Shown: positions 1 through 30,479 of the stretch, piece by piece
Layout: the number at the start of each line of letters is the position of its first letter
Numbering within the stretch: the first letter of the stretch is position 1
Source: a virus
Virus record (IMG/VR): IMGVR_UViG_3300036780_000399
Span: 1-30,479 of that record
DNA: 30,479 nt
Reading direction: 5' to 3' (one strand)
Notes under the pieces: model-generated
Seen by the model: the letters and a program-made list of their open reading frames with translations, nothing else
Databases searched by the model: none
Told to the model about the DNA's origin: nothing
Position numbers and translations under genes: made by a program

Positions 1-231
1 CTAGGCCTCGCCCTTGCTCAGCAAATCGTCGACCGCCGCGTCCGTGCGCGGCGCCGTTTCCGCCGCTTGCGTGACCCGCCATTGCGCCTCGAGCGCGCCG
101 CGCGTGACCGCGAGATCGGCCTGCGCCGCTCCGGCCTCGCGCGAGGCCTGCGCGACCGGATCGGGCCGCGCCAGCCACGCGCCGAACAGGCGCGACAGCA
201 GTTGCGCGACGAACCCGATGAGCTGACCCAT
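1..231 (-). CDS. Small membrane/coiled-coil protein, last gene of the lysis cassette
   Basis: This 76-aa protein has a hydrophobic to amphipathic N-terminus (about residues 4-20, with one Arg). An Ala/Gln/Glu-rich stretch follows that should form a helix or coiled coil (about 25-65). This is the general shape of an inner-membrane spanin, but no family could be assigned. The ATG at 231 lies 4 bp after the stop of the upstream lipoprotein gene, so it is probably cotranscribed with the endolysin and holin genes. The reading frame is complete, with a TAG at 1-3. The role in lysis is inferred only from position and topology; it could equally be a minor virion protein. Confidence 0.6.
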   Translation of the reverse strand: MGQLIGFVAQLLSRLFGAWLARPDPVAQASREAGAAQADLAVTRGALEAQWRVTQAAETAPRTDAAVDDLLSKGEA

Positions 232-235
232 GCGC

Positions 236-718
236 CTAACTCCCGGCCGCGGGCGCCGCAGTGGGCGGCGTCACCTGCGAGCAGTTGTGGTACTCGTGCA
301 TGGCGTTGATCGTCGTGTTCGCCTGTTGCAACTCGGCCAGCGCCAGCAGACGCGCCGGCTCTCCCGTCGCCAGGCCGCGGTTCAGCGACAGCGCGATGCC
401 GGGCTTGGTCGACGCGGCGGCCGACGTCGTGGTGCCTGCGCCGGCAGAGGCGACGCCGCCGATGGTGCCATAGGTGGAAACCGCATCCTTGCCGCCGCAC
501 ATGGTCGGCACCTCATACGGGTTCGACACGCCCTTCGAGCGGTCGAGCGGCACGGTGACGAAATCCGCCGTAGTCGCCCCTATACTCCCCTTGAATGTGC
601 CGTCGGGAAGCGTTTGCGCCCCGATGCCGTATGTCGAACTCGAACCGCCGACGATGTTGGACGTGGCGCAGGCGCACAGCGCCAGGGCACACGCGCCGGC
701 GAACAGAATCTTGGTCAT
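236..718 (-). CDS. Prophage lipoprotein (lysis region)
   Basis: This 160-aa protein starts with a lipoprotein-type signal: a Lys, a hydrophobic core, then LCAC around residues 14-17, with Cys17 the likely lipidated residue. The rest is Gly/Ser/Thr/Ala-rich and low complexity, with two further Cys residues. The start at 718 is preceded by a strong AGGAGG sequence and overlaps the stop of the previous lipoprotein gene by 4 bp. A longer open frame reaches back to 835 but would bury the signal peptide, so it was rejected. The protein should sit in the outer membrane or periplasm. Its place after the endolysin makes an outer-membrane spanin-like or superinfection role possible, but no motif proves it. 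Confidence 0.65.
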   Translation of the reverse strand: MTKILFAGACALALCACATSNIVGGSSSTYGIGAQTLPDGTFKGSIGATTADFVTVPLDRSKGVSNPYEVPTMCGGKDAVSTYGTIGGVASAGAGTTTSAAASTKPGIALSLNRGLATGEPARLLALAELQQANTTINAMHEYHNCSQVTPPTAAPAAGS

Positions 719-1086
719 GGGATAGCCTCCTTGTCGGTGTTTGAATGCAAACAGGCGGCGCGCGCCTGTCCCGCGATGCGCGCCAGCAGCGCGCGGCTTT
801 TCGGATCGGGTTGCTCGACGATGGCGACGCCGCAACCGTGCGCATCGATGCGGATCTGCGCACAGCGCTGTAGGCCCAGCCCGACCAAACCGCAGCCGGC
901 CACCATACCCAGGCTGGCGCTGTCGACGCTGACCGCGTCGCCGCGGCCCCGCTCAACCCGCACCCCAAACGGCCACGCGCTGAGCCGCGGCGGCGCGTCC
1001 GCCGTGCGCGCCACCACGACCGCGCAGCCCGGAAGCACGAACGCAGCGCAAGCCGCCGCAAACGCCCTCACCACGCGCCCGCTCAT
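715..1086 (-). CDS. Small Cys-rich lipoprotein, candidate outer spanin
   Basis: This 123-aa protein has a lipoprotein signal (hydrophobic run, then VLPGC with Cys21). The mature part is basic and contains four more Cys residues. The ATG at 1086 overlaps the endolysin stop by 4 bp, and its own stop overlaps the next lipoprotein start by 4 bp, so the three genes are translationally coupled. A lipoprotein directly downstream of an endolysin is the classical place for an Rz1-like outer spanin. However, this one is longer than Rz1 and not especially Pro-rich, so the spanin role is inference. Confidence 0.6.
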   Translation of the reverse strand: MSGRVVRAFAAACAAFVLPGCAVVVARTADAPPRLSAWPFGVRVERGRGDAVSVDSASLGMVAGCGLVGLGLQRCAQIRIDAHGCGVAIVEQPDPKSRALLARIAGQARAACLHSNTDKEAIP

Positions 1087-1616
1087 TCGTCCGCCCACCG
1101 GTGCGCCTGGCCGACGCACCCCGCCAGGCGGTTGGCCCAGCCGTGGCCGAAGCTGCTCCACCCCGGCGTCTCCCAATAGGCGGTGACGCGCTCGGTCTTG
1201 ATCCGGTCGATCAGGCTGTCGGCGTTCGCCGCCTGCACAGCCGCCAGCGTCTGCGGGCCGACCACGCCGTCGGCCTCCACCCCGGCCGCCGTCTGCAGGA
1301 AGCGCGCGGCGCGCGCCGCGCCCTGGTTCACCGCCGCGTCGAACACGATCAGGTCGACGCCCGCCGGCAGGTCGTCGCCCCCCACCGCGTCCCAGTAGTC
1401 GTCGCGATAGATCCACAGCGCCGCATCCTCGCTCAGCCTCTCGACGTCGGCGGCGGTGCAAGACTCCCCGCGCCGCGCCTGCAGCGCCTTCAGGGTGATG
1501 CCCCAACGCGTCGGACCGCCGGGGTCGCGGGGATCGTCGGTGAACGTCCCCCACCCTTCCCGCTCGAGCACGAAGGCGGCGCAGCGCTGAAAGCGCTGGT
1601 CGGCGTCCACGCTCAC
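1083..1616 (-). CDS. GH108-family endolysin with C-terminal peptidoglycan-binding domain
   Basis: This 177-aa protein should cleave peptidoglycan during lysis. The N-terminal domain matches the glycoside hydrolase 108 (ZliS/secretion-activator) family. It has an RE20GW motif, then DPRDPGGPTRWGIT (about 28-41), the family's usual E-G-G...DP-GG-T-GIT core, with Trp in place of the second Gly. The expected catalytic residue is Glu20. Residues about 100-150 (FLQ...VGPQTLAAV) look like the PG_binding_3 domain often paired with GH108. No signal peptide is seen, so export would rely on the holin encoded just upstream. The start is GTG at 1616, overlapping the holin stop by 4 bp. Confidence 0.88.
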   Translation of the reverse strand: MSVDADQRFQRCAAFVLEREGWGTFTDDPRDPGGPTRWGITLKALQARRGESCTAADVERLSEDAALWIYRDDYWDAVGGDDLPAGVDLIVFDAAVNQGAARAARFLQTAAGVEADGVVGPQTLAAVQAANADSLIDRIKTERVTAYWETPGWSSFGHGWANRLAGCVGQAHRWADE

Positions 1617-1900
1617 GACGAGGCTCCAGAACGCGGCGGCGGCGCGGCGGCCAGCGCCTGTTGCGCAACCTTGGTGCGGCTCCGCTCGTGCGCCCAGGTC
1701 CAGGCGATGGAGACCAGCGCCAGCGCAAAGCCTGCGCCGGCCTCGACGAATTGTTGCTGCCCGTTCGCCGCCAGCCAGCCGTGCGCCACCAGGGCGGCCG
1801 CCAGCCAGGCGAACGCCTTCTGCGCCAGCGCCGCCGCCAGATTCTGCGCAAGCGTCGGCAACGGCCCCGCAAGCGGGGTCGAAGATGTCGTGTCAGTCAT
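1613..1900 (-). CDS. Putative holin
   Basis: This 95-aa protein has two predicted transmembrane segments (about residues 28-46 and 52-71), a short loop between them and a charged, Ala/Pro-rich C-terminal tail. This is a class II holin-like shape. The ATG at 1900 has a strong AAGGAG nine bases upstream. The gene overlaps the GH108 endolysin start by 4 bp, the usual holin-endolysin arrangement. It would permeabilise the inner membrane to let the endolysin out. The call rests on size, topology and neighbourhood, since holins have little sequence conservation. Confidence 0.75.
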   Translation of the reverse strand: MTDTTSSTPLAGPLPTLAQNLAAALAQKAFAWLAAALVAHGWLAANGQQQFVEAGAGFALALVSIAWTWAHERSRTKVAQQALAAAPPPRSGASS

Positions 1901-1954
1901 GTGAGGTCACTCCTTAAAGGGGCATGCCGCGCCGAAGCCGTCGGCGAAGGCGGG

Positions 1955-2254
1955 TCAGGGTTTGCGTTTGTCCGCGTCGAAGGGCGCGCTGAAGCCGGCG
2001 ATCGTCGCCGTCCACTCCAGCCGCCGGCTCAGGTCGCGCAGGTTCTCGTCCGTGCCTTTGGTTCGCTCATCGATGCGCGCGATCAGCGCCTGCAGCCCCG
2101 CGATCGCCTCGCTCTGCTTCTCGAGCGCGATCACCCGCTCCTTCAGCGCATTCACCGTGCCGCGCAAAATGCCGTAGCCGACCGCGAGTGTGCACCCGTT
2201 CACCACCAGGGTCGCCACCCCGATGGCAAGCGCAATCCAGGCTTCGGGCGACAT
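1955..2254 (-). CDS. Small membrane protein with coiled coil (lysis region)
   Basis: This 99-aa protein has one N-terminal transmembrane segment (about residues 5-30). A heptad-like helix follows (about 33-85, rich in Leu/Ile/Glu/Arg), then a basic tail. The shape resembles inner-membrane spanins or holin-associated phage proteins. It ends 54 bp before the holin gene and starts 3 bp after the upstream gene's stop, so it belongs to the same transcript. The ribosome binding site is weak, so coupled translation is likely. The exact function is unknown. Confidence 0.65.
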   Translation of the reverse strand: MSPEAWIALAIGVATLVVNGCTLAVGYGILRGTVNALKERVIALEKQSEAIAGLQALIARIDERTKGTDENLRDLSRRLEWTATIAGFSAPFDADKRKP

Positions 2255-2257
2255 GGG

Positions 2258-2761
2258 TCAGCTCGCGCCGAATCCGCCGCCGGAGCCCGGCGCCGGGATC
2301 GGGCCGGCGCCGCCGCCCGGTTGCATGAAGCCGCTCGGGCCGCCGGGGCGCTGGTAGAGCGTCTGGCCGGGCCGTGGCGCATTGGCGCCGAACACGCCGA
2401 AACGCAGCGGACCGATCTGCGGCGCCGGGCTCGCGTGCTGCGCGCCGCCGGGCGACAGCTGGACGGGCTGCGGCGGCGACGCGGGATGCGTCGCGTCCTG
2501 CGGGCGCTGGTTGGCCAGAGTCAGCAGACGCGCCTGCGGGCTCATCGGCGTGGTCGGCAATCCGACCACGCCCTGCACCCGCTGCATCCAACTGGGAGAG
2601 GGCGGCGCGGCCGCCGCGACGGGCGCTGACGTCGGGGGTTGCGGCGGCGCCGTCTGCGTATTCGCCGGCGCCGCGTCCGGCTGATCGTAGCCGGTCATCA
2701 CCGGCTCAAAGGAAGCGCCCGGGTCCTGATAGGGCGGGAAAACAAAATCACTGTTGCTCAT
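2258..2761 (-). CDS. Proline-rich phage protein of unknown function
   Basis: This 167-aa protein is largely disordered, being rich in Pro, Ala, Gln and Gly. The N-terminus is acidic/aromatic (FVFPPYQDPG), and the C-terminus is Gly/Pro-rich. No catalytic motif or membrane segment is visible. The ATG at 2761 has a GGAG about nine bases upstream. It lies between the probable ejection protein and the lysis genes and is probably a virion or late accessory protein. The function is not recognised. Confidence 0.6.
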   Translation of the reverse strand: MSNSDFVFPPYQDPGASFEPVMTGYDQPDAAPANTQTAPPQPPTSAPVAAAAPPSPSWMQRVQGVVGLPTTPMSPQARLLTLANQRPQDATHPASPPQPVQLSPGGAQHASPAPQIGPLRFGVFGANAPRPGQTLYQRPGGPSGFMQPGGGAGPIPAPGSGGGFGAS

Positions 2762-2833
2762 CGTTCAATCTCCGGGATCCCGCCTCGAAGCGGCCTGCGA
2801 CAGAAGTATTGGAAAGTTCGCGGCGCCGCGGCC

Positions 2834-4219
2834 TCAGCCGCCGATCGGCAGCATGGCCAGCCCCTGCGCCACCTGCAGCGGGTTGACGCTCCAGTTTGTG
2901 CTCGAACTGTTGCTGTTCGCCTTCTGCGTGGCGCCGGCATAGGCGTCGAACAGCGAGCCCAGCAGGCCGAGGTCGCCCTGGCCCTCATCGATGCTCTGAG
3001 TGATCTGGCGCTGGTAGTCGGCGTACGCCGCCGCGTCCTGCGCCGCCTGGGTCTGCTGCTCTTCCGTGCCATAGGCGTTGACCGCATTGGCGCCGGTCAG
3101 CCCCATCGACTGTTGTTGCGCGCCATAGCCCGCCAGCGCCGAGGCCGAATTCAGGTCCAGCCCCGCTGACGCCAGGCCCGCGTTCTGGTTCGAGGTCTGC
3201 GCGCTCATGTCATAGCCCACCTGGGCGAGCCCGGTCTGCTCCTGCAGCCCCGCGAGATATTCCGCGATCGCATCGTCCGCCGACTGGTTCGCGAGACTTG
3301 CGGTGTTCGCGGCCCCGGCGCCGAACTGGGACGCGGTGTTCGACGCGCCCTGGTTCGCCAGCGACGTCTGCTGCTCCAGGCCCGCAAGATACTGCGACAG
3401 GCTGTTCAGCGCGCCGGCGTTCAGCGCATTGGTGCTCGACAACAGGCCCGCGTCGGTCGTGCCGGCGGCCAGGTCCGTCTGCTGGTTCGCTTCACCGGCC
3501 TGCAACGCGCGCGACGCGTCGGTCTCGGCGTTCTGCGCCGCCTGCTGATAGCCGGTGTTATAAAGGTTGCCGATCTCCTGCGCCTCGGTATTGCCCCAGG
3601 CCTGATTGGTCAGCGCGTCGGCCACGCCCTCGCGCGATCCGCCAAACGCGCCCGCCTGGGTCGCCTGGCCCTGCGTCTGGGTGATCGCCTGCTGCCGCTG
3701 CTGCTCCATCTGCTGCAGCGCCGGATCGATGACGCTCGAGACATAGGGGTTCATATAGGCCGACAGGTCCGTGCCGGTCAGGCCGGTCGAACTCACGCTC
3801 TGCACCGCCGACGGATCGATCGCCGCCCCCGCGCTCAGCGCCGCCGGCCCCGCGGTCGCCGCCGTCGCCATCGTCGGCGCATAGCCTTGCGCGGTCGCCT
3901 GCGCCGCGGGCCCCAGGCTCGCGCCCTGCACCGTCGGCGCGGTCACCTGCGGCGCGGCATAGTCGCTGAGCCCTGTCGCTGTGTTCACCGCGTCCGACAC
4001 CGCCTGCGAGCCCATACCGACGTCGTTCTCGACCATCTGCCCGGCCTGGGTCTGGGCCGCGGTCATGCCGGGATAGAGCTCGCCGGTATAGGCGCTGACC
4101 GGCTGATTGAAGTCGGTCGACGCCTGCTGGAACGTCGGATCGTACAGTTGCGTCGTCAGCGGATTGGGCGTCGACGTCTGGGTGGTCGAAGATTTCGAAC
4201 TGCTGCCGCCAAAACTCAT
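2834..4219 (-). CDS. Probable internal virion/ejection protein
   Basis: This 461-aa protein is very rich in Ala, Gln, Ser, Thr and Asn. It starts with a Ser/Thr-rich arm (MSFGGSSSKSSTTQT) and continues as long Ala/Gln helices. A central patch (about residues 150-215, MNPYVSSVIDPAL...QAGAFGGSREGVADAL) is a pattern common in podovirus proteins encoded near the tail genes. Such proteins are generally thought to be internal or ejected virion components, or tail-associated. The ATG at 4219 overlaps the upstream stop by 4 bp (ATGA); an in-frame GTG at 4339 would bury the RBS-preceded ATG. No lytic or membrane domain is visible. The ejection role is inferred. Confidence 0.7.
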   Translation of the reverse strand: MSFGGSSSKSSTTQTSTPNPLTTQLYDPTFQQASTDFNQPVSAYTGELYPGMTAAQTQAGQMVENDVGMGSQAVSDAVNTATGLSDYAAPQVTAPTVQGASLGPAAQATAQGYAPTMATAATAGPAALSAGAAIDPSAVQSVSSTGLTGTDLSAYMNPYVSSVIDPALQQMEQQRQQAITQTQGQATQAGAFGGSREGVADALTNQAWGNTEAQEIGNLYNTGYQQAAQNAETDASRALQAGEANQQTDLAAGTTDAGLLSSTNALNAGALNSLSQYLAGLEQQTSLANQGASNTASQFGAGAANTASLANQSADDAIAEYLAGLQEQTGLAQVGYDMSAQTSNQNAGLASAGLDLNSASALAGYGAQQQSMGLTGANAVNAYGTEEQQTQAAQDAAAYADYQRQITQSIDEGQGDLGLLGSLFDAYAGATQKANSNSSSTNWSVNPLQVAQGLAMLPIGG

Positions 4220-4599
4220 CGCCTCTCCTTCACGAAGAAATCGCCGCCGCGCCGATAGCCGTGCTTGCCCGCGTACCGGCCCCAGCCGCGACGCCCCTGC
4301 ACCAGGAACACCGTCACGCCGTGCGTCGCGACCGCCCACGCCTCGATCCGCTGCGTCATGTCGAACAGCTCCGCGCGCTCACCCGCGCCGAGCCAGAAAT
4401 TGAACGCGGCGCCCAGGTCGCCCCGCGCCACCTCGCCCACGATCGCCGAGCGTTTGCCCGGCCAGAAATAAACCCCGTCCCCCCGCCCCGCCCGCCCCCG
4501 TATCGCCGCCAGCGACCAAACCTGCGGCGCCCGCCCCCAGGCGCGCCGCAAGAGGGGCTCACAACGAGCCCACTCCGCGTCGAAGGTGTCGCGAGGCAT
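4216..4599 (-). CDS. Phage protein of unknown function, possibly GNAT-like
   Basis: This 127-aa protein has two patches that resemble acetyltransferase-type folds: VGEVARGDLGAAFNFW and a C-terminal RRGWGRYAGKHGYRR. A clear acetyl-CoA P-loop (R/Q-x-x-G-x-G/A) cannot be confirmed. Small proteins with this type of C-terminus occur just upstream of ejection-protein genes in podoviruses. The ATG at 4599 was chosen; a TTG at 4680 would add 27 poorly conserved-looking residues reaching into the start of the divergent acyltransferase gene. The gene overlaps the ejection-protein start by 4 bp. Confidence 0.55.
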   Translation of the reverse strand: MPRDTFDAEWARCEPLLRRAWGRAPQVWSLAAIRGRAGRGDGVYFWPGKRSAIVGEVARGDLGAAFNFWLGAGERAELFDMTQRIEAWAVATHGVTVFLVQGRRGWGRYAGKHGYRRGGDFFVKERR

Positions 4600-4670
4600 G
4601 GGACCCCATGGGGTTGGCGGACCGTCCGAGGCGTGGCAGGCTTCGCGGCGCGGGGATTGGGGCAGGCAGA

Positions 4671-5636
4671 GTGTCGACAACGACGGCGGTATTGGGTCTA
4701 CACACGACGAGTGGTGGAACGACGCGTTACGTGTCCCTCGATGGTTTGCGAGGCATTGCCGCCTTAGCCATCATGTTTCTACACACGTCTGAATTCACGC
4801 TCGGCAGGACGCTCACGAGCGCAGGCCGAGCCGTCGACTTCTTTTTTCTCTTATCCGGATTTGTACTGTCTGCAGCATATGTCGCCCCGGGCGCGCGATA
4901 CGTTCGGGCGCGGGTAATACGTCTTTATCCGATGGTGCTTTTCGGCGTCGCGCTTGGCGCATCGCTGATGCTGAGCACGGGTCTCGCTGGACCTTGGCGC
5001 ACGGCGCTAGCCTTAAACCTTATCGGGCTCCCATTTCCTGGCATAAGCTATGCCTTCGACGTTCCGCTTTGGTCAATTGCGATTGAGGCTGAACTCAGCG
5101 TCGTGTTTATTCTGCTCGCGCGGATGAGGATTCCTTACCTCGTTATCGTGCTTGGTTGCGCCGCCGTCGCCGCAAGCCTTCTTCAGACGCCGAACCCTCC
5201 AGAAGAGTTTGCACGGGGATTGCTTCCGTTCGTCACCGGCATTTTGGTTCACCGCTTGGTCAAAAAGTCGAGTGGATCAAAGAGCCTGCCGATCGCGGCA
5301 ATGCTCCTCCTGGTATGTCTGCTTTGCATCCCAGAGATTCAGAAGGTGTCGGTCTTGCGCACGGCGGCGTTCACCGTGGTGCTGCTTGCAGGAATTTCCG
5401 ATCCGCCCTCATTCGCTCGGCCAGCGTGTGACTACCTCGGGCGCCTATCTTATCCGCTTTACGCAATCCACTGGCCTCTCGGTTGGTGGGCGGCGCGGCA
5501 TGGCATTGTCGGCCCTTGGGGCTTCGTCGCGACCTGTGCCGCAGCCGTCTGCCTGGCTCACGTCGCGATGGTCCTATACGATGAACCGGTCCGAAGCGCG
5601 CTTTCCGTCCGATTTGCACGGTTGAAACCAGCCTAA
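4671..5636 (+). CDS. Acyltransferase 3 family membrane protein (OafA-like)
   Basis: This 321-aa integral membrane protein belongs to acyltransferase family 3, whose members O-acylate lipopolysaccharide or other surface glycans. Near the N-terminus it has SLDGLRGIAALAIMFLH, the family signature with its His, followed by VDFFFLLSGFVLS and RLYP. The C-terminal part has several membrane helices and SYPLYAIHWPLGWW. GTG at 4671 was chosen because it sits just before the family start; an ATG at 4608 in the same frame is possible. The gene is on the strand opposite to the phage late genes and visibly lower in GC (36 of 60 bases in 4921-4980). Its TAA shares bases with the TAG of the convergent receptor-binding gene. 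It is probably a lysogenic-conversion gene. Confidence 0.88.
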   Translation: MSTTTAVLGLHTTSGGTTRYVSLDGLRGIAALAIMFLHTSEFTLGRTLTSAGRAVDFFFLLSGFVLSAAYVAPGARYVRARVIRLYPMVLFGVALGASLMLSTGLAGPWRTALALNLIGLPFPGISYAFDVPLWSIAIEAELSVVFILLARMRIPYLVIVLGCAAVAASLLQTPNPPEEFARGLLPFVTGILVHRLVKKSSGSKSLPIAAMLLLVCLLCIPEIQKVSVLRTAAFTVVLLAGISDPPSFARPACDYLGRLSYPLYAIHWPLGWWAARHGIVGPWGFVATCAAAVCLAHVAMVLYDEPVRSALSVRFARLKPA

Positions 5637-6634
5637 CTTTCTCCAAAGCTCAGCAACGCGACCGACGAAGGCATGTTTATCACCGGCGCAGTGGCGGTCT
5701 GCTGACTCTGCACACCGTAGCCCCACTCGTTTGGCGCGACGGTGAAGTTAGTCGTGGCCGCCGCCGTATAGAGCTGCGTATAGGTCACCCCACCGTCGAG
5801 CGAGTAGGAAAGGGTTGTGCTGCCGCCTGATAAGACGGCTTTCAGCCACACGATCCCGGTCCCTTGCGGTGTGTTGACTCGTGCGCGCACGGCGTTGAAG
5901 GCAGTCGTGCTGGTAAACGACCACGCTCCCACACCCTGGTTCGAGGTGTTGTCGTAGTCAGCGCCGAAGAATAGCAGCTTACCGGTGCCGCTTTCGTAAA
6001 GGATCATACCAGCGCACGGGTTGTTTCCAGTCGCGCCGCTGCTCAAACTGCCCGCACCGCCCCCTTGCAACAGCGGGTAGATCGCCATGACGAGCGTAGT
6101 CTTCCCGCTAAACGTTTTGACGCGAAGTCGCCAGGCTACGGCGCTGACCGATGGGGAAGTGTCGGCCAGCAGCAGTTGGCCGGCACTCGCCGTCTCCGTC
6201 GCGCTCCCTTGATTCACCCAACTGAAGGCGCTCGCGCTTGGCACTGCATTCAGCGCGCCGCCGGGGTAGGTGTAGTAGTGAGACCCGTCGGTCCACTGAA
6301 AATTTGAGATCGTCAGTCCGGACGATCCCCCACCCGCCCCCAGCGGCCCCACCGTTGCGCCGCCGACGCGGACGAAGAGGCCGGCGGGGGTGCACCAGGT
6401 GTCGCCGTCCTGCGGCGATGTCGGCGCGGCGCCGGCGGTGCAGGGGATGTTCAGGGCGGGGTTGCTGGTGGTCGAGGGGTTGAGTTGCAGGCCGGAGCCC
6501 GCCGGCAAGGTCTCGGTCTGAGCCGCTACCTTCGCGAGCGGATAGTGGTTGGCCGCCGCCGCCGGCGCGGTCGCCAGCGCGCACGCCGCCGTCGCGGCCG
6601 CCGCCCAGGCGGCGAAGGTCTTTGCACACGCCAT
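5633..6634 (-). CDS. Receptor-binding/tail fibre tip protein with signal-like N-terminus and lectin-like C-terminal domain
   Basis: This 333-aa protein begins with a Sec-like hydrophobic stretch ending near ATAPAAAANHYPLAK (about residues 10-30). It then has the fibre motif APTSPQDGDTWCTPAGLFVRVGG (about 68-90), a Gly-rich linker (about 98-107), and a beta-rich C-terminal domain that looks like a laminin-G or concanavalin fold. ATG at 6634 was chosen because GGAG lies six bases upstream; another ATG at 6640 abuts it. GC falls sharply in the part encoding the C-terminal domain (36/60 in 5641-5700, against 46/60 in 6361-6420). This suggests the tip domain was exchanged, perhaps together with the neighbouring acyltransferase gene. 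Confidence 0.72.
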   Translation of the reverse strand: MACAKTFAAWAAAATAACALATAPAAAANHYPLAKVAAQTETLPAGSGLQLNPSTTSNPALNIPCTAGAAPTSPQDGDTWCTPAGLFVRVGGATVGPLGAGGGSSGLTISNFQWTDGSHYYTYPGGALNAVPSASAFSWVNQGSATETASAGQLLLADTSPSVSAVAWRLRVKTFSGKTTLVMAIYPLLQGGGAGSLSSGATGNNPCAGMILYESGTGKLLFFGADYDNTSNQGVGAWSFTSTTAFNAVRARVNTPQGTGIVWLKAVLSGGSTTLSYSLDGGVTYTQLYTAAATTNFTVAPNEWGYGVQSQQTATAPVINMPSSVALLSFGES

Positions 6635-6645
6635 GTCCATCTCCG

Positions 6646-7122
6646 TCAGAGGGTGGTCGGTTCGCCGCGCAGGAACAGCAGGCTCGTCGCGCTCAGCGCT
6701 TTGCCGACGAACTGCACGATGTCGCCGCTGTGTTCGGCCGCCGGCGCCATAGCGGTCACGCCGCCCGTCGTTCCCAGCCAGTAACCCGCGCCCGGCGTCA
6801 GCCCGCCGAGCGCGGTGTTGATCGCGCCTGGGCCGTAGATCAGCGGCACGCCGCCCGCGGCGCAGCCCTTCAGGACGAACACATCGACAGCTTTGGCCGG
6901 GTCGGTATTGTCCGCGTTCCTCAGTTCACACACGCCCGCGTTTGACCAGATGCTGGCGAACGCCCCGTCAGCCAGGGTCTCGCTCGCCGCCATCCGCGCG
7001 GCCACCGGCGTCGCCGCAACCCCGTCCGGAACGCGCGCCAGGGCCGTCGCGATCTGCTGGCGGAACTGTTGCTCGTTCGACCGGTCGTACCTCGCCGGCG
7101 CGTTGATCGGTTGCAGGGTCAT
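6646..7122 (-). CDS. Tail-associated fibre-adaptor-like protein
   Basis: This 158-aa protein has a charged N-terminal helix, then a beta-rich domain. Its pattern (FVLKGCAAGG...LGGLTPGAGYWLGTTGGVT...GDIVQFVGKALSATSLLF, about residues 80-150) is common in phage tail and fibre proteins. The ATG at 7122 overlaps the stop of the nozzle-like gene by 4 bp. The receptor-binding gene starts 11 bp after its stop. It probably links or decorates the tail tip. No enzymatic motif is visible. Confidence 0.65.
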   Translation of the reverse strand: MTLQPINAPARYDRSNEQQFRQQIATALARVPDGVAATPVAARMAASETLADGAFASIWSNAGVCELRNADNTDPAKAVDVFVLKGCAAGGVPLIYGPGAINTALGGLTPGAGYWLGTTGGVTAMAPAAEHSGDIVQFVGKALSATSLLFLRGEPTTL

Positions 7123-8624
7123 CGCCGGCTCACCGGCAGGGCGTCGAGGCGGAAGATCCCCGCGCGCGCGTCGTCCATGCCGGTGAAGGCGACCTCCATT
7201 TCGAGTTGACGCGCCGAGAACACCACGTCGGTCGGGTCCGCGCTGACCGCGAAGGGGCCGAACGCCGTCTCGGCGGTGTTGGGAAACTCCCGCGCATAGA
7301 AGGTGACCGTCGCATCGCCCAGGCTCTTCTCGTCGGCGACAAAGCCCTTGACCACCACGCGCTGGTCGCCCTGCGCCATGCCGCCCTGCGACGGCCACTC
7401 CACCGGGCCCGACCGCACGAACGGCGTCAGGGTCTCGCCGCCCGACGGATAGCTGAAGCCGACCTCATGCTCCCAGATCGCGCCTGAGGGATCGACCATG
7501 ATCGGGTTCTGGAAGATGCCGTTCCCCTCGCCGCAGGTGCGCGCCAGCGCCCCCACCCACCAGTGGTTCAGCCGATAGTTCCACAGCACATAGCGGTCAT
7601 CCTCCAACGACCCCGCCGAGGGATAGAACCACCACACCTCGCCGTGCTTGGTGTTGTGATAGGCGCAGACCTTCGAGCCCTGCGTCTCGTCGAAGTCGGC
7701 GAACACCTTGTCGGCGACCTCGCACGGCAAAGGATTGACCGTCCCGTCGTAGAGAAAGAAGCTCTTGCGCCCCATCCACACACAGCGACTGTCGATCGCC
7801 ACCGGCGCCCCTGTCGACACCGCGCCGCAATCGGCGCCCGCCAGCTGAAAGCCGTGCACGAACGGCGGCCCCAGATAGGTCGAGGACCACACGTCGACCT
7901 CGGTGAAATGCAGCTGCACCCCGCCCCTCAGCTTGCGGCCGAAGCGGAAGGTGCCTTCCGTGTCGATGTCCTGATCGCCGGCCTGGTTGGTGGCCGAGGC
8001 GGTCCACACCGTCTCCGCCTCCTGGTCGCACCAGGCGATGTTGCGGCCGCGATAGACGAAGATGAACCGCTCCTGGCTCACCGAACAGCCTGAGACGCCC
8101 GTCGGCGCGCCCGACACGACCTGCGCCGGCGTCGGCGTCGCCGCGTCCAGCTTCCACAGATACAGCTTGCCGTCCTCGGCCATGGCCCCCAGCAACCACT
8201 CGCCCCACACGTCCAACGTCCACACCGACGCCGGCTGAATGTCCTCGGTATCCGGGCGTCCCGTACCGAATGCTCCCACGCCGTACGGCCCCTCGCCGAA
8301 CCCGCCCTCGCCCGACGCGTCTGGACGCCCGGCGGTGAAGCCCGCGGGCGTGATGTCGACCAGCGCGCCGGTCACCGTCTGCACGTACAGCTTCTCGTGC
8401 GTGCCGATGGCGACCCAGCGTTCGTTGGCGTTGTCCTTCCAGGTGACGATCGCGCGCGCCAGCCCGCTCACCGCCGCCGTCCCCCGCTGACTCCAGCCGC
8501 CCACCGGCTGCAGGTCCGACCCATTGGGCGAACGCACCAGGTTGGAATCCCGCCACCGCCCCCGCGCCTGCCGCGCCGTCCCATTGGCGAACACGCCGGG
8601 CGGAAACTCGAGATCGACGTACAT
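7119..8624 (-). CDS. Tail nozzle / P22 gp10-like DNA stabilisation protein candidate
   Basis: This 501-aa protein starts with a motif (LEFPPGVFANGTARQARGRW) often seen at the start of prophage 'packaged DNA stabilisation' or tail-hub proteins. It continues with repeated Trp/Gly beta-strand patterns (WVAIGTHEKLYV, GKLYLWKL, RFIFVYRGRNIAW, GEVWWFYP, LWNYRLNHWWVGAL) suggesting a beta-propeller, as in P22 gp10 or podovirus nozzle proteins. ATG at 8624 was chosen over the open frame reaching 8855, because that upstream part is encoded by an intergenic repeat. It is the first gene of the tail-tip block 8624-5633. The name rests on pattern and position, not on a search. Confidence 0.7.
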   Translation of the reverse strand: MYVDLEFPPGVFANGTARQARGRWRDSNLVRSPNGSDLQPVGGWSQRGTAAVSGLARAIVTWKDNANERWVAIGTHEKLYVQTVTGALVDITPAGFTAGRPDASGEGGFGEGPYGVGAFGTGRPDTEDIQPASVWTLDVWGEWLLGAMAEDGKLYLWKLDAATPTPAQVVSGAPTGVSGCSVSQERFIFVYRGRNIAWCDQEAETVWTASATNQAGDQDIDTEGTFRFGRKLRGGVQLHFTEVDVWSSTYLGPPFVHGFQLAGADCGAVSTGAPVAIDSRCVWMGRKSFFLYDGTVNPLPCEVADKVFADFDETQGSKVCAYHNTKHGEVWWFYPSAGSLEDDRYVLWNYRLNHWWVGALARTCGEGNGIFQNPIMVDPSGAIWEHEVGFSYPSGGETLTPFVRSGPVEWPSQGGMAQGDQRVVVKGFVADEKSLGDATVTFYAREFPNTAETAFGPFAVSADPTDVVFSARQLEMEVAFTGMDDARAGIFRLDALPVSRR

Positions 8625-8655
8625 GAAACAACTCCAAAACCACGAGCGCGAGCGT

Positions 8656-8770
8656 GTCCCCCCGTCCTCGAGACGGGGGGACCGGACTGCGCTCTTCGCG
8701 CAGGCCAGGAGGGCAAGTGTTGCAGCCCACAACGGTCGGTGATGAGTGAAAGGGTGCGTGAACGCGACGC
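8656..8770 (+). repeat. Dispersed palindromic repeat, copy 1
   Basis: This copy has a strong hairpin (C-rich and G-rich arms around CCTCGAG, 8658-8680), then ACCGGACTGCGC, a short variable loop and GCGCAGGCCAGGAGGGCA. It continues with GTGATGAG...GCGTGAACGCGACG. The first 60 bases or so are nearly identical to the inverted copy at 12716-12776, and the whole unit is shared with 12544-12659. It lies in the 5' leader of the nozzle gene. Confidence 0.8.
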
Positions 8771-8938
8771 TCAGTTCGTCCCGCTTCGAAGACGAGCGCA
8801 CATCATCGCGATGATCGATTTCCTGAGACATGACGCGCATCGCCCGCGCACGCAAGCGCCCGAAAAGTCCGCAACCGCGAACCGCCTCGTGATCGTATTT
8901 CTTCGCGCGGTTTTGCGACGAGCGCCCGCGCCTTCCGC

Positions 8939-8966
8939 TTGCGGCCCGCGCGTATTCCGCTATGCT
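8939..8966 (+). promoter_or_regulatory. Sigma70-like promoter of the 570-aa lipoprotein gene
   Basis: A TTGCGG (8939-8944) and a TATGCT (8961-8966) are separated by 16 bp, leaving a leader of about 60 bases before the ATG at 9032. The gene therefore seems to have its own promoter, independent of the leftward late transcript, as expected for a cargo gene expressed in the lysogen. Confidence 0.5.
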
Positions 8967-9031
8967 ACCTGTAGAAGTATTCCAGCGTACATGCCGCTAC
9001 TGGTTCAGAGCCTTTTCGGGGGGATCTGCTC

Positions 9032-10744
9032 ATGACCGCACGTCGCCGACTGCTTCCGCTCGCCCTGCTCCCACTCCTCGCCGCCTGCCAGGGCCACCTG
9101 CCGCCGCTGGAGACGCAGCCGCACATCACGGCGCCTGTCGAGCCGCGCCAGAGAGATGCCGATCTGGTTATCAATCGCGTTGAATGTGAGCTCTATGACA
9201 TTATCCATCCATCCGTGACTGCCGCAGCGGAGGCGCATGAGAACGCGCTAGCCGCGGGGCACGGTGAAGGCGAGGTCGGCTACCTGCTAAACGAAGACGA
9301 ACGGTTGGCTAGGCTGAGGAGAGAAAAACTTCTCGACCGTCTTGTCAGTGACCACTTCGTCGTAACCGTTCAACTCAACCTCGATGTCTCAGACACCGAA
9401 GGCTTCACTCCGTCGTTCGCGATCACGAGGCCGTTGCCCGGGAAGAGCAGCCCGAACCGTGTCACAAGCCTTGGCGCATCGATTACCAGCACGCAAGAAC
9501 GCGCCGGAAACGTCAACTATTCGGTAGACCTTGCTTCTCTAAACAAGAATCCTCCCGCATGTGCGCCGGCGGACGGGGTTGGTGGCGTTGCAGGAAAACT
9601 TGGCCTCGTAGACATAGTTTATGATGGCCTGACCTCACTTCAGAAGGCATCGAAGAATAACATCTACAGCGCCGGAACAGGCCCAGTCGTGCCTCCGCTG
9701 GTTAAGCAGGTTCAGTTTGAAGAGAGGGTCACCATCCCCGCGGCCACAGCGTCTGGGTCACCGCTATACCGGATGGGCCTCCTTACTGGCGTGCTCACGC
9801 TCGGCCCGGGCGCAACTGGAGGGCCGGCCCCGGGCAGTGCAGCGTTCATCGGCGACTTGGTGCTCGACAAGAAATGTCCCGACGACACCTTCACAAACTG
9901 TAGTGATTTAACTCCTGAACGGTACGTTGCCGCGAGCTTGTCGGGCCCCTACTTCGCCTCAACGTCCGTCAGCGACCCGAGCAAGTTCACGCTTTCAGGA
10001 AGCATGACGTTCGATGACCAGGAAAACGCCGATGCAAAAGCTGACCTAGGGTACAGCGCGACCGTGACCTTCAACGGGATTCGGAAAGCTGGCGAACTTG
10101 CGCCCGCTTCCTCCGCCAGACGTAGAATCGTAAACACCGTCTCACTAAACGGATTCTCGCCGCAGGGATCAGGCGGAACGTCGGCCGCGACGTTTCGTGC
10201 GTGTGGCGCATATACAACGCCCGCAGTCGACATTCACGGAGCTATAGGCGTAGACAATCCACCGGCGCAGGCTTGCACGCCAAGCAACGGCGCCATGCCC
10301 AGAACGCTGGCGCAACCAGAATCTGTGAAGCCGCTGGAGAGTAATACGTCTTACACTCAAATCCAGGCGTTCACCGGGAGTACCAAACCGAGTGGGACTG
10401 GTTCCCCGGGCGGCGGAGGGGGCTCGGCTGCATCTTTCGGGACAGTCGTTACCTTCACACTGGCATACAGCGGTAATGCCAACCTTGTCGCAACACTGGC
10501 GCATTTCAAAGGCCCCGGCGGAGCAGCTTCTCTTGGGAGCGCGGGACGAACTAATACAGACCAGATGACAATAAGCTTTACCCCCGCTTGTCAGGATCAC
10601 CCCAACGACACCGTCGAAGATTATTGGGACACGATCCCGTTGTGCTTCGATCTGCCAGGCCAAACCGCTGACGCCATAACGGCAAACTTCAACGCCATCA
10701 TAAGCAGAGCACTCGTGGCGGGATTTGTGAAACAACAGCAATGA
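9032..10744 (+). CDS. Large cargo lipoprotein of unknown function
   Basis: This 570-aa protein has an N-terminal lipoprotein signal (basic MTARRR, hydrophobic core, LLAAC with Cys19). The mature protein is rich in Ser, Thr, Gly and Asn, with only one Trp visible near the end. It has Cys-containing segments that may form disulphides, and a Gly/Ser/Pro linker near residues 452-465. This suggests a multidomain beta-rich surface or periplasmic protein. A GGGGGGAT precedes the ATG. It lies opposite in strand to its tail-gene neighbours, has its own promoter, and is clearly AT-richer (27 G/C of 60 in 9601-9660). No family was recognised. Superinfection exclusion or surface alteration is possible but unproven. 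Confidence 0.75.
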   Translation: MTARRRLLPLALLPLLAACQGHLPPLETQPHITAPVEPRQRDADLVINRVECELYDIIHPSVTAAAEAHENALAAGHGEGEVGYLLNEDERLARLRREKLLDRLVSDHFVVTVQLNLDVSDTEGFTPSFAITRPLPGKSSPNRVTSLGASITSTQERAGNVNYSVDLASLNKNPPACAPADGVGGVAGKLGLVDIVYDGLTSLQKASKNNIYSAGTGPVVPPLVKQVQFEERVTIPAATASGSPLYRMGLLTGVLTLGPGATGGPAPGSAAFIGDLVLDKKCPDDTFTNCSDLTPERYVAASLSGPYFASTSVSDPSKFTLSGSMTFDDQENADAKADLGYSATVTFNGIRKAGELAPASSARRRIVNTVSLNGFSPQGSGGTSAATFRACGAYTTPAVDIHGAIGVDNPPAQACTPSNGAMPRTLAQPESVKPLESNTSYTQIQAFTGSTKPSGTGSPGGGGGSAASFGTVVTFTLAYSGNANLVATLAHFKGPGGAASLGSAGRTNTDQMTISFTPACQDHPNDTVEDYWDTIPLCFDLPGQTADAITANFNAIISRALVAGFVKQQQ

Positions 10745-10762
10745 ACCTCAGAGTGCCGCTTC

Positions 10763-12511
10763 CTACTGCGCCACCACGATCACGCTGAACCCCGTCGGAT
10801 CATGCGCCCCGCCGCCGTTGGCGCACTCGATGGCGGCTTGGCTGGTCGAGCGGGTAAACGTCGAATCCTCGGCGCACTGTTCCTGCACCGTCCCCTGGGC
10901 CAGCACCACGAACGCATAGTTCGCGTCGGGAAAGGTCGAGGCGAAGGTGATGGTGTAGCTCCCCGTCCCCGTGCGGGACACGCCGGCGATGTTGTTGCTT
11001 GCGACCAGGGTGGGGACGCTGCCCGAGACGGTCACATATCCCGACGCCGCCACCGGAAAACCTGACCACGCCGCATCTGTGCCGCCGCTGTTCACGGTCA
11101 GCACCTGCCCCGCCGCCGACCCCATCGCCGGCAGGATGACGCCCCGCGCGGCGCCGGCGCTCAGATCGCTCGGCGGCCCCGACCCGGCCGCCGAGCGGCC
11201 CTTGATCGTCCCCGACGCGACATTGGCGAGGTCTGCGTTGCTCACCGCACCGGCCTGGATCGTCGCCGTGCCGCTCACATTGGCCGAGCCGTTGAAGCTC
11301 GCCGACGTCCACGCCACGTCGCCGCTCATCGCGATGGTGTGTCCGCTCGCGAGCGTCGCGGCCGATCCCGTCGTGTTACCGCTCAGCGCGGAGTCCGTGA
11401 ACGCCAACGTCTTGGTCGCGCCGCCGCTGGTCTGATACTTCAGCGCGTCCGCGTTGTTCCACACGTCCCCCGATCCCGGCGAGGTCGGATCCGCCGTCCC
11501 CTTCGCCAGGTTCAGCGGCGCCAGCGTGCTCGACGTAACGCCAAACGTCAGCTTCACCCCGCTCAACGTCTGTGCGCCCGACCAGGTGTTGGCGCCGTTC
11601 AACAGCGGCGCCGCCGCCCCCGACGTCCCGGTGTTCACCACCGCCGCCGTGCCCAGCCCCAGGTTCGTGCGCGATGTCGCGACATTGGCCACGTCCGACA
11701 AATTGTTGGTCGAGATCAACCCCGTCCCCGACGCCGATCCCATGGTGATGTTCGCTCCGCCGATGCGGCAGGCGAACAACGTCGAGGTGATCCAGCAGTC
11801 GCCGTTCGACGGCGAGGTCGGCGCGCTGCCCGGCGCGATGTTCAGGCTGGCCGCCCCCGACGCCGAGGCTGGAAACCCGACCCTGCCGGTAAAGCTGTCG
11901 CCGGCCCGGTTCGCCGGCGTGAACCCGAGCTGTCCCGTCACCGCGCCCGCCGCCAGCATCGAGGCGCTGACCGTCCCGCCCGGTATCGTCGCGTTCAGCG
12001 TGACGTCGGAGGACCCGTCGAAACTGATCGACCCGGACAGATTGGCGCCGAGCGTCAACGTGCGCGCCGTCGTCCACCTCGCCGCCGAACCCGTGGTGTT
12101 GGCCGAAATGTTCGTGCCGTCGACGAACGCCAGCGTACGCCGCAAAGGCCCGCTCGTCTGGGTGACGTACACGTTCGTCCCGTCCCATTCCACCGCCCCC
12201 GCCGCAGGCGACGTCAGCAGCGCCCCCGCCTGCAGCTTCAACGGCGCCAGCGTCGTCGTCCCCGCCGCCAGCACCGGCGTTCCCGTGAACGTGCATCCCG
12301 CAACGCCGCTCGACCGCGCCCCGCCGGCCAGATCGCACTTGCCGTAGAGCAGGCTGTCGAGCGTATCGAGATCGCCGTTGATCTGCGTCCCCCAGGTATC
12401 CGCGTCGGCGGACACCGTCGGCTTCGACAGCGCATAGTTAGCCGTCGGCGTGCCGGCAAACGCCGCCGGCGCAAGCGCCGTCAGCGCGACCGAAAGCAAA
12501 AGCCTGCGCAT
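10763..12511 (-). CDS. Tail fibre protein with N-terminal Sec-type signal
   Basis: This 582-aa protein starts with a convincing Sec signal peptide (MRRLLLSVALTALAPAAFAG). A fibre-type N-terminal domain follows (NYALSKPTVSADADTWGTQI...LDSLLY, about residues 25-56). It then has three related modules of the type APLxL...TSPxxGDxW...TLAF...NTTGSAA (about 87-145, 222-257 and 329-385). The C-terminus (about 490-582, GVSRTGTGSYTITF...YAFVVLA) resembles fibre C-terminal domains. ATG at 12511 was chosen because GGAG is nine bases upstream; an ATG at 12520 and a TTG at 12526 are in frame but poorly spaced. It is probably an adsorption fibre. A cleavable export signal is unusual for a virion protein. 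Confidence 0.78.
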   Translation of the reverse strand: MRRLLLSVALTALAPAAFAGTPTANYALSKPTVSADADTWGTQINGDLDTLDSLLYGKCDLAGGARSSGVAGCTFTGTPVLAAGTTTLAPLKLQAGALLTSPAAGAVEWDGTNVYVTQTSGPLRRTLAFVDGTNISANTTGSAARWTTARTLTLGANLSGSISFDGSSDVTLNATIPGGTVSASMLAAGAVTGQLGFTPANRAGDSFTGRVGFPASASGAASLNIAPGSAPTSPSNGDCWITSTLFACRIGGANITMGSASGTGLISTNNLSDVANVATSRTNLGLGTAAVVNTGTSGAAAPLLNGANTWSGAQTLSGVKLTFGVTSSTLAPLNLAKGTADPTSPGSGDVWNNADALKYQTSGGATKTLAFTDSALSGNTTGSAATLASGHTIAMSGDVAWTSASFNGSANVSGTATIQAGAVSNADLANVASGTIKGRSAAGSGPPSDLSAGAARGVILPAMGSAAGQVLTVNSGGTDAAWSGFPVAASGYVTVSGSVPTLVASNNIAGVSRTGTGSYTITFASTFPDANYAFVVLAQGTVQEQCAEDSTFTRSTSQAAIECANGGGAHDPTGFSVIVVAQ

Positions 12512-12543
12512 CGATATCATCTCCAAAAAAATTAAAGAAACGC

Positions 12544-12659
12544 CTGTCCTCCCGCAGAGCGGGAGGACCGGACTGCGCTCTTGGGCGCAGGCCAGGAGGG
12601 CAAGTGTTTGCAGCCCGCGACGGTGCGTGATGAGGGAAGGGGGGCGTGAACGCGACGCG
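12544..12659 (+). repeat. Dispersed palindromic repeat, copy 2 (left arm of an inverted pair)
   Basis: The copy opens with a hairpin of CTCCCGC and GCGGGAG. It continues with ACCGGACTGCGC...GCGCAGGCCAGGAGGGCA and GTGATGAG...GCGTGAACGCGACGC, as in the copy at 8656-8770. It lies immediately upstream of the fibre gene, on the 5' side. With the inverted copy at 12716-12776 it forms a head-to-head pair separated by about 56 bp. Confidence 0.8.
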
Positions 12660-12715
12660 TCGTTCAGGCGCCATACCCTGAGACAATCACCTTCCCGCGT
12701 CGCACTCCCGATGAC

Positions 12716-12776
12716 GTGCCCTCCTGGCCTGCGCTATGCGCAGTCCGGTCCCCCCGTCTCGAGGACGGGGGGACAT
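12716..12776 (-). repeat. Dispersed palindromic repeat, copy 3 (inverted arm)
   Basis: Read on the minus strand, this copy is nearly identical to the first 60 bases of the copy at 8656-8770. The differences are mainly in the 4-base loop between GCGC arms. It lies just downstream of the small gene ending at 12795, so it may also act as a transcription terminator or RNA stabiliser. Confidence 0.8.
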
Positions 12777-12794
12777 GCGCTTTCACGCGCTCGC

Positions 12795-13091
12795 CTACTG
12801 CCCCACCTTCCCTTCAAACGCATGTCCGGTCGTCGCCGCCACGATGCTGATCGGGGTCGAGGGCGGGGGGTACGGCGCATAGACCGCGCCTGGCTTCAGT
12901 TCCAGGCTCTTGCCGTCGCTGGCGCTGGCGTTGGCGCCGGCGTCGTTGATGAACAGGCTTTCGGTTGCGCTCCACGGGTTCTGGATGCGCAGGTATTTGC
13001 GCGCCGAATCGAACGGCGCCGCGGTTTGCGCCGTACCGCCCGTGGCGATGGTTGCGCTGATGTCGGTGAATTGGGTTGGACGTTCGGCCAT
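12795..13091 (-). CDS. Small beta-rich virion-associated protein
   Basis: This 98-aa protein has the pattern FTDISATIATGGTAQTAAPFDSARKYLRIQNP...LFINDAG...SLELKPGAVY. It looks like a single beta-sandwich of the kind found in small head decoration or connector proteins of podoviruses. The ATG at 13091 is 7 bp after the stop of the adaptor gene, so the two are in one operon. No enzymatic motif is present. The assignment to the virion is from position and pattern. Confidence 0.62.
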   Translation of the reverse strand: MAERPTQFTDISATIATGGTAQTAAPFDSARKYLRIQNPWSATESLFINDAGANASASDGKSLELKPGAVYAPYPPPSTPISIVAATTGHAFEGKVGQ

Positions 13092-13098
13092 GGTCGCC

Positions 13099-13713
13099 TC
13101 AAATGATGCGGGTGTTGGTGAAGGGCGTCAGGCGGTCGCCGGCGACGGCCGCGCGGTCGTTCGCCTCGATCTCGCCCACGATGTTGGAAAGCTCGCCCTG
13201 CCAGGCGCTCAGCCGCTCGTCCTGGACCATCACGCCAAAGCTCACCAGCGACGCGTAGAGATAGACGTCGGGGTGTTTGACGAGCAGCCAGTTCGACGGG
13301 TTCGCGTCCGACAGCGCCGGCAGGTTCTGAAAATAGGTCAACTGATAGGCCGCCGCCGTCGCCGGCTCGGGATAGACCTCGAGGTTCGCGCCGGTGATCG
13401 CATAAACCCGCGGCGCGCCTGAGACGTCCGGCCCCGCCTTCAGCGCGTCCATCTCATCGACGGACACCGGCTCCAGCTTGGTCGTGTCGTCGCCGGTCAG
13501 GCGCAGCGCCTTGGCGCCGTTGAAGTCGCCGGGCAGGGCCGCGCGCGCGCCGGTGACGCTGCCTTCGACGGTCGCAACCATCTCGCGCGCCGACAGCAGG
13601 CGGTTCAGCCGCGCCTCGCCCATCTGCACCGCGATGGGCCAGTTGGCGCCCTGGTCGGTGCGGATCGCATAGATCGCGAGCGCGGCCTGCAAACTGGCAT
13701 AGTCGGTGATCAT
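13099..13713 (-). CDS. Head-tail adaptor protein (SU10-type phage adaptor)
   Basis: This 204-aa protein is mostly helical at the N-terminus (ASLQAALAIYAIRTD...LPIAVQMGEARLNRLLSARE-like). It then has a beta segment (VYAITGANLEVYPEPATAAAYQLTYFQNLPAL) and a C-terminal helical part (HPDVYLYASLVSFG...). This order is typical of the adaptor that joins portal and tail in SU10/phiEco32-like podoviruses. The gene overlaps the upstream gene by 4 bp and is followed by a small structural gene. Confidence in the family is good from pattern, but no alignment was run. Confidence 0.78.
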   Translation of the reverse strand: MITDYASLQAALAIYAIRTDQGANWPIAVQMGEARLNRLLSAREMVATVEGSVTGARAALPGDFNGAKALRLTGDDTTKLEPVSVDEMDALKAGPDVSGAPRVYAITGANLEVYPEPATAAAYQLTYFQNLPALSDANPSNWLLVKHPDVYLYASLVSFGVMVQDERLSAWQGELSNIVGEIEANDRAAVAGDRLTPFTNTRII

Positions 13714-14060
13714 CGAAACCCATCCCCGCCGCTGAGCGCCACACGCCCGGGCGCCGTTCTCAGATGCGCGAAGTCAGGATCGTTCAACAGCTTGACCAAG
13801 CGGTCGCTGTGCCTCGGATCGAGGATGTCGATCCCCTCCTCCGCCAGGATCTTGTGCACGATCGCAAACGGGATCGACGCCACCCGGCGCAACTCGCGCG
13901 ACGGCGAATAGCCGTCGTTCGCGTTCGCCATCTGCTTGTTGCGCTCCAGCATCGGCGTAACGTCGGTGGTCGAAACCACCACGCCGCCGCCCCTGCCGTC
14001 GTCGCGCCACGCGTGGGTCGCCCCCGCGCGCGAGGTGAAGAGCGGCCGCTCGCGCGTCAT
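13710..14060 (-). CDS. Small phage head-region protein of unknown function
   Basis: This 116-aa protein has a basic N-terminal half containing a short Gly-rich turn. A conserved-looking C-terminal patch follows (YSPSRELRRVASIPFAIVHKILAEEGID...DRLVKLLNDPDFAHLRTAPGRV). Proteins with this RELRRVASIP...L.DPD...RT.PG pattern occur between capsid and adaptor genes in podoviruses and may be head completion factors. It overlaps both neighbours by 4 bp. Confidence 0.68.
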   Translation of the reverse strand: MTRERPLFTSRAGATHAWRDDGRGGGVVVSTTDVTPMLERNKQMANANDGYSPSRELRRVASIPFAIVHKILAEEGIDILDPRHSDRLVKLLNDPDFAHLRTAPGRVALSGGDGFR

Positions 14061-14332
14061 GACGCCGGAACGGTTGCGGCCACGATCTCGACCCAGCCCT
14101 TGTCCTCGAGCTGCTGCGCGATCCCGCGCGGCAACGACGCCTGGTCGCCGCGGCGATAGTGCCCGAAGCGATCGGGCGATGACCCGAACGAACCGTCGGC
14201 AATCTTGCCGTCGCCGAGCGGCAGCACCCGCACGGTCACCTTGCCGGCGTCGTCTTCCGCCGGCGGTTCGGCCGCGGCGCGTTTCGCCGCGCGCGCGGCG
14301 GCCATACGGGGTGCGAAGTCAGGATCGGTCAT
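14057..14332 (-). CDS. Small phage protein between capsid and adaptor genes
   Basis: This 91-aa protein has an Ala/Arg-rich N-terminal helix and a C-terminal globular part (VTVRVLPLGDGKIADGSF...HYRRGDQASLPRGIAQQLEDKGWVEIV). ATG at 14332 was chosen; GAGGA lies eight bases upstream. It is probably a head accessory protein, translationally coupled to the next gene by a 4-bp overlap. No enzymatic motif is visible, and the exact role is unknown. Confidence 0.65.
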   Translation of the reverse strand: MTDPDFAPRMAAARAAKRAAAEPPAEDDAGKVTVRVLPLGDGKIADGSFGSSPDRFGHYRRGDQASLPRGIAQQLEDKGWVEIVAATVPAS

Positions 14333-14350
14333 GGTATGGTTCCTCTTGAT

Positions 14351-14538
14351 GCTCCTCCCTCGCGCGGGGCGCGCGGGGGAGGTGGTCCGAAGGACCGGAG
14401 GGGGCGTGCCGGAAATGAGACGCATGCCTGAGAATGCGGCGGCGGCAGCCGACGCAAACTCGGCGTCGTGCTTCTTGCACGCCCCCTCCGTCGCTCCGCG
14501 ACACCTCCCCCGTTTTCTACCGAAAACGAGGAAGGAGG
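14351..14538. repeat. Head-to-head pair of dispersed GC-rich palindromes
   Basis: The left arm (14351-14407) contains CTCCCTCGCGC...GCGCGGGGGAGG, then TGGTCCGAAGGACCGGAGGGGGCG. The right arm (14478-14538) is the inverted equivalent (CGCCCCCTCCGTCGC...CACCTCCCCC...). About 70 bp lie between. It fills the gap between the major capsid gene and the next gene. Its architecture is the same as at 29561-29741. Confidence 0.75.
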
Positions 14539-14547
14539 ATGCGTGGC

Positions 14548-15504
14548 CTACTGCACGTCGCGGATGACCGCGTGGGCCTTTTCGTTGCGGCAGACCAGGC
14601 ACGACTCCTGGGTCAGCATGAACTTGGTGCTGTCGCCGGTGTCGGAGAGCTGCTTCGACTTCACGCCGTCGAGCACGCCGAGCGCAAAGAACTCCGGATC
14701 GGCCAGCAGCACGTCGCGGGTCAGGCCGTACGGGTGCGGGATCAGCGCGAGGTTCCCGAAGTCCGACACATAGACGTCGGCGGCGCCGTAGATGGTCGCC
14801 ATCTTGCCGCCGGCCGCCTCGGCGCGGATGTCGGCGATGCCGGTGAAGGTCGAGAACTCCTGCTTCTGGGTCGGGCCCAGATAGGCCTGCTTGGGCCGCG
14901 CGCCGTTGGAAAACGCCGACGCCAGCACCGCCTTGACCAGCGTCTCGGTAAAGCTGCGCTGCGTGCCGTTGGTCGCCGCCGACACGACGCCGGTGGAAAA
15001 TCCGCCGTCGGCGCCGCCGGCGCCCTTGGACGTGTTCGAGGTCAGCCACGCCAGCGCGCCCGCGGTCTTACGCGTGGTCCCACCGCTCTCGGCGTTGGAC
15101 CCGTAGTTGCCGATCACCCGCATCTCGATGTCGCGTCTGAGCTCGATGCCCTTCAGCACCTTCTGCCGGTTGACTTCAGACTTGCGCCCGGCCTTGTCGA
15201 CGATCTCGGCGGTGCGCGACACGACGAAGCTCTTGCGCGCGATCTGGTTATAGTTGCCCACCCGCGTGGTCAGGTTCGGCGCGTCGAAGGCCGAGATGTC
15301 GTCGCCTTCCAGCTGCGCGTTGGTGCTGACCGGCGTGGCCAGGGTCTCGGTCTGCCATTCATGGAACACCGCCGACGCGCTGGTCTTGCCGATGTTGGCG
15401 ATGAACGGGGTTTCTTCCGGAGCGACGCGATAGATCACGTCCTCCAGGTCTTCGCGGTCGCCGACGTTGGTGAGGGTGGTGACCGTATTGGAAGGTGCGG
15501 ACAT
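14548..15504 (-). CDS. Major capsid protein (SU10/DUF5309-like)
   Basis: This 318-aa protein has the features of SU10-type major capsid proteins. The N-terminus reads DREDLEDVIYRVAPEETPFIANIGK, then HEWQTETLA (about residues 46-56). The region FDAPNLTTRVGNYNQIARKSFVVS...DKAGRKSEVNRQ (about 74-118) follows, with a C-terminal segment DVYVSDFGNLALIPHPY. The fold expected is HK97-like. The ATG at 15504 has GAGGAAG about ten bases upstream. The gene directly follows the scaffold gene, as usual. It is the most secure structural call after the terminase. Confidence 0.88.
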   Translation of the reverse strand: MSAPSNTVTTLTNVGDREDLEDVIYRVAPEETPFIANIGKTSASAVFHEWQTETLATPVSTNAQLEGDDISAFDAPNLTTRVGNYNQIARKSFVVSRTAEIVDKAGRKSEVNRQKVLKGIELRRDIEMRVIGNYGSNAESGGTTRKTAGALAWLTSNTSKGAGGADGGFSTGVVSAATNGTQRSFTETLVKAVLASAFSNGARPKQAYLGPTQKQEFSTFTGIADIRAEAAGGKMATIYGAADVYVSDFGNLALIPHPYGLTRDVLLADPEFFALGVLDGVKSKQLSDTGDSTKFMLTQESCLVCRNEKAHAVIRDVQ

Positions 15505-15518
15505 GGTTTAAGGCTTCC

Positions 15519-16535
15519 TCAGTTTCGGACGTTGAGCAGGGCGACGGCGTCGTCGCGGCTTCGCGATTGAGCGAAACGGTTGCCGGCCTCGTTGGCGGCG
15601 GCTTTCGGCGAGGCGGGCGCCGCGGCTGCGGTCGGACGCACCCCGGGCCGCGCGGCCGCGCGCACAGGGGCGCTTGCCGGAGATCCGGTTTGCGCACGGC
15701 CGGCGTTCAGCCGGTCCCAGTTCATCGCCTTTTCGGCCAGGATCATCTCCTGGGCGCCGACGCCGCGCACCGCCGCCGGATCGATGCCGTGGGACAGCAG
15801 GTATTGGCCGATCGCCTGGCGTTTCGCCGGATCGGCGGCCAGGCGCGGATGCAACTGCTGCAGCTTGCCGCTCTCGCTCTGCACATAGGCGTTGAACGCG
15901 TGCGTGTGCGCCCGGGCTTGCGCCGCGTGCGCCGCCTGGGCCGCGGCGTTCATCTGCAGGCCGCGCTTGTGGGCGCGGTCGTAGTAGGTGGCGCGCAGGG
16001 CGCCCGCCAGCCGCGGATCGGTGCGTTCGGTGCGGTCCCAGTCTATCTGGCTCCAGCTCATCGGCCGCCCGTGGGCATCCACCACGCCGGGAACCGCCTC
16101 CTGGTCCAGCCCGGGCGCCGACGCGGCCGCCGCATGGGCGTGAGCCGAGATCTGCGCCGCCCGTTGCGTGGCGGCATTGGCTTCGTCGCGCACCCGCGCC
16201 GCCTGCTGCAGCGCCTGGCCGACCGCCGCAACGCGGCTGCGCTCGTGGCCCAGGATGATCGCCTGCGCCTCGCGCGGCAGGGCGTCGAACACCGCCTTGT
16301 GCTCCGCCGTCCAGAACGGCGGCGCCGCGAGCGACCCGCCGTCGGCGCCGGCGTCGCCGGTATCGTCCGGATCGCCGCCGGCGTCGTCGTCATCGGGATC
16401 GCCCTCGACCACGATGTCGGTCTCGTCCGTATCCGCCGCCGGATCGGACGCGCGCGCGCCGTTCTTGCCCAACAGACCGACCGCCTGCTGAGTCGTAATC
16501 GCGCCACTCGCCGGCGCAGCCTTTTGCACAGCCAT
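15519..16535 (-). CDS. Capsid scaffolding protein
   Basis: This 338-aa protein has a very acidic, Gly/Asp-rich N-terminal part (about residues 30-70). A WTAEHKAVFDALPREAQAIILGHE segment is followed by long Ala-rich helices and a basic, Pro/Ala-rich C-terminus. This composition and its place directly before the capsid gene match podovirus scaffold proteins, which guide procapsid assembly and then leave. ATG at 16535 has a GAGGAA ribosome binding site. The capsid gene starts 14 bp after its stop. Confidence 0.8.
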   Translation of the reverse strand: MAVQKAAPASGAITTQQAVGLLGKNGARASDPAADTDETDIVVEGDPDDDDAGGDPDDTGDAGADGGSLAAPPFWTAEHKAVFDALPREAQAIILGHERSRVAAVGQALQQAARVRDEANAATQRAAQISAHAHAAAASAPGLDQEAVPGVVDAHGRPMSWSQIDWDRTERTDPRLAGALRATYYDRAHKRGLQMNAAAQAAHAAQARAHTHAFNAYVQSESGKLQQLHPRLAADPAKRQAIGQYLLSHGIDPAAVRGVGAQEMILAEKAMNWDRLNAGRAQTGSPASAPVRAAARPGVRPTAAAAPASPKAAANEAGNRFAQSRSRDDAVALLNVRN

Positions 16536-16589
16536 GTTGTTCCTCGTTCAAAGAAAGAGAGAGATTTTTCGCCGACGTCGCGCGACGCG

Positions 16590-16685
16590 AATTGTGGGGA
16601 CATGATACCTATTCCCCGAATCCAAACGCCTGCAGGAACAGGCGCTATCGGCGGCACGGGGAATAGGTATCGTGTCCCCACAATT
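16590..16685. repeat. REPIN-like inverted pair of a REP sequence
   Basis: Two 29-bp arms (16590-16618 and 16657-16685) are inverted copies that differ at one position. Each contains GTGGGGACA and TACCTATTCCCCG. The 38-bp spacer holds a second hairpin (CGCCTG...CAGGCG, 16627-16644). The motif resembles the palindromes mobilised by REP-associated Y1 transposases (RAYT). It sits between the scaffold gene and the small gene at 16717. No RAYT gene is present in the window. Confidence 0.8.
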
Positions 16686-16716
16686 CCCGCCTCAGGCGGG
16701 GGAACAGCGCGCAAGC

Positions 16717-16968
16717 CTACCGCCCACGCTCCACGATCGCCTCGACCACCCGTCCATCCTCGACCGCCGCGAACAGATCCGCCCGCACCACGTCCAGCGT
16801 CTTGACGATCCGCCAGCACGCCTCGCGCGTCTCGGTGTCGGCCGCCGCCGCACCCAGCCACTTCTCGATCGCCCCCTCGCGCAACTTCGCGAAGGCGGCC
16901 TCCGTCTGCGTCAACTCGGCGCGCGCCCGCGCGGCGCGATTGCGCCGGTGATCGAGGTCGGTGGTCAT
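16717..16968 (-). CDS. Small helical phage protein
   Basis: This 83-aa protein is nearly all helical and charged (TTDLDHRRNRAARARAELTQ...AFAKLREGAIEKWLG...ACWRIVKTLDVVRADLFAAVEDG). ATG at 16968 was chosen, with GGAGATC upstream, in preference to a longer open frame from 17070. The region before it (16969-17174) shows no gene. It may be a scaffold-associated or portal-associated protein, but no function was recognised. Confidence 0.6.
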   Translation of the reverse strand: MTTDLDHRRNRAARARAELTQTEAAFAKLREGAIEKWLGAAAADTETREACWRIVKTLDVVRADLFAAVEDGRVVEAIVERGR

Positions 16969-17174
16969 GAAATGATCTCCTGCGGTGCCGACGCTCCCGG
17001 CAAAGGGGCGAGTGTTCGGCAACGGGTCAAGAACGAGGACGTCGCGACGACGACGCCCGGCAAACCGCACGCTGTCGCAAACGGACCGTCGCCGTCATCT
17101 CTGAAACGGGCGGAAGGCGTTCCCGATCACGGCGCCTGACAAAGGCCCGGCGTCAGGGATGTGAAGCAACCGCC

Positions 17175-17606
17175 TCAACGGCCGGGACGCGCGTAGGCCT
17201 TCGCTTCCTCATACCGGTGCTCCAGCTCGATGACTCTGGCGCGCGTCGTCCGTTCCAGACAACCCGCCTTGTCGTCGCTGGTGTTTAACTCAACCTCCCC
17301 GAGCGGCATGAGGTAAAAATACTGACTGCCCGCGGACTCACAGTCCTCGTTGCGAAACCGGACCCAGGTTCGTTCGGCGGTCTGCAGCGTGCGTTTCTGG
17401 TCCGGATCATAAAGTCGATAAAGCTTCGAATAGACTTGGTTCAGCGCCACGTCCTGCTTTGCAAACTCCCGCTGCTCACACGCCGGCAAGTCGAAAGCGG
17501 CTCTTTTACAGGGGCCAAAGTCGTAGTCGACATAGTCCTCGGCCCAGACCTTCGAATCCGCCGCCGTAAGGACGCCAACCGCGATCAAAACCGCACCCCA
17601 CTTCAC
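17175..17606 (-). CDS. LprI-like (DUF1311) periplasmic protein, candidate lysozyme inhibitor
   Basis: This 143-aa protein has a Sec signal (VKWGAVLIAVGVLTAADSKVWAED). It then has the LprI/DUF1311 pattern: Cys, CEQREFAKQDVALNQVYSKLY, and LQTAERTWVRFRNEDC with paired Cys residues, then another Cys near CLERTT. Members of this family, such as M. tuberculosis LprI, inhibit lysozyme. GTG at 17606 with GGGGA upstream was chosen. The gene lies directly downstream of the phage lysozyme and is AT-rich (28 G/C of 60 in 17401-17460). It has a possible promoter of its own (17659-17687), so it looks like an acquired cargo gene. Confidence 0.8.
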   Translation of the reverse strand: MKWGAVLIAVGVLTAADSKVWAEDYVDYDFGPCKRAAFDLPACEQREFAKQDVALNQVYSKLYRLYDPDQKRTLQTAERTWVRFRNEDCESAGSQYFYLMPLGEVELNTSDDKAGCLERTTRARVIELEHRYEEAKAYARPGR

Positions 17607-17658
17607 GATTTTTTCCCCAGACCGGAGTTCTTGAGCTTCAACTGCTGAAAGCGTCGCG

Positions 17659-17687
17659 GTCTTAGCAAAAGCCAAGGTCACAAACAA
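17659..17687 (-). promoter_or_regulatory. Possible promoter of the LprI-like gene
   Basis: Read on the minus strand, TTGTTT (17687-17682) and TAAGAC (17664-17659) are 17 bp apart, about 50 bases upstream of the GTG. The surrounding sequence is AT-rich compared with the rest of the prophage. The -10 is imperfect, so this is only a candidate. Confidence 0.3.
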
Positions 17688-17713
17688 GAACAAAACGAAA
17701 ACTCACGCGTATG

Positions 17714-18491
17714 TTACTGTTGTCGGCGCGGCCGGCCTTCCCGCGCCACGATTGCCGCGACCCTGGGATCGGAGTCGGGGACCAGGCGATAGTCGCCATT
17801 CGTCCAAATCGCTTGCTCTTCCAGGTTTCGGGGAACGAGGCCACGCTGGAGCATGTGGCGTCCATGCCGGTCGGTGGTGTGCCAGGCGTTGAACTCGCCG
17901 GCAGCGCCCCTGATCGTCGCCCCGCCGAATGGCCTGGATCATGTTCGTGCCGAGAGCGGCGTTGCTCCCCGCGTTGAAGTCGTCGCCGATCAACGCGTCG
18001 ACCTGATTGGGTCGTAGCTGGCTGATCGTAGCCTGCCCGAGCCGCGCTGCGACGTTATTGAAGTGCGTCTGAACGTCTTGCGTGAAGAGACGATCGGCTA
18101 GGTCCTGCTTTTCCGCCGGGGTCATTTGCGAGAGGCTGGCGACCGTCAAACCGTCCCGCGCATCGGCGTCGGTCAACACGTGACCGTAGCCGAAGGTTCG
18201 ATGACCGGAGCTGTCGATGTAGGTTTTCGACGCATCGTCGAACTGGGTGATTGAATACTGCCTGCGCGCAATGTCCGGCGTCATGATCACAGAATTTTTT
18301 TCCCGGCCTTTTAACCACTCGGCCCCTTGGTCGCTCAGTGGACTCGTCGCGGCGCCGCCGCTCGTCCCCTGCGGAAACCATGACGGCACGGATATCCTCC
18401 CCGCCGATGTCCCCGGCGGCGGCGTGCGCAGGTTGAGCTCCACCTGCGACATCTGCCCCGGTGCAAAGCCATCGTTCTTCACGCCGAGCAT
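17714..18491 (-). pseudogene. Frameshifted GH24 (T4-type) lysozyme
   Basis: The first part reads YIDSSGHRTFGYGHVLTDADA (about residues 92-112), then LRPNQVDALIGDDFNAGSNA, as in phage lysozymes of GH24. After IRRGDDQG the frame is lost. With one base removed from the C4 run at 17907-17910, the next frame continues with GEFNAWH...GLVPRNLEEQAIWTNGD, the GH24 C-terminal signature, to a TAA at 17714-17716. This gives 258 aa. Uncorrected, the frame runs on to 17703. The Glu expected just before the Y-x-D motif (T4 Glu11) is not seen. The N-terminal 70 residues are extra and may be a virion-binding part. A sequencing error or programmed frameshift is possible. Confidence 0.75.
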
Positions 18492-18503
18492 CCAGTTGAT
18501 CCC

Positions 18504-19361
18504 CTACTGTTGCTCGTCGGCCGTCACCGGAACCAGGGTCGGGCCGGCGCCTGGCTTTCCAGGAACGTAGCGTTTCATCACGCCGGTCTCGGGATCGACC
18601 ACAAGCCCAGGGGGATTCATTCCCGGATGCTGGGCCGCGATCTGGGCGATCACCGGATCCCGTTCCGTCGGGCCCGGCCGGTGGACGGCGTGGCTCAAGT
18701 CGGTACGGCCGTTCGACGCGTAGGCCAACGCCCGCCCCGTGTCCGGGTCGGCCAGCGCGCCCTTCCCGTCGACCAGCCAGCCGCCTTCGCTATGTACGCC
18801 GTCCGGATAGGGCTGGCCGGTGTTCGGGTTGACCAGCGGTGGGCCGTTCGCCCCCGCCTGCGCGACGACCGGCACGGAGGTCTGCGCGCCCGATTCACCA
18901 TCGGCGCCCGGTGGCGGGACGAGACTTTGCGCCACCGCGCCGCTCGCGCCTGCGCTGTCAGCCAGCACTTGCGGGATGAACTTTTCCTGCGAATCCGTCG
19001 GCGAGGCGTAGATGCGGTCGGCCGGGTTGTCGAACCCGCCGCTCGCCAACGCCTCGAGCCACGATCCGGAGGCCGCGCCGTCGGCGCCGTTCGCGTCCGC
19101 CGACGGATCGAGCACCGCCGGATCCCCGGTCAGGCCCAGGTTGGCGCCTGAGAACGCTGCGGGATCGGGCCCGCTCGTGTCCCCGCTCAGATCGACCGCG
19201 GGCCCTGCGCCCGTCAACGGCGTCGCGCCACCGGCCAGCGCTGAGAGATCGAGCGGCGTCGTGGAAACGCCGCTGTCGCCCGCGTCGGCGTTCTCGGGCG
19301 CCGAATCCGAAATATCGGCGCTCTGATCGTCGCTGTCGTCGTCGGTCCAGTCGTCGGACAT
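18504..19361 (-). CDS. Acidic, disordered phage protein
   Basis: This 285-aa protein opens with a strongly acidic tract (MSDDWTDDDSDDQSADIS). It continues as low-complexity Gly/Ala/Asp/Ser/Pro sequence. The end is more ordered, with a repeated turn motif (NPNTGQPYPDG, DPDTGRALAY, DPETGVMKRYVPG). It sits between portal and lysozyme. It ends 12 bp before the lysozyme start, so they are cotranscribed. It may be a portal-associated internal protein, but no family was recognised. ATG at 19361 has a GAGG upstream. Confidence 0.65.
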   Translation of the reverse strand: MSDDWTDDDSDDQSADISDSAPENADAGDSGVSTTPLDLSALAGGATPLTGAGPAVDLSGDTSGPDPAAFSGANLGLTGDPAVLDPSADANGADGAASGSWLEALASGGFDNPADRIYASPTDSQEKFIPQVLADSAGASGAVAQSLVPPPGADGESGAQTSVPVVAQAGANGPPLVNPNTGQPYPDGVHSEGGWLVDGKGALADPDTGRALAYASNGRTDLSHAVHRPGPTERDPVIAQIAAQHPGMNPPGLVVDPETGVMKRYVPGKPGAGPTLVPVTADEQQ

Positions 19362-19406
19362 GGCCTATCGCCTCATGAAGAGAATTCAAAAACGTCTGGG
19401 CTATCC

Positions 19407-21608
19407 CTAGGCCTCGGCTGCCTGCGCCTCGGCGTCGCGCGCGGGCCGCGCTGCCGCCGCCGCGGTTTCCCGCTTCAGCGCCATGTCCGCCGCGAGCTTC
19501 TCGCGCGCCAGCTGCGCATCCAGGCCGGCGCGATAGCGCGCCACCTCCGCGTCCGCCTGGATCTTCGCCAGGCTCATCGCCTGGTCGTGCTGCAGTTTCG
19601 CCGCCGCCTGCTGCTGGTCGGCCGCAAACTGCGCCTGCGCCCGCTGCCCATCGGCGGCGGCGCGTTGTTGCGCGATCTGCGACTGCGTCTGCAGGCTCTG
19701 TATCTGCGCGGCGGTCAACGGGTCCGGCGGCGGCGCCTGCGGCGGTCCCGGCGGCTGCGCCCGCATCTGCGCCAGCTGCGGCGCCGGGTCGGTGATGAAC
19801 CGCTGCGGGTCGCTGAACCCCAGCCCCCGCGTCACGAACTGCTCGATCGCGTTGTACACATTCTGGGCGCTGACGATCTCGACGCCCATGGCGGCTTGCT
19901 GTTCGCCCACCTGCTGGATCAGCGCCAGCAGCGCCTGTCCCGTCTGCATCGCCTGCGTCTGGCCGCCGGAGCCGACACCCAGCAGAATGGTCATGTCGTC
20001 GCGCTCGGACCAGCTCGTCGGATCCACCGGCGTCCAGCCCCCGGTCAGGCGCACCACCAGCGGCCGCTCCGCGTGCGTGCGCAGCATCGCGTGCACGCCC
20101 AGCCACAGGTCCTTGAACCCGGTCTCGGCGAAGATGCGCGCGATCATCCGCACCCGCTTCTGCGCATTGCTCAACATGGCCATCGCGCCGGTCGCGGTGT
20201 CGTGCAGGGTGTCGGGGTTCAGCCCCTGCGAATTGCGCAAAATCCCCGACCGGTTCTCCGCCGCCACGCTCATCAGCTCGAGCGCGCCGGCGACATCGAA
20301 GCCCAGCTCCCCCGACTGCAACGGCGCCACCGCGTCCGACCCGCCGCGCACCCTGACCGGTATCCCCGGTTCCTGGCGCAACAGGTCGTCGATGGTGAAC
20401 TCGGTCGCCTTGTTCATGTCGACCTGGACGCGCTGGTTCAGCGCGAAATAGCCGCTGTCGAGCAGCATCCGGGTCAGGGCGGTCTTGATCCGCTGAATCT
20501 CGATCAACAGGTCCGCGACACTGCGGCCATAGAACCGGTGCGTCATCGGATAGGGCGTGATGGCGGCGAACTGGATGCGGTTCACCCGCTCGGTTTCCAG
20601 GACCACACCGCCGGCGTCCGATCCGCCCGTCACCACCCGCCAGATCGCCGGCTTGCCGTCGTCGCCGACCAGGCGGATGAAGTGCTCGACGATCTGCACC
20701 TGGCGCAGGTACGTATCCGACTGCGACGCCGCCATGAACTGCGTCTGCTCGCCGGCGGTATCGCGCGCCTGCTGCACCTGGTCCGCCAGCGACGGCGCGC
20801 CATAGGGCGGCAGGCTTGCGACCTTGTCCGCGTCATAGCCCATGGCGATCAGGTCCTGCGCGCGGGGCCGCGAGCGCATGCAGCAATACGTCGCCTCGCG
20901 CAGTTTCACCGTGTCGCGCGCGACCGAAAAATCCTCCGGCGCCACGGTCTCGACCCGCACCCGCCCCCCGCGCCCGTCATAGCGCACGCTGAAACTGAAG
21001 GTCGCCTCCGGCGCCGGAAGCCCGTCCATCAGCGCTTCCCGCGCCGCCTCCACGTCGAACGGGTCCTGCCGCACGTCCTCCACAAAGGTCCACGGATCGT
21101 TCGCCGCCGCCTGCCGCGCCAGGGTCAGCTCATACAGGCTCTTGCCGCTGAACAGCTCGGTGGTCGATCGGTCATGCGTCTCCCACCACCACTTAATCAC
21201 CCCGGTCTTCGATAGCAGCGCGTCCTTGATGGACGTGTAAAACAGGTCGAACCCGTCGTTCTGCCGCAGGATCGCGTCGTTGACGACCTCGGTCTCCTGC
21301 TTCGCCGCCGCCTCATCCGACGCATTCTGCGCCTGAAAGGTCGCGACATCCTCGCCGCCGATGAAAATCTCCACGAGGTCCGGCAACACCGTCTCGATCG
21401 CATCCGCCACATCGGTCGACTGCGCCTTGGACCGGTTCTCCGGCACGCCCATGTCGGGCATGCGCCCGCGGTAATAATTCAGCGCCTCGATCCGGTCCTG
21501 CGACAGATCATAGTCATTCTCAAACCCAACCGACTCCCGCTCCGCCTCCAGACACACCCGCAGCAGATAGTCCTCATCAAGGTCGAGGGCGGACGGTAGA
21601 TTTGACAT
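19407..21608 (-). CDS. Portal protein (P22/SU10-type)
   Basis: This 733-aa protein matches large podovirus portals. An N-terminal region reads DRIEALNYYRGRMPDM, SKAQSTDVADAIETVLPDLVEIFIGGEDV and VNDAILRQNDGFDLFYTSIKDALLSKTGVIKWWWE (about residues 35-145). A wing region carries FAAITPYPMTHRFYGRSVADLL (about 340-362). A C-terminal helical barrel-like tail of Ala/Gln-rich repeats runs from about 640 to 730. It forms the dodecameric channel for DNA entry and binds terminase. ATG at 21608 has GGAAG ten bases upstream. The length fits the P22 portal (about 725 aa). Confidence 0.9.
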   Translation of the reverse strand: MSNLPSALDLDEDYLLRVCLEAERESVGFENDYDLSQDRIEALNYYRGRMPDMGVPENRSKAQSTDVADAIETVLPDLVEIFIGGEDVATFQAQNASDEAAAKQETEVVNDAILRQNDGFDLFYTSIKDALLSKTGVIKWWWETHDRSTTELFSGKSLYELTLARQAAANDPWTFVEDVRQDPFDVEAAREALMDGLPAPEATFSFSVRYDGRGGRVRVETVAPEDFSVARDTVKLREATYCCMRSRPRAQDLIAMGYDADKVASLPPYGAPSLADQVQQARDTAGEQTQFMAASQSDTYLRQVQIVEHFIRLVGDDGKPAIWRVVTGGSDAGGVVLETERVNRIQFAAITPYPMTHRFYGRSVADLLIEIQRIKTALTRMLLDSGYFALNQRVQVDMNKATEFTIDDLLRQEPGIPVRVRGGSDAVAPLQSGELGFDVAGALELMSVAAENRSGILRNSQGLNPDTLHDTATGAMAMLSNAQKRVRMIARIFAETGFKDLWLGVHAMLRTHAERPLVVRLTGGWTPVDPTSWSERDDMTILLGVGSGGQTQAMQTGQALLALIQQVGEQQAAMGVEIVSAQNVYNAIEQFVTRGLGFSDPQRFITDPAPQLAQMRAQPPGPPQAPPPDPLTAAQIQSLQTQSQIAQQRAAADGQRAQAQFAADQQQAAAKLQHDQAMSLAKIQADAEVARYRAGLDAQLAREKLAADMALKRETAAAAARPARDAEAQAAEA

Positions 21609-21630
21609 GCGCTTTGGACTTCCAATGTTG

Positions 21631-21786
21631 CACCCTCCCCTTCAAGGGGAGGGTCGCCTCGCGAAGCGAGTGGGGTGGGGTAACAAGCGCCGCCTTCGAA
21701 AACTGCAGGCGGCGCAAAGCGCTCCGTACGTCGCGCCTGGCCCCCCACCCGGCGCTGCGCGCCACCCTCCCCCTTTGGGTGAGGGT
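21631..21786. repeat. Head-to-head pair of dispersed repeats
   Basis: The left arm (21631-21680) has CACCCTCCCCTTC, AAGGGGAGGGTCGCC, then CGCGAAGCGAG and TGGGGTGGGGTAAC. The right arm (21738-21786) is a diverged inverted version (CCCCCCACCC...CACCCTCCCCCTTTGGGTGAGGGT). It fills the gap between the portal gene and a plus-strand gene. A close copy of the left arm occurs at 24839-24890. The right arm could also form a terminator hairpin. Confidence 0.75.
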
Positions 21787-21817
21787 CGACTAGAATGAGT
21801 TCGTCAGGGGAGCCGCT

Positions 21818-22033
21818 TTGACCGATATCTTGATCAAAGAACTGGAAAAGGACGACGGGACCGAGGCTGTTCGCATCGTTCGGCGATCCGACGGCGTCTT
21901 CAGTTACCAAAAGGTCTGGCGCCGGCCCGATGGCGATGAAGTTGGCCTCTACGCCGGGCTCTACGATTCCGCAGAGACCGCCGAACGGGAGGCCCGCGAC
22001 CGCATCCCCTGGCTCGTCTCACAATTTCACTGA
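21818..22033 (+). CDS. Small plus-strand protein of unknown function
   Basis: This 71-aa acidic/charged protein (ELEKDDGTEAVRIVRRSDGVFSYQKVWRRPDGDEVGLYAGLYDSAETAEREARDRIPWL) looks like a compact alpha/beta domain. The start is TTG at 21818, supported by AGGGGAG at about seven bases; no ATG in frame fits. It runs opposite to the neighbouring virion genes and converges on the gene ending at 22041. It is probably cargo or host-derived. No family was recognised. Confidence 0.6.
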   Translation: MTDILIKELEKDDGTEAVRIVRRSDGVFSYQKVWRRPDGDEVGLYAGLYDSAETAEREARDRIPWLVSQFH

Positions 22034-22040
22034 CTCGCCG

Positions 22041-22463
22041 CTAAAACACCCCATCCGGCGGCGTGTATTCCACCCCCACCGTCACCGTCCCCGCCGGGTT
22101 CGTCCCGCCCACCGCGGTCAGCGTCGCATGCAACGCCTGCCCCGCCGGCCACGCCTGCAGGTCCGCCACATGCCCCGTCGCCTGCACCAGGCTGGTGCGC
22201 CCGGCCGCGCTCTTCACGTCGGTCGCGGCGACATAGCTCGCGTCGCCGCTCGCCGTCCCGATGGTCAGATTGACGTTGGTCGGCGACCCCGAAAACGCGG
22301 CCGGGTTCTGATACCAGAACGCAAAATCGCAAGCGCCCGCCGGTATCGCCTCGCTCGTCGCCCCATCCGTCGTCGCCCCCGCACTCATCGCCAACGTCAC
22401 CCGCTTGGTGACCCGCGGGCGTCCACCCTCCTGAGCTTTGATCTTCTGCGCCGTCGTGGCCAT
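22041..22463 (-). CDS. Beta-rich probable virion protein
   Basis: This 140-aa protein has a basic N-terminus (MATTAQKIKAQEGGRPRVTKR). A beta-strand-rich domain rich in Thr, Gly, Ala and Val follows, ending with VTVGVEYTPPDGVF. The pattern suits a head decoration or small fibre protein. ATG at 22463 was chosen over longer frames because a GGAAGAGAG lies upstream. It is separated from the portal gene by a plus-strand gene. The function is inferred from composition and place. Confidence 0.62.
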   Translation of the reverse strand: MATTAQKIKAQEGGRPRVTKRVTLAMSAGATTDGATSEAIPAGACDFAFWYQNPAAFSGSPTNVNLTIGTASGDASYVAATDVKSAAGRTSLVQATGHVADLQAWPAGQALHATLTAVGGTNPAGTVTVGVEYTPPDGVF

Positions 22464-22538
22464 GGGTTCGGTCTCTCTTCCTGGATGTTGTGTGAAATGC
22501 CGCAACCGTCGTAAACTGCCCGCGAACGGACCGCCCGC

Positions 22539-22853
22539 ATGTCGGCTTCGGATTGGTATGTCGTCCTGATGCTCACCGCCGGCCCGGTGGCGTTCGTCGG
22601 TTTTTTCTGGGTGCAATCGCGGCTCTCCAGCCTGCCGCCTGATCGCAAGCGTGTGGCCGACAGATGGTTGGTTCGCCCGCTCTTGCTCGCTTGGACACTG
22701 TTCTGGGCCTGGTCGATCCTCTTCGGCCCGCACCGCCTCCACCTTCCACAGCCGTGGATGACCGACGTTCTCGAAATCCTCGTCGCCATAGGCCTCGGCC
22801 TGCAACTCCGCACCTGGCTGAAACGCCCGGAGACCCCACCGGCGGAAACCTGA
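22539..22853 (+). CDS. Small integral membrane protein
   Basis: This 104-aa protein has three predicted membrane segments (about residues 6-26, 46-63 and 76-92), with basic loops (DRKRVADRW, RTWLKR). It diverges from the gene starting at 22463, with a 75-bp gap. The ribosome binding site is weak. No family was recognised. As a plus-strand membrane protein within a leftward phage transcript it is a candidate cargo gene, perhaps acting on superinfection at the inner membrane, but this is only inference. Confidence 0.55.
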   Translation: MSASDWYVVLMLTAGPVAFVGFFWVQSRLSSLPPDRKRVADRWLVRPLLLAWTLFWAWSILFGPHRLHLPQPWMTDVLEILVAIGLGLQLRTWLKRPETPPAET

Positions 22854-22862
22854 ACCCGCCGC

Positions 22863-22983
22863 TCAGCAGCCCTTATCTGTGGACAGCGCCGGGCCCAGCT
22901 TCGACGCCACCGCCTTGGCCGGCACGCCCTTGCCGCTCGCTTGTGCGATGTCCGGCTTAGCGGCCGTCTTCGCCGCCTCGCCG
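22863..22983 (-). pseudogene. Truncated copy of the 70-aa gene at 24605-24817
   Basis: On the minus strand this reads GEAAKTAAKPDIAQASGKGV, then PAKAVASKLGPALSTDKGC and a TGA. The intact 70-aa protein ends GEAAKTTAKADMAQASGKGV, PARAVVSKLAPGVSAEQGL. About ten of 86 compared bases differ, and the frame is intact. Its upstream end meets the stop codon of the TPR gene at 22984 exactly, so its N-terminal half is missing. Confidence 0.85.
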
Positions 22984-24522
22984 TTACGGCGTCACGCGAA
23001 ACCGCGCCATATCGCGAGCGACGTCAGGGTCTGCCGCCAAGGCGGCGTCGATATCGACGCGGCCTTCTGTTTCGCGACCGGCGCGCAGTTTACACACCCC
23101 GAGCCCATAGCGGACGCTTGCCGTATCCGGATCGAGCGCGACCGCCTGTTCGTAGTCTTTGATCGCTTCAGCGAGCGCGCCCTGGTGCAACCGGATCAAA
23201 CCCCGGGTCGCGTACGCCATGCCCTCGCACGCCGGCCGGTCGAACAGCCGAGTACAATCGGCCAGCGCTCCATCGAAATGGCCGGCCATTACACGCGCAC
23301 CGGCACGGTTGGCCTCGTGGCTCGCCTCGTCCGGCTCCAATGCCGCAGCACGATCGAAATCCCCGACCGCCGCCGGGTAGTCGCTGCGATCGAGGTGAAT
23401 GTAACCGCGCAAAAATAGGCTCCCCACGTCATCCGGCCGTGCGCTAAGCGCAGCGTTAACGTCTTCCAAGGCGGCGTCGCCAGCTTTCAAACGCCAGAGC
23501 GCGAAAGCACGGCCGTAAAGCACGTCCGGATCCCCAGGCATGAACTCCAGCGCATCCGTGAAGTCAGCAGCTGCATGCGCGTCTTCCCCCAGTGCGAGCC
23601 GCGCGCGACCCCGGTGAAAGATCGCCCTAAATCTCATGTCGTCCGGAGAAGCGGGCGCCGCGAGGGCGTCGAAATCCTCGATCGCAGGCGCCGGCCTGTC
23701 CGAATCCGCGTAGGCGAGGCCACGCTCGAAGCGAGCCCACGTGCTATCCGGCGCCAACTTCAACGCCTTGTCGAAGTCTGCGATGGCCCTGTCGTGGCAG
23801 TTGAGTTTACGGTGCACTCTCCCTCTCGCAGCCCAGCCGTAAGACTTTCGCGGCGCCAAACGGATCAAACGGCTGAAATCGGTCAGGGCGCCGTCGCAGT
23901 CCCCATTGGCGAAACGCGTCTGGCCGCGATTGTACGAGAGGCTCGCAAGGCGCGGAGTCCAGAATGCCCAAGGGAGCGACGCCAGCCGAAGGGCACGGTC
24001 ATAGCTCTTTAGGGCGGCGTCGTAGTCACCCATCCCGTGCAGGGCCGAACCTCGTCCGGAATGACTGCCGATCCGGCGGGGCCACCGTGCAATAAGCGCA
24101 TCGAAATCCTCCAGCGCGCGGTCGTAATGCTCCAAATTCATATGGGACCAAGCGCGCCAAAAGCGCGCGTTAGGATGTTCGATGCCGCCGTCCACCGCCT
24201 TGTCAAACGCTGCGATCGCGCGGCCATAGTCGCCCCGGTTCATCGCGAGGACGGCGGAGTCGTGCCAGCGGATATAATGTAGAATCCTCGGCGCTCGCAA
24301 AAGCACGGCCCCGGCCGCGCCAATCAACACGAGCCGAAAAACAACGCCCGCCGTGACCGCCCAACCAAAGCCCGGCGCCAGTCGCTGGCCGGCGGCCAAG
24401 CGAAAGATGAGCGGGACATCCGACCCGATCGCCCAGATGATCACAAAAATCGCACCGGCCACGAGCCAGCGCAGCCCCCACATCCTCCGCAACGCCGCCC
24501 CCCTCTGCTCTGATCCGCACAC
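22984..24522 (-). CDS. Membrane-anchored TPR-repeat protein
   Basis: This 512-aa protein has two N-terminal transmembrane segments (about residues 17-42 and 53-76). About ten tetratricopeptide repeats follow (for example YGRAIAAFDKAVDGG, YDRALEDFDALIARWP, YDAALKSYDRALRLA, HDRAIADFDKALKLAPD, YPAAVGDFDRAAALEPD). TPR domains bind proteins, so this is probably an inner-membrane scaffold or effector. GTG at 24522 with AAGG upstream was chosen; ATG at 24483 is an alternative. It lies between a full and a truncated copy of the same small gene, so it appears inserted. It is not a usual virion gene; no further function can be given. Confidence 0.82.
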   Translation of the reverse strand: MCGSEQRGAALRRMWGLRWLVAGAIFVIIWAIGSDVPLIFRLAAGQRLAPGFGWAVTAGVVFRLVLIGAAGAVLLRAPRILHYIRWHDSAVLAMNRGDYGRAIAAFDKAVDGGIEHPNARFWRAWSHMNLEHYDRALEDFDALIARWPRRIGSHSGRGSALHGMGDYDAALKSYDRALRLASLPWAFWTPRLASLSYNRGQTRFANGDCDGALTDFSRLIRLAPRKSYGWAARGRVHRKLNCHDRAIADFDKALKLAPDSTWARFERGLAYADSDRPAPAIEDFDALAAPASPDDMRFRAIFHRGRARLALGEDAHAAADFTDALEFMPGDPDVLYGRAFALWRLKAGDAALEDVNAALSARPDDVGSLFLRGYIHLDRSDYPAAVGDFDRAAALEPDEASHEANRAGARVMAGHFDGALADCTRLFDRPACEGMAYATRGLIRLHQGALAEAIKDYEQAVALDPDTASVRYGLGVCKLRAGRETEGRVDIDAALAADPDVARDMARFRVTP

Positions 24523-24604
24523 GGCACCTTAGCGCGCGTCGCACACGCTGCGTAGACGCAAATCACCGTCAGCCGCTTCCGGGCTTCATGATCGTAAGTA
24601 TCGC

Positions 24605-24817
24605 TTAAAGACCTTGCTCGGCGCTCACCCCCGGGGCCAGCTTCGAAACCACCGCCCTGGCCGGCACGCCCTTCCCGCTCGCCTGTGCCATGTCCGCCTT
24701 GGCGGTCGTCTTCGCCGCCTCACCCTTCAAAGCAGCGCCGATGAAAGCGTTAGGCTTCTGCGCGTGCTGTTTCGCAACGGCGGCGTAGTGTTTGTCGTTG
24801 GCCATGGTGGTGGTCAC
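24605..24817 (-). CDS. Small phage protein upstream of the TPR gene
   Basis: This 70-aa protein is basic and Ala/Lys-rich (MANDKHYAAVAKQHAQKPNAFIGAALKGEAAKTTAKADMAQASGKGVPARAV). It has no membrane segment and may bind nucleic acid or another protein. GTG at 24817 is preferred because AGGAGAGA is well spaced upstream; ATG at 24805 is also possible. A truncated paralogue lies at 22863-22983 beyond the TPR gene. It is downstream of the large terminase gene. The function is unknown. Confidence 0.65.
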   Translation of the reverse strand: MTTTMANDKHYAAVAKQHAQKPNAFIGAALKGEAAKTTAKADMAQASGKGVPARAVVSKLAPGVSAEQGL

Positions 24818-24838
24818 GTCGATCTCTCCTCTTGTGTC

Positions 24839-24890
24839 CACCCTCCCCTTGAAGGGGAGGGTCGCCTCGCGAAGCGAGCGGGTGGGGTAA
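24839..24890 (+). repeat. Dispersed GC-rich palindrome (second copy)
   Basis: This is a close copy of 21631-21680, with CACCCTCCCCTTG, AAGGGGAGGGTCGCC, CGCGAAGCGAG and GGGTGGGGTAAC. It lies in the 5' leader of the 70-aa gene, as a single arm rather than a pair. Confidence 0.8.
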
Positions 24891-24906
24891 CGAGGGGCGT
24901 GCATCG

Positions 24907-25076
24907 TCTTTCGTGCGCTTGGTGCGCTTCGTGGTCTATTTTTTTGATCCGATCCCGAGCGCCTGGCGCATGCGGGCTTATCGACAATGACCACGAAGCT
25001 CACAAAGCGCGCGAGCATCGACTTTTCTGTTCCGTGTTTTCCGTGTGGTCCCGCCTCCGCTAAAGCTTCGGCGGGC
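24907..25076. repeat. Two further intergenic palindromes next to the terminase gene
   Basis: The first is an inverted pair: GTGCGCTTCGTGGTC near 24920-24936, and GACCACGAAGCTCAC near 24989-25003. The second is a short hairpin, CCTCCGCTAAAGCTTCGGCGG (about 25053-25075), just after the terminase stop. Both are of types often dispersed in alphaproteobacterial chromosomes. No gene is seen in this gap. Confidence 0.6.
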
Positions 25077-25090
25077 AGGCCGTGGACTCT

Positions 25091-26383
25091 CTAAACCACG
25101 CCCAGCGCCTGGCTCGGCAACCGCCCCAGCATCCGCCCCGCCCGCGGCGCCTCGTACGCCACGCACATCAGCCCGAAAGCATCGGCCGGATCGCTCGCCC
25201 AGTCGTGCTCCGGCCCCAGCCCCACATTCCGCGTCTCGTCGCGCTTCTCGTGATAGGCCGCCAGCGCCTTCAGACCCTGCGCGAGATCGGGCGTGTCGTT
25301 GAACCAGACCTGCGGAAACAGCCGCCGCGCCGCCTCCACCCGCTGCAGCGCCGCGCCCTTGCCCTGGTTCGGCACGGTCTCGACCTCGAAGCCGGCAGCG
25401 CGCAGCTGCTCCTCCGCCGATCCCTGAGCGATCACGCTCACATTGCGTCCGTCGTGCGGCAGCACCTGCAGCGCCTCGCCCCACCCCCGCGCCCGTAGCT
25501 GCGCGATGTAATAGCCCAGCTCCTGCCCCTGCCCCGTGACATAGTCGAGCACCCGCACCTCGCGCGCCACGAACTGCGCGATCCAGATCGCCGTCGCATC
25601 GCGCCGCCCCAAGTCCCAGAAACAGCGCACCCGCAGCACCGGATCGCGGTTCAGCGCCGTGATCCGCCCCTCCTCGCGCACGTCGGCGAGCTGGCTCGTG
25701 TAGTACGACCCGGCCACCGCCGCGACATAGGCCCCGCCCCACACATGCTCCGCCGCCTGCGGATCCACGTTATAGTCGTGCGCCAGCTCCGCCCGCAGCG
25801 GCGTGTCGTCGAACCACGGATTGTCGCGCCACAACACCGCGCGCACGATCGAGCCCAGCGGATAGTCCGCCGACGGCGGCGGCGGACCCGCCTCGCCGCG
25901 AAACATCTTGTCGATCGGATCGTGATCGAACTCCGGATTCCAGGTCCAGATCATCCGCGACCCCGGCTTGCGCAAGGTCGGCCGGATCAGCCGCAGCGAG
26001 CGCGCCGAAAAACGGTTCGCCTCCTCGCCCCAGAACACGTCGGCGCCCTCGAGCGATTTCAGCGCATCGGGATTGCGCCACATGCCCTTATAGACGAACC
26101 GCCCGCCGTTCTTCGCCCGCGTCTCGTCGCGCAGCGCCTGGAAATGACCCTCCAGCCCGAACGCCGCGATCTTGTCTTCAACCAACTGCTTCACCGAGTC
26201 CCGCAAGGACTCCTGAATCTCGCGCGCACAGACGACGCGGAGCGGCGACTGCGCCGCCAGCAGCACCAGCGCCCCGGCCACCGAATGCGACTTCGCTCCG
26301 CCGCGCCCGCCATAGTACGCCGCATCGCGCCAGCCCGGGGTGAACAGGTCCCGAAAGGCGCGCGGAATCTCGATCTCAGACAA
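25091..26383 (-). CDS. terL: Terminase large subunit (PBSX/Terminase_3 type)
   Basis: This 430-aa protein is the DNA-packaging motor and nuclease. The ATPase domain has a Walker A GGRGGAKS (residues 25-32), CAREIQESLRDSV (52-64) and a Walker B-like ADVFWGEEA with the catalytic Glu (114-122). A WTWNPE coupling motif lies at 147-151. The nuclease domain has FWDLGRRDATAIW (Asp257) and HDWASDPADAF (393-403). The length is normal for this family. ATG at 26383 overlaps the small-subunit gene by 8 bp. It would dock on the portal. Confidence 0.93.
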   Translation of the reverse strand: MSEIEIPRAFRDLFTPGWRDAAYYGGRGGAKSHSVAGALVLLAAQSPLRVVCAREIQESLRDSVKQLVEDKIAAFGLEGHFQALRDETRAKNGGRFVYKGMWRNPDALKSLEGADVFWGEEANRFSARSLRLIRPTLRKPGSRMIWTWNPEFDHDPIDKMFRGEAGPPPPSADYPLGSIVRAVLWRDNPWFDDTPLRAELAHDYNVDPQAAEHVWGGAYVAAVAGSYYTSQLADVREEGRITALNRDPVLRVRCFWDLGRRDATAIWIAQFVAREVRVLDYVTGQGQELGYYIAQLRARGWGEALQVLPHDGRNVSVIAQGSAEEQLRAAGFEVETVPNQGKGAALQRVEAARRLFPQVWFNDTPDLAQGLKALAAYHEKRDETRNVGLGPEHDWASDPADAFGLMCVAYEAPRAGRMLGRLPSQALGVV

Positions 26384-26825
26384 AGCGGATCGCGAGCTCC
26401 AGTTTGATCGGCGCCCCCGTTTCCTCGCCGGCGCCCGGTTTGTCGCGCCACTCCTCGGGCACGGCGCACTTCAGCGCGAACACATGCGCCGACACGCTGG
26501 CGCCGCTGTTCGCGGCCATCAGCTTCTTTTCGAGCGCCAGCGCCCGGGCCGCTTCGCCGGCCTTCACTGCTGCGTCAAAGGCGCGGTGCTTGCGCCGCCA
26601 ACGGACCAGGGTTTCGCGCGACACGCCCATCTCTCCGGCGAACGCCGTCAGGCTAAACCCCTGGCCCATGAACCCCACCACCGCGTCACAGTCCGACGGC
26701 ATGTAAGTCACAGAACGGCGGCGCCGCGTTATCGGGAGCGGTGTGGGTAACGTCTTATCCGGTTTAATCGCTGCATCGGGCGCCGCCTTCGCAGTGCTCT
26801 TACGTTTGCCGCCTGCCAGAGACAT
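26376..26825 (-). CDS. terS: Terminase small subunit
   Basis: This 149-aa protein has a basic N-terminus and a helix-turn-helix (about residues 58-80, FSLTAFAGEMGVSRETLVRWRRKH). A helical region (AFDAAVKAGEAARALALEKKLMAA) and a C-terminal part with FALKCAVPEEWRDK follow, as in many small terminase subunits. It would recognise the packaging site. ATG at 26825 has GGAGG about eight bases upstream. The large subunit gene overlaps its end. Confidence 0.82.
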   Translation of the reverse strand: MSLAGGKRKSTAKAAPDAAIKPDKTLPTPLPITRRRRSVTYMPSDCDAVVGFMGQGFSLTAFAGEMGVSRETLVRWRRKHRAFDAAVKAGEAARALALEKKLMAANSGASVSAHVFALKCAVPEEWRDKPGAGEETGAPIKLELAIRFV

Positions 26826-26950
26826 CGTCAGCCTCCGCGAGACGCAAACCCTCGATCATCGATTTCCTGAGAATGCCACAACGCCGCGCCGCACACAAGC
26901 GAACGGCGAGGCAAACAAAGGTCGCGAAATGAATCGCGCGCCACGCATGT

Positions 26951-27748
26951 TCACCGCTTCGGCGCCGTTCTGCTGCGCCTGACCACCGTCACCTCCGCGC
27001 CGGACGCCGAGCGCACCGGATCAGGCCGCCCCTCTTCGTCGACATAGAGCACCGTCTGTTCGACCGCGCCGCCAAGGAACGGGTGATCGCGACGGGTCTC
27101 GTCCCTCGCCTTGCGCGGATGCAGCCGCTCACGCACCAGCGTCAGCGCGTCTGTCAGCATCGCACGGCGCGCCAGGCGCTTGGGCGCAATCTGCGCATCG
27201 CTCTTGCCGTCGATCGCGTCGAGCAGCCAGCCCGGCCAGGCGTGCAGAACGCACACCGTATAAAGTTCGGCGCTGCGGCTCGGCCCCAGCACGCGCCACA
27301 GCGCCGCAAGCGTCGCCGCGGCGGCCGGATCTCCGTCATTGTCGCGCCCCGGCTCCACGCGCCGGCTTTCCACCACCCGCCAGACCGCCGCGATCTCTTC
27401 CGGCGTCATGTCCTGAATCCGGCGGCTGTCGACGCCGGAGCTTTCCGGCGCCTCATCCATCGCCATCGTCACCCGCCGCGCGTGCAGACCCGCGCGCCGA
27501 TAGAGTCCGGCATAGGCGTGCCCCGCGGCGCACAGCGCGCGATCGAGCACGCCGCGCGCGCCCATCGCGTCCAGCGGATTTTCCGCCGCGCGCAAATCCT
27601 CCGCCGTCGCGGAAAGTCCGGCGCCCAGAATCCGGCGCCGCCGCTCGATCACTTCGCGGTTAGGCTTGGCGTTCGCCTTCGACGGACCGCCGCTGACCCG
27701 CTGACCCGAGGGATAACGCGCGCCCGGTTTGCGCGGCCGGCCCTTCAT
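26951..27748 (-). CDS. Phage protein of unknown function between GcrA-like regulator and terminase
   Basis: This 265-aa protein has a very basic N-terminus (MKGRPRKPGARYPSGQR...NREVIERRRRILG). A central segment reads AENPLDAMGARGVLDRALCAAGHAYAGLYRRAG, and a helical part contains ALWRVLGPSRSAELYTVCVLHAWPGWLLD. The basic tail ends RRSRTAPKR. This suggests a DNA-binding protein. The central patch faintly recalls a domain found in some alphaproteobacterial HTH proteins (DUF6456-like), but this is unproven. It overlaps the GcrA-like gene's stop by 4 bp. Confidence 0.65.
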   Translation of the reverse strand: MKGRPRKPGARYPSGQRVSGGPSKANAKPNREVIERRRRILGAGLSATAEDLRAAENPLDAMGARGVLDRALCAAGHAYAGLYRRAGLHARRVTMAMDEAPESSGVDSRRIQDMTPEEIAAVWRVVESRRVEPGRDNDGDPAAAATLAALWRVLGPSRSAELYTVCVLHAWPGWLLDAIDGKSDAQIAPKRLARRAMLTDALTLVRERLHPRKARDETRRDHPFLGGAVEQTVLYVDEEGRPDPVRSASGAEVTVVRRSRTAPKR

Positions 27749-28275
27749 GCGACCGCCTTGCGCGCGGCGCCGCGGTCGTTGAGCACGAACACGCCGTCGA
27801 CCTCGCGCACCAAGCCCCGCTCACGCAGTTGCTCCAACGCCGGCCTCAGGCTGACCAGCGGTTCGCCCAGCCAATCCACCAGGTCGGGCGCCGACGCCGC
27901 GCCGCCCAGCGGCCCCGCCAGGTCCTCGACGATCTCGCGCGCGAGCGCCATGAGCCGCCGTCCGTGCGGCCGTCCGCGCGGCCGCGGCGTCACGCCCTGC
28001 GCCGCCAACTGCTTCGCCACCGTCGACTTCGAACAGTCGAACCGCCGCGCGATCTCCACGTATGTCCAGCCGTCGCCATAGAGCGCCGCCGCGCGCTCGC
28101 CGTCCAAGCCGCCTTTGGGCCGGCGTTGCGGCGGACGGCGGGTCACCCGCCACAGCTTGCCGGTCACCGCGCTGCGGCTCAGCCCCAGCCGCTCGGCAAT
28201 GCCGGCCCGGCTGCGCCCCTCCCCGGCCAGGCGCCTCAGCGCCTCCAGCTGTTCGCGTGTCCACGGCGTGCGCAT
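27745..28275 (-). CDS. GcrA-like phage regulator with three helix-turn-helix parts
   Basis: This 176-aa protein starts with WTREQLEALRRLAGEGRSRAGIAERLGLSRSAVTGKLWRV (residues 5-44), the DNA-binding pattern of the alphaproteobacterial cell-cycle regulator GcrA. A second HTH (DGWTYVEIARRFDCSKSTVAKQL, 68-90) resembles resolvase or Hin types. The C-terminal part (about 120-168) looks like a winged helix. GcrA normally binds sigma70 and CcrM-methylated GANTC promoters, but its C-terminal sigma-binding part is not recognisable here. ATG at 28275 has a strong AGGAGGAGG. It is the first gene of the leftward transcript and faces the repressor. Confidence 0.8.
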   Translation of the reverse strand: MRTPWTREQLEALRRLAGEGRSRAGIAERLGLSRSAVTGKLWRVTRRPPQRRPKGGLDGERAAALYGDGWTYVEIARRFDCSKSTVAKQLAAQGVTPRPRGRPHGRRLMALAREIVEDLAGPLGGAASAPDLVDWLGEPLVSLRPALEQLRERGLVREVDGVFVLNDRGAARKAVA

Positions 28276-28303
28276 CGTGCCTCCTCCTGATGGGTCGAGG
28301 CCT

Positions 28304-28333
28304 TATATGTGCATATTGTACACCTTTGGTCAA
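28304..28333 (-). promoter_or_regulatory. Leftward promoter upstream of the GcrA-like gene
   Basis: Read on the minus strand, TTGACC (28333-28328) and CATATA (28309-28304) are 18 bp apart. The start site would be about 20 bases before the ATG at 28275, with the ribosome binding site in between. Operator O1 lies in the spacer, so the repressor could silence leftward transcription here. Confidence 0.6.
28308..28324. promoter_or_regulatory. Operator-like palindrome O1
   Basis: TGTGCATATTGTACACC has near twofold symmetry (TGTGCA and TGTACA half-sites) and resembles O2 and O3. It overlaps the spacer of the leftward promoter. It is a candidate binding site for the CI/LexA-like repressor. Confidence 0.55.
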
Positions 28334-28339
28334 GCAAAA

Positions 28340-28356
28340 TGTGCATAATGTGCGCT
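28340..28356. promoter_or_regulatory. Operator-like site O2
   Basis: TGTGCATAATGTGCGCT matches O3 and O1 in TGTG-x-AT/TAATG-x-xC. The contained CATAAT (28344-28349) could be the -10 of a rightward promoter for the repressor gene, which starts about 35 bases further on. This position would allow autoregulation. Confidence 0.5.
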
Positions 28357-28384
28357 GGAAGCCGGCGCACTCCGGCGCCAGAAA

Positions 28385-29002
28385 ATGTGCATGAAAAGCG
28401 CAAAAGCGCCTCCACCCCACAAGCTCCGGGCCTGGCGCAAGCACCGCAACCTGACCCTGGAGGGCTTGGCCGAGCGCATCGGCATGTCGCACCAGAACCT
28501 GGGCCGCATCGAACGCGGCCTGGTCCCGCTGCAGGACGAATGGGTCATCGCCATCGCCCGCGCGCTGGAGGTCGAACCCGCCGACCTTTTCCGCGAACCC
28601 GGCGCCGGCCCGCACGCCGGCGGCCCGAAGACCGTGCCGCTGGTCGGCTACGTGGGCGCCGGCGCCCAGGCCCACTTCTATGCTTCCACTGATGTTCTGG
28701 ACGATGTGCCCGCCCCCGAAGGCGCCACCGAACACACCCGCGCGGCCCAGATCCGCGGCGACAGCCTGGGCCCCCTGCTCGACGCGTGGCTGATTTACTA
28801 TGACGACGTACGCACCCCGGTGACCCCCGACCTGATCGGTCGCCTCTGCATCGTCGGCCTCCCCGACGACAAGGTGCTGGTGAAGAAACTGGAGCGCAGC
28901 CGCAGCCCCGGCCTCTTCCACCTCATCTCCAACAACGAAGCCCCCATCCTCGACCAGACGGTCCAGTGGGCGGCCCTGGTGAAGCAGATGTCCCCGCGCT
29001 GA
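28385..29002 (+). CDS. CI-like repressor with LexA/S24 domain
   Basis: This 205-aa protein has an HTH_3 domain (residues 13-60, LRAWRKHRNLTLEGLAERIGM SHQNLGRIERG) and a C-terminal LexA-like peptidase fold. The latter has RGDSL with Ser127 and VLVKKLE with Lys167 or 168 as the likely dyad. A possible cleavage region is VGYVGAGA (87-94). It would repress lytic genes and be inactivated by RecA-stimulated autocleavage, if the domain is active. ATG at 28385 was used; another ATG at 28391 follows. It lies divergent to the GcrA-like gene with operators O1 and O2 between them. Confidence 0.88.
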   Translation: MCMKSAKAPPPHKLRAWRKHRNLTLEGLAERIGMSHQNLGRIERGLVPLQDEWVIAIARALEVEPADLFREPGAGPHAGGPKTVPLVGYVGAGAQAHFYASTDVLDDVPAPEGATEHTRAAQIRGDSLGPLLDAWLIYYDDVRTPVTPDLIGRLCIVGLPDDKVLVKKLERSRSPGLFHLISNNEAPILDQTVQWAALVKQMSPR

Positions 29003-29009
29003 TTCGCGG

Positions 29010-29021
29010 AAAGTGCACTTT
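29010..29021. promoter_or_regulatory. 12-bp perfect palindrome after the repressor gene
   Basis: AAAGTGCACTTT lies eight bases after the repressor stop codon. It shares GTGCAC with the TGTGCA-type operators and may be another protein-binding site upstream of the early gene. It is too short for a terminator. Confidence 0.4.
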
Positions 29022-29047
29022 GAGCACGTTCGGGGCTTCGACCTTTA

Positions 29048-29064
29048 TGTGTATAATGCGCACA
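29048..29064. promoter_or_regulatory. Operator-like palindrome O3 containing a TATAAT
   Basis: TGTGTATAATGCGCACA is an imperfect palindrome with TGTG and CACA ends, like O1 and O2. It contains a consensus -10 TATAAT (29052-29057) 20 bases before the start of the next gene's mRNA leader. A good -35 is not obvious (GTTCGG at a suitable distance). The repressor probably controls the gene at 29084. Confidence 0.55.
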
Positions 29065-29083
29065 TTAAAGGCCGGAGGCGCCC

Positions 29084-29548
29084 ATGTTCGAACACCTGAA
29101 CGACCCCGAAATCCGCCGCGAGGCCGAGCGCCTGCGCCGCGGCGAACTGGCCCGCCGTGACGCCGACCTCGCACGACGCCGCCGCGCCGAAGGCTCCTGC
29201 GTCCCCGTCCTCTCCACCCCGATCGAACTGTCCACCGACGAGCAGATCGAGCGCGCCGCGAGCAACATCGTCGCCGGCCGCAGAGCCTGGCGCAAAACCC
29301 CCGAAGGGCGCTTCGTCGCCGCGCTGAACGAGGCCCGCGCCGCCATCGACCTCGCCGCGACCGCCGAACACGAAGCCCGCGCCGCCCAGTCCCGCAGCTT
29401 CGCTGCCGAACGCCCCGCCTGCGACCGCTGGTCCACCGCCCTCCACACCGCCGCCAAACGCCTGACCACCGCCGCCCTGGACGCACAACTGGCTGCAATG
29501 GACGTGGCGTGCGCCGACACGGCTGAAACAGAAACAGCGGCTGCCTGA
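29084..29548 (+). CDS. Early phage protein of unknown function
   Basis: This 154-aa protein is highly charged and helical, with a very basic N-terminal half (REAERLRRGELARRDADLARRRR) and Ala-rich helices after it (AALNEARAAIDLAATAEHEARAAQ). It ends in an acidic tail. A GGAGG lies six bases before the ATG. It is downstream of operator O3 and is probably repressed in the lysogen. No family was recognised. A DNA- or RNA-binding role is possible from its charge. Confidence 0.68.
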   Translation: MFEHLNDPEIRREAERLRRGELARRDADLARRRRAEGSCVPVLSTPIELSTDEQIERAASNIVAGRRAWRKTPEGRFVAALNEARAAIDLAATAEHEARAAQSRSFAAERPACDRWSTALHTAAKRLTTAALDAQLAAMDVACADTAETETAAA

Positions 29549-29560
29549 GCACAACAAAAT

Positions 29561-29741
29561 CCTCCCCCGCGCGAAGCGCGTAGGGGAGGTGGCGGCCGAA
29601 GGCCGACGGAGGGGCCGGCGCCGACGCCAGCCGAAACAACGCGAACACCGCGCACGCCGCTATGTGATGATCACCAACCGTCGCGCCGGCCCCTCCACCA
29701 CTGCGTGGTCCCCCTCCCCCGCGCGCTTCGCGCGGGGGAGG
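29561..29741. repeat. Head-to-head pair of dispersed GC-rich palindromes
   Basis: The left arm (29561-29615) has CCTCCCCCGCGCGAAGCGCG, GGGGAGGTGGC, GGCCGAAGGCC and GACGGAGGGG. The right arm (29687-29741) is the inverted equivalent, including CGCGCTTCGCGCGGGGGAGG. About 70 bp lie between. It matches the layout at 14351-14538 and fills the region after the early gene. Confidence 0.8.
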
Positions 29742-29767
29742 ATTTTCAGGGCCGAAGCCGTCGTACT

Positions 29768-29941
29768 CTAATGCCGCCGCGGCTCCGGGTCGTGGTCCGG
29801 GTCCGCGTGCCACAGCACATCGGCAAGATCGCGCCGGTCGAACACCCGCCGGCAGGTCGGACACCGCTCAAAAGGCTCCATCGCCTCAACCTTGCGAGGC
29901 TCGATGGGAAAGGCCCGAAACGTGATCCGCTGGATCGACAT
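29768..29941 (-). CDS. Small CxxC zinc-finger-like protein
   Basis: This 57-aa frame has a CPTC pair (ERCPTCRRVFDRRDL) followed by VLWHADPDHDPEPRRH, whose His residues could complete a zinc site. The longer start at 29941 has a weak ribosome binding site. An ATG at 29881 would give 37 aa, with AAGG about eight bases upstream, and keep the whole zinc-finger part. Small CxxC proteins of this kind are common in phages and bacteria. The function is unknown; it may be a small regulator. Confidence 0.5.
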   Translation of the reverse strand: MSIQRITFRAFPIEPRKVEAMEPFERCPTCRRVFDRRDLADVLWHADPDHDPEPRRH

Positions 29942-30062
29942 GCCAAATCAACACCGAACCGCCAAAGCCGTTCCGCGAAGGTTGCGCGACCGCGAAAACG
30001 AATCACCGGGCGACAGGACTTCCACCGCCAGCACGGATAGGATGCGTGCGGGGGAAATCACC

Positions 30063-30479
30063 ATGTCTAGTACACGCGCCCATCCTCCAGCCGCCGCCAC
30101 GCGGCGCCGATCGCTACCGATCTCGGTGGCGCACGGCGCCCTGACCGTGCTCGTCATCCTGTTTGCTTGCTTGAGCCTTGGGCGCGCGTTCGATCACATC
30201 AGCTATTTGATCAGGGTCACTGCGCCATCCCGCACGCTCGACGTCTGGGCGGTTCTGGATCTTGCCGACATCGCAATCAGTCTCGCGGCCGCCTTCGCCG
30301 CTTGGCGCAGCCTTCAGCGCCGCGCTTACGCCTGGGTCGTCGTCTTTCTACTGCTGCAACTCGTCGCGCCGGTCGTCATCGAAGCCAACCGCTGCGACGT
30401 CGAGCGCGTCTGCCGGAACCTGTCGTGGGCCCTGCTCCCACGGGCGCTCACGACCTGGACCCTTCGGCTGCCCGGTTAG
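30063..30479 (+). CDS. Small integral membrane protein
   Basis: This 138-aa protein has three predicted transmembrane segments (about residues 18-42, 59-80 and 87-108), a Cys pair between later helices (NRCDVERVCRN) and a final hydrophobic/basic part. ATG at 30063 was chosen because CGGGGGA lies about eight bases upstream; ATG at 30042 is also in frame. The TAG is the last three bases of the window. No family was recognised. It may be a host gene beyond the phage control region or another cargo gene. Confidence 0.62.
   Translation: MSSTRAHPPAAATRRRSLPISVAHGALTVLVILFACLSLGRAFDHISYLIRVTAPSRTLDVWAVLDLADIAISLAAAFAAWRSLQRRAYAWVVVFLLLQLVAPVVIEANRCDVERVCRNLSWALLPRALTTWTLRLPG

What the first reader, a model, noticed from the sequence alone, without database searches (positions are those of the whole stretch)
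9032..10744. 570-aa cargo lipoprotein of unknown function with its own promoter
The gene is opposite in strand to the tail operon, AT-richer than its neighbours, and preceded by a good sigma70-like promoter and ribosome binding site. The product has a clear lipobox. A large lipoprotein expressed from a prophage could alter the envelope or block phage entry. No known family was recognised, so it is a real candidate for a new function.
Basis: partly seen in the sequence, partly recalled or inferred. Interest (0 to 1): 0.55.

Follow-up and report, generated by a model that had tools for sequence, protein, structure and literature searches.

The report
Phage cargo lipoprotein, unnamed family
A bacterial virus carries a foreign-looking gene for a lipid-anchored envelope protein that belongs to a real but still unnamed family of bacterial lipoproteins, in a spot where a related virus carries other genes; what the protein does is not known.

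Summary
The 570-aa ORF at 9032-10744 (+) is real, with a clean lipobox, lower GC3 (0.63) than six structural genes (0.88-0.92), and opposite orientation. The claimed promoter was not found by a scan. Pfam, NCBIfam, PHROGs, PADLOC and PDB sequences gave no credible match, yet it is no orphan: it belongs to an unnamed lipoprotein family found in 18 of 397 genomes of one bacterial order, on Bradyrhizobium plasmids and in three other IMG/VR records. A profile built without it scores it 81 bits; the best of 200 shuffles scored 0.6. It keeps the lipid-anchor Cys and two further conserved Cys, and carries an extra segment of about 247 aa between the two core parts. Close chromosomal copies show dN/dS of about 0.08. 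In a sister phage the flanking genes lie 2 nt apart, so about 2.1 kb is an insertion relative to it; another sister has different genes at that junction. 'Cargo lipoprotein' is supported; 'no family' holds only for the libraries. Best guess at role: envelope protein of the lysogen, perhaps excluding other phages; unproven. A sub-threshold Trypco2 match in relatives is a weak lead. Structure prediction failed.

The parts
9032..10744 (+). 570-aa lipoprotein gene
   Evidence: family membership
9032..9088 (+). signal peptide and lipobox LLAAC, lipid-anchor Cys19
   Evidence: by eye; the lipobox Cys is an invariant column of the relatives
9185..9187 (+). conserved Cys52 (RVECEL motif)
   Evidence: invariant column in A3; aligned
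9560..9562 (+). conserved Cys177, possible disulfide partner of Cys52 (disulfide inferred)
   Evidence: nearly invariant column in A3; aligned
9665..10405 (+). extra segment, residues about 212-458, between the two conserved core parts; edges approximate
   Evidence: unaligned in both profile alignments
10406..10600 (+). conserved C-terminal core (residues 459-523) with GRTNTDQMTISFTP
8627..10763 (.). about 2.1-kb segment absent from sister phage L002
   Evidence: window 8626 aligns to L002 6924 and window 10764 to L002 6922
8643..8770 (.). palindromic intergenic repeat beside the gene
   Evidence: 8674-8770 matches 12560-12658 (88.9%) and 8643-8718 matches 12793-12714 inverted (86.6%)
12538..12793 (.). 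second copy of the palindromic repeat, beyond the tail-fibre gene
8939..8966 (+). weak promoter-like pair TTGCGG-16-TATGCT (7 of 12)
   Evidence: by eye; not reported by the scan
9018..9024 (+). G-rich ribosome-binding-like stretch, 7 bases before ATG
   Evidence: by eye
7122..8624 (-). left neighbour: stabilisation-type virion protein
   Evidence: PHROG 3287, E 6.5e-54 (scanned as 7119-8855); some phage relatives are annotated 'phage stabilization protein'
10763..12526 (-). right neighbour: tail-fibre-like protein
   Evidence: PHROG tail-fibre matches
4608..5636 (+). second opposite-strand cargo gene: acyltransferase (Acyl_transf_3)
   Evidence: GC3 0.635

Best explanation
It is a cargo (moron-type) gene that this phage picked up. 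Shown: by sequence it is a divergent member of an unnamed lipoprotein family found mainly in one alphaproteobacterial order (Hyphomicrobiales, inferred from record titles), on Bradyrhizobium plasmids and in a few virus records; relative to a sister phage it is inserted between the fibre gene and the stabilisation-type gene. Predicted from sequence: the product is exported, lipidated on Cys19 and held at the envelope, with a Cys52-Cys177 disulfide. Inferred: the segment of about 247 aa that this member has and most others lack contacts a partner; the protein is made in the lysogen and changes what the envelope lets in or binds, most likely hindering other phages. Odds: family membership 0.95, cargo status 0.9, phage exclusion or receptor masking as the job 0.3.
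For: Membership: a profile of 19 relatives, built without it, gives 81.1 bits over residues 5-538, best of 200 shuffles 0.6; a 22-sequence profile gives 70.8 bits over residues 1-523. Cargo: GC3 and codon usage; empty site in L002; Rce1-like and DUF1036 genes at that junction in L003. Mobility: plasmid members, three other IMG/VR records, gene GC below flank GC in 20 of 21 loci, three of the 20 by 0.005 or less. A working gene: dN/dS 0.074-0.086 in six pairs of four close chromosomal copies. Envelope theme: acyltransferase genes here and in L002, an FkbM-type methyltransferase gene in L003. Precedent: Ltp of phage TP-J34, a prophage-made lipoprotein reported to block DNA injection (PMC3952083, passages).
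Against: No member has a known function that I found, and nothing here shows expression, surface exposure or phage exclusion. No PADLOC match. Close chromosomal copies are stable and conserved, which fits a general envelope role as well. No neighbour is shared across the family: only three pairs of loci share neighbours within 5 kb (L069-L070, L095-L109, L098-L106). No promoter found. L003's Rce1-like gene has GC3 0.90, like phage genes, so it does not look foreign. Three phage genes of the window also have lowered GC3. Structure predictions unusable.
Confidence: 0.4

Rival explanations
1. A general host-fitness lipoprotein (envelope stress, polysaccharide or nutrient binding) carried as a benefit to the lysogen, with no role against phages.
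For: Close chromosomal copies under strong purifying selection, in one neighbourhood with ordinary-looking genes (gene names by eye).
Against: Patchy (18 of 397 genomes), gene GC below flanks in 20 of 21 loci, present on plasmids and virus records: more an accessory gene than a core one.
Confidence: 0.35
2. Outward-facing piece of a conflict system: two tandem Trypco2-like modules on a lipid anchor that sense or hold a partner.
For: Trypco2 matches 2 of 19 relatives in Pfam, best E 0.0055, in L085 over residues 33-95. N and C halves of the family resemble each other over 27 columns: P 5.7e-4, score 25.2 against at most 15.8 in 100 shuffles. Trypco2 is described beside trypsin-like peptidases of conflict systems (PMC7159879, passages) and called an adapter domain (PMC10907252, passages).
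Against: 17.4 bits against a cut-off of 24.2; another family, DUF2749, hits one relative almost as well (E 0.0075). No match in the window protein or in L111, L120, L121. A Trypco2 search rang in 0 of 14 genomes, 11 of which hold family members. The half-to-half similarity has a probability of only 29% and fell to 14% (P 0.002, score 20.9 against at most 16.2 in 200 shuffles) with 22 sequences. No trypsin-like partner seen.
Confidence: 0.1
3. A phage structural or lysis lipoprotein (for example a spanin-like part) that only looks foreign.
For: It lies inside the structural region.
Against: Opposite strand, foreign-looking codon usage, site empty in L002, relatives on chromosomes and plasmids.
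Confidence: 0.05

Closest known systems
Unnamed chromosomal and plasmid lipoproteins (e.g. L060:832-1758; Bradyrhizobium plasmid gene IVB17_RS41665, annotated 'hypothetical protein')
   Same: Lipobox Cys, CEL-type Cys, central Cys, LxLxV strand, C-terminal RTxTHxLxITxGP-type motif
   Different: 16 of the 19 aligned relatives are 274-345 aa, three are 388-478 aa; the window protein has about 34 extra aa early and about 247 between the core parts. Identity 30-33% over residues 466-557 to the four closest found first
Ltp of Streptococcus thermophilus phage TP-J34 (PMC3952083, passages)
   Same: Prophage-encoded lipoprotein; the proposed job
   Different: Gram-positive host; serine-rich spacer and repeat domain; gene in the lysogeny module; no direct sequence comparison made here
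Llp of phage T5 (PMC9586334, search listing only; details recalled)
   Same: Phage-made lipoprotein in superinfection exclusion
   Different: Much smaller (recalled); no direct sequence comparison made here
Trypco2 domain, PF19631 (PMC7159879, passages)
   Same: Weak profile match in two relatives
   Different: Below cut-off; no match in the window protein; no trypsin-like partner seen

Membership tests
Unnamed lipoprotein family (alignment A3) | Whole-length profile match well above chance | tested here: met
   81.1 bits against at most 0.6 for 200 shuffles
Unnamed lipoprotein family (alignment A3) | Lipobox Cys plus two further conserved Cys | tested here: met
   Cys19, Cys52, Cys177
Unnamed lipoprotein family (alignment A3) | C-terminal RTxTHxLxITxGP-type motif | tested here: met
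   GRTNTDQMTISFTP aligned, with His replaced by Asp and the Gly of GP by Thr
Unnamed lipoprotein family (alignment A3) | Same fold | tested here: inconclusive
   AlphaFold2 mean pLDDT 41.1 (relative L111, 3 sequences) and 32.6 (this protein alone)
Phage cargo (moron) gene | Inserted between phage genes, absent in a relative | tested here: met
   Empty site in L002
Phage cargo (moron) gene | Base composition unlike the phage's structural genes | tested here: met
   GC3 0.628 against 0.88-0.92 for six structural genes; three other minus-strand genes 0.71-0.83
Phage cargo (moron) gene | Own promoter and terminator, expressed in the lysogen | tested here: inconclusive
   0 promoter sites; 2 terminator-like sites against a shuffle mean of 2.7; expression not testable
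Superinfection-exclusion lipoprotein (Ltp or Llp type) | Blocks infection by other phages | not testable with these tools
   Needs plating and adsorption tests
Superinfection-exclusion lipoprotein (Ltp or Llp type) | Match to a library model of a known defence or phage protein | tested here: not met
   No match in PADLOC, PHROGs, Pfam or NCBIfam; no direct comparison with Ltp or Llp was made
Trypco2 (PF19631) | Pfam score above 24.2 bits | tested here: not met
   No match in the window protein; best relative 17.4 bits
Trypco2 (PF19631) | Trypsin-like peptidase gene next door | tested here: not met
   The neighbours at 7122-8624 and 10763-12526 match phage structural families

The most novel reading that the evidence does not exclude
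A phage- and plasmid-borne class of envelope-anchored conflict proteins built from two tandem Trypco2-like modules, with an exchangeable insert that sets what is recognised; the window member carries a new insert of about 247 aa.
Probability: 0.1. Interest if true: 0.7.

Novelty: new member of a known kind. Interest (0 to 1): 0.4.

Why it matters
Phage-carried lipoproteins are a known way to change a lysogen's envelope, but this family has no model in the libraries searched, although close chromosomal copies are under strong selection and several virus records have taken a member up. Defining the family and its variable insert gives a target for exclusion tests in alphaproteobacteria. The junction between the fibre and stabilisation-type genes looks like a cargo spot worth mining in this phage group.

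Tried and rejected
Direct searches with the protein found no relative: viral contigs and genome contigs, which look for exact 8-residue stretches and so reach close relatives only, and tblastn in phages and plasmids. A search of 385 genomes gave 10 weak matches; nine of the ten loci were looked at (L048 was not), and the family profile found none of the ten among ORFs of 70 aa or more. Of 11 matches four were members; the other seven were likewise not found by the profile. One weak match in a Variovorax genome (E 0.09) was rejected the same way. Two DNA motif scans (9 loci, 6 loci) brought no member (L117 at E 0.038 was rejected after reading). One search of 6 further genomes gave 0 matches. 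The alignments misplaced the middle of the protein; only the profile alignments are used for the insert. A further copy of the core unit inside the insert was sought and not found (N half 0.8 bits, C half none). The family profile found 0 of 369 genomes in the class of a Variovorax genome (its positive control is G294) and 2 of 385 in the class of a Caulobacterales genome: G294, already, and G337, weak at 62 bits. Of the 18 genomes, 17 members were aligned; the copy L072, 98% identical to one used, was left out. No fold search was run on the poor models.

Full report
What was checked. The ORF at 9032-10744 (+) is 570 codons long. It begins with a short signal peptide ending in the lipobox LLAAC. 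Its GC is 0.588 and GC3 0.628, while six structural genes have GC3 0.88-0.92; its codon adaptation to the structural genes is 0.26 against 0.61-0.73 for those six, five of which form the reference. Three other minus-strand genes of the window lie between (GC3 0.71-0.83, adaptation 0.32-0.51), so low values alone do not prove foreign origin. The second opposite-strand gene, an Acyl_transf_3 protein at 4608-5636, has the same signature (GC3 0.635, adaptation 0.24). The promoter claim was not confirmed: 0 sites in 8500-11000.

Where it sits. The left neighbour matches PHROG 3287 (virion structural protein) and the right neighbour matches tail-fibre PHROGs. Relatives of the left neighbour (12 loci) and of the major capsid protein (5 loci) came from viral contigs, and 20 capsid relatives from genome contigs; by my reading of the titles 15 of those 20 are alpha-, beta- or gammaproteobacterial. 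In the closest sister, L002 (67% identity for the stabilisation-type protein), blastn aligns window 10764 to L002 6922 and window 8626 to L002 6924, and the fibre stop and the next start are 2 nt apart. So about 2.1 kb holding the lipoprotein gene is an insertion relative to L002. In L003 this junction holds other genes, among them an Rce1-like and a DUF1036 protein; the first has GC3 0.90, the second 0.51. L003 also has an FkbM methyltransferase gene and L002 an acyltransferase gene, both opposite to the structural genes and with GC3 0.69 and 0.66. A palindromic repeat lies at 8643-8770 beside the gene and again at 12538-12793 beyond the fibre gene; repeat-aided exchange is possible but not shown.

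Which family. Pfam, NCBIfam, PHROGs and PADLOC gave nothing, PDB one match at E 0.93. Direct searches of four collections gave no relative. A search of 397 genomes from the order of a Methylocystaceae record gave 11 matches, of which four were members: 308-aa lipoproteins matched within residues 466-557. One of them as query found members in 18 of the 397 and in six Bradyrhizobium plasmids (two at E 6e-9, four at 7e-3), but in none of 50,697 phage records. Nineteen relatives were aligned: 17 from the genomes, three of them near-identical, and two from plasmids. The profile built from them without the window protein gives 81.1 bits over residues 5-538; the best of 200 shuffles gives 0.6. A 22-sequence version gives 70.8 bits. 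Both leave residues about 212-458 unaligned. Two relatives, L075 and L076, have other inserts in about the same place, and L087 has one earlier, by eye. The protein has nine Cys, the lipid-anchor Cys and eight more.

How it spreads. Three further IMG/VR records carry members: L111 (the same record as L119), L120 and L121. Their genes have GC 0.529, 0.438 and 0.508 against flanks of 0.622, 0.660 and 0.617. Over all 21 loci compared, 20 have gene GC below the flanks, three of them by 0.005 or less, and L101 is above. In L111 the neighbours read like phage genes by eye; L120 and L121 were not examined closely enough to say so, and such records can include bacterial DNA. Four close chromosomal copies have dN/dS 0.074-0.086 over six pairs, so in that group the gene is maintained; this says nothing directly about the window copy. 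The family profile found 0 of 369 genomes of another class and 2 of 385 of the class of a Caulobacterales record.

What it may do. Nothing in the data shows the function. Anchor, export and surroundings favour an envelope role; exclusion of other phages is a natural benefit for a phage and has precedents such as Ltp (PMC3952083, passages) and Llp (PMC9586334, search listing). The rival is a general fitness lipoprotein. A more unusual lead is Trypco2: 2 of 19 relatives match below the cut-off, best E 0.0055, that one being L085 over residues 33-95; by elimination the other is L071, L073 or L074, and the sequence of L071 gave nothing at E 1 or better. One other family, DUF2749, matched a relative at E 0.0075 in the same scan, so such scores may be chance. 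The two halves of the family resemble each other weakly. Trypco2 comes from conflict systems with trypsin-like peptidases (PMC7159879 and PMC10907252, passages). The window protein does not match it, and no real Trypco2 sequence over the cut-off could be fetched for comparison.

Limits. Structure prediction failed. Literature searches were by words and cannot show that the family is absent from print. Verdict: an ordinary kind of thing, phage cargo, with an uncharacterised and well-supported family behind it.

Noticed in passing
window 4608-5636 (+): Second foreign-looking opposite-strand gene, an Acyl_transf_3 acyltransferase, perhaps an O-antigen or polysaccharide acetylase (PHROG O-acetyltransferase); L002 has a gene of the same Pfam family beyond its stabilisation-type gene.
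   Followed up: partly
window 8643-8770, 12538-12793, 21631-21687, 24839-24894; L002 3364-3529, 3886-4053, 5037-5202: Palindromic intergenic repeats of more than one type, one type shared with sister phage L002; they look like repeats usual on bacterial chromosomes (recalled).
   Followed up: partly
window 22884-22985 and 24626-24727: A 102-nt direct repeat (86% identity) flanking a 1.7-kb stretch with an ORF matching PHROG 7590, function unknown.
   Followed up: no
window 28385-29002 (+): ORF that reads like a small helix-turn-helix repressor on the strand opposite to most structural genes; a hint of lysogeny, not tested by profile.
   Followed up: no
L069 4740-5594 and L070 4415-5473: On two Bradyrhizobium plasmids the family gene follows a homologous ORF (52% identity); the L070 copy has HEVGH, a motif typical of metallopeptidases (recalled); no Pfam match at E 0.01 for the L069 copy.
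   Followed up: partly
L002 1302-2507: META-domain protein with a signal-like start, just after the capsid gene of the sister phage.
   Followed up: no
L095 and L109: Two distant family members lie near the same two or more neighbours (54% and 71% identity), which read like folC and accD by eye.
   Followed up: no
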